Positions 1-64,000 of a stretch of 64,000 nt of DNA are shown here, one piece after another. Every line of letters starts with the position of its first letter. Within the stretch, counting starts at the first letter, position 1. Origin of the DNA: Brachypterus glaber (Eukaryota > Arthropoda > Insecta > Coleoptera > Kateretidae); assembly GCA_958510825.1 (NCBI GenBank), contig OY294049.1, positions 39,398,774 to 39,462,773 of the forward strand. The letters run 5' to 3'. The notes under the pieces were generated by a model, which searched no databases, was not told where the DNA came from, and was given only the letters and a program-made list of their open reading frames with translations. The translations under genes and the position numbers were made by a program.

Positions 1-70
1 AATTTGAAATCGATATCTCAACTCGTTTAAAAGTTAAGAGGGGGGAGGGTGACTTTTGGACCGCACTGTA
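1..70 (-). mobile_element. Partial Tc1/mariner-like element end (family C, copy 1)
   Basis: The first 68 bases are the reverse complement of the terminus at 37843-37915. Read outward the end is CAGTGCGGTCCAAAAGTCAC followed by TA, which fits a TA-inserting Tc1/mariner-type terminal repeat. Only this end lies in the window. A dispersed motif follows at about 71-150 (gggagaaaata then TCACCAG and TCTTAGACTA); it recurs at 18266-18350 and, reversed, near 2565-2595. No coding capacity is visible, so this is probably a non-autonomous copy. Confidence 0.7.
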
Positions 71-746
71 TATAAAATACAGCTGGGAGAAAATAAATAA
101 AATGGTCACCAGTTCTTAGACTATAAAATTAGGACAAACATTGAATATTATGTATATTTAATTTTTGTCTTATTTTTAAGATATTGCTGAGTATTATTGA
201 ACAATAGTGGATGATAATCACAAAAATTTGTCTCAATATTCGAAGGATTTAACAGTTTAGCGAAAATGTATCTTAAATTAAGATTCAAAGTAAGTAGATG
301 GTAATTGTTGACTGTTCTAATTCCACAAAAGCAGTATTGAAATGATGTCTCTAAACAAGAGCACTAAAAGAAAAATCTTCAAAGGACAAGACGGTGTAAA
401 AAAAAGTCTCCGCCAAATTGAAGTGGAAGTGCTATGCATCTCGATGTGAACTCATCACCACTGACAGCATGGCTAGAGCTGATAAGAATAGTCATGCTGC
501 ACTGCCTAACTTATATAAAACGTCCTATAAGATACTTTTTATTTAATTTGATTAATAATAAGTAGTACCTACAAATTGTAGGCTACAATATTAACAAAAT
601 ATCAGAAGAAAGAAGGTATACACTAGAATTGTGATAGAGAAACGTTATTATTTATTATATTTATACACAGTTAAGATTAGTAACACAGGTATACCACTAC
701 AAAAAGGGCCTTAGAATGACCTTGGATGGGAAAAGTTAGTGAACTC

Positions 747-962
747 CAACGAACTAACAACTCTTCTATCTAGAATACGCATACCGTTAATATAAAGTAT
801 CGCCAACATCTCGGTTTGTTTGTAAACAAATAGTAGGTATATTCAGGCCTGAACAATAACAATTACCAGTAACTTTTATTGTTGTCTCTGTTTGAACAAA
901 GCTGTGCGAGTAGGACGTTTTTTTCAGTTTTTACAAATGAAAGAAGATTTATTATTTCGTTG
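747..962 (+). mobile_element. hAT-type MITE, family B copy 1
   Basis: This 216-bp element starts CAACGAACTAACAACTCTTC and ends with a decayed inverted match finishing in TTTCGTTG. The flanks are GTGAACTC on the left and GTAAACTC on the right, an 8-bp target duplication with one mismatch. Copies at 5951-6195 and 35595-36154 also have 8-bp duplications with one mismatch each, which points to the hAT superfamily. Compared with copy 2 it has lost bases near its right end. It encodes nothing. Confidence 0.85.
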
Positions 963-1775
963 GTAAACTCAGACGACTGAGATGACAGTAGTAAAAAACA
1001 TCGACTCTGTGTGAATAGATTTGGCTGCTCGTTTAAAGCGTTTTGCGTAGCTAGATGTTTTTAAGATAGGGTAGCTTGGTTGAATTTTAGGGTCTACAAA
1101 AGGACTGGAAGATATACTTCTGCTATGTATTTTTTATTGTACTTTATCTAATATCCGCAGTGGAAAATAATTAACAGCCTCGCAGCGCAGCCATACAGTC
1201 ATAAAGTGACGCCAGAATCCGACGGCGCTGCTGAAAATGGAACCTAATCTTCACATTTCCACAGACAAGCAACTTATATCCATAATATCTGATGAATGGT
1301 ACAAACTTTAATAACAAACATCTGGATACGTTCTGGTTTTCACATGTAGACGTAGATCGCAGGAGATTTTGTTTTCAGAATACCTACTAAATTCATACGA
1401 GAAAATTGTTGTACATTTCCTACACGGTAGAGTAGAATAGGCGAAAATAATTAGTACTGGGGTTTCACAGAATCGAACAATCGAGATTTCTCGTCTTGTC
1501 TTGTCTCGATTTCGAGAAAAAGTCCAAAACAAGACTAGAGTTGCGTTGTAGAGAGTAAAAACTCTTGATTAAGAATAAAAACTTCTCGACTCTGAATTAA
1601 TTTTTTGTATTTATCTTTGTGGAAAGCGGGTGAACAATTTGAGGGTGATTGCGGTGAACTAATAAAGGAAAGCAAAAAAACCACTTACATGTGGGTGTGT
1701 GTGTGACATTTTTTTTTTCTATCTAGCTAGACTCCTCTTGTTCAGAAAACCTGAACAGGCATTATTTAAAATATA

Positions 1776-2193
1776 CATGGAAAAAAAAATTATAGCTAGG
1801 AGCGCTATAACACACATACCAAGCAAATTATAATCGCTTATTATATAAATACAAGGCTTTCTCTTACAATTATGGCAGTCAGTGTAAAAATTTATATGAA
1901 ATACTTTAATTGTTTAGTGAATAATAAAATATAACAAATAGTATGGCATTTATAGCTTAAATAGATTTAATTATTGTCCGTGCTAATAATTTTTATAATA
2001 TAATTCTGTAAATTTATAATAGTGCCTGTAATAAATATAATCGTGTCTGTAATATATATAATCGTTTCCAATTTATTTTTAACATTATTAGTTATTGTGT
2101 CCCTTATAATCTATAGCTTAAATCACTATAATTTGCCACTGTTACCAAATATCTTATAATGTATAGCGCAGAGCCCACTAATTTCTTTCCGTG
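1776..2193 (+). mobile_element. MITE family A, copy 1 (CACGGAAA termini, TA duplication)
   Basis: One of four nearly identical copies of about 420 bp (also 10695-11118, 19626-20049 and, reversed, 21346-21771). It begins CATGGAAAAAAAAATTATAG (CACGG in the others) and ends TTTCTTTCCGTG, giving a short inverted repeat CACGGAAA, and is flanked by TA on both sides. It is AT-rich inside with repeated TTATAATC-like words and no reading frame. It lacks about 7 bases near its middle compared with copy 2. The near identity of the copies implies recent spread by a transposase encoded elsewhere. Confidence 0.92.
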
Positions 2194-5100
2194 TACATAT
2201 TTGTATAAAAAAGAAGAATTTGGTTACAATGAACAGCAGATTAATAAAACACTTAAGTTCTAAATTGTATATAAACCAAATTCTATTCAAATAAAATATC
2301 ATTCACCTATGATCATTCTTTCTTTTAACACCTTTGACTCACCTTGAAGTTAAGTCTATCTACAAACCTCTGAGGCTGGGGGTTGAGTGAGTCACAGTTA
2401 GAGTCCAGCTCCCAAGCTGCCTCCAGCTGCTTTTAAACACCTCTGAATCGATCGTGCTGATGCTGCATGGATGAGGAAAGGAATGGACAACAGCACTATT
2501 TAGCGCGGTATATTACGTTAAAGCGATGTAACTATAAATGAAGTAATCTAGAATGCCGGTAATAGTCTAAGACCTGGTGACCATTTATGCCGATTTAAAG
2601 AGCAAAAATGTACTTACGAAACTTGAATGTGTAAAAGACAATATCTTTAATCAGAATAAATGAAAAATAGGTCACGATACAACATTCCTTATATTACACT
2701 CCGTCAAATCATCGAAGATATCACGAGAAATGAAATATTGTTGATATTTCAAACTTTATTATATATTATATATATATATATATATATGTACTCTTCATAA
2801 CTTTATAACTGGAAGAGTATTATACTTTCGTCAAAATTTACCCCACATAATTTTTTTATCAAATTTTTAACATTTTTTTAAAGGTCCTTCTGTCTGTCTG
2901 TTTGGCACATAAAACAAAAATGACCTCTGTTTGTTTTATTTAATTTCCATAAAAAAAAAACTTTATATTGGAAATCCTATAGAAAGTAGATCTGTGGCAT
3001 CTATTTAACTAAAAGCAGTGGATTATATGAGTAAACATACAATGGCAATGCGATAGTTATCTATTACTTCGCCGTGCCTGTGGGAATCTAGGCAAAAAAA
3101 CGTTTTGCTCTAGCTCTAGCTTAACGATAACATTTTAAATCTTTTTAACCTTTTTTTTACATGAAGTTTCGGACTGGGAATGCATTTTATCGGGCAAAAG
3201 CCCATAGCTCCAAAACTAAGTATTTTTAGTCTTTTTTTTTATGTTGAATCTTCCTTTGAAATGTGTAAATCTATTTCTGAATTGTTGAGTATTAAAATGA
3301 AAAACACGACATCGTCTTAAACAAGAATAGTAATAATCTAATTCAGCTTCACATATGAAATATATTGAAAGCGATAAAATTCGACGACAACGCTTAAGTA
3401 TCGTATATTAGATTGTCGTCGTTGTAAGCGCAAATTTTGGCACAAACTTACTAAAGTTAAAAGTTAAGTAATTTTGAATATTAAACCAGTAATTTTGCAC
3501 CAACGTACGAGACGAAGATAATATATTTAATGCCATAAACCTAGTTTCAAATAATGGTAATAAGATATAAGACAAATTTTCTCTAAACTATCACATTACC
3601 ACTATATACACCAAGAAAAATTAAAATCATTTAAATTACGGGTGGCCATAGCTGTAATTTAGTAAAGTCGCCTTTTCAGGAGCAATTTGTAAGCAAGTTT
3701 GGTGCTATGCAATTTTGTTGCAAGAATGATTCAGTCACATGCCTTCAGGCAAATTTGATGCTATTTTCGAGCCATCAAATTATTAGAACAAGTTCTATTT
3801 TTCGACGATTTTCATGCAAGATTTATAGTTATTTTTGTGGTAACAACCTGGAAAAAAGTTACTAAATCGATGTTTTTTTACTAATATAGTAGCAACTGGA
3901 CATGTTAATAATTATTATTATTAATAATAGGCCGGTCTGTCTAACTAAAAAGCTTCCTTAAAAAAGCAAATGCTAGGTTATGTTTTTGTCAACAAATGCA
4001 GAGACACGTCAAAATTGTGTGGTTGGCAGCCTCCCTCTCTCTGTCGGTCTGTCTGAGCAATTTGTGACCACGTTAACTCGAGAACGCTTCAAATTTGGAC
4101 CATAGGTGATTTAGTTTTAGGCTGGGATTGTTTTTGGTGAAAATAGGGATGGATGAGGGTGTATAATGGAGTAAAAAATATTTTTTTGAAGAAACGTTCT
4201 TTTTTATATATATTTTTTTGCTTTACTTTAAAGGGAAAAGTATTATTATTTTGTTGGCAGCAGTATTTTTTTTTATTTAGCTACTTTGGTTATAAAACTA
4301 ATTATAATAAGCTGCAAAGTGCGTTCAGGACCGCATTTACGTACTTTTAAAAAGAGGTTTGGACTTTTTTAAAATCACAATAAAAATTTCTCTTCGTTTA
4401 CTTTATTCCTTGTACAGCTAGAAACTAGTTTTACTTAAAAAAATATGGCATAAATCTTGATAATGCAAAAGTTTTAAATTCAATTTAGCTTCAGGGTTTT
4501 GCGAATTAAGACAAATTTCCAAAACGATGATGACGACGACTCGTTGACTATATCCCACTTTTTTAAAAGCATAATCTACTGACAATTATTTGTTTTAATC
4601 TTTAAAAATTCCAGTTTTAATTCGTTTAGGTTTAACGGAACAATAATTCAAATGAACACACAAGAAATTTTAATGAGCTTTACTTGAAATATTCTTTTTA
4701 ATTTTAAAGAACAGTATTTTTTGATTTTTTCTTTCTATTCTTTAGAAACTTTTACTGCAAGTGGCGGTTGCTAGTTTAATAATTTAAAAAGTACAAGCAA
4801 AAATAGTTTTTAAGATTCGAATGTAGATTTTTTGGTACTTACTTTATAGAAAAAGGGGTAAATTTCATGCGCATGCACCGAAAGTAGAACAAAAAAAGTT
4901 ACTGTCACGAAAAAATACTTTCGTTCATGTATTAAAAAGCAACCTTATTTATAATCGTTTATTATAAAAACGATGTTTTTTCGATGAAATACGTTTTTTT
5001 GACAATGTCTTTTGGGCTATTATAGAAAAAATGCATTGTAGAATGCAGAATTCTATTATTTATTGCAGAATAGTGTAATAGTTACGCTAACAAATTGATC

Positions 5101-5613
5101 TGTATCTGACAAAATATACGAACAAGTTCTGTAATGCTTCGCATTGCATAATATGCTCTTCTCAATATTCGAAGAGATTTTAACAATGATGTAAAAGGTT
5201 TTAGAATTTTAAATAGAAAATTAAAAGTGATTTTATTAACTATACTTATTTTGATTTTTTAATAAACATCCCCATGTTGTATCTATCGGCAACTTTATAA
5301 ACCCTTGATACAACAATAGTGTCCGCGATATTGGATACGACATTTTGACACCAGATCTGTAATCATCAATAACTAATATTTACTAATATTTCAACAGAAT
5401 TTAAAGCCACCAATTTCTACCACTAGAAGACGACACCTTCTGGTTATTGTCGTCACTGAAGGCTTCTTCAACTTCTGAAAATTTCAGATTTTTCAGAAAT
5501 TTTCAGGATTTTCAGGACTTCTAGATACCAAACTGGTCCAGGAGCCCCCATTAGTCCTACTCTCAAAAACAGCTGTCTTCTATTTTTTTTTTGTGGTAAT
5601 ATAAAGAATCTAT
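2194..5613. other. AT-rich intergenic stretch without recognised gene
   Basis: No protein homology or RNA gene is recognised. It holds a (TA)n run at about 2761-2788, homopolymer T tracts, and two CTGTCTGTCTG-type microsatellite patches (about 2888 and 4035). The second is followed by ACCACG-TAACTCGAGAACG-like sequence also seen near 63470, so it is probably a decayed dispersed repeat. The short open frame at 4153-4350 is low-complexity and unsupported. Confidence 0.6.
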
Positions 5614-5758
5614 GAAAATAAAGTTTAGTGCCTTATAGAAGGAAAACTGTTTAAATCCATATTTTTCACAATCAATGAGAAAATTCTGTAGTAGAGTAGT
5701 GCAATTTCTTTATGGATTTAAGCAGTTTTCCGTCTATAAGGGACTAAACATTATTTTT
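5614..5758. repeat. Short palindromic element U
   Basis: Arms of about 45 bp face each other: AGTTTAGTGCCTTATAGAAG on the left and its imperfect reverse complement ending GGGACTAAACATTATT on the right. The spacer contains CAATCAATGAGAAAATT and GTAGTAGAG. A fragment of spacer plus arm recurs, rearranged, at about 6275-6330 (CTCATTGATTGTGAAAATT). It is a hairpin-forming non-coding repeat, possibly a MITE; no target duplication was identified. Confidence 0.6.
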
Positions 5759-5950
5759 ATTTATAATTTGATTTGCCGTGTCGGTACTAGGTGCTGGCTT
5801 TGAGACAAATTTTTTGTCCGCCTGTGTACCTAGATATAGATAATTCTTATCAGATTACAGGTCTGCCAACATCTAATGTAGTACTTTTGTGCAAACATTA
5901 GATGGCGCCACCAGCTTGTACGCTCTGTATTTTCTACAGTCGGTGCGAAA

Positions 5951-6195
5951 CAACGAACTAATAACTCTTCTCTCTAGAATGGGCATTTCATTCGTTAAAA
6001 CTGACAAAAACGTCGGCAACATAAACATTCGTCTGTCTTACTCACACATCTTTGTCCTAACAGAAACAACAATACCAGTTACTGGTAATTCAGGCCTGAA
6101 TATACCTACTATTTGTTTACAAACAAACCGAGATGTTGGCGATACTTTATTTTAACAGTATGCGTATTCTAGAAAGAAGAGTTATTAGTTCTTTG
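5951..6195 (+). mobile_element. hAT-type MITE, family B copy 2 (best preserved)
   Basis: A 245-bp element with about 30-bp inverted ends: CAACGAACTAATAACTCTTC on the left, and ATTCTAGAAAGAAGAGTTAT through GTTCTTTG on the right. The flanking octamers are GTGCGAAA and GTGCAAAA. The interior is inverted relative to copies 1 and 3 (for example the CAGGCCTGAATATACC segment), as expected for a palindromic MITE inserted in the other direction. The 88-codon frame across it is a read-through, not a gene. Confidence 0.88.
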
Positions 6196-6449
6196 GTGCA
6201 AAATACCAATATATGCTCACTGATGATCGCAAAAAAGCTTGAAATAGCAGCTATATGACATTTTGGTAGGGATTTTCTCATTGATTGTGAAAATTATGTA
6301 GTAGAGCAGTGCAATTTCTTTATGGATAAAGAATTTATCAGGTTATGTGGATCGATCCGGTAAATTCATCCATTATGCTTCGCAGTGTATTTGTTTTGAA
6401 ATATTTTTTCTGTGTACCTTTGGAATAATATATTATTATGTCTTCTAAA

Positions 6450-6720
6450 TCAAGAAAGTTTAAAGACACGGTATTTGAAACGGCGTCGGTGCAACGAGAA
6501 GTATAATAGAGCAAATGCGTGTACGCGTCATTACACCGTTTGCGCTCAACACCGCCATTGTGCATGCACTGTGCATGCACATTTTGCCTGGCTGCTTTAG
6601 AATGAACTGTCGCCGTCTATATACTGCCGCACGAAGGCTATAGACCGTATTATCCAGGGAAAAAGGAAACTGGAACATTGTTATTAATGTACGCAACCCA
6701 CAATCGCGCAAATATTTTGG
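6450..6720. other. Locally GC-richer non-coding patch
   Basis: This stretch is richer in G+C and CpG than its surroundings and contains a small inverted word pair (TGTGCATGCACTGTGCATGCA). Overlapping short frames run on both strands, and none matches a family I recognise. It could be a fragment of an old mobile element or an unrecognised exon; the sequence does not decide. Confidence 0.3.
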
Positions 6721-6961
6721 GTTGCTTAGTTATAGGGTGATAAATAAATCAGCCTTTTCGATGATTTAAGGAATATATTGTTAGAATTGTTTAAATAAAA
6801 TACAAAATTTTCTCTTATAGTCTCATTCACAGGTATTTCGACTTTCACCTAAATACCTAAATACGGTCGTATTTTGCATTTCACCCATTTTAACATGGTA
6901 ATTTTGTGTGGTGCATGATCCGTACCAGCAAATTACCATGGTAAAAAGGCTGATATTCATA

Positions 6962-7461
6962 CAGGGTGTTTACTAAGTACGGTAACGTAACGTAAGGGTG
7001 TAATTACTTACTCAAAAATAAGAAAAAAAGTTTCTATAAACATATGTTCTAAAGTGACTCGTAAGGGAGCTACGCCCCTTCAAATGGGGTTCCAAAATTC
7101 GATTTTTATTTAATAACTCAGGAACTCTTTGTGTTATAGCAACTAGGTATTTCATGTGATCTATCTCTAATAAGGCCTATCAGCCAATGGTATTTGCATG
7201 TAGTTACTTTAACCAGGGGCATCCGAAATGGAGGGGCCTTATCAGGTAAAGGTAAGAGATTCCTCAGGTAGACACATTCAAAAGGAGAAGGAAGTTAAAG
7301 TAACTACATGCAAATACCATTGGCTGATGGGCCTTATTAGAGATAGATCACATGCAATACCTCGTTGCTATAACATAAAGTTCCTGAGTTATTAAATAAA
7401 AATCGAATTTTTGTAAGGAATTATACCCTGAAGTTACGTACCGTACTTAGTAAACACCCTG
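6962..7461. mobile_element. TA-flanked long-palindrome element S
   Basis: A 500-bp element with arms of about 230 bp. Left end CAGGGTGTTTACTAAGTACG and right end ...CCGTACTTAGTAAACACCCTG are near reverse complements, flanked by TA on both sides. The arms include a matched GCAAATACCATTGGCTGAT segment. Only a short centre around 7200-7300 is unpaired. Terminus and TA duplication suggest a Tc1/mariner-type foldback MITE. The CAGGGTGTTT end resembles element T at 43122-43697. Confidence 0.85.
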
Positions 7462-8190
7462 TATTACGCATAACACGTCGGTATTCAGGTACTAGTTTGT
7501 GATGAAATCAGTCCGAATAAAATGGATATTACGGCCGATTTGATACGTACGGCAGTACTGCACTAAGATAAATTTAACACCGGTAACTCCAACAACTTTC
7601 CTTCCAGAGGCATTAATGACAATTATTTATAACTTAATAATTTTCTATTGTGTATTTTCCACAAAGGAAATCGTTTTACAAAAGAAAAATTAGATAGTAT
7701 TTATTTAATTTAAAACTGCTTCGTTTCAGTTCAGCGCGTTAAATAGTCATCATCTTGGTTACCGTAATATGGGGCAACTTGGATACCTTGGTCAAAAATT
7801 AATTATCCATTATTATTATTATTATTACTAATATTTATTTAACATACCTGTATCGAGGAATATGATATTTTAAAATAAATATATTTTTGGCACATACCTG
7901 TAAAAAAAGAAAAACAATTATTAACACTTCATTAAACAAATTTTGGCGTATAATAAATTTAAAACGGAATGACTAATCGTACATGTATACACATAGTCTA
8001 ACATTGTTGTATATCTTTATGTGTATTTAGATGACCTAACTTTTTTTTAATCGTTTATTTTCTGGAAGGTTTTGTGTTCTTGATGCTGATGGGGGAGAGT
8101 AAATTTTTAACGAAAAATATACCTTAAAAACCTTAAAATGACACTGCGACACAGTGACTGTGTACTGTTCAAACTTGGTTGATGAATGCC

Positions 8191-8316
8191 TTATGCGGCA
8201 TTTACACTTAAACAGTAGTGTTGCGGCCACAGTTTTTTAGAAATTCAGAATGCTGGTTTCTGATTGGCTAAGAAACTGTTGCAGCGACACTATTGCTCAA
8301 GTGTAAATGCCACATT
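8191..8316. repeat. Small palindromic element AQ
   Basis: The segment TGCGGCATTTACACTTAAAC, then AGTGTTGCGGCCACAGTTTT, is mirrored about 70 bp later by AAACTGTTGCAGCGACACTA and CAAGTGTAAATGCCACATT. Arms are about 50 bp around a short spacer, so the transcript would be a hairpin. It is non-coding. It is probably a MITE; the target duplication is not clear. Confidence 0.6.
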
Positions 8317-8975
8317 AAATATTAAAACTTAAAATAAAGCTGAGTAATGTCACCTTAATATTTTGCAATTTAAAATTATAAGTTAGCTAAAGCATAATAT
8401 GCTAAATATTATTTATTTATTTATTTAGTTTATATGCAGTGAATATAGCTATTTATATGTATATATTATATGTATATATTATATGTATTGAAAACAAGAC
8501 CGTCATTCAAACATTTCACTCTACCTAGCTGGCTTTAATTTCCTTTAAATGCTGGTTTTTGGTGTTAATTAAGTGCTATGTATCATTAAATCTAATTAAA
8601 TGTATTAAGTTCTAATTAAATGTATTAAATTTCAAAGTACAATGTGTATTTGAATTCGTTTCTACCTTCTAATTAGAAGCATTTAGCAATATAATACCTT
8701 GATGTGTAAAAACTTTGAATTAACTCAAACCAGCACAAAATTGTGTACAGTAAAGAGGGTGAATATGGAATAGGGTAGGGAATGTGAAATATCTGACCTT
8801 ACTGACATTAATATCATACAGGCCGATTTTGAAAAATGAAAAAATGTACCACGATAATTTGTGTGTAAAATTTTTTGGTTCGAGACCAGAGCCGTAACCT
8901 GGGCGTGGCGAATGTGGCATTTGCCATGGGCACAACACATTTAAGAGGCGCGCGAAAAGTAAACTGAATATTCAG

Positions 8976-9035
8976 TTACAAATGGATAGGAAATCAGAAA
9001 TTATTATCCTATACAATTGTACTTTAATTTTTCAG
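8976..9035 (+). repeat. Truncated copy of MITE J
   Basis: The sequence GTTACAAATGGATAGGAAAT followed by TATCCTATACAATTGTACTT matches one end of family J (full copies at 45499-45865 and 49627-49818). It is preceded by the same ACTGAATATTCA palindrome that borders other J copies. The second half is missing. Confidence 0.65.
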
Positions 9036-9088
9036 TTCAGTTTTTAAGTGGATTTTAATCGATTATTTTTAACGTTTTTATCAACCAA

Positions 9089-10170
9089 TCATTTAACAAT
9101 ATTTCTAACCACGTGTTCATATTACAGTTATATCAGGAATTTTCTACTGTAGATAATTCTAGTGAGATTCGCTGCAGTATTTTGTTTTTTTAGTATTTCT
9201 CTTTTACAACAAGATTTCATACCTAAAACTAATTAATAATTAAATATGAATATATTACTATCTATAATTATTGTTATTACTTTATTATTTACCAAAAAAT
9301 ACCACAAAATATTCTTTTTATAAAATTTGATGACAGTTTTTATAGGTTGACTTTTATGAATATGTTGCAAGCCTAGCGCAGTACCGCGCTGGTCAGTACT
9401 GAAAGTGACTGAAGTAATTTGCAATTTAAAAATGAACAAAAAACGTTTTAGTTTACCAATGGAGCTCTCTAAAACTAGAATTATGAAACAAAATGCGTCT
9501 ACCCTATCTCTATCTCATTTGTGCTACACTTTCGAGCCAACCAAATAAATACTGTATTTGTTTTTCATACAACAAATACAGTATTTATTTGGTTGGCCGG
9601 AAAGTGTAGCAGTGAGCGGCACGAACGAACATAGCTAATGTGAATCTGTAGAATAAGATAATTCTACTAAAATTTAGATGGCGCCAGTAATTTCTTTAAT
9701 AAAAATAATATAGTTAAACTTTTCGCCCGGCCAAGTAAATATTGTATTTGTTCAACAAAGAACAAATACAGAATTTGTTGGGTTGGGTGGAAGTGGGAGT
9801 GTATGTATGTCTTCTATCCTTTTTGGGTAGAACTTTTGTCCCTGTCTAATCTAACGGGAGAAATCTCCATTGAGAATGAAATGAAATTAAACAAATTTAA
9901 GAATATGCCTGTAAAAATATTAAGATAAGCAATAAAACATTTTGCGACGAAAAAAATATAAAAGTAGGTTTGACATATTATAAATCGTTAAAAAATAATC
10001 TTCCGAATAACACATGATTCTTCGAATTATCGGGAAAAATTCACAGTTTTCATTCAAATTTGCCGTCAAAGGAAATAATTACTCCAGGGGCATCGCCCCT
10101 GCAGGTCGTGATTATTTCCAGACACCAAATTTTCATGAAAACAGCGAATTTTTCCTGCATAATTCTCAGC
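9089..10170 (+). repeat. Dispersed repeat F, copy 1, interrupted by element D
   Basis: Bases 9089-9224 and 9907-10170 together match, in reverse, 63551-64000. The gap between them holds unrelated sequence including element D (9457-9872). The downstream part contains a strong hairpin: GGAAATAATTACTCC, AGGGGCATCGCCCCTG, then ATTATTTCC. A shorter third copy of this hairpin region is at 59411-59520. The repeat is non-coding and its superfamily is unknown. Its true left end is not defined here because the matching copy runs off the window. Confidence 0.75.
9457..9872 (+). mobile_element. Hairpin-rich element D, copy 1
   Basis: A 416-bp element ending in an inverted repeat, CAATGGAGCTCTCT on the left and GGGAGAAATCTCCATTG on the right. 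The copy at 38322-38735 is about 95% alike by eye, and similarity stops exactly at these ends. Inside are two separate hairpins: one at about 9535-9597 built on CCAACCAAATAAATACTGTA, and a weaker related one at about 9725-9787. No target duplication is visible at either copy. It encodes nothing. Confidence 0.85.
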
Positions 10171-10694
10171 CCCTTGTGTAATTAAATATGAGAATTTTCA
10201 ATAGAGCTAAGAACTCGTTTGTTTCAGGGGAAGCACGAAAATAGTTGAAAACTATTCACGACGGGACTGCACTTATTCAGAAAACCCTACACATGCAACG
10301 CCGGAAAGTTTGGAAAATTTACCAGATAGTTTTGGGATTTATTAACATTTCAATGACATTGGAATTACCATATTTATGAAGACAAATGAGAGAATTTGGA
10401 ATACCTCGACCTATCTCAAAAATATTTATTATACATTTATAAACATACATTTGTAAATATTCAGAAAAAAAAATGTTTTGAAAAAAAATGTGTATTTTAA
10501 AAAAATATTCTAATATGAAGTATTTGTGATGATTGTTTTAGATACTTGCATGTATAAAAATACTTGCTTGAAATAAACATATTTAACTAAATAAAAAAAG
10601 AACAATATTTATTTTAAGCTCAATTAGTACCTACTTGTTTCCAAAAAATTAGTATTAACTAGTACTATTTTTACTATTTTTCGTATTTTAACTA

Positions 10695-11118
10695 CACGGA
10701 AAAAAAAATTATAGCTAGGAGCGCTATAACACACATACCAAGCAAATTATAATCGCTTATTATATAAATACAAGGCTTTCTCTTACAATTATGGCAGTCA
10801 GTGTAAAAATTTATATGAAATACTTTAATTGTTTAGTGAATAATAAAATATAACAAATAGTATGGCATTTATAGCTTAAATAGATTTAATTATTGTCCGT
10901 GCTAATAATTTTTATAATATAATGAAATTTCTGTAAATTTATAATAGTGCCTGTAATAAATATAATCGTGTCTGTAATATATATAATCGTTTCCAATTTA
11001 TTTTTAACATTATTAGTTATTGTGTCCCTTATAATCTATAGCTTAAATCACTATAATTTGCCACTGTTACCAAATATCTTATAATGTATAGCGCAGAGCC
11101 CACTAATTTCTTTCCGTG
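10695..11118 (+). mobile_element. MITE family A, copy 2
   Basis: A 424-bp copy, CACGGAAA...TTTCCGTG, flanked by TA on both sides. It is essentially colinear with copies 1, 3 and 4. The surrounding sequence is AT-rich and featureless, so the insertion disrupts nothing recognisable. Confidence 0.93.
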
Positions 11119-11420
11119 TACTCAGTATAAAAATCTACTAGTCTTTTTTCATTTAAGTTTCTTTAAAACTTAAAAAGAAATTTTATCATTCAAGCCAAGC
11201 ACTTTTACCTGATTTAAGTCGAAACCTATTGGTCTAAGTAACTTACTTACTTACTTAACTTAAATTAAGCAAAACATACTTGCGGATATACAAACTTTTG
11301 AGTCAATTTATGTGCATATTACCTGCTTGTTTTTAATAATAATTTATCTGTATGTTAACAAAATCCAAAAAGCATGGCAATGTTTTTGGAAGGGGGCCCG
11401 GGGGTAATGTTTTTTTTACT

Positions 11421-11905
11421 TTTTCTATTTTGCGACTCTTATAAGCTCATAATCACACGCATTTTGTGTGTTTTTATAAGCCCATAAGAGGTCTGTACTT
11501 TTTGTTCTTTTGGGTTGGCAACCAACCTGGCCTATAGCTTGACGTTGACGTTTTCCGTGCAAATGTCAATGTCGCTTTAAAGTTGTATTTTCTACAAAAT
11601 TTTGTGTTTAGGTTATTTTTACCATGTTAAAATTGTGGCTTGGTTAATTGCAGTAAAAAAGAGAAGAGATGATTATAAAATATATCAAAATATCATTTGT
11701 TCTTAGAATTTTAAACATGGTGTAAACTGTAATGCCAATCCAAAACAAAAATCCCTAAATCAGTCATCAATTTAAATGTAAGTTTTTTTTTAAATTTTAG
11801 AGCAAAATAGAAAAAATTGTATAAAGCACTCGTTTCATAACACGTTTTTAGCGCACGAGTGCTTTATACTATTTTTTCGCTAAAAACGTATGTTATGAAA
11901 CTAAT
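11421..11905 (+). repeat. Repeat K, copy 1, with terminal hairpin module
   Basis: The core at about 11421-11818 is bounded by TTTTCTATTTTGC and its reverse complement GCAAAATAGAAAA. Near the left end is a hairpin around CTCATAATCACACGCATTTT. Immediately right of the core is a strong hairpin with 15-bp perfect arms, GTATAAAGCACTCGT and ACGAGTGCTTTATAC, at about 11820-11871. Reverse copies lie at 28780-29155 and 32125-32470. It is non-coding and the class is not assigned. Confidence 0.8.
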
Positions 11906-12934
11906 ACTTTAATATACTATAAGAAAACTGCAAGCTGTTTTTTTAATTTAAATTAAATCTGTCATAGAATAGATAAAAAATTAATTTTAACCACCTTTTT
12001 AACTCCCCAAACCAACTCTCTGCAGGGCAGTAGGGACACAATTTTATGCCATGCTTGATGTAAATAATTATAATTAAAAAAACAGTTTAATCCCAAAACT
12101 TAATTAAACAACAAACATTATTTACATGGTAATCCTATAATGTTTACGTTATATTGGAAACAATATGGTAATTAGTTATTGTTAACACGTCACCCATATT
12201 AAAGTCAGTGTTTAATAACGATTTAATTACAAGAAATGATTTATGCAACGTCAAAATCAATGCATTCAAGGGGCGTTCTGAAAGGAACTAAAGTAACATA
12301 CACAGGACAACGTCAGCCTATAACAAAATAAAATTTTACTGCATGCGACAGTTTTTGATAGACGATGTAACATAACCTATAAAACTTGAGTTGAGTATTG
12401 GGCGCTTTATACTATTAGATCATATATACATAGATGCGCCTTGAGTCCACGTCAAACCGAAATGTTTTCATTGCTATATCCACGTGGATTTCACCTTCCC
12501 GCTTCTGGTCACCACCCACCGCTATAGTGGTATGTTTACAAATATGTTATACTTCACCTCCTCGCAACCTCACCGCTATAGTGGTTTGTTTACAATTGGC
12601 TTTGTATATGTTCTACATAAAAAAAAAACAACATCAATGCCATATCTATGTATAAATGATATTATTTTATACTACACGTCTCGTGTATATCTGACCTTCT
12701 TCTTCTTCTTTCATGCTGCAAATCCAGTATATAAAATACCTACATTTCGTTTTAAAATTCAATATCAAATTTACTCTGACTGCGATAACTTAGTACCTAA
12801 AAAAAATAATTTTCATATTGTTTTATTTTTTTTAAGCAAAAACCAGCTCTTAAGCTAGAAAACAAAAAATCTATTCTGAATATATTTTTCGATTAACAAG
12901 ATTAACAAGAACTGGAAGTTACTGAATAATACTG
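11906..12934. other. AT-rich stretch; minor tandem repeat only
   Basis: No gene is recognised. At about 12518-12592 the phrase ACCGCTATAGTGGT followed by TGTTTACAA occurs twice, about 53 bp apart. The open frames at 12434-12858 run across this repeat and low-complexity T/A tracts and show no family resemblance. Confidence 0.55.
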
Positions 12935-13110
12935 AATCAATCTGTATTTTTCGAATCATCGTAGTAATATTGGTAGTCTGCGCAGTTTTGGGCTTCTGGC
13001 CCTCATCAGTACCAAGAGTCAACCCTTGATATAGAAGTAAAGTCATTAGATTGATATATATGTATGCGCCATCTATTTCTAGATGTAGACAACTATTTAT
13101 ACAAGTTTTG
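12935..13110 (-). repeat. Decayed hammerhead retroelement fragment
   Basis: This segment is a diverged relative of the 354-bp unit at 42345-42698. It carries the ribozyme region and then the body GCGCCATCTATTTCTAGATG-TAGACAACTA found also at about 42469-42500. The upstream part (ATCTGTATTTTTCGAATCATCG) corresponds to the unit's TAATCATCG border. No coding capacity. Probable relic of a retrozyme or PLE-type non-autonomous element. Confidence 0.75.
12970..13015 (-). ncRNA. Degenerate type I hammerhead ribozyme
   Basis: On the minus strand: stem I UUGGUA, core CUGAUGA, stem II GGGC-loop CAGAA-GCCC, then AAA where GAA is required, stem III region ACUG-CG-CAGA, C, and stem I return UACCAA. Stems I and II are intact. 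The invariant G of the GAAA box has become A, and the base that should pair across the bottom of stem III is A instead of U. The outer stem I helix of the 42-kb copies (CAGAGU/ACUCUG) is also lost. It is almost certainly inactive. Confidence 0.75.
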
Positions 13111-13572
13111 GAACTTTTTGGAACTTACTGGTTTAAAATTTCATTCAGTAGTCTCTGAAATCTAACCATTTTCTCTATCAACGAGTTTTATACAGAAAAA
13201 AATCGCATCGAAATCAAATTATACAGTTTGAACTTTTAAAAATAGATTGATTGCCTGTCATTGATTCAATCCCAGATTGATGTGCTGTAAAAGTAAAAAA
13301 AATCGGATTAAAATACTTTAACTCGAGCAACTGTTAAAGGAATATTCTCTCAATCCAATGATTTTATTCTTTTATTTACGTGTTTGAAAGGATAGGGTAT
13401 ATATAATACATCATTTTCATGTACAGTACGTGTGAATCAGATCTCCCCGTATGCTTTTAAAATGAAAACGTTGCAAATCTTTGCTCGCTCGGTCTAACGC
13501 GAACTAAGGCTCAGATACTGAGCTATTTACTTGGCCAGCACCACTGAATACTTTCCTCTAAATCTATGATTT

Positions 13573-13795
13573 AAGTACTGTAGGTTGGGTTAATTGTAAC
13601 ATCAGGGTAATTGTGACATGTCGTGTGATAATTCTTCTAAACTAGTTAAGATTCAATCCAACCCTGTCATTAGGTTTTTGACAGTATTAAATAACTAATG
13701 CCTGGGTTAGATTGAATCTTAACTAGAGTAGAAGAATTATCACACGACATGTCACAATTACCCTGATGTCACATTTAGCCCAACCTACAGCACTT
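13573..13795. mobile_element. Palindromic element V
   Basis: Near-perfect arms of about 95 bp: AAGTACTGTAGGTTGGGTTA on the left is mirrored by CCCAACCTACAGCACTT on the right, continuing through ATCAGGGTAATTGTGACATG and its complement. Only about 30 bp at the centre are unpaired. It is a foldback MITE whose transcript would be a long dsRNA hairpin. The boundary and target duplication are not certain. Confidence 0.8.
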
Positions 13796-14113
13796 CACAT
13801 TCTTTCGGATATATAAAATTTTGGACAACTTGATCTGAGTATTACCTTTTTGTTCTTAGTAATAATTTCTCCGTTTGTAACGAGATGAAAAGGTCTGCAA
13901 TTCGGACATTCGGTATGCGACTAATGTTTTCCAAAGAATAATTAAATTATACAAAATTCGACTTATTTTTGTCGGATATTATTATTCAAAACGTACTTTA
14001 ACACTTAACTGGTGAGGTGGCGTCGCACAGACTACGTGAAATTAATATTAGTTCCCAACTGGGTGGTAAATAAAGCAGCAGACACAGCATCTGGGGTATT
14101 CCTTATGCATTGA

Positions 14114-14929
14114 TACCGTCAACCGGGGCGAAACCGATCACCAGGGGTGAAACCAATCATTATGTATATTTTGGCTAATGTTTTTAGTACTGGTAGTATA
14201 CAGCAGTCAGGACGCGGCGAAAGTCGACAAGTTACTGCAGGAAATATCAGACTTTACGAGAACGGGCACGAAGAAGGTTTATTTTGTCTGTCTGTCGAGA
14301 TACGTAGGTTGTTTTATAGGTGTAAGAAAAGTTAGTTTTTAGAAACGCTGGAAACATTTGGTTGTGCAGAGTCACAGAAAAGAGCTGAGAGAACGTGTTA
14401 AGTAAATTTGAGTTTAACTATTATTTGGCCCTAGTAGTAAAAAGTTTTTAGTTTTTTATCATACATTGTTATAAAAAGTGGGAAAATGGTGGAGTGAAAT
14501 CGATCACTAACTAATTGGTCTAAATTTTCTTTATCATCAAAGGTTTTTTTGCAAGTTTTTTTTGTAGGAAATCCAAGTACTTTTAGTAAGTCCTTTACAC
14601 TAACCCCCTCACCTCCTCCCAAACCATTTAGGAAATAATTTTTTAATTTAAGATAATATGTACCTTTTTGATAACAAATACACGCTTTTTACTAGTTTTT
14701 AAACTCTTTTTCTTTATTTAAAAACGAAAAAGTTTTTTTTTTTAAACGAGGATAAATGATCGGTTTCACTCTCGAAGTTGCTAGGGTCAAATATACGTGA
14801 AATAAAATAGGTGATCGGTTTCACCCCCCTAGTACAGGGTGAAACCGATCAACCTTTAAAAATATATATAAACAAACTACTGTGGTTATTTTGACAGTGT
14901 TGACAGTTATAAATGCTCGAAACTTTAAG

Positions 14930-14988
<59 letters not shown>

Positions 14989-15061
14989 TAAAACCGAAAA
15001 AAACTCAAAAAACAGCAAGGGTTAGATTGAAATTTTGACCGTTTCACCCCCGTTGACGGTA
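14114..15061. mobile_element. Element W with iterated GGTGAAACCGATCA motif
   Basis: A region of about 950 bp bounded by TACCGTCAACCGGGGCGAAA on the left and CACCCCCGTTGACGGTA on the right, inverted repeats that start with TA. The word (G)GTGAAACCGATCA or its complement recurs at least six times inside, including a back-to-back pair near 14815-14850. It contains a long (AT)n tract at about 14932-14975. A 62-codon frame (14147-14335) has no recognisable homology. Probably a mariner-type non-autonomous element. Confidence 0.7.
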
Positions 15062-17509
15062 CCATAGCGTATAGCAGTATCTTTATCAAACTAAACTTGA
15101 AAAAGTGTAGGAGATGTGCTGGGATAAAATAGTTGTGAGTAGGATGCTAAATATACATCACCTTTAACCTACGATTAGATATTGCAAAACATAGAAACTG
15201 AAAGCAACAGTCCTTTTAAAAATGTAGTCTGCAAGACGCCACTATGCTTTTTATGTCATGAAATTTCACCTTACCAGTTAAGGGTTAATTCAAATATTGG
15301 TATGCAAATCCATCCCCACGAAATATCTGAAATCTGCGAAAGCGAAATGCTTTTACAACAAGGCACTGCTAGGGTCGTTAAGGACAAAAAAAGTAAAAGT
15401 TTTAATGATTTTTTCTTTTTTTTTCAAGGTTTTCTTTTGAAAAATGATTATTCAGAATATTAAATTAGACAGATCTTGTAATGGTTTTATTTTCATTAAT
15501 TAAAAAACACCTTAAAATGAATTTACAATGAAAATAAAAAAAAACATTTAAAATTTAGTTATCTGTTTTTTTTTAGAAATAACAGTTTAAAATAAGATAA
15601 ATAAAAAGAGATAAATAATACTAAGAAAAGTATTTTATGATGTTTTGGCATTCAAAAGCTGTAAATAGTATATTATTTACCAAGTGAGTGAAGTTTAACA
15701 TTTTTGACCTGCGGCAAATTGCGGATTGAGCGCGCTAGCGCTAGCACAGGACTCCACATCTTTGATACAAATTCACTCAGAAACTTTAACACATAATAAT
15801 TTAACAGTAAAAAAGAGAAATAAATATACCAATAACATCACCTGCTGATATAAATATGTCTTGCTGAAATTGTACAATTAACTATAATTTTTATAAGTAG
15901 TTTACAAAATTACTAATTACTTTTGTTAAATTTTGTTAATAAATATATAATTTTAAAAAATAAACAATTTTATTTTAAGGTTATATCAACAAAAGACCAG
16001 ATTATTTGTGCTGCGCAAATTGCGCAAGGCTTGGAGCAAGGCATATGCAACCTATAAAACATAATATCTAATATATGGGGGTTGTACCTCTAGTAATCTA
16101 TGATCTTCACGGTAATCTATGGGTTGTATAATCTATGGTTGAATATGATGAATCAATGATTTTCGCTGTTCGAAGTATTTTATAGGTACTAATTTAGTTA
16201 ATATTTTTTAATTTATCATGCAATAAATAAATTTGGTGCCTAAAGACACTTGTTAATAGCAATGTGAAACGTCAGATGCCAAAACAGCTGAATAAAAATT
16301 CATTATTAACCATGGTGCAATTTCATTATTTTTAGAACCTCTGACGCCATAGGTAGGGAAATAATATTTCTACTAATGAAAATAACAGTAATAAAGATGT
16401 GATTTTACGCTAGTGGTGAAAAAAATCATGTTTTATCTCTTATACTTTTCATAATGTATAAATTGTAATAAATTCGAATGAAAAATAAAAGGAATGACCG
16501 ATAAAACTTTGAAGAGCAAAATGGCCGCCAATTTAAACTGATACAGTATAAAAAAAAACCTAAAATTCGTTGCTAACTTAATGTCCTACTTTATTCTCTT
16601 TTGGTCAAGACTATTGTCTTCTTTTTGAGTGACGTAACTCTTAAGAGGTTTAGTATGACTGAGGGTCAGCCATTTTCATTTTGTATTTAACTTCCCAGAA
16701 GCATTAGTGGCGTAAACGCGTCTAATTTTTCCCAGCAAACAAGGGAATTCAAGGTTCCCTAAAGTGACCGCTGTAATTAATCAAAATATCTCCCAAATCT
16801 CCAACCGTTCTGTTAATTAATAACATCTCCCTTTGACCACTAATCACGCTAATGTTCTTGTAATTTCGAATATTAATAATATATTCATGACGTCAACTGA
16901 GGCCTTCAAGTACAAAACAAAAAAATTTCCATTTTTTGTTAACAAACAAGGGATCTTAAGTTATTTTTTTAAGGCCAATAATGATAATTTATTATAGGGA
17001 CAGATAAGTCCATTAAAACGCTCTCTTACACTTCAAATTTAATGCTATATGAGCCAAGATATACACTGTAAAAAATATTTCCTGAAATTTATTTACCGTT
17101 CTAGAATCGGTACTAGAATTTTAAAAGAAAATTTTAAAATTTTTCCGGATTTCATACCGTTAAATTTTCTATAATGTCAAAGCCAATATTACAATTTACT
17201 GAAATTTTACCCCCCATTTTTTACATTAAAGTGTAAATTGCAGTATTTGACCCTAGATTCTTCAATTTATCTGAAAAGGATAATTTTCAAACGGTTGTCT
17301 ATGGGAATTGACTTCATATAACTTTCTGCAAAATGTTCGTACGTGAATTTACATACATAATGTTACTTACATACATTTTCACCAGTTATGTTAAACTTTT
17401 TGCCTTACAACATTTTACTTTATAATGACCAATTTTCGTTTACTTGACAACCAATCAAATTAGGACTAATGAAATCATTTGTTATTGAAAATTGCTTTAC
17501 AGGTCAAAC
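15062..17509. other. AT-rich stretch without recognised feature
   Basis: Nothing with defensible homology is seen. The open frame at 15182-15463 is 93 codons and includes two cysteine pairs, but I cannot match it to a family and its end is low-complexity. Short echoes of GTAATCTATG occur near 16090-16140. Confidence 0.5.
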
Positions 17510-17510
17510 C

Positions 17511-18055
17511 GATTAAGGCGTCTGCATCATTTTCAGACCGTTGGATAGCGTGTGTTCGATTCTCAACCGCGCCGATTGCCTTTTTCAGTTAAATAATAAT
17601 TAAAATTTGGCGAAGGCGTCAGGTAAAACCTAGCCACCCCCCTAAAACTGGTTTGAAAGTCAGTTAAAGTTGGTGGTTTAGCTTAAGTAAACATAAACAC
17701 TGAATAATATAGCAAAAAATGTTAGTGAATTTTAATTTGAAACGTACAACTTGGAAGATAAGTTTTTTTTTAAGTTTAAAGATAACAAGTTAGCGTTTGC
17801 GCAAAGATCATTACACAGTGAGAAGTTTTTTACGAGTCAAAATAGAAAAACAAACAATATAACCCAGAAATTTGGACTTCGGGGATGGGAATTCCCAGAC
17901 CACTTCGTTGTGACCCGAATTCCTAGATTACAGGAAGAAAAAATACGGTACAAATACATATTTGTATCGAGCTGGCCAAATTCAAAAGGAAAAGGCCAAG
18001 ATTCTTTGAAGAAGAAGAAGAAGAATTAGTTAAAATAGTACGAGGTTAAACAAAC
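17511..18055 (+). mobile_element. tRNA-derived SINE, copy 2, split by an insert
   Basis: A tRNA-like head (GATTAAGGCGTCTGC, then a B-box-like TGTTCGATTCT at 17553-17563) is followed by the body seen in the intact SINE at 36645-36938: AATTTGGCGAAGGCG, then TTTGAAAGTCAGTTAAAG. Similarity stops near 17680 and resumes at about 18024 with AATAGTACGAGGTTAAACAA. The head resembles a Ser/Leu-type tRNA D-arm and differs from the head of the 36.6-kb copy although body and tail are shared. No target duplication was identified. Confidence 0.8.
17681..18023 (+). mobile_element. Unknown ~340-bp insert within SINE, ending in (GAA)n
   Basis: Located exactly between the two SINE halves, this sequence ends in GAAGAAGAAGAAGAA, a simple-repeat tail like those of non-LTR retroposons. 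An open frame of 92 codons (17751-18029) runs through most of it. I do not recognise the predicted peptide; its visible features are a Lys/Phe-rich start and the lysine run encoded by the tail. It could be a 5'-truncated LINE end or a retroposed transcript. Confidence 0.5.
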
Positions 18056-19003
18056 ATGTAGTGTAACGAAGTAAATTTTTAGTATTGACAGATGTCAAAT
18101 TACCTTTTTAAATACCGTTTTTCCCCATGGCCTGCAAAATAATTTTGTATAACCATGAAAACAGACAAATCTGAATGTAATAAATGTTATGTGGTTGACT
18201 CTGTAATAGATTTTAAGGGTACCTCATTTCACCAGAACCTGGCGATTTGAAAATAGCCTAATTTAAATGTACTTTAAGGCATATAAAATAAAGCCGGGAG
18301 AAAATAATGAAATGAAAATTGTCACCAGCTCTTAGACTAAAATTTCAGATTCTAATGTCAAAGGGAAAAGAACCTAACGAACCGCATTAAAAAGTTACAC
18401 AGGAGAAACTAAAACCTAGCAACTATGAATTAAGACTGTGACTAAAATGTTCCTAAAAGTTGTGCATATTTTTTGACACCGTAATAAATTTGAAATGCAA
18501 GTTAAAGCAAGTTTGCCTCCGGAGTTATTCCTGTGAATAATTGGTCGCGGTTTAAGGAGTGATAAATGCACGGGTTAACAGATCATTATTAAAACTGTCT
18601 GCCGAAGGATGGCACCACCCCCTTCATTCCATCCCGCAATCGTTCCTCTTCTTTTTTTTCCGTTGGCTACGTCGTCTGTGATTTTTTAACATTAATCCTG
18701 ACCTGATTTGCAGGATATATATCTTTTTCCTGCAAAACCCTTTTTTTAAGAGATCTTATCTATATCGTTTATATGTTTAAGCGGGTAAGTTACACTGTTA
18801 AAATTGATTTCAATATTTTAAAACGACTGTTTTTTTTTACTTGTCATGTATTATTATAGTGTTCAGACTTTAAAAATCAATAATTGAGCTTGATTTGAAA
18901 ATTCAGAGACATTTGCAAAAAAGAACATAGTTTTAACGGGGAATTTTCGGCTGCCTAAATGACAAAATATAGTTTTAGTAGTAAGTAGTAGAAGTAATTT
19001 TTT
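18056..19003. other. Intergenic stretch
   Basis: Contains the dispersed ~80-bp motif (about 18266-18350) shared with positions 71-150 and no recognised gene. A T-rich strand bias and homopolymers dominate the remainder. Confidence 0.5.
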
Positions 19004-20092
19004 TTTTGGGTTGGCCAAAGCCGGACAACTAGGCCATTTCTGGTCTTTTTTGTCACCCCAGGCAATCCCAGCCATTTACTAATTTGAGTTCTGCTTGAAC
19101 ATGCCCGTCCTTTCAATAAAGGTCAGGATATTGGCGTTGGAGATCTCTTAGTTCATCTTGGTTTAGTCTTTGAGTTTCAAAGACTTGCAACCTGATCCTG
19201 TCGTATCTGACACACTGGGCTAAGTAATGAGAGTATGTTTCATCCTCTCCGCAATCTGGGCATAGCGGACTCTTTAGAATCCGCATTGTTTCCAGGTGCT
19301 TGCAGTTGCCCGTGAGGACCCCTACAAGTTCTTCCTTTTTCAAGCAACCAGTCGGTCTTTGATTTGCTTGGGCCAGCCAGGAAGTCCTTAGCTTGCCAGC
19401 AACCGTCAACCGCCCTCCATTGCTCCTTTAGCTTGGTATAAGCCCACTCATCGAGAGCGGTCTTTACCTGCTTCCTTGTAACACCCAATATAGGTTCCGG
19501 CCCCGTGCAGGTCATCCCTGATCCGAGTCTTGCAAGTTCATCTGCCTTCTCGTTTCCGGGAATTCCACTATGACCCGGTACCAGTTGAACGTTTTTGGTC
19601 CTTGCTAGCTCTTCCAAGGCTCCTGCACGGAAAAAAAAATTATAGCTAGGAGCGCTATAACACACATACCAAGCAAATTATAATCGCCTCTTATATAAAT
19701 AGAAGGCTTTCTCTTACAATTATGGCAGTCAGTGTAAAAATTTATATGAAATACTTTAATTGTTTAGTGAATAATAAAATATAACAAATAGTATGGCATT
19801 TATAGCTTAAATAGATTTAATTATTGTCCGTGCTAATAATTTTTATAATATAATAAAATTTCTGTAAATTTATAATAGTGCCTGTAATAAATATAATCGT
19901 GTCTGTAATATATATAATCGTTTCCAATTTATTTTTAACATTATTAGTTATTGTATCCCTTATAATCTATAGCTTAAATCACTATAATTTGCCACTGTTA
20001 CCAAATATCTTATAATGTATAGCGCAGAGCCCACTAATTTCTTTCCGTGTGCACACTCCTTGACTAGGAGTGACCTAGTGCTGGGATTGCAC
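19004..20092 (-). pseudogene. 5'-truncated non-LTR retrotransposon: RNase H and zinc knuckle, broken by MITE A
   Basis: Reading the minus strand, a reverse-transcriptase-associated RNase H domain is visible from about 20092 downward: SLLVKEC, then after the MITE insertion ALEELARTKNV and the diagnostic VPGHSGIPGNEKADELARLG. A conserved tail follows with a CX2CX7HX4C knuckle (CPDCG...HYLAQC) and a terminus ILTFIERTGMF with a stop near 19075. The frame is interrupted three times: MITE A copy 3 at 19626-20049, a frameshift near 19330 just after TDWLLEKG, and another near 19130. Everything upstream of RNase H is missing, the usual 5' truncation of LINEs. An A-rich 3' tail ends near 19004. Confidence 0.9.
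19626..20049 (+). mobile_element. MITE family A, copy 3, inserted in LINE RNase H
   Basis: A 424-bp copy, CACGGAAA...TTTCCGTG, flanked here by TG on both sides rather than TA. Removing the element and one TG leaves the minus-strand RNase H frame continuous across the junction. This independently fixes the element's ends and shows a 2-bp duplication. It also shows that MITE A moved after this LINE copy arrived. Confidence 0.94.
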
Positions 20093-20257
20093 AATATAGT
20101 TTTATTTAAAAAAGTGCAAATTGATAAATAGCTGATTTCTAGGTTTAATTTATTAATATTGAACATTGTTCAATGAATAAATATATAAACAAAAAATTAT
20201 CAAAACCCATTTTATTATAGCAAATTTGGCAACAGCGTATCACCAACACACTCAATT

Positions 20258-20800
20258 ATTTTTTCACATTTCTCGACGTTTTAGACCATTCCGAGTCGAA
20301 ATCAGTAAAAAAAAATTTTGCGTCCGCCTGTCTGTCTGTCTGTTTGTTTGGGTGTAAACTCTCTAACTCCATTTCTACATGAGATATCGACTTGCAGTTT
20401 TTTGCATATTGTTTCTTATCGTATTCCGAAGAGCTGATTAGATTTTGGGGGTAAAAATAAGGTAAAACTCCTATTTTTAGCGTTTTTTGTTTATAATTAA
20501 GGCAATTATTATTGTATTTGGTTAATTTAGCACTTATATAAAAGATAATTTTAAATTGGTCAAAAAATGTTATAAACAACGTTTTCCTAAAACGCATTGT
20601 TTTCGAGATATTGGCGTTTAAAGCAGTAAAAGGTTTTTTTAGAATATCTTACATATTTATAACCCGATTTCAAAAAATTATATTTTAAATAAAAGCACTT
20701 TTAAGCCCTATAAAAAATGTTATATACAGTTTTTTGCTAGACTATAATGTTTTAAAGATACAGAATTTAAATATATTTTGACAGGGTGCTTGCAACATTT
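20258..20800 (+). repeat. Dispersed repeat G, copy 1
   Basis: About 540 bp matching, in reverse, 62226-63105 (which carries about 290 extra bases). Landmarks are CTCGACGTTTTAGACCATTC, a CTGTCTGTCTGT microsatellite, TATTGTTTCTTATCGTATTC, and AACGTTTTCCTAAAACGCAT in reverse sense. No frame has recognisable homology. It is a long non-coding interspersed repeat of unknown class. Confidence 0.8.
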
Positions 20801-21345
20801 CATCTATTTTAAATTGATCCAAACCAATGAGGAAAATAAATTTATAAAATAATTCCTTTAAAGGATTTACGAGAATTTATTTAGTTACGTTTTTGTAAAT
20901 TGCTCAGTGATATAGCAGTTTAAATATATTCAGATTGAGTCGGAAGAAATATAAAGTTCTAAAACTAAGAACGAACGATTTGTTTTATTTTATGGTGGCA
21001 AAGATTCACAGTAAAGCTATATACAGGGTTATACTGAAATGGCTTATCAGAGTATTATTGTACAATGACCTTAAAATTTTAATTCTAAAAATATTTTGGA
21101 TACCTCCCCCCTCCAATAGGGGGTGTAGCCGAAATATAAATCTCTACAGCCTTTAATAACGCGAGAAACGGGGTATGAAGTGTATGAATTTTGGTTAATT
21201 TGCGTGATGTATTTTATGGACGACCCCTTTGCGGATTACATTAAATAACGATCCTTATAATTTTTTCAGAAATTTTTAACAAAAATAAAATTGTGTACAT
21301 CCTTTTAGAAACTAGCTTTAATAAGAGCGATTTTTAGACCACCTA
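20801..21345. other. AT-rich stretch with one CAGGGTTAT-type end
   Basis: At about 21022 the sequence TATACAGGGTTATACTGAAA resembles the termini of the T family (43122, 34206, 26347). I could not locate a matching right end, so this is probably a decayed single end. No gene is seen. Confidence 0.4.
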
Positions 21346-21771
21346 CACGGAAAGAAATTAGTGGGCTCTGCGCTATACATTATAAGATATTTGGTAACAG
21401 TGGCAAATTATAGTGATTTAAGCTATAGATTATAAGGGACACAATAACTAATAATGTTAAAAATAAATTGGAAACGATTATATATATTACAGACACGATT
21501 ATATTTATTACAGGCACTATTATAAATTTACAGAAATTTTATTATATTATAAAAATTATTAGCACGGACAATAATTAAATCTATTTAAGCTATAAATGCC
21601 ATACTATTTGTTATATTTTATTATTCACTAAACAATTAAAGTATTTCATATAAATTTTTACACTGACTGCCATAATTGTAAGAGAAAGCCTTGTATTTAT
21701 ATAATAAGCGATTATAATTTGCTTGGTATGTGTGTTATAGCGCTCCTAGCTATAATTTTTTTTTTTCCGTG
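21346..21771 (-). mobile_element. MITE family A, copy 4
   Basis: A full-length 426-bp copy in reverse orientation, CACGGAAAGAAATTAGTGGG on its left and ending CCGTG, flanked by TA on both sides. It lies about 1.3 kb from copy 3 in the opposite direction, so the two copies could pair as a long hairpin in a read-through transcript. Confidence 0.93.
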
Positions 21772-22064
21772 TATAAATTTTATAAGTAACGAATTTCTCT
21801 CTAGGCCTGTATAATAATAAAAAGTCACTACAATTCTATAAATTCTTTCAATTGATATTCCAAATATAAATCTCAAATATAACTGCAATGCTGCATTGCA
21901 GTTAGATTTTGGTATATAATTCTCGTAGTTTACCACCTGACGACACTATAATAGAGTTCACATAGGGTCACTCCATCCAGCGGCGGTTTTTGAAAACCGC
22001 CGTTGCAACGCGTTGATTACACCAGCGAAGCAGATAAAAGTAGGTATAGAAACTCTTACTAAAT

Positions 22065-22595
22065 AGTCCGGGAGCCCACGCCCAGTAGATTTTTTTTTAC
22101 CTCAGCGTTGAGACTTTGTATATGTGTTCTTTATGTCCAGTCAAACAACTTCTTGCATAAGAAAATTCTCGGTAGCGGGGCGTTTTTTTTTAACTTTAGG
22201 GCGTCCGACAACGGTATTGCCCGAAAAATTTTGTCGGACAAGGTTACCAGTTGATTTTAAATATTTTCGTTAAACGATCCTAAAAAAATCAGCTGTGAGG
22301 TGCTTAATGTTATGACGTCATAAATTTACCATGTTAGGTTAGTTATAACATTTAGCATCTCACAGGATAGTTCAATAAAAATATTTAAAATCAAGTGGTA
22401 ACCTTGTCCGACAAAAATTTTCTGGCAATACCGTTGGCGGGCGCCCTAAAGTTAAGAGATGGCACAAAAAAAAACGCCCCGCTACCGAGAATTTTCTTTT
22501 GTAAGAAGTTGTTTGACTACACATAAAGAACACATATACGAAGTCTCAATGGTGAGGTCATAAAAAAAAATCTACTGAGCGTGGGCTCCCGAACT
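22065..22595. mobile_element. Long palindromic element Z
   Basis: Arms of about 240 bp flank a centre of about 50 bp near 22300-22350. The ends are TAGTCCGGGAGCCCACGC and GCGTGGGCTCCCGAACTA. Paired landmarks include ACCTTGTCCGACAAA, TACCGAGAATTTTC and AAGAACACATATAC. No coding sequence; a foldback MITE. Its target duplication is obscure because the flanking bases themselves continue the inverted repeat. Confidence 0.85.
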
Positions 22596-23228
22596 AATAT
22601 TTTATACACAAACAGACACAAGTTTAACAATAACTACCAAAAAAATAGTGGTTTGATACAAGGACGAAAAATTGGTTACTATTTTTAGGATGATTACAGA
22701 TTTTCCAAGCGTTTTTTTTTCTGCGTGTATATCACCTGAGGACACTTAATAATAGAGACAGTGGAGTCAATCTACGTTTTCAATCAATAACTTATTGAGA
22801 GATTGTTCTGAGATACTGCATATTGCTAGTCTAGACGACATACTTGTCGCTTGGCCTTTTTAACGACTTTCTTCGTATCTTTACTGAAAACTGCAGACAT
22901 ACAAATCTTGGTTTCTATACACTAGCCTCGATAATCGTTATTTTTAATATAGTACTGAGATATATAGGAAGCTTCACTGTTTTATAAATTGCAATGTAAA
23001 ATACTTAGAATGCGTAGAAAAAAAATCGAATACAATACTGAACAAATGAGTAGTCTCGACTTTAGCAAGTAAGAATATAATATATTGTGATAAATATAAT
23101 TCTTGCTGTTTTCTATGATCAAACAACATGACCAAGCTTCTATGTAAGAAGTCTTATACCAATTTTATTCTCCGTGTCTGAAATAGAATGCAGTGACTAA
23201 TATCTAAAACGTATTATGCTGCTCTCGT
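22596..23228. other. Intergenic stretch
   Basis: No gene or clear repeat is recognised between palindrome Z and the 3' tail of the retrotransposon fragment. A TTTTTTTTCTGCGTGTA segment near 22722-22737 resembles the CAC-R-GAAAA termini of MITE families A, AA and AK and may be a stray end. Confidence 0.4.
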
Positions 23229-24340
23229 AATAATAATAATAATAATAATCTTTATTTACCCAACAGAATAATCCATTTACAGGGTAAAAAATTCAATATA
23301 CATAATATATCATATTATATAGCTATTAATAAATATATATATATATAAAAGAAAAATACACTAATGTGACCTATTATAGGTTTGTAGTGTATAACATTGA
23401 GTTTAATGAGCAAATATTAATATCAGTGTCAACTGAGTTAATTAAGGTATTATAGTTATCACACATAATATTTAAAGGCGATTTTAACAGAACATTTGTT
23501 CTACTAAGGTTACACAAAAATGTTTCTCTATGGCGTGATCCTAGTCTGGGGACCTTAAAATTTATTTGAGTTAAAAGCTCTGGACAATCGATTAGATTAT
23601 GTAGGAGCTTATAAAGAAAGCTTAAAGAAAAATTGATTCTTTTTGTATAAAGAGAAAGTATACCAAATCTGTCGAGTAACACAGAATGATCAAAACCTTG
23701 TTCAGGATAAACACCCTCTTGTTTGAAATATAAAAATTTTAAAAATCGTCGGTTGATTGCTTCTAAAGCATCTATTTGCACATTATAAATGGGGTACCAA
23801 ACTAGTGATGCGTATTCCAGCCTAGATCTTACATAAGCAAAAAAAGCGATTTTAAGCTTAAAGTATTATTAAAAGATTTTGAATTCCTTATAATAAATCC
23901 CAACATTTTTGAAGCTGAAGAACATACCTCAGATATATGTTTCGAAAAAGACAAAGTAGGATCAAAAATTACTCCACGATCCTTGATTTCATGACATCTT
24001 TCCAGATTTATACCATTAATGTTATACTGGTAATCAATAATATTATGTTTAGTGGTAAAAGATATACACTTGCACTTTTTAATATTAAGGTTTAGTTTGT
24101 TATGCTTGCACCATTGAACTAAGTTATTAATCTGGTTTTGAGGAACTTACAGTCTTTAATAGACTTGATAATCAAATAAAACTTAAAGTCGTCAGCAAAC
24201 AGTATTTTATCGCAGTCTATACATAGAGGTAAGTTATTTATAAACATAAGAAAGAACAAGGGGCCCAGGTTAGACCCCTGCGGAACTCCGGAACTCTCGT
24301 ATAAGGATGTGCCCTCAGACGGAGCTACTCTAAAATATAG
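23229..24340 (-). pseudogene. 5'-truncated non-LTR retrotransposon, reverse transcriptase fragment
   Basis: On the minus strand, from about 24335: RVAPSEGTSLY, SSGVPQGSNLGPLFF and the catalytic FADD box (LFADDFKFYL, about 24187-24200). An open stretch of 135 codons (23781-23374) then covers the C-terminal region, including GVYPEQGFDHSVLLDRFG and SFLYKLLHNLIDCPELL. Frames shift between these blocks (around 23840 and 24150), so no intact product is made. The 3' end has an AATAAA signal and an (ATT)n tail at about 23229-23250. It is Jockey/CR1-like by general appearance; the clade is not certain. The endonuclease and the first half of the RT are absent. Confidence 0.9.
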
Positions 24341-24445
24341 TTATTTTCAAATGCCACCCGAAGAAGTTATTTCCAAGTCGATTTTTTAAAACGTTCCCAT
24401 ATTTACAGATGCCGAGATATTTATTTTCCCACCTTAGCAAGCAGC

Positions 24446-25480
24446 TGAGATGCAATTAAGACCCAAACGGTCGGAATCATAGCGAGCACCGTTATTTTAT
24501 GTTTTTTCAAAAAAAAATTATGGCCAGAAAATGGCACTTTAAAAATCTAAAGAAATTTTATTTGTATTCTTTAAATATAAATAAACATAATTACAAAATT
24601 TCAGAATATATATTTTCTTTCTATACAGTGCGTGCATTAAGTCTGGAATCACCCGAATAACTTTTTAGTTACAAGTAAAATACAAAAATCCTCAGACAGG
24701 TCGATTTATATTTTTAATTCTGCAAATTTTGGTCTAAAAAAAGTTATCAAAATTGGCACCCCCTTGCACCCTCACCCCCAACTTTTTTTTTCAAATAGCA
24801 ACCTACCCCTTGTGATACATCATTGGAAAGGTAATTTAATAAGCTTTCCAACAGTGTATGATAAAGCCTAATTTGTTAAAGGGTCTATGAAAAAACGCAT
24901 GTTTTATTTAAACATTGTTTGTGTGAAATATTACGCATAATATGGTAATTGTTGCCCTATTTCCTACTTGGCACCTTCCTGAGAATCTAAATAAGGTTGT
25001 TTTAAACTTATTTTATACCCTGTTGAAAAATGCAATTTTTTTTCTTTTTATTGACCAATTTTATGTTTACTATTTAATCGATTTTAATCCCGTTTTTTTA
25101 CTGTCCACTGTCAAAGAGCTGAAGGACATCAATTTGAACATTTATAGTGAACTAAAGTTATACTTTACATGTCTTTATAATAAACTAAATTGTGCATTTT
25201 ATCATTAGCCCTTTACCAAATTAGGCTTTATTATACACCGTTGGAAAGCTTATTAAATTACCTTTCCAACGAAGTGTCACAAGGGGTAGGTTGCTATTTG
25301 AAAAAAAAAGTTGGGGGGTGAGGGTGCAAGGGGGTGCAAATTTGAATAACTTTTATTACACCATAATTTGCAAAATTAAAAATAAAAATCGACCTATCCG
25401 AGGGTTTTTGTGTTTTACTTGTAACTAAAAAGTTAATCGGGTGATTCCAGACTTAATGCACGCACTGTATAAAAAAATGT
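24446..25480 (+). repeat. Partial copy of palindrome R, interrupted by element H
   Basis: AAACGGTCGGAATCATAGCG, then AAAAATTATGGCC-AGAAAATGGCA and TTTAAATATAAATAAACATA, match the right half of palindrome R at about 57290-57440. The match breaks at the TA where element H begins (24624) and continues after it at 25470 with AAAAAAATGTCT. The left half of R is missing. Confidence 0.7.
24626..25467. mobile_element. Tc1/mariner-like foldback element H
   Basis: An 842-bp element flanked by TA, starting CAGTGCGTGCATTAAGTCTG and ending in the exact complement (...CAGACTTAATGCACGCACTG with minor changes). Arms of about 260 bp include GTTACAAGTAAAATACAAAA, TTGCACCCTCACCCCCAACT and CTTTCCAAC blocks. The central ~320 bp contains an 88-codon frame (24942-25208) that is AT-biased and unrecognised. 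It sits inside a copy of R, giving a clean nested insertion. Confidence 0.88.
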
Positions 25481-26689
25481 CTAAAAAAAGATTATTTTTA
25501 TTATTTCCAAGGTAGACCCCTTAACTGATATAAATTTTATTTTCATAACTTTAATAAGCCTTAAAGACGAGTCATTTTTGTAAGGTGAATTTTTGAATTT
25601 AAGTATCTCGATAACATATCCTTATCATCAGTTAAATATTTCGCAGTGGGATTAACTTTTTTCTATTTTGAAGTAAAAAAGGCTTAAATCCAGTATGTTA
25701 TAAATATGTAAATGGTTCGATTAGTTCTTGGGCTAGGCTAGTGGGTAGAATCGTAAACATGGTTAATTGACCACCTGTCGTATTCCGTATCGCATAACCA
25801 ACGTTAATGTATTATGAGCGTCATGCGATCTTTTAAAAGTTTTCATCTCACACAGACAAAAAAAAATCCCCTAAATAGTATATTACATACTGAGGTGGAA
25901 AATGTTTCGTTTCTTGAGGGAAAGTTAGCTGACCAAGGGGCGTCAGAATATACTATAGTGCGTAGGTAATGCTGTAATTACATTGCTGTACACCGATTTT
26001 ATAAAAGGGGAAATAAAGTTAAACCATGTTGTCTGACGATTATAATGTGGCGAAAACCCGATCCTAGGAATGTGAGACTCTATATAGCACTGTGTGAAAT
26101 GAGCAGTGCAAACATATTCTCAGGCACCTATTTTCCTTTTTAGCCGTGTGAAATTTATACTTTAGAATGAGAGCTTTTAGTTTGTTACTGCTATGCGGTA
26201 ATTTATACTAGCTGAGCTTTTAGAAAGCTTCTTTCCGCGACTGAAGCTATGGTAAATAATTTAATGCACCAGCTTATGCACTTTTTATTTCATTTAACTA
26301 TATATGCCGTTATACGAGTATACCTTTAATTTGATTCACCATATACAGGGTTATTCAGAAATAGGGCCATAAAAAAACACATAAAGGTCCATATCAGAGA
26401 TTTCTTTTCTATAACTAAAGAAAACCCTCCTAAAATAGGTACGTCACTGGCTAGAAATTAATAAACAGCGCTGTTGTCAAATTGATTAATTTCGTTTATG
26501 AAGATTTATTTCTAATTCAATGCTATTAATATTGGCTCATTATTTAATTATAACAAAAAACAAAGGATTACTTTTTTATGGTTTTAGAAATCGCGCATCG
26601 TTTGCACAAAAAATTAAATGACATTATTCTGATATAAAATACTCCTTTCAAAAATGTTACTGAGTACTCACCATCTCACTACTAAATTT
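25481..26689. other. Intergenic stretch
   Basis: No gene is recognised. A T-family end, TATACAGGGTTATTCAGAAA, lies at about 26343-26362 with no evident partner end nearby. The rest is AT-rich single-copy-looking sequence. Confidence 0.45.
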
Positions 26690-26985
26690 ATATATATTAG
26701 CTTTCTATTTGTTTACTTTATAATGTGTTTTTGCAATTAATAATGTTTTATTAAAATGGTGAATTTGAACCCATGAAGTATTTTGTGTGCCATTTTCGAG
26801 TTAAAAGGTGTTGATTATTTGTTATTATTTATTTGAGTATATGTTGTGAGTTGAATCTTAAAGTGAAAGTGACTTTTTTATATATATTTATTATAATAAA
26901 ACAATGATTGAGTGTTACACCAGCTCTAAAATCAGTAAAAAGTAAATTGTTTTTCAACCGTGGTAAATTCGGCAACCTGAGAAGC
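26690..26985 (+). repeat. Dispersed repeat AR, copy 1
   Basis: About 290 bp matching, in reverse, about 39200-39440. Shared landmarks are TTTGTTTACTTTATAATGTG, TTTTCGAGTTAAA-GGTGTTG, TTTATTATAATAAAACAATG, and AAGTAAATTGTTTTTCAACC followed by GTGGTAAATTC. It is non-coding with no clear terminal repeats. It could be a SINE or MITE remnant; no A/B box is seen. Confidence 0.7.
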
Positions 26986-28248
26986 GACCCGCTTTAAGCG
27001 AGATAGAAAACCTGGAAAGCGATCTCGCTTTCCAGAAAATCAAGGTAAAAGCACAACGTCACGAGTAGCTCGGATAAGGGGTTTTTAAAATATTTTTTTT
27101 GTTTTTTTTTTTAATTATTTTTAATTATGAAATCGATTTCTGCAACCTTCCTGTTTTTTTTAATGACCCTGACCCTGTATTTTACGTAAAAACAAAACAA
27201 TAGGTTTATTTAAATATATAAAGCACGGTAGTCCTAAAGCCAATTTAAGTTTCAAAGAATGGTCAAAACAAACAACCAATGCACTGGTGCACTTCAGTGC
27301 ATAGTAAATATATCTTGAGATATTTAGTGCATATTGGTTAAAGGGATATATGCTAGTATCAACAGCAAAGTTTATTTCGCGAAAAAAGCCGCTGCAGATT
27401 GTTTTTGGAGGATCAAATGTTGGCTCCGTTTCTTTATAATTTTATAGCGGGCGTACTATCAACTGGCACCTGGCGCATGAGGCAAGGGGAGGACAAGAGG
27501 TAAAATTTTGCATGTAAACTATACAATTTAGATAGGTACTTTTAGATAACTCTATACATTTGGTATAAAGGTCGTCGAACTTTTTAGGTTTGCGTTATAT
27601 TTTTCTATAAATAAAAAGTATTTAGCATACAAATAGCAAATAAATATTCCATTTAAATGGAAAGTGTAAATATTTTCGAGTGACGCGCTATCCATCATCG
27701 TCACTTGACAGTTAAAAAACACTTAATAAATGCCTAAAGTGATATTGATAGTAACTAATTCGACATTACGATCAAGTGTATAAATGCGTTTTGCAAAAAT
27801 CGAATGAATGAAGGTCGGAAAAAAGGTGCTCATATATTGTTGTCAGTGACAGAAGGCACACGATCAATCCTCTGTGCGACTTGGAAGTTTTTCCACCGGA
27901 GAAAAACTAATTAAAGAGATTAATTGCAGGCCCGTAATCGATATTTTAATAAATGGGGAATAATATATGGATATTTTAACCAAAACAGACCGCGTCACGT
28001 GAAAAAACTATATTAATTACGTTAATTACAATTTGCATTTATCCAGTGTAATTAGTACAGTTGGCGAAACGGTTTTGGTAGATGCTAATTTGGATAATGT
28101 AATATTAAATGAATTAACTTTAATTATATTTACATTTTTTAATTCAACTAATTAATTTTCAAATTACAATTGGCTTTACGCGACAAATAAATTTCGTTAA
28201 AATTTTATTATAACAAAAAATTACAGAGTAAAAATGCCATGGTGGTAA
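26986..28248. other. Intergenic stretch
   Basis: Nothing supported as a gene. A local inverted pair around CTGGAAAGCGATCTCGCTTT (27013-27033) could form a small hairpin. Confidence 0.45.
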
Positions 28249-28380
28249 AATAGTAATTATATACCAAGGTAGAGAAGACATTTTTTATAGCCGAGCGTAT
28301 TAAATCCTAAGTTGCGTAGCAGCGAGGGATTTAAGAGTGCGAGGCTATAATTTTTTTCTCTACCGTAGTTTATATATTAT
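28249..28380 (+). mobile_element. Short palindromic module L, copy 1
   Basis: About 132 bp: AATAGTAATTATATACCAAG, GTAGAGAAGAC, then ATAGCCGAGCGTATTAAATC. A CpG-rich centre (AGTTGCGTAGCAGCGAGGG) follows, mirrored by GAGTGCGAGGCTATAAT, CTCTACCGTAGTTTATATATT. The whole unit is a hairpin. Its terminus AATAGT-A/T-ATTTATA is shared with modules M and N44, whose interiors differ. Non-coding. Confidence 0.75.
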
Positions 28381-28779
28381 AACAGCAGCTGGATGAAGTG
28401 ACCCTTATTTCACCTGCACTAAAAATACACTTTTTGTCCTTGAGTTATGCAGGTTAGGGTGCGTTTGAATAAAAATGCTTCTTTTAATTCTGGTTCCGGT
28501 CTTTTATCTAAATTGCTTTCGAGATAGCATAAATACAAAACATAAATAGAATAGCAAAGCGAGTGTATTTTTTAAAGGGTATTCGTTTTGATAATCAGTG
28601 TTTGTTTTTTTTATGAAAATTAAATTTATATTTCACTGATAATTTTTATTTCAAAATGGCTAAATATTGTTCTGGGTGCCCCAAACAAGACAGATCAATC
28701 GTTTTTAAGCGTTATTATTAAATTATAGTATATTAAAGTACTAGTACTTTAAAAAACTCGCCGCAAGCGGCTCGTTTTC

Positions 28780-29155
28780 TAAACTTGTACTCGTGCGCTA
28801 AAAACGTGTTATGAAACGAGTGCTTTATACAATTTTTTCTATTTTGCTCTAAAATTTAAAAAAACTTACATTTAAATTGATGACTGATTTAGAGATTTTT
28901 GTTTTGGATTGGCATTACAGTATACACCATTTTTAAAATTCTAAAAACAAATGATATTTTGATATATTTTATAGTCATCTCTTCTCTTTTTTACTGCAAT
29001 TAACCAAGCCACAATTTTAACATGGTAAAAATAACCTAAACACAAAATTTTGTAGAAAATTCAACTTTAAAGCGACATTGACACTTGCACGGAAAACGTC
29101 AAGCAATAGGCCAGGTCTGTTGCCAACCCAAAAGAACAAAAAGTAAAAGAACACG
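28780..29155 (-). repeat. Repeat K, copy 2
   Basis: A reverse-orientation copy of 11421-11905. It includes the hairpin module with GTGCGCTAAAAACGTGTTAT-GAAACGAGTGC and the core from GCTCTAAAATTT to CCCAAAAGAACAAAAAGT. About 20 bp present in copy 3 near the far end are absent. An additional small inverted word, CTCGCCGCAAGCGGCTCG, precedes it. Confidence 0.8.
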
Positions 29156-29293
29156 CAAAATATTTCAAACTTTTTAGGTAGTAGAAGTTAACAATTGATT
29201 TTCCAACTTTTACGTATGTATGTAATTAGCTCATTTCTAAATGATTGTGAATGAAATATTAATTTTATGTGTGTGCCAAAATTAAAACCTTTG

Positions 29294-29586
29294 CACGCAG
29301 AAAAAAATGATCTTAAATCAAAAATGTGTGATTTGGATATAATGAAGAGAATGTATTCTTCTTTTAAGAGAATATATTCTTATTTTAAGAGAATATATTC
29401 CTCTTTTAAGAGAATATATTCTTCTTTTAAACATATACTTTCATATTTGAGAATATATTCTTCTTTCAAGCATACCATATTCTTATCCTTTCATATTTAA
29501 AGCACAATTTTGCTTTAAAGGAGAATATATTCTCTTCGTTATACCCAAATCACACATTATTGATTTAAGATAATATTTTTCTGTGT
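29294..29586. mobile_element. MITE AK with internal 21-bp tandem repeat
   Basis: Inverted ends CGCAGAAAAAAATGATCTTA and ...TAAGATAATATTTTTCTGTG, with arms of about 60 bp continuing through TGTGTGATTTGG-TATAATGAAGAGAAT. Between the arms, 29352-29450 holds about four to five units of TATTCTTCTTTTAAGAGAATA. The periodicity makes a 77-codon frame of repeated FKRIYSS units, which I treat as an artefact. The ends resemble MITE A and AA (CAC-R-GAAAA). Confidence 0.78.
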
Positions 29587-30228
29587 CTGGAGTTATATTA
29601 GTTGAATTGATTCCATTTATATATATTGTCTTCATGAGAAAGAAAGTTCCTTATAACGTCTGGCTAGAACTTTCATTTAAGCTTTATTGATTGAAGATTT
29701 GAAATTGCTAGAGTCCAGAAAATTTCTCATGTTCGTATGAGCATGTGGGGACATCAAAAACTACCTTGTATCCGCCAAAGTGCCAAATCTTGTTCAGATC
29801 TGGATCGGAGAAATGTGTTTTAAACTACGGAGTGTCCCAAGATACTAACAAATTAGTGGGTTTACTAACATTTGCGCTTTATACATTCAGTAAAAAAATA
29901 TACATTTAGTAAAAAAAAATTACTTACTTTAATGCGAAAATAGTGTTAGATTTGAATTTTCAGAATTCCCAACAGAAATTTTTTATTGTTATTAATTACA
30001 GATGAAGTTTTATGTAATATTTTTTATATTTTATTAAAAAGAAAAGTTGCTGAGAGTTGCGCCAAATTTGTACTTATTTTGGTTTGGAGATGATATTTTT
30101 TATCATTAACTGTTTTAAGTAGGAAAAGTGCAGTGATTTTTTTTAATCGTAAAAAAATGCTCTGGTTATTTTTTTAGCCTTCAACTTTTTTTTAGCAACC
30201 CCCTTATATAAAAACCTTTGAGAGTAGA

Positions 30229-30360
30229 AATAGTAATTATATACCGAGGTAGAGAAGACTTTTTTTATAGCCGAGCGTATTAAATCCCGAGCTACGCAGC
30301 ACCGGGGGGTTTAAGAGTGCGAGGCTATAATAGTCTTCTCTACCTTGGTTTATATATTAT
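30229..30360 (+). mobile_element. Short palindromic module L, copy 2
   Basis: Begins AATAGTAATTATATACCGAG, ends TCTCTACCTTGGTTTATATATT, with the core CCCGAGCTACGCAGCACCGG. It faces copy 3 (30924-31051) across 563 bp. Just inside both copies the sequence CACTACTAGC or its complement recurs, so the pair may be the ends of one larger composite. Confidence 0.75.
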
Positions 30361-30923
30361 TTTCTTCACTACTAGCGCATTTATTCTTATTATTTAACAT
30401 TTTTATATCAATAATAAACTAAAATTATTGCTGGATCTTAATTAACCGCGCAAAACAAGTAGCCTTTGAAATCGCCATTTCAGAAAACAAATGAATAAAT
30501 TTATTCACTCAAACTTGACAGTTCTAGTGGGTGGCATATTGATATTTTTAAAATTTGTGAAAACATCTCTAAGTTGTTTATTTAATAAATAATATTCTAT
30601 ATTCTATTGTAATAATTTAGTTTATAATATTTGCCATGCTCACTTTTTATCCAATAGCAAAATATTGTGGAATTTTGTCCATTAAAAGTTATAAGCAATG
30701 ACACGTCTTTGCAGTTTAAGGAAAATTAAGTGGCAGGTATGAATTGTTTATTAAATTTACTCCTACTAGGAGAGAAAAAATTATTATTGCTATAGGTGAA
30801 TAAAATTGATTTCACAGCCTGAAAATATGATAAATAATGGTATGTTCTAAAGCTAGTAGTGGAAAAAAGGATTTTTTTACTACTAACTTTAGAACATACC
30901 AATAGTGCTAGTAGTGAAAAAAC

Positions 30924-31051
30924 CAATATATAAACTACGGTAGAGAAGACTATTATAGCCTCGCACTCTTACATCCCTCGCTGCTCAGCTCGGGATTCAA
31001 TACGCTCGGCTAAAAAAAATGTCTTCTTTACCTTGGTATATAATTACTATT
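30924..31051 (-). mobile_element. Short palindromic module L, copy 3 (inverted)
   Basis: The reverse-complement partner of copy 2: AATATATAAACTACGGTAGA, GACTATTATAGCCTCGCACT, GCTCAGCTCGGG, ending ACCTTGGTATATAATTACTA-TT. A further hairpin built on AGTAGTG and ACTACT around GGAAAAAAGGATTTTTTT lies just left of it at about 30840-30905. Confidence 0.72.
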
Positions 31052-31286
31052 GTTGCACTCTGTAAAGCAACTTGCAAGCAATTTGTTTTAACTTTTATTC
31101 TATCCGTGAGATTTTCCAGAAGAAATATAAAATGTTTATAGAATTCAACTTTGAAACATGAGGATCTGCGTAAAAAAATCTGACATGGAAAAACTCTTTA
31201 TTAAATACACTTATTTTCCATGTACTGTCAAAGTTCCATCTGACGATACCCAAAAAGAACGGACAGAAGTTTTTTAATGGTGTAAA

Positions 31287-31620
31287 TATATGTTTATCCA
31301 ATACATACAGATAATGAGACAAGTAACAGCTTTATTTTAAATAGATAAACTCAATCATAACCCCCGCGTGGCTTTTACTTTATTGAGTGGATAATTATTT
31401 ATTTTACCCACTCAACTGTCACTGTCAAATTATTTTCTTGTAAATGTAAATTTTTTAATAAAAATATGAATTCCTAAGCTATTTATTGTATAAAACCTTG
31501 TATGGCACTCATGGGTAAACCGATATTGCCCTCTCGAAAATTAACCTGCTTGGCTGACGCCTCGTTAATTTTCTTATGGGCAATATCTTACTTTACCCAC
31601 TAGTACCATAAATAACTATT
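31287..31620 (+). mobile_element. Module M, copy 1
   Basis: About 335 bp: TTTATCCAATACATACAGAT, ACCCCCGCGTGGCTTTTACT, TTTACCCACTCAACTGTCAC. A palindromic end module follows (GTATGGCACTCATGGGTAAA, GAAAATTAACCTGCTTGGCT, TTTACCCACTAGTACCATAA) and closes AATAACTATT. It matches the reverse of 52512-52835. The closing AATAACTATT is the reverse of the shared terminus AATAGTTATTTAT. Non-coding. Confidence 0.75.
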
Positions 31621-32124
31621 ATCTCTTCTTCTACTTCTAGCCATAAATCAGCTGCATGCAGTGATGCCAATAGCACTATCAAGGGCGTATCCAGGATTTT
31701 TTTTGAGGGACTCAACAATTTTTTTCCAAATTTAGAAAATAATAAAAAATGGGGGCTGCATGCGAAAATTTTTGCATATTTTTTTTTAACTAATTAAAAT
31801 GGCCAATAAGGAGAAATTATACAGAAATTGTGTTAAAAAAAGTTTTTTACAATATTTACGTTTAAGTTTTACAACCTTAGATAAAACAAAACGTAAGAAA
31901 GCCCCAGCGCAGCAGGCGAAATTTTTTACGAATTTGAAGATCTATAATTTATATGGTCCACTTGGAAAAGGGCCTACATATTTGCTTGTTTTGGCGCCCT
32001 TATCATTCAAGGGAACGTTCAAGTATTACGTAACGCAAATTTTGATCATTTTGGACCCCCTCCCTGTAACGCTATTTTCCTATACCATTAACATGGGTGT
32101 AACACTCCAAAAAACTTCCTTTTG
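31621..32124. other. Intergenic stretch with fragment of a common insect-type repeat
   Basis: The phrases GGGCGTATCCAGGATTTTTT (31683-31702) and GTTCAAGTATTACGTAACGC (32017-32036) look like fragments of dispersed transposon sequence common in insects; this is from memory and untested. The 108-codon frame at 31799-32125 spans them and is not convincing as a gene. Confidence 0.4.
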
Positions 32125-32470
32125 AATAGATGACTGATTTAGGGATTTTTGTTTTGGATTGGCATTACAGTTTACACCATGTTTAAAATTCTAAGAACAA
32201 ATGATATTTTGATATATTTTATAGTCATCTCTTCTCTTTTTTACTGCAATTAACCAAGCCACAATTTTAACATGGTATAAATAACCTAAACACAAAATTT
32301 TGTAGAAAATTCAACTTTAAAGCGACATTGACATTTGCACGGAAAACGTCAAGCGATAGGCCAGGTCTGTTGCCAACCCAAAAGAACAAAAAGTACAGAC
32401 CTCTTATGGGCCTATAAGAACACGCAAAATGCGTGTGATTATGAGCTTATAAGAGTCGCAAAATAGAAAA
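32125..32470 (-). repeat. Repeat K, copy 3
   Basis: Reverse copy of the K core, retaining the terminal hairpin AACACGCAAAATGCGTGTGA and the border GTCGCAAAATAGAAAA, but lacking the other border. It starts at GATGACTGATTTAGGG. It is very close to copy 2 over their overlap. Confidence 0.82.
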
Positions 32471-33780
32471 ATATATTTTAATTCAAAACTTTAATAAAGC
32501 GCACCTTTTTTGTCCATGGCACAAAATACACCCATGGGATTTTATTTTAATATATTCATGAAAAGGTACAGTCGAATACAAACCCATGAGCAGTCACAAA
32601 TAACAACCAAACATTTTATCGTTAAACTTATCAGTTTTATTTGGTTAAAATCCATAAACAAGAAGAAAAAAATAGATATACCCTATTTCATTTCATTATT
32701 AGTAACTAAAAAAGTTACTAGGTTTAGTTTAGCTTTGTAAGTAGATCCTCTGATGGAAAACGGCATTTTGCGTACATTTGAAGTATCGTATAAATATGTC
32801 TTGAAAAAATAGGTTATATTTGTATGTCATCATTCAGATAGAATTTAAACTTTTGCAATTTTTTTACAATTATGATAAAATATATGTTCTGAAGCTTTGC
32901 CGAATATAACGAATAAAAGTGGCAAAAATTTTACAACAGTATTTTAAAGCATGATTGCAAAATACCTTAGAAGTCCCTATATTCTGTTAAATATCCACCA
33001 CAATTTCTTATCACTTATTTATCACTTATTTATTATATTATATAAATTAAAAACACAACATTTCAATTGTAAAATCACTTTCAATATTTATAATATAGAA
33101 CGGTTTCACAAGTATTATTTTCATAACAGACACATTTTAACAGAAATTAATCACCAAGCTATAGCTTTTTTAATTTGAAAATGAAACCGCAAGCAAAGAA
33201 ACGATTCATTTGTTTTTAGCGATTTGATTGGACAGCAATTTGTCATGCATAACTAGATAAGTAATAAGACAGTAAAAAGATATATTTTTTGCACTTTAAA
33301 ATTAAGTATATTTTAATCATTTATTATAATTAGTAACAATCGAATAAAAAATATTGTATTATAAATAACTATTAGGTACGTTAAGCAAATGCGGAGACAA
33401 AAATCTTGTTATCTAGAACTATTTAAACCGAAAAAATTGACGATTTGTCGCATAAAGGCAAGATTAAACCATGTAGCCATAAAATAGAAAAGTGACGTTT
33501 ATTGGCTATCGATCCGGACTCCACATCTAAACAAAATTAATGATCCAACTTCGCCGACGACTCCCTTTTTACTGCGAAAGACAAATGCAATTTATTAGAA
33601 TGTTGAGTTCGATACATATAATATTGGTCGCGAACACGCTATCGCACTATGGATATTATTCACTGGAGATTCATTGGATAATATTTATAATTTCTGTGCT
33701 GGTATGCAATTAAATTTAAGTAAATTGATTCCCATTTTCCATAATAGTAGTTTTCGTAACGAGTAAGCGACTTTAGTCCT
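32471..33780. other. AT-rich intergenic stretch
   Basis: No gene, RNA or repeat with more than one copy in the window is recognised here. Open frames at 32510-32740 and 32951-33178 are AT-rich and lysine/isoleucine-dominated, as expected by chance. Confidence 0.5.
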
Positions 33781-33901
33781 TAGTGCACGAGAATGAAGTT
33801 TTTTTGACGACGCGAAGCGAAGTCAAAAAATCATTCGAGTGCACTAATTTCCTCATGGGCAATATCTTACTTTACCCACTAGTACCATAAATAACTATTT
33901 C
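33781..33901. mobile_element. CpG-rich hairpin fused to partial module M end
   Basis: GTGCACGAGAATGAAGTTTT-TTTGACGACGCGAAGCGAAGTC-AAAAAATCATTCGAGTGCAC forms a hairpin with a CpG-rich loop. It is followed directly by CTCATGGGCAATATC-TTACTTTACCCACTAG-TACCATAAATAACTATT, identical to the right end of module M copy 1. This looks like a different core attached to the same terminus. Confidence 0.65.
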
Positions 33902-34205
33902 AACATATGAATAATGCGAGAAAGAGTTATTTCTCATTCCTGTAAAGTTGTATTTTTTGAAAGACGTTCTAAAATTTACAAGACGATATGCACCAACCAT
34001 ATTAAATACACGTCGAAAAGAGCTTATCGGTTATGATTATAGCTTCCGAGAGCCAAGTGCCAATTCAACTAACCTAGTTCGGTAATCCTCAGAGCGACGA
34101 TAAAGACTGGGACTGCATCAACTCGTAGGATCGTCTTTTTCTCGAAATATACATGGTGGTCCATTTGTCCGAAAATTCTTAATATTTTAATAACTGCTAG
34201 ATATA

Positions 34206-35090
34206 CAGGGTGATCAGTAACTGCCATGCCAAAATTTAAGAGGTGATTCTACAATCAAAAATATCAAACAAAGTTCCTATAAAGGTTGGTCCGGAAATGG
34301 ACAACAACAAGTAAAGTGCAAGAAAAAAACGATGACATGTCTTTAAAAAAATATAAACTAGAAATAAATTGCATAAAACCGTATACCTTCCCAAAAAAAG
34401 ATCTTAGAATTAATTAAGAAATTTCGAAACTGCGACCTTAAAGTACTTAGCCATCGATAAAAAAAACATAAACAACAAACAAACAAATTGTTTTATTGTG
34501 TTTTATAGAAACTTTATGTATTATGTTTATCCGAAAATATTTTAAAGCTTATAAATAACAATTTATCTTTATTATTGCAAAAGAGCCAATTTAAAATGGT
34601 TTTTATCCGAAGAAAATGGCTTAAATGTGGTCAAACTTTCATAGGGGGTCACACTTCTATGACTTAATTTTTCAGGAGGAACAAAAATTTGATTTATTTC
34701 TAGCGGAACCGAAATTATAACTGATATACACGGTGTTTGCAGTCCTTTGGCATGAAATAAAGGGGATGATTCTACATCACAAATCATAAAAAAAACAGCT
34801 TAGGAACATAGGTCCGAAAACGAACCTTTAAAATTGTACTAAAAATAAGGTTTTTAATTATTAACTCTGGTACGCTTTAAGCTAGAGCGACGATGTTTTG
34901 AATCTATCCAGAGGCATGCCTAGACGGACAAAATGTCTGGGGGGGGACTTTTTGTGTTTCCCATTCAATATGTCCATCTTCAAAGGGCCGTAGATCCCTT
35001 AGGGCTTATTTCTGGACATATGTTCCTATATTGGTTTTTAATGTTTTGTGATGTAGAATCATTCCCTATATTTAATAAAGGTGCAAATTA
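34206..35090. repeat. T-family ends and nested palindrome
   Basis: TA plus CAGGGTGATCAGTAACTGCC begins at 34204, followed by GAGGTGATTCTACAATCAAA as in T copy 1. A second palindromic unit spans about 34725-35085: GGGATGATTCTACATCACAA on the left is mirrored by TTTGTGATGTAGAATCATTCCC on the right, with GAACATAGGTCCG and CGGACATATGTTC-like words inside. It is non-coding. The outer right end is not found. Confidence 0.55.
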
Positions 35091-35454
35091 GGCATGAGGG
35101 TAAACGCGTTAAAAAAAAAGATTTTTGATGAAACTTTACACTATTGGGGTTACTGAAGGTAAATTTTCTGTCAAAATTTTAAAATTCTAAATGGCGGATG
35201 CAATATGGCTGACATTATTTCAAATTATAACTATTTTCGATATTTCTCTTATTATCTAGTAACCGTATAAAAATAATTATGGCACAGAAAAGAAGCTTAT
35301 TCACTTATCTATTAAATTAATGCTTTTTATTTTTAGCGTTAGTAGTTTGGAAGGTATAGGCTATAGGTACTGCTATACTGTATAGCAGCCCAAAGATTTT
35401 GGAGTAAAAAAGTAGGACATCGACCGTCAGCTTATTCTACAAATTACAGCTGCA

Positions 35455-35550
35455 TCTGGTTTGAAAGTCAGTTAAAGCCGGTTGTTCTCTGTAGTACTAG
35501 CCCACAGGTCCTGAACTTAATTAAGTAGTACGAGGTTAAACAAATATTGT
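35455..35550 (+). mobile_element. 5'-truncated SINE, copy 3
   Basis: CTGGTTTGAAAGTCAGTTAA, AGCCGG, TACTAGCCCACAGGTCCTGA and TAGTACGAGGTTAAACAAAT match the 3' half of the intact SINE (36645-36938). The tRNA-like head is absent and an internal stretch is shortened. Confidence 0.75.
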
Positions 35551-35594
35551 CTTTATTTTGACATATCGCAAAAAAAATTTCATTTAACCTCCTA

Positions 35595-36154
35595 CAAAGA
35601 ACTAATAGCTCTTCTCTCTAGAATACGCATACCGTTAATATAAAGTATCGCCAACATCACGGTTCGTTTGTAAACAAATAGTAGGTATATTCAGGCCTGA
35701 ACAATAACAGTAACTGTTGTTGAATAAGCACCGACACCAAATGGGACAGACTACGAGCCCCGTGTGCAGGAGATGTGGGGAAGGGGACGAAGAGCCCTAC
35801 CACCTTATATGTGAATGTCCATCTCTAATAGGGCTAAGATGGAGGTACTTTGGGAACGACTCGCTGGAACCAAACGAGATCATGAACACTCCCCTGAAAC
35901 CGTATCTGGACTTTATAAAAGAAACAGGGATGTTATGAGGAGATCTGTGCGGTTAACACAAAGGTCCCTAGGGACCAGGTGTTGAGGGCAGTGAACCCCG
36001 CACTGAACTAAATAAACTAAACTAAACTATTGTTGTATCTGTTAGAACAAAGCTGTGCGAGTAAGACAGACAAATATAGTATATGTTGGCTACGTTTTTG
36101 TCAGTTTTTACAAATGAAATGCCTATTCTAGAGAGAAGAGTTATTGGTTCGTTG
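35595..36154 (+). mobile_element. hAT-type MITE, family B copy 3, carrying a LINE insertion
   Basis: Inverted ends CAAAGAACTAATAGCTCTTC and GAAGAGTTATTGGTTCGTTG are flanked by ACCTCCTA and ATCTCCTA (8-bp duplication, one mismatch). The MITE interior is split at about 35716 and 36027 by a non-LTR retrotransposon fragment. TTGTTG-like bases appear on both sides of that fragment, suggesting a short LINE target duplication. Confidence 0.85.
35716..36027 (+). pseudogene. 3' end of non-LTR retrotransposon (zinc-knuckle tail)
   Basis: The only coding part is the C-terminal tail, 35717-35938: LNKHRHQMGQTTSPVCRRCG, HLICECPSL, LRWRYFG and a terminus PYLDFIKETGML. It has a CX2CX8HX4C knuckle and the same ending as the LINE at 19.0-20.1 kb (ILTFIERTGMF), so it comes from a related RNase H-bearing family. 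A ~90-bp 3' UTR ends in repeats of TAAAC. It is heavily 5'-truncated and was inserted inside MITE B copy 3. Confidence 0.88.
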
Positions 36155-36644
36155 ATCTCCTATGAAAGTTTTGCTCTTTGTATGTAGAGCAATTGCTAGA
36201 GCACTAATACCATGTAAAACATTCATGTAAATTTATTTATTTTATAGCCTGTTTCTAGGCTATATTTACACAGACTTGCGGCAAAATTGTATTACATCGG
36301 ATAATTCAGCAATATACAATATTTCAAAGATTATTTTTATCTTATTATATTCTTTGGAGCCTTTAGCTAAGAGTAAGTATTATATGTTTACTTTAAAATT
36401 TTCAATTTTTTTCTCCTCATCGTCAAGTTTTCAGTCCCAAGATTGGTTTGAAGCAGCTCTACCTCTCACCCTATCCTTATGTACATTATTTTTTCTACGA
36501 TCCTGAAAAAATATAAAGTTTCTTAATTTAATATTTTCTAATTTTTCTTACTTATTTTTATTACTAAGAATACAAAGCAAAAAATAGCATACAAATTTAT
36601 GTATGTTAGTTCTTGGTTTTTAAATTTAATACAATATTATACAA
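36155..36644. other. Intergenic stretch
   Basis: No recognised gene or repeat. The frame at 36276-36506 is hydrophobic and serine-rich but is AT-driven and unsupported. Confidence 0.45.
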
Positions 36645-36938
36645 TGGGAGGCATGGCGTAGTGGCTAGCGCATATGTATAGCAAGTCTACTAGCGTGAGT
36701 TCGATTCTCACTGTCGCCGATTTTCCTTTTTCAGTTAATTAATAATTGAAATTTGGCGAAGGCGATAAGTGAAACGGATAATCCCTAGAAACTGGTTCGA
36801 AAGTCAGTATAAGCCGGTGGTTCCCTCTACTACTAGCCCACACAAGTCCTGGACTTAGGGGATGCTTAATTAAGTAGAATAGTACGAGGTTAAACAAACA
36901 AACAAACAAACAAACAAACAAACAAACAAAAACAAACA
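36645..36938 (+). mobile_element. Intact tRNA-derived SINE with target duplication
   Basis: The head contains a pol III A box TGGCGTAGTGG (36654-36664) and B box AGTTCGATTCT (36698-36708), about 34 bp apart, inside a tRNA-like start GGGAGGCATGGCGTAGTGGC. The body follows (AATTTGGCGAAGGCG, CTGGTTCGAAAGTCAG, GCCGGTGGTTCCCTC, ACTAGCCCACACAAGTCCTG), then a 3' end TAGTACGAGGTTAAACAAAC reiterated as (AAAC)n. The flanks are ATACAAT at 36638-36644 and 36939-36945, a 7-bp target duplication. The Val-Cys-Leu-Phe frame on the other strand is the tail read in reverse. Confidence 0.93.
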
Positions 36939-36945
36939 ATACAAT

Positions 36946-37842
36946 ACCTAGCTACCTATAACGCAAGCCTCTTGTGTAAATCAAGGCAAGACAGTTTGAT
37001 AATTAAATTCGATTTTTTTAGATATGTTCTCATATAAAACAGTAAAATTGTACTGTTTTACGATTTCATAAAAAAAGACCGTGTATTTTGAAGTTCTTTA
37101 TTAAATGTAAGGTAACTAAATCAAGAGTTAGGTAATTTTTATAAAATCTAGACATAAATAAAACATCCCAAGTTATATCTTGGTCAATTTAGTAAGGTTA
37201 TAACTATAGTTTCTATTTTTGACATGAAAAACATAAATATTTGGATTAAAAAACATAAAAGATATCATAAAATTCTGTAATGAAAGGTGGTAAATGGCAT
37301 ATAAAAAAAGGTGAGCTAAATTCGTAGAATCTACAACGTAAATTAAGGCAAACCTACATACGTGAAATTAGGCAAACCTACAAACATACATATCAAACAA
37401 GGGTGATATAAAAAATCAAATATAAAGTGATATAAAGCGTTTTCTGAAGAACAAAAGAGTGTGCTAAATGTCATTTTCATAAGGGATCGTAGGAAAAGAG
37501 TATTTTTCGCTTTTATCATAAACTACTATTTTAAGCTTTTTTTAACAATGTTTATTTTATTTATTTTAAAAGTTGTGTTGGTATATAACCTATCAAAGAA
37601 ATTTCTCATAAATAGCATGTATTTACTCAACAACTTGCCCCATAAAGGGAGAGATTATTTAAACGTATTTACTTCGTGCCATATAATTTTCAAAAATGAT
37701 TTGTTTACATTTATTGTGTGAGCTTTATTTGCAGCTTAACAGAGTGAAAGTCCTTGTTCCGTTTCCCAAATGGCAAAAGCTTTTATATTAGGCTTTCTCT
37801 CTTTTTAGACTCTTTACAGCACGCACTGGTTGAAGAGTATTA
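36946..37842. other. AT-rich intergenic stretch
   Basis: Contains a short echo, GGCAAACCTACATAC then GGCAAACCTACAAAC, near 37350-37385. Otherwise no recognised feature. The frame at 37461-37721 is AT-rich and hydrophobic without family resemblance. Confidence 0.45.
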
Positions 37843-37844
37843 TA

Positions 37845-38321
37845 CAGTGCGGTCCAAAAGTCACCCCCGCCCTCTTAACTTTTAACGAGTTGACATATCG
37901 ACTTCAAATCTGGAACACGTAAATACGACATTTCAAACTATCTCGTACATATTTGATATTTTTAGCTTTTAAAGTGTGGACAGGGGGGATGGGGCATATT
38001 TTAAATGAAAAGAGGGGTCGACCATTTTTTTTGCTAAAAAATTCCTTTTTTTGGATTTCAACCCTATTTTAAAACCCAAAAAAATGACTAAAAAAATAAA
38101 AAATATATGGTCAAATCTATTCTCCATAGAGAATTTTAGAGGCTTTAAAATGATGTACGACACGACTCCCCTTTCTATTTAAAAAAATTGCCCCATATTG
38201 CACAAATTTAATAAGTTAAAAATTTAAATATATGCAAAAAGATAGTTTGAGTTGTTATATTTACGTGCTTCAAACTTGGAGTCGATACCTCAACTTGTTC
38301 ACAAGTTAAGAGAGGAATATT
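37845..38321 (+). mobile_element. Tc1/mariner-like foldback element C, copy 2 (right end lost)
   Basis: Begins after TA with CAGTGCGGTCCAAAAGTCAC. Inverted arms of about 90 bp are visible: CTCTTAACTTTTAACGAGTT, GACTTCAAATCTGGAACACG, then, mirrored at 38235-38312, ATTTACGTGCTTCAAACTTG and ACTTGTTCACAAGTTAAGAG. The right terminus that should follow is replaced by element D copy 2 starting at 38322. Confidence 0.8.
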
Positions 38322-38735
38322 CAATGGAGCTCTCTACAACTAGAATTATGAAACAAAAGACGCCTACCCTATCTCTATCTCATTTGTGCTACACTTTCCA
38401 GCCAACCAAATAAATACTGTATTTGTTTTTCATACAAGAAATACAGTATTTATTTGGTTGGCCGGAAAGTGTAGCACTGAGAGGCACGAACGAACATAGC
38501 TAATGAATCTGTAGAATAAGATAATTCTACTAAAATTTAGATGGCGCCAGTAATTTCTTTAATAAAAATAATATAGTTACACTTTTCGCCCGGCCAAGTA
38601 AATATTGTATTTGTTCAACAAAGAACAAATACAGAATTTGTTTGGTTGGGTGGAAGTGGGAGTGTATGTATGTCTTCTATCTTTTTTGGGCAGAACTTTT
38701 GTCCCTGTCTAATCTATAGGGAGAAATCGCCATTG
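38322..38735 (+). mobile_element. Hairpin-rich element D, copy 2
   Basis: A 414-bp near-identical copy of 9457-9872 with the same ends, CAATGGAG...CCATTG, and both internal hairpins. It lies at the truncated edge of element C, and the missing C terminus is not found on its far side. The insertion was therefore accompanied by a deletion, or D replaced that end. Confidence 0.85.
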
Positions 38736-39199
38736 ATGGTATATGGACAGAATCAAGGCGTCCTTGACAGAATACGCAATATACTATCCAATGTGTATAC
38801 AATGGAATGCGAAGCATTACATATTTATACGGCTTGTTTAATACTACCCCTTTCCTTTGTTTTGCAGGATTATTTTTCATACTGCGAACATCATTCCAGA
38901 ATATTCCCGACAATTTAACATTTCCTAACAACAGAATATAAATTGAATTCATACAAATTGTGTTAAAACATTTAAGAGTCTCGTGAAAAAAAAAACTCTT
39001 GACTTGACAAGTAAACAAGATATCCTATTTCTATGTAATACGACAGACGAATGGACTTTTTTTGAAAATTTCTTGTCCTGACCATTTCTCGATGATTAAC
39101 TTCTTGTCTCGTCTAGCGTGAGTCTTGATTTTTAATACTCTCAACCTTTTATAGGATTCGTTGACCTTAGTATCAAGCGCCGAAACAATACCAACAGCA
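38736..39199. other. Intergenic stretch
   Basis: No gene or multi-copy repeat recognised. Short overlapping frames on both strands (38646-39018) start inside element D and are not supported. Confidence 0.45.
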
Positions 39200-39440
39200 G
39201 GCCAGGTTGCTGAATTTACCACGGTTGAAAAACAATTTACTTTTTGTGAAGTCCAAACCATTGTTTTATTATAATAAACACACAAAAATAAATTTTACTT
39301 TAAAATTCAAGTCATATCATATCCTAGAACAAATCAAAAGTCCAAACAAATAATCAACACCATTTAACTCGAAAATGACAAAAAATAGTTGATTGGTTCA
39401 AACACCACATTATTAATCGCAAAAGCACATTATAAAGTAA
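39200..39440 (-). repeat. Dispersed repeat AR, copy 2
   Basis: Reverse copy of 26690-26985, including GAATTTACCACGGTTG-AAAAACAATTTACTTTT, CATTGTTTTATTATAATAAA and CACATTATAAAGTAAACAAA. The middle has diverged by small insertions and deletions. Confidence 0.7.
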
Positions 39441-40105
39441 ACAAATGCACGAGAGTAAACATGTCGCGGCCATGGAGATATTTACGGCTGTCATTGTTCA
39501 GAATTTCAACAGATTCATATCAGTAGCTCGCGCCTGCGCGATATGTATTCGATTTTCTAGTGATAAGAGGTGTTTATGACGAGTAGATTTGTTACGATTG
39601 TCATTTAAAGGACAATCACACGCTGAAATTTGACAAAACCACGGCATAAAGGTTTTCGTTTGTAATAATGTAATGTAAAAGGGTGTAATTAACGGTACTT
39701 GCAATAAAAGGTGATGTGAGGACTTAAAGTTTTTAAATGAGTTCCAAAATCTAATATCTTAAAAATTTAGTAGTTTTTTTGGATACCTAAATGTACAATC
39801 ATGGACAAATAAATAGTAAATAGTTCAGAATAAAAATACAAAAAAAAAGAATTGTTTACGTAACACAATGGAATATAAAAGGATTGAAAGCTGCCTATTA
39901 TCAAAACTTGAATGGTTACATTAAATCCGACTTCAATTTGCCTTTTGTACGAAATACAATTTTCGTTTACGATATTTTGGGTGATTATTGTATAAATTGA
40001 AAGGTAAAAACCTATTATGCTTTTTAGTCTTAAACCCTATAAAAAAATTATAAAGGGCCAAGAACTTTTAACGGTATCTTCTGATATTTTTTTTGTAAGT
40101 AATTA
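39441..40105. other. Intergenic stretch
   Basis: No recognised gene. The minus-strand frame 39498-39704 has scattered cysteines but no pattern I can name. Confidence 0.4.
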
Positions 40106-41058
40106 TACAGGCCCACAATTTTTTTTTTGTGAGTCTTGGATTTCTATATGATATTCCTATGTATTTTTTCCCGCTAAAACCGAATCCGTAACCCGTTTAA
40201 CCCTAACACGTCAGGATTTTGACATAACCTCAACAAACACTCGAAAAACTACTGAAACCGCTCATCTACTCCATACCACTTTCACCCCCTTCCTCCAAAT
40301 TCGTAATTTCGTAACCCCATAATCCCCTAACCTCGGAATACCATTACTCCATAACCTCAAAATCCCGTAACTTCATTAAGTAGAAAAATCTAGTTTGGGA
40401 AAACAGAACAATTACGTGAAATTTTCTTGTAAAACATAGTTATGAATAAGTAACTGTATAACCCCTTCACTCTATAACCCCATATATTATAACCTCTTAA
40501 CCCCATCATCCTATTCTGTGGAGAAGTCCGGTTCTCGAAATCATAAGAGTTTTGTGAGTGAAGTCATGAATCAAGGTCTAATTCATTATTTTTTTAACCG
40601 GACCACGGGATTAAGAGGATATAGTATATGGGATTACGAAGTGAAGGGATTTGGCGGTTATGGTGTTAGGGGATTTTGGGGTTATAGAATTACTTACCTA
40701 TGACTATGTTCCACAAAAAAAACTGAAGAATTTGTCCTGTTTTCCCAAACTAGATCTTTCTATGATACTTAATGAGGTTACGGGGTTTTGAGGTTATGCG
40801 GCTATGGCATTATGATGTTAGGAGATTATGGGGTTCTGGGGTTATAGAATTAGTAATTTGGGGACAAGAGGATGACAGTGGTACGGCATAGATTTTAGCG
40901 GTTTCAGTAGGTTTTCGGGTGTTTTTTGACGTTATGTCAAAATCCTGACGTGTAGGGGTTAAACGGATTGCGGATTCAGTTTCAGCGGGAAAAAATACAT
41001 AGGAATATCATATTGGAATCCAAGACTCAGAAAAATATATTTTTTTGTGGGCCTGTGT
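40106..41058. mobile_element. Large foldback element AF with G-rich/C-rich arms
   Basis: About 950 bp with ends TACAGGCCCACAA and TTGTGGGCCTGT. Arms of some 430 bp match through GAGTCTTGGATT, ATATTCCTATGTATTTTTTC and CGTCAGGATTTTGACATAAC. The inner arm is an imperfect minisatellite of CCCATAACCCC/GGGGTTATGG-type words: C-rich on the left (40270-40510), G-rich on the right (40600-40860). The centre is around 40520-40600. The flanking dinucleotides differ, so the insertion site is uncertain. The 61-codon frame at 40518-40703 is an artefact. Confidence 0.8.
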
Positions 41059-41643
41059 TATTACTAAAAAAGTTTTCTCTATCCAATATCATTAATCGGA
41101 ATAAATTCAGTTATGACTCATTAACGTTGAAAATAAACAGAGAAACATAGGCTTACGGAATAATTTTGCCGAATTATGAGGGAAATTTTTATAAAGGTCA
41201 CTAAATCGAAACATTTGACGACTAATTTGTTACACACAACAATATTGAATATACATATTAACTATAAATATGTAAATATATCGGTGTTTTTCGAAGAAAA
41301 TAAAAATGTAAATATTTAAAACCTCGCGTCAACGATAGAATCGATGCGGCGCCTATGCGAACACTGGAAATTCGCCGATGAGTGCCAATATATTATGCTA
41401 ATATTTCCTCCATTTAAAAATCCAAATATATCGCTTTAATTTACAATAACATAGTATGTTATTCTACCGTCTAGCCGAAAATTATATAGAAAAGCGATAA
41501 TATTTTTATTTCGTTGAAGAAAACTTGAAAACAAACATATGCCATCGTTTTTTTTTTTATTGAAGGTTTTATTATTAATACCTTTTACTATTGCTTTGTT
41601 ATTTTTTTTTTGAAACTTATTCATGTTTACTATAGAATTTTAT
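41059..41643. other. Intergenic stretch
   Basis: No recognised feature other than AT-rich sequence and homopolymers. Confidence 0.45.
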
Positions 41644-41694
41644 GTCGCTCGGCTATAAAAAATGTCCTCTCTACCTTGGTATTTAATTACTATT
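41644..41694 (-). mobile_element. Partial module L, copy 4
   Basis: GCTCGGCTATAAAAAATGTC, CTCTCTACCTTGG, then TTAATTACTATT equal the right end of module L copy 3. The left two thirds are missing. Confidence 0.65.
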
Positions 41695-41731
41695 TAGTAT
41701 ATATTCATAATATGAATATATTATAGAACAT

Positions 41732-41880
41732 AAAAAATTTTCAATTAGACAAGGCAATATAATTGTATAACATTGTTTCAGCGCTCGTGCCGGCTAGACG
41801 GCTCATCAGCAAAGCGGGGCAGGATGGGTCCACTCGACCGTGTTGCCATTTAAATTGCCTTTGTCTAATTGAAATTTTTT
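41732..41880. mobile_element. Palindrome P with hammerhead-like boxes in its GC-rich centre
   Basis: Arms AAAATTTTCAATTAGACAAG-GCAAT and ATTGCCT-TTGTCTAATTGAAATTTT enclose a GC-rich centre of about 95 bp. On the minus strand the centre reads CUGAUGA, then GCCG-UCUAGC-CGGC, ACGAGCGCU, GAAAC (41809 down to 41775). These boxes resemble the hammerhead core, but helix II does not adjoin GAAAC and no stem I forms, so it is not a canonical ribozyme. It lies 400 bp from two intact hammerheads. Confidence 0.6.
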
Positions 41881-42276
41881 GAACAATTGAACTTGATAGA
41901 TACTACTGAAGAATTGGTAAAATAAATTAAAGAAAAGCTTTTTTTTTAAATTTTTAAGCATGTCGTGGAGATAAGCTTATATTAGTTAAACAGTTTTTGC
42001 AACACCATTCATCATAGGGGACCACCGCTTATCTAGTAGCCGTACCGGGGAGTATACTTCCAGATATTTGCATAACTCCAGTGGCGCCACTTCAAATTCG
42101 TGCCCTCTTAACATTCTTCAAAACAATGCTTTCTTTAAACTTCAAAAATATTATGAATTGACAACTTGCTAGGGAGAAGATTTACGTCAATGATAATAGC
42201 AACAACGGCGCTGAAGTACTTTTACTCTTAGGTACTGAACTGTTTCCATGTTCACGCAAAAAAAATTGAGGTCGAA
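41881..42276. other. Intergenic stretch
   Basis: Nothing multi-copy or gene-like is recognised between palindrome P and the hammerhead retroelement. Confidence 0.4.
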
Positions 42277-42328
42277 TTATAAAAAAATTCTATTTATTAT
42301 TCCATCAATCTATTTTCTAATCATCGTA

Positions 42329-42395
42329 CAGAGTGATATTGGTAGACTGACAGTTTCGGGCTGCTGGCCCTCTTCAGTACCAAGAGTCAACTCTG
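42329..42395 (-). ncRNA. Type I hammerhead ribozyme, copy 1 (intact)
   Basis: Core on the minus strand, 42383 down to 42339: stem I UUGGUA; CUGAAGA; stem II GGGC, loop CAGCA, GCCC; GAA; stem III ACU, loop GUC, AGU; C17; stem I return UACCAA. All invariant bases are present. Beyond an internal loop (UGACUC/UAUC), stem I continues with CAGAGU/ACUCUG (42395-42390 with 42334-42329), giving the bulged stem I that natural type I ribozymes use to contact loop II. Predicted cleavage is after C17, between 42345 and 42344. The three-base-pair stem III is short, as in PLE-type hammerheads. Confidence 0.9.
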
Positions 42396-42682
42396 CACGC
42401 TGATTAAGAAAACGTTTTTAGACTTTACTCGCAAAAGGAATATAGCCATTAGATTGATGTAGACTTGTGCGCCATCTATTTCTAGATGTAGACAACTACT
42501 CATACCTCTCCTTATCTGGAGACTTTGAATGGTAGCAAGTTGAAGACTTGTGTGTCTCAAGCACATAGTACCACTAACGGGTGGTTAGACGTAAAATTAG
42601 TAAGGACAGAAATTTTTAATTTTAAACAAAATTATAAAAATATTAATTTATTATTCCATCAATCTATTTTCTAATCATCGTA

Positions 42683-42749
42683 CAGAGTGATATTGGTAGA
42701 CTGACAGTTTCGGGCTGCTGGCCCTCTTCAGTACCAAGAGTCAACTCTG
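42683..42749 (-). ncRNA. Type I hammerhead ribozyme, copy 2 (intact)
   Basis: Identical to copy 1, displaced by exactly 354 bp (core 42737 down to 42693). It has the same stem I, the same CUGAAGA and GAA boxes, the same three-base-pair stem III and the same outer CAGAGU/ACUCUG helix. Predicted cleavage lies between 42699 and 42698. Cleavage at both copies of a minus-strand transcript would release a linear RNA covering 42698 to 42345, 354 nt, with ends suitable for ligation into a circle. Confidence 0.9.
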
Positions 42750-42897
42750 CACGCTGATTAAGAAAACGTTTTTAGACTTTACTCGCAAAAGGAATATAGC
42801 CATTACGATGATTAGAAAATAGATTGATGGAATAATAAATTAATATTTTTATAATTTTGTTTAAAATTAAAAATTTCTGTCCTTATAAAAAAATTCT

Positions 42898-43121
42898 GTT
42901 CTGGACGCCACTACATTTTCCCAGCTTTGGAACCTGATTATAAGTAATAGCTTCTCTGGAACCCTTTGAGCTAGACTTTATAGGTTCTTTATACAAAGTT
43001 CTCGGCTGGATTGTTTTTGGTTTGGACTGTAAAAGGGGCTAAAAACTTTTTTGCAACAATTTTTTAATTTTTTTTTTTGCGGAAAAAGTTTATTTTTGGC
43101 TCCGCGGTTTTGGCCATTATA
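42898..43121. other. Intergenic stretch with decayed dispersed repeat
   Basis: ATAGGTTCTTTATACAAAGT then TCTCGGCTGG resembles TAAGTTCTTTATCCAAAGTT-CTCGGCTGA at about 63525-63555, so this is part of a dispersed repeat adjoining F. No gene. Confidence 0.45.
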
Positions 43122-43697
43122 CAGGGTGTTTCAGAAATAGGTTACACTATTTTAAGGGGTGATTCTATGTCCAAAAATATGAAAAAAAAGTTTGATTTTA
43201 AAGTTTTTAATGTAGAATCGCCCTGCACAATAAAAATTTTTATTAATGGATTTTTTTAGTTCCTATTTTTGTTGCTAAGAACGTAAAATTGCCTTTTTAA
43301 TTGCAATTTTCTCGAAAACGGTTGGCCCTACGGTGTTACATAAAGAATACCTTTTTTATGTATTTTTAATAAAGGATTATTATTTTATTAAGAAAAGGGC
43401 AAAAAATTTACAGATAAAAAAGTTTTGGGCGAAAAAGTGACATCCCCCTCCCATTTTACACGCCCATGGTTAAAATTATCAAATAAAAATTACATAAATT
43501 AAGATGTTTTATCAATGCTAAGACATATGCGAAAATTCGTTATTATGGTTCATAGGGTTTCAGATATATTAAATAAAAACTACTTTGCAGCTTAGGAGGG
43601 TCGTAGCTCCCTTAGGGCTTATTTCCGGACTTTTTTTCATATTTTTGGACCTAGAATAACTCCTTAAAATAGTGTATCCTATTTCTGAATCAGCCTG
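43122..43697. mobile_element. TA-flanked foldback element T, copy 1
   Basis: A 576-bp element between TA dinucleotides: CAGGGTGTTTCAGAAATAGG on the left, TCCTATTTCTGAATCAGCCTG on the right. Paired landmarks are TTTTAAGGGGTGATTCTATG-TCCAAAAATATGAAAAAAA near the left end and the complement near 43630-43675. The central ~350 bp is unpaired and non-coding; a 60-codon frame at 43077-43259 crosses the left end and is spurious. A right end of the same family lies at about 58020-58110. Confidence 0.85.
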
Positions 43698-44103
43698 TAG
43701 GTACGCCACTGGATAAACCCACTAATCTGCATACACTTGCCAAGTGCGGAAACAAACTTTGAAATATACTAATTTAGTTTTTCCGTGCACTCACAGAAAC
43801 TTTTCTATAATATTTACTTAATTAATTTTTGCCTAATTATATTTACTTGCCGTAACAAACCCCTGCCTAACGAGTTTTGTTTATAATTATGTTGCGCAAA
43901 CATACTTTTAAGTGGATTCTTGATATACATTTACAAGTTGGTAAGTATTTATTTCAAAAATGCTGAAAAATAATTATTTCAGAAAAATTTCAAGGTGTTC
44001 TCGGGTTAGCGCTAGAACAAATTTTACTCAAAAGACAGGCATATACTGTCAAAAAATGGTTTAAATCAATTTGTTTTAAATATTAATATTAGAGCACTAG
44101 ATA

Positions 44104-44190
44104 GGTAGGTTTGTTAGGGTAGGTGGGTAGTTTGAGTGGTTCCGCAGGTGTGTTAACTACCTACCTACCCTAAGAAACCTGCCATCCAGT
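44104..44190. repeat. Small G/C-asymmetric hairpin
   Basis: GGTAGGTTTGTTAGGGTAGG-TGGGTAGTT faces AACTACCTACC-TACCCTAAGAAACCTGCC across about 25 bases. The arms are about 28 bp. No copies elsewhere in the window. Confidence 0.55.
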
Positions 44191-44687
44191 AAAATATTAA
44201 AGAAAAAATGAATTTTAAAAAAATGTTTACTTAAAAGTAAAACCTTTAATTTTAGAATTCAAAAATATGTATACCAGTAAATTTACAGATAAATGTAAGT
44301 AATATTACATACATAAATTTATTATTACAATAATATTATAATATTTATATGCAATATTTTACACAATATTATGTAAAATGCACTTTTTATGTATTTTCTT
44401 TAGAAAAATACATATTTTTATAGAAAAAATCACTACTAAAGTGAATTCATGCAGATTAAAATATATTATTTATGTAATTTTACAATAACAAACGTAAATT
44501 ATATATTTTGCATAATAATTTGTATAATAATTTATAAAATTTATAGTAATTTATGGCTGAAAAGGGCTATATTGACATATATGTCTGGCCTACTACTAGT
44601 AATATTATAATAAGTTAATATTAAGTTTTAAACTCATTTTTATCAGTGTAGGTAATCGATTTTGATAATGGGTAAACAATAGTTATT

Positions 44688-44811
44688 TATATACCAAGGG
44701 ACTAAACTGGCTGTTTTAGTCCCGCTGCATGAGCGAGCGTAGCAAACGAGGGAAACAGACATGCAAGGGACTAAAACAGCCACGTTTAGGCCTGAGTTAT
44801 ATACACTATTT
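44688..44811. mobile_element. Short palindromic module N44
   Basis: AATAGTTATTTATATACCAA opens a palindrome (GGGACTAAACTGGCTGTTTT with GGGACTAAAACAGCCACGTT) around a CpG-rich loop CATGAGCGAGCGTAGCAAAC. The right end is TATATACACTATT. The terminus equals that of modules L and M but the core is different, which is the basis for grouping them. Confidence 0.7.
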
Positions 44812-45498
44812 TTTGCACGACGAAACATAATTTAGGTAGGTAGATAAAATTAAAATTAAAAACCATGTGTCTAAAATCGGGTGTTATATTTTCGTAATTT
44901 AATCAAGATACCAGTGAATTGCGAAAAGTCAGTTTCACGGCTATCGCGTTTTAAATTGTTTTTTAATATGGTTGACACAAAAGTTTAGTCCCGAAAATGA
45001 AAGCGTAAAATAAAGTTTTAGTCTTGGTAAACGTAAAAACGTATATTACTCTTCCTTTCTATAAATGTGAAGAGGTAATAAAGCAGGGTTGCTACTCTAG
45101 TATCAGCTTTTCCATGCAAATGTATTCAAATGAGCCTGGAGGTCAACGTCCCGTCGTTTCGCCGAAAATTATAAAAAATGTATACTTTGTCTTAGAGTGG
45201 ACCTTACACCATTATAATGCATTATTGCTTATTAGGTCTACAACGATCAGATTCGATTTTTCAAATAACAATTTTTTCAAAAAAAAAATCTATGAAAAAA
45301 CGAAATTCAAAATTTTAAACACATTAACCCCCGCAGAGCTCCCATATTGTCCCCCCAAGATAAAAGCCTGCATGATATATGTCAAAGGCACTTTTTAAAA
45401 AGTGTTTTTACCCCTTGGCCCCAAAAAAGCTTAATCAAAATAAAATAAACGTAATTTTAATGACTTAGTAAAAATGTAAAAAGTAAACTAAATATTCA
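44812..45498. other. Intergenic stretch
   Basis: The 124-codon frame at 45024-45398 is the longest here. It has no motif I recognise and its second half is A-rich, so I do not call it a gene. No repeat is evident. Confidence 0.4.
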
Positions 45499-45865
45499 GT
45501 TACCTAGGAATCAGAAATTATTCTATACAATTGTACTTTAATTGTTGTTAAAAACACGCAAATTTCACGTCCGTCCTTAAATATTAAAGTACGCGACTTT
45601 ACAACTAGAGTGATTTTAACAAAAATTAAAGTACATTTGTATGGGATCATAACTTCCTATCCATTTGTAACTAAATAGTCAGTTACAAACGCATAGGAAG
45701 TTTTGATTCTCTAGAAATGTACTTTGATGTTTGTAAAAAACACTATAGTTATAAAGTCACGTACTTTAATATTTTAGAACGGACATGAAATATTGCGTGT
45801 TTTTAACAAAAATTAAAGTACAATTGTATAGGATAATAACTTCAGATATCCTATCCATTTGTAAC
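45499..45865. mobile_element. MITE J, tandem pair
   Basis: Two units, 45499-45671 and 45682-45865. Each begins GTTAC and ends GTAAC (TCCTATCCATTTGTAAC), with TACTTTAATTTTTGTTAAAA and CGTCCGTCC-like words inside. They are separated by the 10-bp TAAATAGTCA. A single unit is at 49627-49818 and half a unit at 8976-9035. They are inverted-repeat elements without coding capacity. The head-to-tail pairing may reflect insertion of one unit at the border of another. Confidence 0.78.
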
Positions 45866-46511
45866 TGCACGGCTAGCCTTAAAAAAATTTAAATGAAAAG
45901 TTAAACCATCCCGGATTTTTTGATTTTAGGTTGTTTTTGGCACATTTCCAAACAGTTTTTGACAAAAATCGAAATCGCTCACGAAGCCGTTATTAAATAA
46001 AGTCATTCTTCTTCTTCAAGTTTTTCCTGACATCACATTTTTTTTTCTGTGACACCCTATAGCATAGGTACTACCCACTCAATATAATCACGACCATTCA
46101 CACGCCTACTGTATTAATGTCTAAAATAAGACGACTAAAAAGTCCCCATTGCAACTTTTAAAACTCACACAATAAAACGAATTAAGTATAAAAAGATGTG
46201 CATATGAATTGAAAAAGGTTGGATAATATGCACATTTTTCATGAACCTGAAAAAAAGGCCCGCCTTACTTTTCCTGTCAGATACATACATTTTTTCTATA
46301 GAAAAATATATGTACGTTTCAACTCAACGACGGCCGCAGCGGCTATCACAATTAATAATCTCCGCTTTTAATAAATCACCATCATTTGAAGGGCTTGGAG
46401 GAATAAGACACAAGGCAAATTGTCAAATAGAGATATCTTCATAGGAACCTTTCCCTACATAATCGAAAGTTGCGATATGCAACCCTCAAAATAGTATAAT
46501 GTTTTACTAAG

Positions 46512-46622
46512 AGGAAAAGTGCAGCTTTTTTACTAGCCTGTAAAATTTACGGACGACGCGAAGCGGAGTCCAGAAACTACAGACGAGTAAAAAAAAGTAC
46601 TTTTCTTCTGAGTGAAATATAA
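46512..46622. repeat. Hairpin with CpG-rich core
   Basis: GAGGAAAAGTGCAGCTTTTT-TACT pairs loosely with AGTAAAAAAAAGTACTTTTC-TTC. Between them GGACGACGCGAAGCGGAGTC resembles the core at 33803-33824 (GACGACGCGAAGCGAAGTC). A second instance of the same CpG-rich hairpin type in otherwise AT-rich DNA. Confidence 0.55.
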
Positions 46623-47689
46623 TATTTTTTCTTTAAGCGTAGATATGTTTTTATATTAATTTCTGCATTTAATTTATTCAATAATAAAGTATGTTTTTTT
46701 AAAATAGGCAAATAAAACCCTTTCGGAATAAACTTAAACCTTCCTTAACCCATTTTAAAATTTTTTCATAGGCTACACTTTTTGAAATTTTCATGGTAAC
46801 TTGTCTAATGAAACATTTGCAATTTCGGATATCATAATCATTTTTAATCAATTTCACACAACGTTTTTGCACAGAATATCGAGTCAACGATCTGTTTACA
46901 TAATAAACACACAACTGTGAAGTATGGCTGTCATCAAAACCAAAGAGTGCTGCCGCCAGTGGCAGTTTTGCTGACTAACTTTTTTTTGCGGCTTAGAACA
47001 GTTCAGTTATAAAATATGAACATTTTAGTACGCTTGAAGAAAAAATGTATTGTTAAAAAATAACAAAGGCGCAAGTTATACAAAATTTAAGCGTATGCAC
47101 TTGTTCACCCGGCTTCTTTTGACTTCGAAGATAGTCATAAGCCGCTTTTTTTTTGAGAAATTCGGTAATAAAGTTAAATTAGAGGAAAATCTTTTCTTTT
47201 TTATTGATGATAGAAATTTACCTGTTACATCATTATATACTGAAATCATCGTTTAAAAAAATATTAGCTTATTTTAGTATTTCACCCATACCTTTATACT
47301 GTCGATTTTCTCATAACACGATAAATATGGCTTGTGTGCCTTATTCCTCCAAACCAATCATTTCGCTGAACGTTTTTATACAGTTATGTTTGGTAAAGTT
47401 GGTTTGTGTATCAGATTTGTACTATTGACTGTATAGTGATTGATTTAGATCATTTTAACTATCAACAAAGTTTTTTAAAATTATGTTTCTTATTTTGTTC
47501 GTTAAGCGTGTATAAAATTTCATTCATTTCAAATTATTTTTAAAAGTTTTGAAAAGCAAAAACTACATAGACCCACAAAAAAAAATAAAGTCTATTACTA
47601 GTAATCAGAGTATATTTTTCTTATGTATTTTTGTATGCCGAAAACGAATTTGATACAGAAAAACTCGCTGACCCCAAAAAACTCCGAAT
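46623..47689. other. AT-rich intergenic stretch
   Basis: No gene or multi-copy repeat recognised. Frames at 46699-46914 and 47050-47428 are AT-biased and lack family features. Confidence 0.45.
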
Positions 47690-47978
47690 AAATAATTTAA
47701 TTAAAAAAAAAACACCCTACTGATAAACTAAAAAGTATCAAACAAGAATAATGTTAAATAAAATTTTATAGTAACCATCGCAGTCGGAGGCCTATTTTGC
47801 CTTCGTGTTATTGAAAAATTTGTATATTTAAATTAAGTTTGAAGATTTGTAACATTATTATGATATTTTGGATTTGCCCCCGACTGCGACGATAACCACA
47901 AAATTTTATTTAACATTAGTCTTATTTGATACATTTTAGTTTATCAGTCGGGTGTTTTTTTTTAAATTAAATTATTTA
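47690..47978. mobile_element. Palindromic element AH
   Basis: Arms of about 115 bp: TTAATTAAAAAAAAAACACC, CTACTGATAAACTAAAAAGT, ATGTTAAATAAAATTTTATA and CGCAGTCGG-GG are mirrored on the right by CGACTGCGACGATAACCACA, TTTAACATTAGTCTTATTTG and AGTTTATCAGTCGGGTGTTT. The centre is about 70 bp. Non-coding foldback MITE; duplication not determined. Confidence 0.75.
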
Positions 47979-47994
47979 TTTCAAACTTTTTTAC

Positions 47995-48730
47995 GCTGAT
48001 GAATACAGCTAATATAGTCAAAACATGTACAAATACAGCTATAACTATAATAACTATTATTCATGAGACCTTATTCATAAAACTTAAACGAGTTTTTCAT
48101 TTTTTCTTAATAAATCTATGATGATAGCAGCCCAAATAGGCGAAACATGGACTTTTATTTGACCTATGTCACCCGCGGTATCAAGACAAATAGCTTGACA
48201 CCTCAGTTGTCAAATTCGGATAAGGGGTTTAGGCTGTAGAGCAGATTTCTTAATTTATGCTGAAGATAAAACGAATAAATCGAATATATTTGAAACGTGG
48301 GCAAATACATCTATAACTATAATAACTACTATTATTCATGGGACCAAGACGCATCGTTTGATATGTTATTCATAAAAATCGGATGAGTTTTTTATTTTTT
48401 CTCTTTATATATCCCTGATGATGACAGCTCAAACGTGCGAAACATGGACCTCTATATAGCCTATGTCACCCGCGGCATGAAGACGAATCGTTTAAGACCT
48501 TAATTGTCAAATTAGGTTCAGGCGTTTATTTACAATTTTGGCGAAGTCGCCACTACATGAAATCATAAATAATTTATTTTACCCGTGTTGTTTGTGTGTT
48601 TGTTTCCCTCAAGATCAATAACTAATGTACCAAATTTGACGATTAAAGCGTCAAAAGATTCGTCTGGATCACGCGAGAAAAATTCCATGTTTCGATAATA
48701 TTGATGGATCATCAGGATACTCAAAAAAAT
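47995..48730. repeat. Diverged tandem repeat with hammerhead-like core boxes
   Basis: Two diverged units of roughly 280 bp share CTATAACTATAATAACTA, TATTATTCATGRGACC, GAAACATGGAC and CCTATGTCACCCGCGG. The pattern CTGA-N-GA, 12-25 bases, RAAAC-R-TG occurs on the plus strand at 47996-48030, 48118-48152, 48260-48302 and 48415-48449, and on the minus strand at 48715-48689. Motif 2 has A for the first C, and motif 1 has A for the first G of GAAA. I cannot fold any of them into a complete hammerhead with stems I and III, so they are lookalikes or relics of the PLE-type ribozyme region. Confidence 0.6.
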
Positions 48731-49626
48731 CTATAAATTTTATTTTAAATTTGGTATCATACGATCCGTATTAAATTTAAAAATAGCTTTTGATACGCCA
48801 ACGTTTCGGCTTTTCTATTTTGTTTACATACATATCGATCGGATGATTTCTTTCGTAAGTTTTGGTACCTAGTATTTTTGTAGTTAGGAAAATTTTTTAC
48901 TGTTATGTTTCTCCAAAAAATTTATTAATTTGTATTACTTTATTTGTATTACAGGTACAGAGATAAAATAAAATATTTTTGTATCAATATAAAGCTGATA
49001 AAATGGTCAAAATTTAATTTGGCTTCAGACCTTGGACATTTTATTTATTTAATCTGTTTATTTTGTGGATTTACGTGTGATTTATGACAGATTTTATTTA
49101 CAAAATTGCCTTTTTAGGACCAGTATTTATATAAGGGTGAATCAAAAACTTTAATTTAATATTCATTTGTGCGCCCGAAAGAATATCTTTTCTGGACGCT
49201 TGTCTCGCAAAAAGGCGAGGCGATCAAAGAAGTAGTTTCAGTCATGGCGCATACATTACTTTGAGGTTATGTTACTATCTGTCAACTTAATGACATTAAT
49301 AAAAGGTGTACAGCAATATTCTTGTAGCAATACCCACTAGAAGTACGGTTCCAACCGGTTGGTGTTACTGGTGCACTCTTTTATGGTGTCATAATATGCA
49401 GCAACCTAGCAACCCAGAGAACCTTTGTAGCTCAGGAAAATTCTTTTTTTTCAAAAATTCTGAGAAGTCATTCTGTAGCATTAATCGAGCTCGGTTTATT
49501 GAAAGTTTTGTTAAAGAAACTGGTTCTAACCCAGCGCTAGCACTGCGTATTTCCCATTAACATTCCAAAGAAATGATTTCGTGCAAAAAATTGTCAAAAT
49601 TTGTATTTATTTTTATTTTTTATTTA
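48731..49626. other. Intergenic stretch
   Basis: No recognised gene. The 84-codon frame at 49306-49560 has several cysteines and a GC-richer composition but no family match I can defend. Confidence 0.4.
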
Positions 49627-49818
49627 GTTCCAAATGGATAGGAAATTATGATCCTAAACAAATGTACTTTAATTTTTGTTCAAAAAACTATTATTACAAC
49701 TATAATAGTTCTAAAGTCGCGTACTTTAATATTTAGGGACGGACAAGAAATGTTTTTAACAAAATTTAAAGTACAGTTGTATGGGATGATAACTTCCGAT
49801 TTTCTATCCATTTGTAAC
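49627..49818 (+). mobile_element. MITE J, single copy
   Basis: 192 bp, GTTCCAAATGGATAGGAAAT to TTTCTATCCATTTGTAAC, with the same internal words as the tandem pair at 45499-45865 (TACTTTAATTTTTGTTCAAA, CGTACTTTAATATTTAGGGA). It is followed by TGAATATTCAGTTGC, the palindrome that adjoins other copies. Confidence 0.8.
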
Positions 49819-50615
49819 TGAATATTCAGTTGCTAGTCTAGTCTATTCCTTCTTTCGTCCGAGACTGATAGATAAATAATGAGAGCTTTTTAATTATTTT
49901 ACTAAAACAATTTTATTTTCGATTCAGTCTAGTAGTACAGATTAAATAAAATACTTTTAAAATGGCTTTTAAAATTAGTTGTGTATATAATTTTATTTAT
50001 CGCTAATCATTTATTTTGTTTGGCAGCTTTTCCTGCAACAACTAATAAATTTTCGACAAAAATTGAAAATTAATTGAATTATTTTGATTATTTAATTTCA
50101 AACCGTTTACATTTATATTATCATGTATATAACACACATGACGTTTTGGACTTTCAATATTTTATTATAATTTATTTCTATTGTTCTGTATAACCGCTAA
50201 AATATTTTATATTTTTATATTTTAGCCACTGTAAAATCCAAACGCCAATATTTGTGCAACTTTGTGACAAGAGAGGGTCCAAAATCGCCAAAAAGCGTGA
50301 CACGTTACATTTATTATTTCATCAATATTTATAACTATTTAATAATTGTAAAAGGTAATATACTGCAAAAAAAAAGATAAAAAAGTTTTAATAAAAAATT
50401 ATAACTATAGTCCGTCCAATTATGCAAGATAGTAGTCTAAAATTCCCGCGATTTTTAAGCTACATCATTGGTTAAAAATTCATAACTTTTAACATATAAA
50501 ATATTGTGATATTTTTTGTCTATGACAATGATTGACGTTAAAGCTAGTAAAAGAAGAGAAAGTTACATAAAAAAGTGGTTATACTTAATGTTATTTTGTA
50601 TGGTATTGAAAAAAG
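49819..50615. other. AT-rich intergenic stretch
   Basis: Nothing recognised as gene or multi-copy repeat. Confidence 0.45.
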
Positions 50616-50617
50616 TA

Positions 50618-50873
50618 CATAGAAAAAACGGATTCCTTGAACCAAGGACACGTGTCTTTGTATATGTTCAAAGCCATATTCTCTTGTTTCAAGGCTGGCA
50701 TTTTCTTGAACCAAAGTCAATGTCCTTGAATGACGAGCACGGGTTTTGGTATAAAAATCCGCGCTCTTTATTCAAGGACATTCAAGAAAATGCCAGCCTT
50801 GAAACAAGAGAATATGGCTTTGAACATATCCAAAGACACGTGTCCTTGGTTCAAGGAATCCGTTTTTTCTGTG
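50618..50873. mobile_element. MITE AA, near-perfect palindrome
   Basis: A 256-bp element flanked by TA: CATAGAAAAAACGGATTCCT on the left, AATCCGTTTTTTCTGTG on the right. The ~90-bp arms match almost base for base through AACCAAGGACACGTGTCTTT, AAGCCATATTCTCTTGTTTC and AAGGCTGGCATTTTCTTGAA. The centre is about 80 bp. The 131-codon frame at 50516-50911 reads straight through both arms and is an artefact. The terminus CAC-R-GAAAA is shared with MITE A. Confidence 0.9.
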
Positions 50874-51337
50874 TACTTTTTTGGTTTATTCATACACTCA
50901 CACTAAATTAGCATATTCTACATATTGTACAAACGTAAATTATATTAAACACAAGGAAAACGTCAAATTTTTAGCTTACAATTACAACTTAAGGCCTATC
51001 CAGAGGCTCGCATAACAACCATTACAAGATACATGACGACACATCAAGCCAATCCTGGCATCGCATTATTATGTACTATGCTTGTTATGCGAGTCTTTTG
51101 ATATACCTTTTCCAGGAAAACAGTACCGTTATGTGTTAAATTTTTGATACACTACGATGTATGCATAATTATGCTATTTATGCGCTCTGTGGTGTAAAAT
51201 GGGCTGCGTCCCCTACTATCTTGCATAACTGGACGGAGTATAATTATTAATAATTAGATAATTATTCAATTAAGAAATTATTATATTAGGAAATATTGTG
51301 TATTAACATTTCTTAGTATTATAATACACAACATTTC

Positions 51338-51913
51338 TTAAGGTCGATTCAGGCATAATTATCACTAACTTCACTAAACTGAATTAATAAATTTAGAAAT
51401 TAAGAAGATTAAGGAACATAACCTAAAATTCTATAATAAATTTATCGTGGTATGCAACAATTAAGATAAAAGATAAAATATACCATAAAATAATGATACA
51501 ATATTAAAATAAACCATAGAAGAAGAAGAATATCTGAACTACACTAACTTTTGTGCAAAATGTCATAAACAAACGTTATCTAAGTATCAAAATAAAAATG
51601 AAGATGGCGACACCTTTGTATTTTAAAATTCGTACATTTTCAGTGTTAAGAAAAAACACAGTAGTTACATAAGAAAATAAAAGATACTTTTGGAGATAGT
51701 TGGTTTTAAAACACGATTTTTAGACCTAACAACTGCAAATATAGTAATAATCGTTTTACTTATTCAGTCTTATTTACACATACTTATTATCTATTTGGCA
51801 GTTACCTTATTATTGCATACCACGGAAAATTTGAGATTATGTTTCTTAATTTTTCTTAATTTCTTAATTCAGTTTAATGAAGTTAGTGACAATTATACCT
51901 GAATCGACCTTTA
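51338..51913. mobile_element. Foldback element AB
   Basis: Inverted arms of about 120 bp begin AAGGTCGATTCAGGCATAAT and end ATTATACCTGAATCGACCTT. They continue through CACTAACTTCACTAAACTGA, ATTAAGAAGATTAAGGAACA and TCGTGGTATGCAA. The unpaired centre is about 51470-51810. TTAA borders the left arm and TTTAA the right, so a TTAA site is possible but unproven. No coding region. Confidence 0.75.
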
Positions 51914-52383
51914 ACATTGAATTTAATTTTCAATTTTTAATAATACACATTTCTTAATGTTGAATTTAATTATTATTAAAAAAAAAAAATAAGGACAATA
52001 ACATAAATAAATATCTGTTTTCGAATTCAGAAATATAACAAAATATTTATTTTTTAATGATTTATGCTTTGTTTTATAAATTTTAGTATTTACGCATAAA
52101 TCTATATTTATTTACGTTTTATTTAGCTGTTGTAATTTTAAGTAAACAATGGACAGTTTATCAATTTAGGTATTAAAAAAAATACAAATAATGCGCTAAC
52201 AAAAGTTATTTAAAATTTAAATAATAAATAAAATTTATATAAAAATACACTAATTATTTTTATTATTATTGTTATATTTAAGTATAAAAATTTTCACTTA
52301 ATTATTTTTCTTTCTTTCTGTTCCATAAAACACCAAATAGCATTTTTTTATCAAATTACAAAAAAAGGATGAAATTAATACTT

Positions 52384-52835
52384 TTATCCAATACATACAG
52401 ATAATGAGACAATTACCAGCTTTATTTTAAATAGATAAACTCAATAATAACCCCCGCGTGGCTTTATTAAGTGGATTATTATTTATTTTACCCACTCAAC
52501 TGTCACTTGTCAATAGTTATTTATGGTACTAGTGGGTAAATTAACCTGCGAGGCGTTAGCCAAGCAGGTTAATTTTCGAGAGGGCAATATCGGTTTACCC
52601 ATGAGTGCCATACAAGGTTTTATCTAATAAATAGCTTACGAATTCATATTTTTATTAAAAATTTTAATGATATTTACAAGAAAATAATTTGACAAGTGAC
52701 AGTTGAGTGGGTAAAATAAATAATTATCCATTCAATAAAGTAAAAGCCACCCGGGGTTATTATTGAGTTTATCTATTTAAAATAAAGCTGGTAATTGTCT
52801 TATTATCTGTATGTATTGGATAAATAACTATTAAA
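52384..52835 (-). mobile_element. Module M, copy 2, plus inverted partial copy
   Basis: 52512-52835 is a complete reverse copy of module M copy 1, from AATAGTTATTTATGG to GGATAAATAACTATT, so both ends carry the shared terminus. Immediately left, 52384-52511 is a second partial copy in the opposite orientation (TTATCCAATACATACAGATA to CACTCAACTGTCACTTGTC). The whole locus is therefore a large inverted repeat with a CpG-rich hairpin (ACCTGCGAGGCGTTAGCCAA) in the module. Confidence 0.78.
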
Positions 52836-54142
52836 TATATAAACCCCCTAAACAAATCCCTAAGTGACCCCCTATAGAATCCATATAAAATCCCCTCTAA
52901 AATATTTATAAAAATCTCTTGTGAAAATGTAAATCTTTTGGGTTCCAAGTACTTACACTTAAGTGTCGACAGTTATCGTGTCCGCAAACCACATAGCGAC
53001 AAACTAATTTTATTTCTTTACAAATTATAAAAAACATGACATTTTTAGATCTGTCACAATACTTACCTACTATTTAGGGGAAGTAAAAAAAGAATATACG
53101 ACGATAAGTATAGTTGGTTTATCTACTTAGTTGAAATTGGGTAGTTTATTTGTGAGTAAGGAAAAGAAAATTAATTTTCCTGCCATGGTAATTCCCCGGC
53201 ATGGTAATTCCCTAAAATTATTAGCTATTCTTCGAAGCGCAGGCGAGGAAGACCGATTTCGAACTAAAAGTATTAAATTAACCAATCCTGGTGTGCGTGT
53301 CGTTGCTTTTTTTAATGGGACTCCGAGACCCGTGCAGACCTTGTTTTCAATCTGATCATAGGGTGATCGAAAGCCATTTTTCAGAAAAATGGAACAAAGG
53401 AAAATACTTTTTTAACGCATTAACCCTAAGTAGCCTAGATTAGTTGAGTTTACTTCACTCCTCTTGGGGACTTAACTAATCTGGTGTCCTTAATTAACCC
53501 CCCAAAAAATCTCCCTGTAATGTCCATGTACAATTGAGTACCAAGAAAATTGAGTTTTTCGTTCAAATAAAAATCCTTTCGTTCACTGGTTTCAACATAA
53601 ATTGCAGAGAATTCAAGAAAGAACAAATATCATGTTTATTTTTTGTTGACCGACGATCCGAAGCCGAGTTACAGGCCAAAAACAAAACAGGTGCGTTTTT
53701 TGCACATAATTGTGCAAAGCAAATCTCTTACAGGGGTGCAAATTTGGATTTAAGCTTTTCAAACGAACCTGTTTAATTACAAAAAAACAGAGAGTGTGCA
53801 TATCACCGCAAGATCAAAGTGTAAAAAACAGTTTTATCCGTATAAATCCTTCTTAAAACTTCTGGTTTTCGATCATTCCTGCTGAGTAGTTCAGGTTTTT
53901 CAATTTGTGGAGTTATCGTAAATCGGCTTTGTGCACTAGGATGCTAATGCTATTAGCATGTAGCATTCTTATGCTTCGCAGATTGATCGGAAAGGTTTCT
54001 ATTCAAGATTAGTTTGTACCGTTTCCCCCATTTCCGAACAATTCAAATTTCATTTTTATCCGCAGGATTTTTTTTATTTGTGAGGATCAGGATTTGTATA
54101 TATGGTTAGTTGTTTACTCCATTTGATAAATGGATATAATAT
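52836..54142. other. Intergenic stretch
   Basis: No supported gene. The frame at 53131-53355 overlaps a duplicated CATGGTAATTCCC word (53183 and 53200) and a GC-richer patch. Frames near 53534-53801 occur on both strands. None matches a known family. Confidence 0.4.
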
Positions 54143-54381
54143 ATACTCGTGACAATCTGAGAATGCGACTCTGACGTCACAGCGCGTAAATTAAAAAGCA
54201 CTCTGTAGTGTAACTGAAACATATTTATTAAGACTTAATACATAATTATTATATAGAAAATGTATATAAACAAAAATAATTTATTAAATCTTAAGAAATA
54301 AGTTTCAATTACCCCACAGAGTGGTATTTAGTTTAGAAGTTGTGATGTCAGAGTCGCATTCTCAGATTGACACGAGTATAT
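54143..54381. mobile_element. Palindromic element N
   Basis: Inverted ends of about 45 bp: ATACTCGTGACAATCTGAGA, ATGCGACTCTGACGTCACA on the left and TGTGATGTCAGAGTCGCATT, CTCAGATTGACACGAGTAT on the right. About 240 bp in total with an AT-rich middle. Flanking TA is present but overlaps the repeat. Non-coding MITE. Confidence 0.82.
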
Positions 54382-54403
54382 CATGGTTTATTAGTATATT
54401 TAG

Positions 54404-54560
54404 TACACTGATAGAAAAATCTAAAAATATTAATACAAATAGTATATTCTATAACTAGTATGGAATAGACAATATTCCGCGCGAGCGGAAAGTTTGTCAT
54501 ACGAGCAGGCAGGCGAGTATGCCGCGAGCGCGGAATTACTATTCCATACGTGTTGTAGAC
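54404..54560. repeat. Element O end joined to CpG-rich hairpin
   Basis: TACACTGATAGAA at 54404 is the left terminus of element O. Downstream, TATGGAATAGACAATATTCC, GCGCGAGCGG and CCGCGAGCGCGGAATTACTA, TTCCATA form a hairpin at about 54457-54550 with a CpG-rich stem. Overlapping frames on both strands are read-throughs. Confidence 0.6.
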
Positions 54561-54852
54561 TATACTTTTTCTTCGACTGCAAATATGAAACATTGTATGG
54601 CTTTAAACTGCGGACAAGGTTAAAAACAATGTTTTTTGTGACTCGACATTGTAAATGCAACAAAACATATATTTTTAAATAAAGCTATTAATGTTATTTA
54701 ATGCGGACAAATTGTAGTTGTAAATCGAACAACTGCACAAGTTTGTAAATAGCGAACGCGTTTACTTGTTTGATGTTGTATTCTATGCAATATATAGTGT
54801 TGTTGTATTCTATAACCGAATTACGCTATTGATTACGATAGTGGTTTATTAG

Positions 54853-55086
54853 TACACTGATAGAATTATAGTATTATTAATACAACAACATAGTGTTATA
54901 TATACGCCAACCACAAATTGTACTATAGTATAGTACTAACTATGACATAAGATAACACTTGTTGTTGTATTTATTACAAGTTTACGTTGTTTACAATTGA
55001 TTGTTGTACCGTATAATATATTTATGTTAAAACATATAACAAAATATGGTTGGCGCCTATATTACAACAACATTTCTATCAGTGTA
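54853..55086. mobile_element. TA-flanked MITE O
   Basis: 234 bp from TACACTGATAGAA to TTCTATCAGTGTA, a 13-bp inverted end. Inside, AATACAACAACA and TGTTGTAAT, and GCCAACCACAAATTG with ATGGTTGGCGCC, give further pairing. Preceded by TGGTTTATTAGTA, as is the partial copy at 54404. Non-coding. Confidence 0.8.
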
Positions 55087-55627
55087 TTTTTAGTATTACA
55101 CTGAAATTAATGGTCAGTATTTCATCATAATTTCTGGACTTTGAGTCGCATTTTTACATTTTAAAAATTTATGTTTTTAAATGCAAATGCATTAGCAAAT
55201 TTTGGAATTGATTTTTTTATTTCGGAAACAATCAAATGTTTTGAATAAATACGGAGATACTTGGAAACGTTTTATTTGAACAAATAACAATCAAAAATAA
55301 TGTATAATGGCAAATATCCATTTAAAGTACATTTAATAAATACTGGTCGCAATTGAGTACACCTGCTAAAATAAATAAAACAGGGAGACACTGGCAATAA
55401 AATTGAATATACGGCAAAGTTCGAAAGCCATATTGTACCGGTAAACTCAGAGAAATAATACCTTGGATCAAGTAAAAAACACGTATGTCAACTTTTTCCA
55501 TATTAGTCCCAGCAACGAATTACAAAAATCACCGTTTGCCCCAAAAAAATCCAAAAGTTTTCAAAACTGGTAGAAATGTAGTTTAGACCGTTCTGATGAA
55601 CATACCAAAAGTCCTCATGAATTGAAG

Positions 55628-55995
55628 ATCTTGATTTAAAGGTACCTTTTGCAGTTTTTTGCAAATAACTTCTACAGTAATTTTTTTTTAAATCAAGCTA
55701 TAAGAGAAAAGAAAGCTTATAAAATTCTCTACAAAATAGTTGTTTAAGTTTTTTTTCTAACTTGCTTAGTTTTTGAGAAAACCAGAAAATGGTCAAAAAT
55801 TGTCCGATACCTTGACTTTAAGGTACACGTTTGGAGTTTTTTGCAAATATCTTCTATACGATCAACTTACTGAAAAAATAACTTATTATAAAAAAGAAAG
55901 CCTATAAAATTCTCTAAAAAATACATGGTAAAAACTTTTTTCTATCTTACTTAGTTTTTGAGAAAATGGGCAAAAATTGTGGAGATATCTTGATT
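55628..55995. repeat. Diverged tandem duplication (~175 bp period)
   Basis: Two consecutive units share CTTGA-TTTAAGGTAC, GAGTTTTTTGCAAATA-CTTCTA, AAAAGAAAGC-TATAAAATTC, TACTTAGTTTTTGAGAAAA and ATGG-CAAAAATTGT in the same order. No coding potential. The repeat is old judging from the many differences. Confidence 0.6.
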
Positions 55996-55999
55996 TTAA

Positions 56000-56917
56000 G
56001 GTCTTTTAAGATCCAAACCATTAGATTTGGATTTTATTGTCTACCTGATACTCGAGAAACCGCATAAAACGAAAATTCTACATCTAGTTTAAGCAAATAT
56101 TGAAGTTTATATCATCTTTATCAAGTTAGCTGGGAAAAAGTAGATAATATATAGATAATTTCATAAGCTTAATTCATTATCATAACTTATTTTTTAAAAA
56201 TATTAGCCAAGACGACTCTTTAAGCGTTTCGCGGCTCCTTTGAAAATTTCGCGGACTATTTAACTGCTTCGCAGACCCTCAAGGACTTTACCGACCCTAA
56301 GTACCCAGTCCGCCACTGCTTCATATAAAAACAGTATGAAAATGTGAAAAAAAAACTGAAAGAGATTTTTTTTTCGAAAAATATATTTGTTTTGTCTTTT
56401 TTTCTTGTTTTTATGAATATGAGGTTTTGGGGGGTTCATGTGTTTCAACAGAGTGAATAGCGGGTATTTTTTTATAGACAAAAAAAATTATAAATAAAAA
56501 ATAAAAAAAACTAATAATTCGATATTTTTAAACTATAAATACTTTTAGGACAAGTGCTCTTATCGGAGACAGCTACTTTTAATCCATTCTCAAACACGTT
56601 TTTTAAAAATTAATTATTTTTCTGTGTGTTTTATGACAAAGTTGGAAAACCAAATTGCACCAGTATGTTTTGGTTTGTATTACGGAAAACTCGGTTTTCG
56701 CATTATGTTCCGTTATGGGCATGATGGTGAAGTAGACCGCGACATATGTATAGTCTATCTGGATGAGCGTAAAGCCCATATGACCGTGGAACACAGGTTT
56801 AGTAGTTTCATGCTAAAATTGAGAGGCTTGTGGCAACAAGGTACTGAATGCACATTTATCTTAGTTTAGGGGGTTTTCTACCTTCAAATTTTAAACATAT
56901 TTTGTTTTTAAACAATT
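56000..56917. other. Intergenic stretch with a GC-richer patch
   Basis: At 56690-56860 composition is GC-richer than around it and a frame of 81 codons (56624-56869) is open on the plus strand, with another on the minus strand. I do not recognise either peptide. It could be a diverged transposon or host exon fragment. Confidence 0.35.
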
Positions 56918-57477
56918 TTTTTATATAGAAAGAAAAAAATATATAATTTTGAAATTTTGTAGGTATGTTTATTTATTAAAAAAAATATATATACATTTTT
57001 TTTATATTTTTAAAGTGCCATTTTTTGCCAAAAAACAGTGGTCGCCATGATTCCGGCCGTTTGGATCGACTAAAAAAAAATGGAATATTATTCAGTATTA
57101 AAGTCGCTATAGTCGCTATATCTATAAAAAAAAATGGCCAACAATAACAAAATAGCAGACATTTTTCTTGAAAATTATTTAAAAATTTTTGAAAAACGTC
57201 CACCATTTTGTTGTTTTTTGGCCAAAAAAGTTTCTTTTAGCTAGGGCTATAGCGACTTCAATACTGAATAATATCCCGTTTTTCAGTCGATCCAAACGGC
57301 CGGAATCATGGCGACCACTGTTTTTTGATGTTAAAAAAAAATTATGGCAAAAAAATGGCATTTTAAAAACCTATATTTTTTTGCATTCTTTAAATATAAA
57401 TAAACATATATGTTTATGGTATACATACCTACAAAATTTCACAATGATATCTTTTTTTTTTTTCATATAAAAAAATG
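56918..57477. mobile_element. Long palindrome R, full copy
   Basis: About 560 bp with arms of roughly 250 bp: GGTATGTTTATTTATT, AAAGTGCCATTTTTTGCCAA, AGTGGTCGCCATGATTCCGG and GTTTGGATCGACTAAAAAAA, mirrored by TCAGTCGATCCAAACGGCCG, GAATCATGGCGACCACTG, AAAATGGCATTTT and CATACCTACAAAATTTCACA. The centre is near 57180. Half a copy sits at 24446-25480 around element H. Frames on both strands are arm read-throughs. Confidence 0.82.
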
Positions 57478-58419
57478 TAAAAAACCAAAATAATTTTTAA
57501 AATTTAAAGGTAATAAGACCCTGAAGGAAATCGATTTTAAAAGGTTTTGGCTGAAATCCCATAATTAGGTATTATTTTTTTCAGTAAATAATAATTTGAC
57601 AGCTATGTAGCTACATTTAGGGGCAATTTCCTAGGAAGATATCTTGATTCATTTGAAAATCTGGATTATGCCCCCTTTGTTTCCCTGCACCCTTTATCTA
57701 TTTTTGAGAAAGATACTTATTTGCAGATTTTACACTTACCTATATATAAAGATTTGGATTATTTAAGCAGATCTTACCTGAAAAAAATAAAAAATAGTTA
57801 ATAAAAAAATAAATAATACTTAATTACGAAAATCCGTGCCACGAAAAATGTTACTTTTTAAAAGGCTATAACTCCTTTGATATTAAGTTTAGGTATTTTG
57901 GTGAAGAATACTTTTTTGCTCAGTTTTAAACGAAGAATCGCCCTGTAGAATTAAAATTTTATTGGTACTTTTTTTGTTCCTCATTCAGCATGTCCATCTT
58001 CGAAGGGGCGCAGCTCCCTTAGGGCTTATTTCCGGGCCTTTTTTTCATATTTTGTAACGTAAAATAACCTCTTAAATTTCTCGAACTTATTTCTGAATAA
58101 CCCTATATAAAATTTATTTTCAGAAAAATTGCATTAGTTTTTCAGAAGAATCTTTGTTGTTTATGTCACATTTGTTCGCTATATCATTGCAAAATTATGT
58201 CAACCTTAATGTTACATGTATGATATTTATGTCTTCTGTGCTATGTAGGTGTATTGTTACAGTTTTATATTTTAAACGTGCTTTGTACGTTCTACAATTT
58301 ATTATATTTACCACATATATTATATTATCTTTGTTGGTTGCCTTTCTGAAAACGTTTCATATCATTTTAGTGTTAAAATGTTTATATTATGTTAAAAAAT
58401 AATAATTAAATATATTATA
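57478..58419. other. Intergenic stretch with T-family right end
   Basis: CAGCTCCCTTAGGGCTTATT, TCCGG, TTTTTTTCATATTTT, then TTATTTCTGAATAACCCTA at about 58008-58106 match the right half of element T copy 1 (43600-43697). The left end is absent. The frame at 58154-58402 is hydrophobic and AT-rich with no recognised family. Confidence 0.5.
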
Positions 58420-58680
58420 AATCTATTTATAATCATCGTATAGTAGACCACAAACATAAGAGATTTTTTTTAGCGAACATTTTTTCTGGCGCGTGTCAAG
58501 GTATATTGTCATCAGTCGCTGTCTCACATTTATTAGTTTCAAATGTAAACATTCTAGTACATCTCTGGCGTCTACTATATAGAGTGATATTGGTAGCCAG
58601 CTACAGTCAACAGTATCTGTACGATGAAAAATATATTTATAATTTTGATTAAAATTAAAAAAAATCTTGTCATCATGTTA
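58420..58680 (-). repeat. Relic of the hammerhead retroelement, core lost
   Basis: TCTATTTATAATCATCGTAT at the left and TATAGAGTGATATTGGTAG, then GTACGATGAAAAATATATTT, TAATTTTGATTAAAATTAAA at the right match the border, stem I side and inverted tail of the 42-kb insertion. About 130 bp interrupt the left part at 58446-58575, and the CUGANGA/GAAA boxes are not preserved. It shows the same order (border, stem I, inverted tail) in a decayed copy. Confidence 0.6.
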
Positions 58681-60453
58681 AAAAATAGTTGTTTCAAAGT
58701 CAAGATTAGATATAACGACTTTTAAGGAAGATACTATGCGTGACAAGTCAGGAGACTCTTGAAACGTCTAGTCCAACAAAGAGGCAGTTCTGGCCTTGGC
58801 GCATACGGTATGCATATGGCATATAGGCGGTCACGATAAGAATCAAGCTTCTATATTATATTCTTATTTAAATAAGTTATACCTATTCAAAGTTGCACCC
58901 ATTTACGGTACATAAAATTTTATTATTCTATTTGTGACATCCATGCCGTTTATATAATGTCATGGAAAGGGGAATGGTAGAATTTTGAAGTTCAGCAGAC
59001 CATTACAACTGGTAAAATTGTTCGTTACAAAATTGTGACCATTCCAGTTGAAGTAAAACGTATTCATTAATTTTGTTTGCTCTTCTGAAAGCTAATTGAC
59101 TGTCGAAGTTTTTGTTTTTGAAGCGTCATTTATGTTGAGTTTCTTACAATACTCCTACTGCGCCATGTATTTTGTATGTATTATCTAAATTTAAGTAAAA
59201 AAATAATTAAATATTTTTTGACATGTCGCACACTGAAAACTAAACCGTCACAACTTGAAATTTTTGATTTTGAGATTTTGTGCTAAAATGACATAAAATT
59301 AAGCCACCTATCTATTGAAAGATTAATTAGCTACAAATGGACACTATGGTCTGTTTTTTCAAGCAAGATAGTAAATTAAAAATCGCATAGTTTTGCTATT
59401 ATCTAAACACACAGTTTTCATTCAAATTTTCTGTCAATGGAAATAATTACTCCAGGGTCGTAATTATTTCCAGACAGCAAATTTTCATGGAAACAGCGAA
59501 TTTTTCCCGCATAATTCTCAGCCTGTAATTATATATCGTAGATTTGTAAATGATCTGGAACTATATTGAACATTTTTATTCTGTCAACGTGACCATTTCA
59601 GTTTTAATGACTTCCATAAAAGCAATTGCATAAATTAAAAAGCAACAAATCTAGAAAAATATTCTTTTTCTGATGAAAAGGCAAAAATGTATTTATTTCA
59701 GCAATCTTATACAGAGCTTCAGTTACTAATATTATAAAAACGTTTTTCTAGATCAGAATAAATGAAGAGGCTTTTCATAAGGGGGTGAAATTTCACTCGA
59801 ATTTTTAGGAGTATTTTCGGATATCACTAAACACAAATTTTTATTTTTTTTTAATTCAAATTAACGGATCCAATTATCCAAAAATTGGTACTTGGACTAG
59901 GTTTTTTAGGTCTTTAAATGAAACTGTTCAAAATTATATAATTTTGCACTTTTTATATATAACTATGCAAAACGGCTAAAAAAGTTTTTATTGTTAAATT
60001 TTCTAATTAAATGGTGCTTTTCATTTTTGTTTTGGATAGGTTAAACAGTTTTAAAAATATACTCGTCCGAAAAATTTAAAGTAAAGCAAAATCCGCCACT
60101 CCTTTTACCACTCCAGCTTCAATATTATCGCTGCTTTGAGTTATTTATGAGGATTATGTGTCATACTGTCGATTTTATGAAAAAACGCAGATGTTACCAA
60201 AATAACATTTACTCGCCTTATGAATGTTACCCTCTTTAAATGCCGATAAAAGGCGAAAATTTCTAGAAATCAAGTGCCATCCAAGTCCGATTTCTCCCAG
60301 ACAGGGATAATGTCATTACAAGGATCAATGATAAAGTTTTAAGATAATTTTTCTGGTTACATTCAGTGGTTTGGAGGTTTTCCATAAGGCGGGCTAAAAA
60401 AGTATTTTTTTATGTACAAGGAGAAACAATTTAGAAACCATTACCAAAAAATA
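58681..60453. other. Intergenic stretch with short F fragment
   Basis: 59411-59520 is a third, shorter copy of repeat F's hairpin region (CACAGTTTTCATTCAAATTT, GGAAATAATTACTCCAGG, TTATTTCCAGACAGCAAATT). The rest contains no recognised gene or repeat. Confidence 0.6.
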
Positions 60454-61499
60454 CACTAGGACAAAAAATTAAAGGATCAAAAAAAAATCCAAATTTTTAG
60501 CGATTTTTCAAATGGCTGTATCTTTGTGAAAAATAGACATATCGGAGTCATGAGAAAAACAATTTGAAGCTTGAAGTCTCTAGTTTTGAGATATTGGGAC
60601 AAACATTTTTTTGGAGCAGAAGAAAACATTTTTGATTTTTTTTTGTTTTTTTTTTTTGGTCCACGGACTTTAAAAATTATTTTCGGGGGGTCGGATAGGT
60701 TGTTTATCCAGCTTTAATTGTTTTTTTTGTAAGCTTTGATACGACCATTTCTCGCTGAGCTATTGGACTTTGAATGGAAATGGATCATTTTGTCTTGGAT
60801 CATGGATATCTCAGCAACCAGTGGTCCCACAGAGAATTGAAGAGGGGTTTCAGAAACTTGAATAAATTCTCTACAAGGTTTGGCCATCGTTTTTCTTTTT
60901 TTTTAATTTTCCATTCTTAACATGATTTTGAAAAATCGCGAAAAAATGGACTTTTGGAGGTTTATTGGAATATCACGCCCGGCATTAAGAATATTGCGAA
61001 AACGACTAATGTTAAGTGTGCCTTTTACAGCTCAATATATTCACAAAAACTCTACAAAGTTTCAATTCGATCCATCCAGCCGTTGTTTTGTTTCATTAGA
61101 CTGAATTTTTGAAAACATTAAAGGATCACGTTTTTTCTTTTAAACGCACAAAAAAAGGTCCAGACCCTTGAGACAGACCATGATATTCCTATGTATTTTT
61201 CGACGCTGAATCTGAAAACTACCCTTAAAAGGGGTGAAAAATTGAGTTCGAATTGAAGCCGAATTGGAGGTCAAAAAAATTTCGACACCCCTAGAGTTAA
61301 CCACGGTACTCATTAGGATTGCGCGATACTTGTTGCTCCAAAAAAATGTTTGTCCCAATATCTCAAAACTAGAGACTTCAAGCTTCAAATTGTTTTTTTC
61401 ATGACTTCGATATGTCTATTTTTCACAAAGATACAGCCATTTGAAAAATCGCTAAAAATTTGGATTTTTTTTTTGATCCTTTAATTTTTTGTCCTAGTG
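60454..61499. mobile_element. TA-flanked element I with long inverted ends
   Basis: A 1,046-bp element between TA dinucleotides. Left end CACTAGGACAAAAAATTAAA, right end TTTAATTTTTTGTCCTAGTG. The arms are about 170-180 bp and include ATTTTTAGCGATTTTTCAAA, TGGCTGTATCTTTGTGAAAA and CTCTAGTTTTGAGATATTGG. The ~700-bp centre has a 60-codon frame (60922-61104) and a minus frame reaching into the arm, neither recognisable as transposase. The termini fit a Tc1/mariner-type non-autonomous element. Confidence 0.87.
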
Positions 61500-62225
61500 T
61501 ATATAACCAAGAAAAGAGTCTAAATTCATGAATTTTCCATTTTTACTTTCCTCTAGCAGAACAGATTAAAACAAATATAATTTTGCTACGACTGGCCACT
61601 CTCATTATTGGAATTGACTAAAAAATCTTTGTTTTGCCTTTGTCTGCCTGTCTGTTTGTTTGTATGCAAACCATGCAACTTTTGAACAGATGGACCGATT
61701 TAAAAAAAATCACCAAACGATTCGGGACTTTGGTAGTTTGCGACGTAAGATATGGTTAACATTGGCGTGGAGTAGGAGAGTAAAAGGGGCACAAACTAGC
61801 ATAAACTAGCATAACCCGTGTATTAGAACAAAATTATTGGACAGTTAAAAGGCACTTTAAAACTCCTTTAAAAGTTTTTGATAATTTTTGTTTTTTTTTT
61901 GTAATATTATTTAAACCCACCCTAGTATTGCTCCCATTTTAAGAATTTATCTTCTGCTCGGAGCAGACTCTCTCCCATAGTCACGTTTCTGACATGCCCG
62001 TTTGATTTTATGGTTAATACGAAAACTTGATAAGAAACTATTGTAGAAAAACTATTTGCCTTGAGTTTATGCAGCTGCATCGATAGAAAAACGATTTTTC
62101 AAGTCATTTTCATTCATTTTCAAGGTTTTGTATCTCATACTAGTATACCCAAGGGACAAAAAAGAATCTAGAAAGTCTAAACTCAAAAAAAATCGTAAAA
62201 ACTGTTTTGTTCTAAATTTAAATGC
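61500..62225. other. Intergenic stretch
   Basis: Holds a CTGCCTGTCTGTTTGTTTG microsatellite (about 61645) followed by sequence loosely like repeat G in forward sense (ACCGATTTAAAAAAAATCAC). No gene. Confidence 0.45.
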
Positions 62226-63105
62226 AAAATAAAACTAGATGAAACGTTGCAAGCCCCCTGTCACAACATCGGCACTATTGGGACCACTAATAACATGCTA
62301 TTTGAACAGGGTAGCATAACATAATTACAATTTTACTACTACTCTTCACTGCACAAACTAACTTGTATAATATTTATATTAAACTTTAGCTTTTCTTGTA
62401 CACTTAATATATAATTAAAATTAATAATAAAAATATGTTTTTACTTGGATGCAAGTTGAACTTATTAATTACAATTTTTGATTGATTTTAAAAACAAATG
62501 AATGGAAGCTTCAAATTTGTACACTAGAGCCATCTAGTTAGCAAATTTCAAACTATGTGTTTTGTTTGATTTTAAATTCTGTATCATTATATTCTAGCAA
62601 AAAACTGTGTATAACATTTTTATGGGGCTTAAAAAGAGCTTTTATTTAAAATATAATTTTTAAAAATCGGGTTATAAATGTGTGAGATGCGCTATATAAA
62701 ACCTTTTACTGCTTTAATCTCAATATCTCGAAAACAATGCGTTTTAGGAAAACGTTGTTTATAACATTTTTTGACCAATTTTAAATTATCTTTTATATAA
62801 GTGCTAAATTAACCAAATACAATAATAATTGCCTTAATTATAAACAAAAAACGCGAAAAATAGGAGTTTTACCCTATTTTTACCCCTTGCCCCCAATCGT
62901 TTACCCCCAAAATCTAATCAGCTCTTCCGAATACGATAAGAAACAATATGCAAAAAACCGCAAGTCAATATCTCATGTAGAAATGTAGTTAGAGAGTTTA
63001 CACGCAGACAGAGACAGACAGACAGACAGACAGACGGACGCAAAAATTTTTTTACTGATTTCGACTCAGAATGGTCTAAAACGTCGAGAAATGTGAAAAA
63101 AACGT
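62226..63105 (-). repeat. Dispersed repeat G, copy 2, with internal insertion
   Basis: Reverse copy of 20258-20800: GATGAAACGTTGCAAG, ATGCGTTTTAGGAAAACGTT, AATACGATAAGAAACAATAT, GACAGACAGACAGACAGACG and TCTAAAACGTCGAGAAATGT. About 290 bp at roughly 62273-62565 have no counterpart in copy 1. Confidence 0.8.
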
Positions 63106-63140
63106 GGTCAAAGATTTTGACTTTTCGGCGAAGATTTCAA

Positions 63141-63177
63141 TACATCGGCACTCTTAGTAGCACTAAGTGCCGATGTA
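63141..63177. repeat. Perfect small hairpin
   Basis: TACATCGGCACT and AGTGCCGATGTA are perfect reverse complements separated by 13 bases. It lies 35 bp outside repeat G copy 2. ACATCGGCACT also occurs at 62264-62274, near the other end of G. Could be a terminator-like or element-border structure. Confidence 0.55.
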
Positions 63178-63550
63178 AAAAAAAACAATAAATTATATGA
63201 ATATGTTGTTGTAAAAATGCTTTATCTCATAATTTATTATTTAAATTGTAAAATCTTTTTATATTATTTCTGGCAAATTTAATTAAAGAACGTATATTTC
63301 ATGAAACATTTGTCCTTACTTATAGCGTAAAAATTATTAAAAACACTTAAATTGCATTAAATAGCATCGTTTTCAGTTTTATATTAAGGCTTGCCTCATG
63401 AAAATGTACCATGTACGGTTAATTATTTGAAATTATCTATAGTATCCTGTCTGTCTGTCTCATCGGGATAATTTGTTACCACGATAACTCGATAATGCTC
63501 TGATAAAGATTCCAATTTTTTACCATAAGTTCTTTATCCAAAGTTCTCGG
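63178..63550. other. Intergenic stretch with CTGT microsatellite-linked repeat
   Basis: CCTGTCTGTCTGTCTC, then TTGTTACCACGATAACTCGA and TTTATCCAAAGTTCTCGG, are partly shared with 4030-4130 and 42985-43015. Likely a degraded dispersed repeat that runs into F. No gene. Confidence 0.45.
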
Positions 63551-64000
63551 CTGAGAATTATGCGGAAAAAATTCGCTGATTTCATGAAATTTTGATGTCT
63601 GGAAATAATTACGACCGGGGCATGCCCCTGGAGTAATTATTTCGTTTGACAGAAAATTTGAATGAAAACTGTGAATTTTTCCCGATAATTCGAAGAATCA
63701 TGTGTAATTCGGAAGATTATTTTTTAACGATTTATAATATGTCAAACCTACTTTTATATTTTTTTTTCATCGCAAAATTATTATTATATAAATTGTTTTG
63801 TTACTTATCTTAAAATTTTTACATTTACATTTTTAATTATTTAAGGTATGCAATTTTGTTGTAAAAGAGAAATATAGAAAAACAAAACACTACAGCGATT
63901 CTCACTAGAATTTTCTACAGTAGAAAATTCCCAGTATAACTGTAATATGATTGGACAGAAATAAACACGTGGTCAGAAATATTGTTAAATGATTAGTTCA
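63551..64000 (-). repeat. Dispersed repeat F, copy 2 (runs off the window)
   Basis: Reverse copy of 9089-10170 without the element D insertion: the hairpin GGAAATAATTACGACCGGGG-CATGCCCCTGGAGTAATTAT, then ATTCGAAGAATCATGTGTAA, TATGTCAAACCTACTTTTAT, TTACAACAAAATTGC-type words and AATATTGTTAAATGATTAGT at the edge. It shows what the interrupted copy at 9.1-10.2 kb looked like before D arrived. Confidence 0.78.

Follow-up and report, generated by a model that had tools for sequence, protein, structure and literature searches.

Insertions of a hammerhead retrozyme in the beetle Brachypterus glaber pair two fixed start sites head to head, probably through Penelope-type machinery

Introduction

The mobiliser of animal retrozymes is left open ('LINEs or PLEs') by Cervera and de la Pena 2020, where Penelope-like elements (PLEs) are named as a strong candidate, without demonstration (PMC7229834). 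A later review also leaves the mobiliser open and repeats the PLE candidacy (PMC11722881). Statements about published papers, here and below, refer to excerpts of those papers unless the main text is named; in the main text of PMC7229834, the words 'inverted' and 'head-to-head' occur zero times.

For PLEs, work with a purified Penelope-like protein from the green anole shows cleavage of AT-rich DNA on both strands and extension of both; reverse transcription starts, without target homology, at two adjacent internal sites that bound a genomic 'tail' (PMC11167929). The in vitro start site is the same for both strands, and a dimer is predicted for this protein; that paper is silent on retrozymes and on circular RNA. 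Genomic copies of Penelope contain an inverted pLTR, and a 31-bp tail is optional on one inverted pLTR (PMC3846280). Hammerheads of PLEs are usually without stem III (PMC7761336). Within the CC-licensed literature, outside which most subscription papers lie, we found no paper in which 'retrozyme' and 'twin priming' occur together and, at partial coverage, none linking a retrozyme to a Penelope tail.

Here we analyse an insertion within a 64,000-nt stretch of the B. glaber genome (contig OY294049.1; hereafter the window), together with its relatives elsewhere in the assembly. By the features tested, the element appears to be a non-autonomous, animal-type non-LTR retrozyme. This kind of element is already known; the notable part is its regular, dual-primed insertion from paired sites.

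Results

The insertion is a head-to-head structure with two hammerheads

We interrogated the minus strand of the window around the insertion and assigned its parts to two convergent cDNAs (Table 1), where M numbers refer to the 354-nt monomer. A sequence-only reading of this DNA had described a discrete insertion bounded by a perfect 15-bp direct repeat. We confirmed this, as the 15-mer (TTATAAAAAAATTCT) is perfect and is present in the window solely at 42277 and 42883. That reading overlooked a perfect 82-bp inverted repeat (42601-42682 and 42804-42885, 100% complementary), which makes the insertion a head-to-head structure rather than a plain partial tandem. Between its two target duplications lie an 82-nt inverted arm and then about 1.45 units in sense orientation, with the inverted arm starting at CCTTA (M98) and the sense part ending at AATAATAAAT (M53). 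Since 42292-42451 and 42646-42805 are identical over 160 bp, the insert comprises a single full unit from cut to cut, together with a partial second one. The two cDNAs of the window overlap by 2 nt, or by 13 nt under inward extension. The window's unit has a G+C of 0.36 and no stop-free stretch of more than 65 aa in four laps, while the 591-bp insert contains no ORF of at least 90 aa. The longest A run in the insert is 5, and there is no poly-A tail.

Table 1. Parts of the insertion and their positions in the window.
Feature	Position	Strand	Remarks
Target-site duplication, copy beside alpha end	42277..42291		identical 15-mer TTATAAAAAAATTCT
Target-site duplication, copy beside beta end	42883..42897		15-mer; TTA 42883-42885 common to the element's beta end
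cDNA1, sense part	42292..42805	-	alpha start (M53 = 42292), spans two hammerheads, end near M248
cDNA2, inverted part	42804..42885	+	beta start M98, end M17; matches 42601-42682 perfectly in inverted orientation
Hammerhead ribozyme 1, type I	42329..42395	-	predicted cleavage between 42345 and 42344
Hammerhead ribozyme 2, type I	42683..42749	-	predicted cleavage between 42699 and 42698
354-nt monomer, predicted cleavage product, genomic array unit	42345..42698	-	M1 = 42698, M354 = 42345
45-nt 'tail' M54-M98 between alpha and beta start sites	42601..42645	-	from ends across copies

On the minus strand, the pair of identical type I hammerheads with a spacing of 354 bp was recovered both from the sequence and with scripts, in agreement with the sequence-only reading. 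The invariant core bases, stems I-III and the outer stem I (CAGAGU/ACUCUG) that it had listed are all present in both copies. Specifically, the core consists of CUGAAGA, GAAA and GUC, stem I of 6 bp (UUGGUA/UACCAA) plus the outer pairing, and stems II and III of 4 bp each, counting A15.1-U16.1 in stem III. In RNA sense, the motif reads CAGAGU-UGACUC-UUGGUA / CUGAAGA / GGGC-CAGCA-GCCC / GAAA / CUGUCAG / UC^UACCAA-UAUC-ACUCUG, with ^ at the predicted cleavage site. A strict search that required the core, with no fewer than 4 bp in stem I and 3 bp in each of stems II and III, gave exactly these two hammerheads in the window and none besides. The same search gave one motif in 300 random windows drawn from a dinucleotide model, and we rejected chance as the source of the two found here. 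The loose core pattern alone is weak, with 52 overlapping matches compared with a shuffle mean of 14 and a largest shuffle value of 47. Across the two genomic samples described below, 168 hammerhead motifs are present in 53 of 65 distinct places.

Two results count against an easy assignment. Rfam reports no hammerhead at its gathering threshold, nor at E<=10 over a stretch of 1.2 kb; its best match in that stretch is a microRNA family on the inverted repeat (E 0.015, far below gathering). In the minimum-energy fold of a 74-nt piece, ACUGA pairs with UCAGU across the core, leaving the hammerhead core unformed (z -0.91), and the predicted fold of the circle likewise pairs ACUGA with UCAGU across the core. 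As a speculation, this competing fold would protect a circle from recutting. Production of a 354-nt RNA, and of a circle, from the minus strand is plausible. Of 300 shuffled versions of the tail, 251 fold as well as the tail does, so we rejected a stable hairpin formed by the tail by itself.

Other repeats are present in the window, among them two diverged relatives of the element that the sequence-only reading had overlooked. One of these relatives lies on the minus strand at 12936-13102, with 82% identity over 12936-13026, the ribozyme part; it has CUGAUGA, and its GAAA is changed to AAAA, so its ribozyme is probably inactive. The other, at 58389-58687, is a second insertion of 273 bp (58402-58674) with a 13-bp target duplication (ATGTTAAAAAATA). 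It has alpha/beta-like inverted ends (TAATCATCGTA ... TACGATGA) around a different middle, no intact hammerhead core is seen in it by inspection, and it is perhaps a sister family that moved likewise. A tRNA-Ala-like match at 36647-36822 runs into sequence repeated at 17546-17678 (79%); a tRNA-derived SINE, of which this match would be the head, is more likely here than a tRNA gene. A repeat of about 430 bp occurs in four copies (1774-2211, 10693-11135, 19623-20050 and 21329-21773) that are 97-99% identical and found in both orientations; each copy holds three 21-bp tandem units, and the repeat is young.

Related copies are built from near-identical 354-nt units

A DNA search of the 648-Mb genome (842 contigs) gave 306 overlapping matches to the element. 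Set 1 consists of the 39 places scored among 1317 candidate regions, picked by match length and similarity; it is a biased sample of best matches that favours places with two or more hammerheads. Besides the window, 38 of its places were analysed, and end counts use 38 places (39 less L013, whose ends run into other fragments). As the places of set 1 had been picked for their likeness to the window, we repeated the end analysis on set 2, the relatives of the diverged copy at 12936-13102 (L048-L056 and L057-L076). These are 27 distinct and older places, a biased sample as well, being 27 of 39 other scored places among 943 candidates. Left out of set 2 were L057 and L058, which are the same places as L055 and L056, as well as L047, which is the place at 12.9 kb in the window itself.

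The sequence-only reading had proposed a genome search for 354-bp tandem units, and related copies are present. None of the 39 set-1 places lacks a complete cut-to-cut unit, with lengths of 331-354 nt and near identity. The 39 places contain 100 complete units together, 94 of which are exactly 354 nt; units were counted between cleavage motifs (up to two errors) spaced 330-375 nt apart, which misses the damaged units of L043. The window's 354-nt unit is matched identically by 45 of the 100, and the mean is 1.1 differences, an identity that overstates youth because set 1 comprises the best matches. These units nevertheless point to recent activity of the retrozyme. Thus, of the earlier proposal of a 'young retrozyme or PLE-derived' unit, the young retrozyme is borne out by the copies and their identical units, whereas 'PLE-derived' is better replaced by 'PLE-mobilised', given the Penelope-type ends, the stem III and the lack of an ORF.

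At one place, L043 (C16:41985000-41989400), four successive units carry a damaged hammerhead (GCACGAAAAAC) with a T>A change after the cleavage site. This place offers a natural experiment on whether arrays become longer when cleavage is lost.

Insertions pair one alpha end with one beta end

The outer borders of the insertions are of two kinds, alpha, ...GATTGATGGAATAATAAA(T), at about M52, and beta, ...CTGTCCTTA, at about M98. Among the 38 set-1 places examined, both ends are resolved in 31, and 30 of these pair an alpha end with a beta end. If the ends were independent, the probability of at least 30 mixed pairs in 31 would be 1.4e-8. The sole exception (L037) scores as alpha/alpha, though by eye its right border resembles a beta end whose tail has been shortened. 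Only one end is resolved in the remaining seven places (five alpha, two beta), three of which (L017, L021 and L028) are simple sense insertions with a target duplication. The long sense array begins at alpha in 18 and at beta in 12 of the 30 mixed places.

The pairing recurs in set 2. Its 27 distinct places include 18 two-ended inverted ones, and all 12 of these that are classifiable are alpha/beta under class limits (alpha M45-70, beta M92-115) chosen after the positions were known. The other six of the 18 are unclassifiable, and nine of the 27 places show a single orientation only.

Flanking sequences reveal target duplications. A word of at least 10 nt is shared by a place's own two flanks in 28 of 38 places, compared with 18 of 1406 pairings of mismatched flanks; 10 of the 38 share no 10-nt word. 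Exact target duplications of 12-17 bp, with a median of 13, are present in 18 of the 31 two-ended places. Once the duplication is removed, the last template base in these 18 exact cases falls at M47-M55 for alpha and M92-M99 for beta, with 3 of the 36 end positions depending on matches of 2-4 nt (L009, L023 and L035). In four of the 18, the beta start is C99, past any target homology. Satellite DNA spreading without transposition is ruled out by the target duplications together with the fixed ends.

Convergent cDNAs run through the ribozyme junction

Two convergent, head-to-head cDNAs account for 29 of the 31 two-ended places to within 9 nt. In the other two (L009 and L037), internal changes halt the alignment and the two-cDNA model fails. 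Across the 29 places, inverted cDNAs measure 33-420 nt and sense cDNAs 524-5016 nt, the longest of which (L030) corresponds to about 14 laps. Where the two cDNAs join, the overlap ranges from -2 to +5 nt at 23 of the 31 places (mode 2), -9 to -4 in four, and 13 and 22 in two. An overlap of at least 2 nt is found in 16 of 29 joins, where 18% would be expected if the same templates were joined at random (P 7e-6), a chance test in which a few overlaps are inflated because inward extension can overrun (13 versus 2 in the window).

The M354/M1 ribozyme junction is crossed by all 29 sense cDNAs and by 16 of the 29 inverted cDNAs, indicating that the template was uncut or re-joined as a circle, rather than a cut linear monomer. 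We thus excluded a cut linear monomer as the template. The inverted cDNA of L018 ends exactly at M1.

Within set 1, cDNA ends recur at M155-160 as sense 5' junctions (L012, L020, L021, L028, L035, L038 and L040), and they also recur at M211-233 in nine places. Such recurrent ends may represent stops of the reverse transcriptase, or a transcript 5' end near M157.

A Penelope-like remnant is present in the same genome

Using local tblastn of 120 Penelope-type proteins against 300 kb of this genome, we found one fragment at L017:2273-2419, which corresponds to a Penelope C-terminus and borders an assembly gap of 200 N. A Penelope-like remnant is thus present in this genome. After this C-terminus, CTGAAGATGTCTCT...AGAGACGAAACGTC can be read as a minimal hammerhead of the Penelope kind. 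More sequence from the same place (L077 and L078) gave no additional match to the 120 proteins, and the Penelope 3' end that follows the hammerhead at L017/L077 has no likeness to the retrozyme tail by eye.

Discussion

We propose, with a probability of about 0.77, that the element is a non-LTR retrozyme mobilised by Penelope-type machinery with both strands primed. The hammerheads of a minus-strand transcript would cut it into 354-nt units, which may close into circles. A Penelope-type endonuclease/reverse transcriptase would cut the two strands of an AT-rich site at positions separated by about 12-17 bp, and both cut 3' ends would serve as primers, with retrozyme RNA, either uncut or circular, as the template. 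Synthesis from one strand would start at alpha (about M52) and from the other at beta (about M98), the two borders of the 45-nt tail. The converging cDNAs would pass the hammerhead junction, one of them for as many as about 14 laps, and would be joined, mostly by a few nt of microhomology. The expected product is head-to-head, with a short inverted arm, a long sense array and the tail on one end only. Several observations weigh against this reading: the anole protein starts alike on both strands in vitro, whereas the two sites are paired here almost without exception; L037 scores as alpha/alpha, and it and L009 do not resolve into two cDNAs; 7 of 38 places have a single resolved end, and 10 of 38 share no 10-nt flank word; the tail by itself folds no better than its shuffles; Rfam is silent on the hammerheads, whose core is displaced in the minimum-energy fold; and the Penelope 3' end at L017/L077 is unlike the retrozyme tail by eye.

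The template of these cDNAs invites a different account, in which no circle takes part: older arrays would have supplied linear multimeric RNA that was copied uncut, or the arrays would have grown afterwards by unequal crossing-over. We regard it as a serious contender that falls somewhat short of an even chance; it covers the template alone and is compatible with Penelope-type priming. The arrays themselves speak for it: L030 shows a near-periodic three-unit pattern, L025 has one plain unit followed by four bearing the same two changes, L043 places its four identically damaged units between intact ones, and a site that is variable across six places (186A>T) is mixed inside L013, L016 and L042. 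One monomer circle is expected to give uniform arrays, so these mosaics make a single pure circle insufficient alone; the block mosaics could reflect later unequal crossing-over, template switching or multimeric templates. Anole Penelope RNA was also inserted in vitro without hammerhead cleavage (PMC11167929). Against multimers stand the 354-nt length of nearly all units (94 of 100) and the mostly intact hammerheads, which should make uncut multimers rare if the ribozyme works, as well as the circular RNAs of animal retrozymes that accumulate in other species (PMC7229834).

The identity of the enzyme can be questioned too, since the retrozyme might have been moved by a LINE through target-primed reverse transcription and ordinary twin priming, an account we consider unlikely. 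LINE twin priming with microhomology yields 5' inversions, and target duplications of 12-17 bp fit LINEs as well; both count in its favour, as do LINE-like remains, namely an RNase H piece below Pfam's cut-off and a reverse transcriptase ORF at L049. In LINE twin priming, however, the position of the second priming event is variable and most insertions carry no inversion, whereas the outer ends here lie at two fixed positions some 45 nt from each other, with pairing in 30 of 31 set-1 places and in all 12 classifiable set-2 places; the lack of a poly-A tail, with no A run longer than 5, argues in the same direction. The likeness to LINE twin priming is a 5' inversion joined by microhomology, and the difference is that the retrozyme uses two fixed start sites, one per strand. 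It is very unlikely, in our judgement, that the element is a decayed PLE reduced to pLTR pieces rather than a retrozyme. The Penelope-like anatomy of its ends (PMC3846280) and the Penelope remains in the same genome would suit such an origin, but all 39 places hold a complete, near-identical unit of 331-354 nt, the window's unit lacks a stop-free stretch of more than 65 aa, and its hammerhead has the stem III that is usually absent from PLE hammerheads (PMC7761336). The lack of an ORF together with stem III argues that the element is not a PLE itself.

Animal retrozymes might more generally be satellites of PLEs, as SINEs are of LINEs, with the tail serving as a two-sided start signal and a Penelope dimer on one RNA obligatorily starting one cDNA per tail border and target strand; we hold the odds for and against this extension to be even. 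Since the two strands behave alike in the anole system in vitro, pairing may depend on an entire complex assembled on a single RNA, for example as a dimer. If this extension were true, insertions would be born head-to-head and dual-primed, and circles would permit many laps. The near-exceptionless pairing of one start site per strand goes beyond the Penelope papers cited here. With dozens of near-identical insertions in one genome, ends, junction and target duplication are all readable, and a likely enzyme is suggested for an element class whose mover is open. The alpha/beta pairing links the question of which enzyme moves retrozymes to how it does so, and it translates directly into a prediction for the in vitro assay with the anole protein.

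Compared with known systems, the element resembles the plant LTR retrozymes in being non-autonomous and in the idea of a hammerhead-bounded circular RNA (PMC4918200). Plant LTR retrozymes have type III hammerheads, an LTR, a PBS, a PPT and 4-bp duplications (PMC7229834, PMC7761336), unlike the type I hammerheads and 12-17 bp duplications found here. With animal non-LTR retrozymes (PMC7229834), it shares a type I hammerhead per unit, non-coding tandem units whose 354 nt and G+C of 0.36 fall within the 150-450 bp and the G+C below 50% given for that group, and target duplications of more than 4 bp (15 bp at the window, 12-17 bp in 18 copies). The head-to-head structure, paired start sites and tail seen here are, in contrast, undescribed for animal retrozymes in the excerpts of that paper. 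With the PLEs (Penelope/Poseidon), the element has in common inverted and direct terminal units, a tail on one end, an AT-rich target, two internal reverse transcription start sites and a hammerhead in the repeat unit (PMC3846280, PMC11167929). It differs from them in lacking a reverse transcriptase or GIY-YIG ORF and in having a hammerhead with stem III. The tail measures 45 nt in the retrozyme compared with 30-40 nt in PLEs, and its pairing, 'optional' in Penelope, is near-obligatory in the retrozyme.
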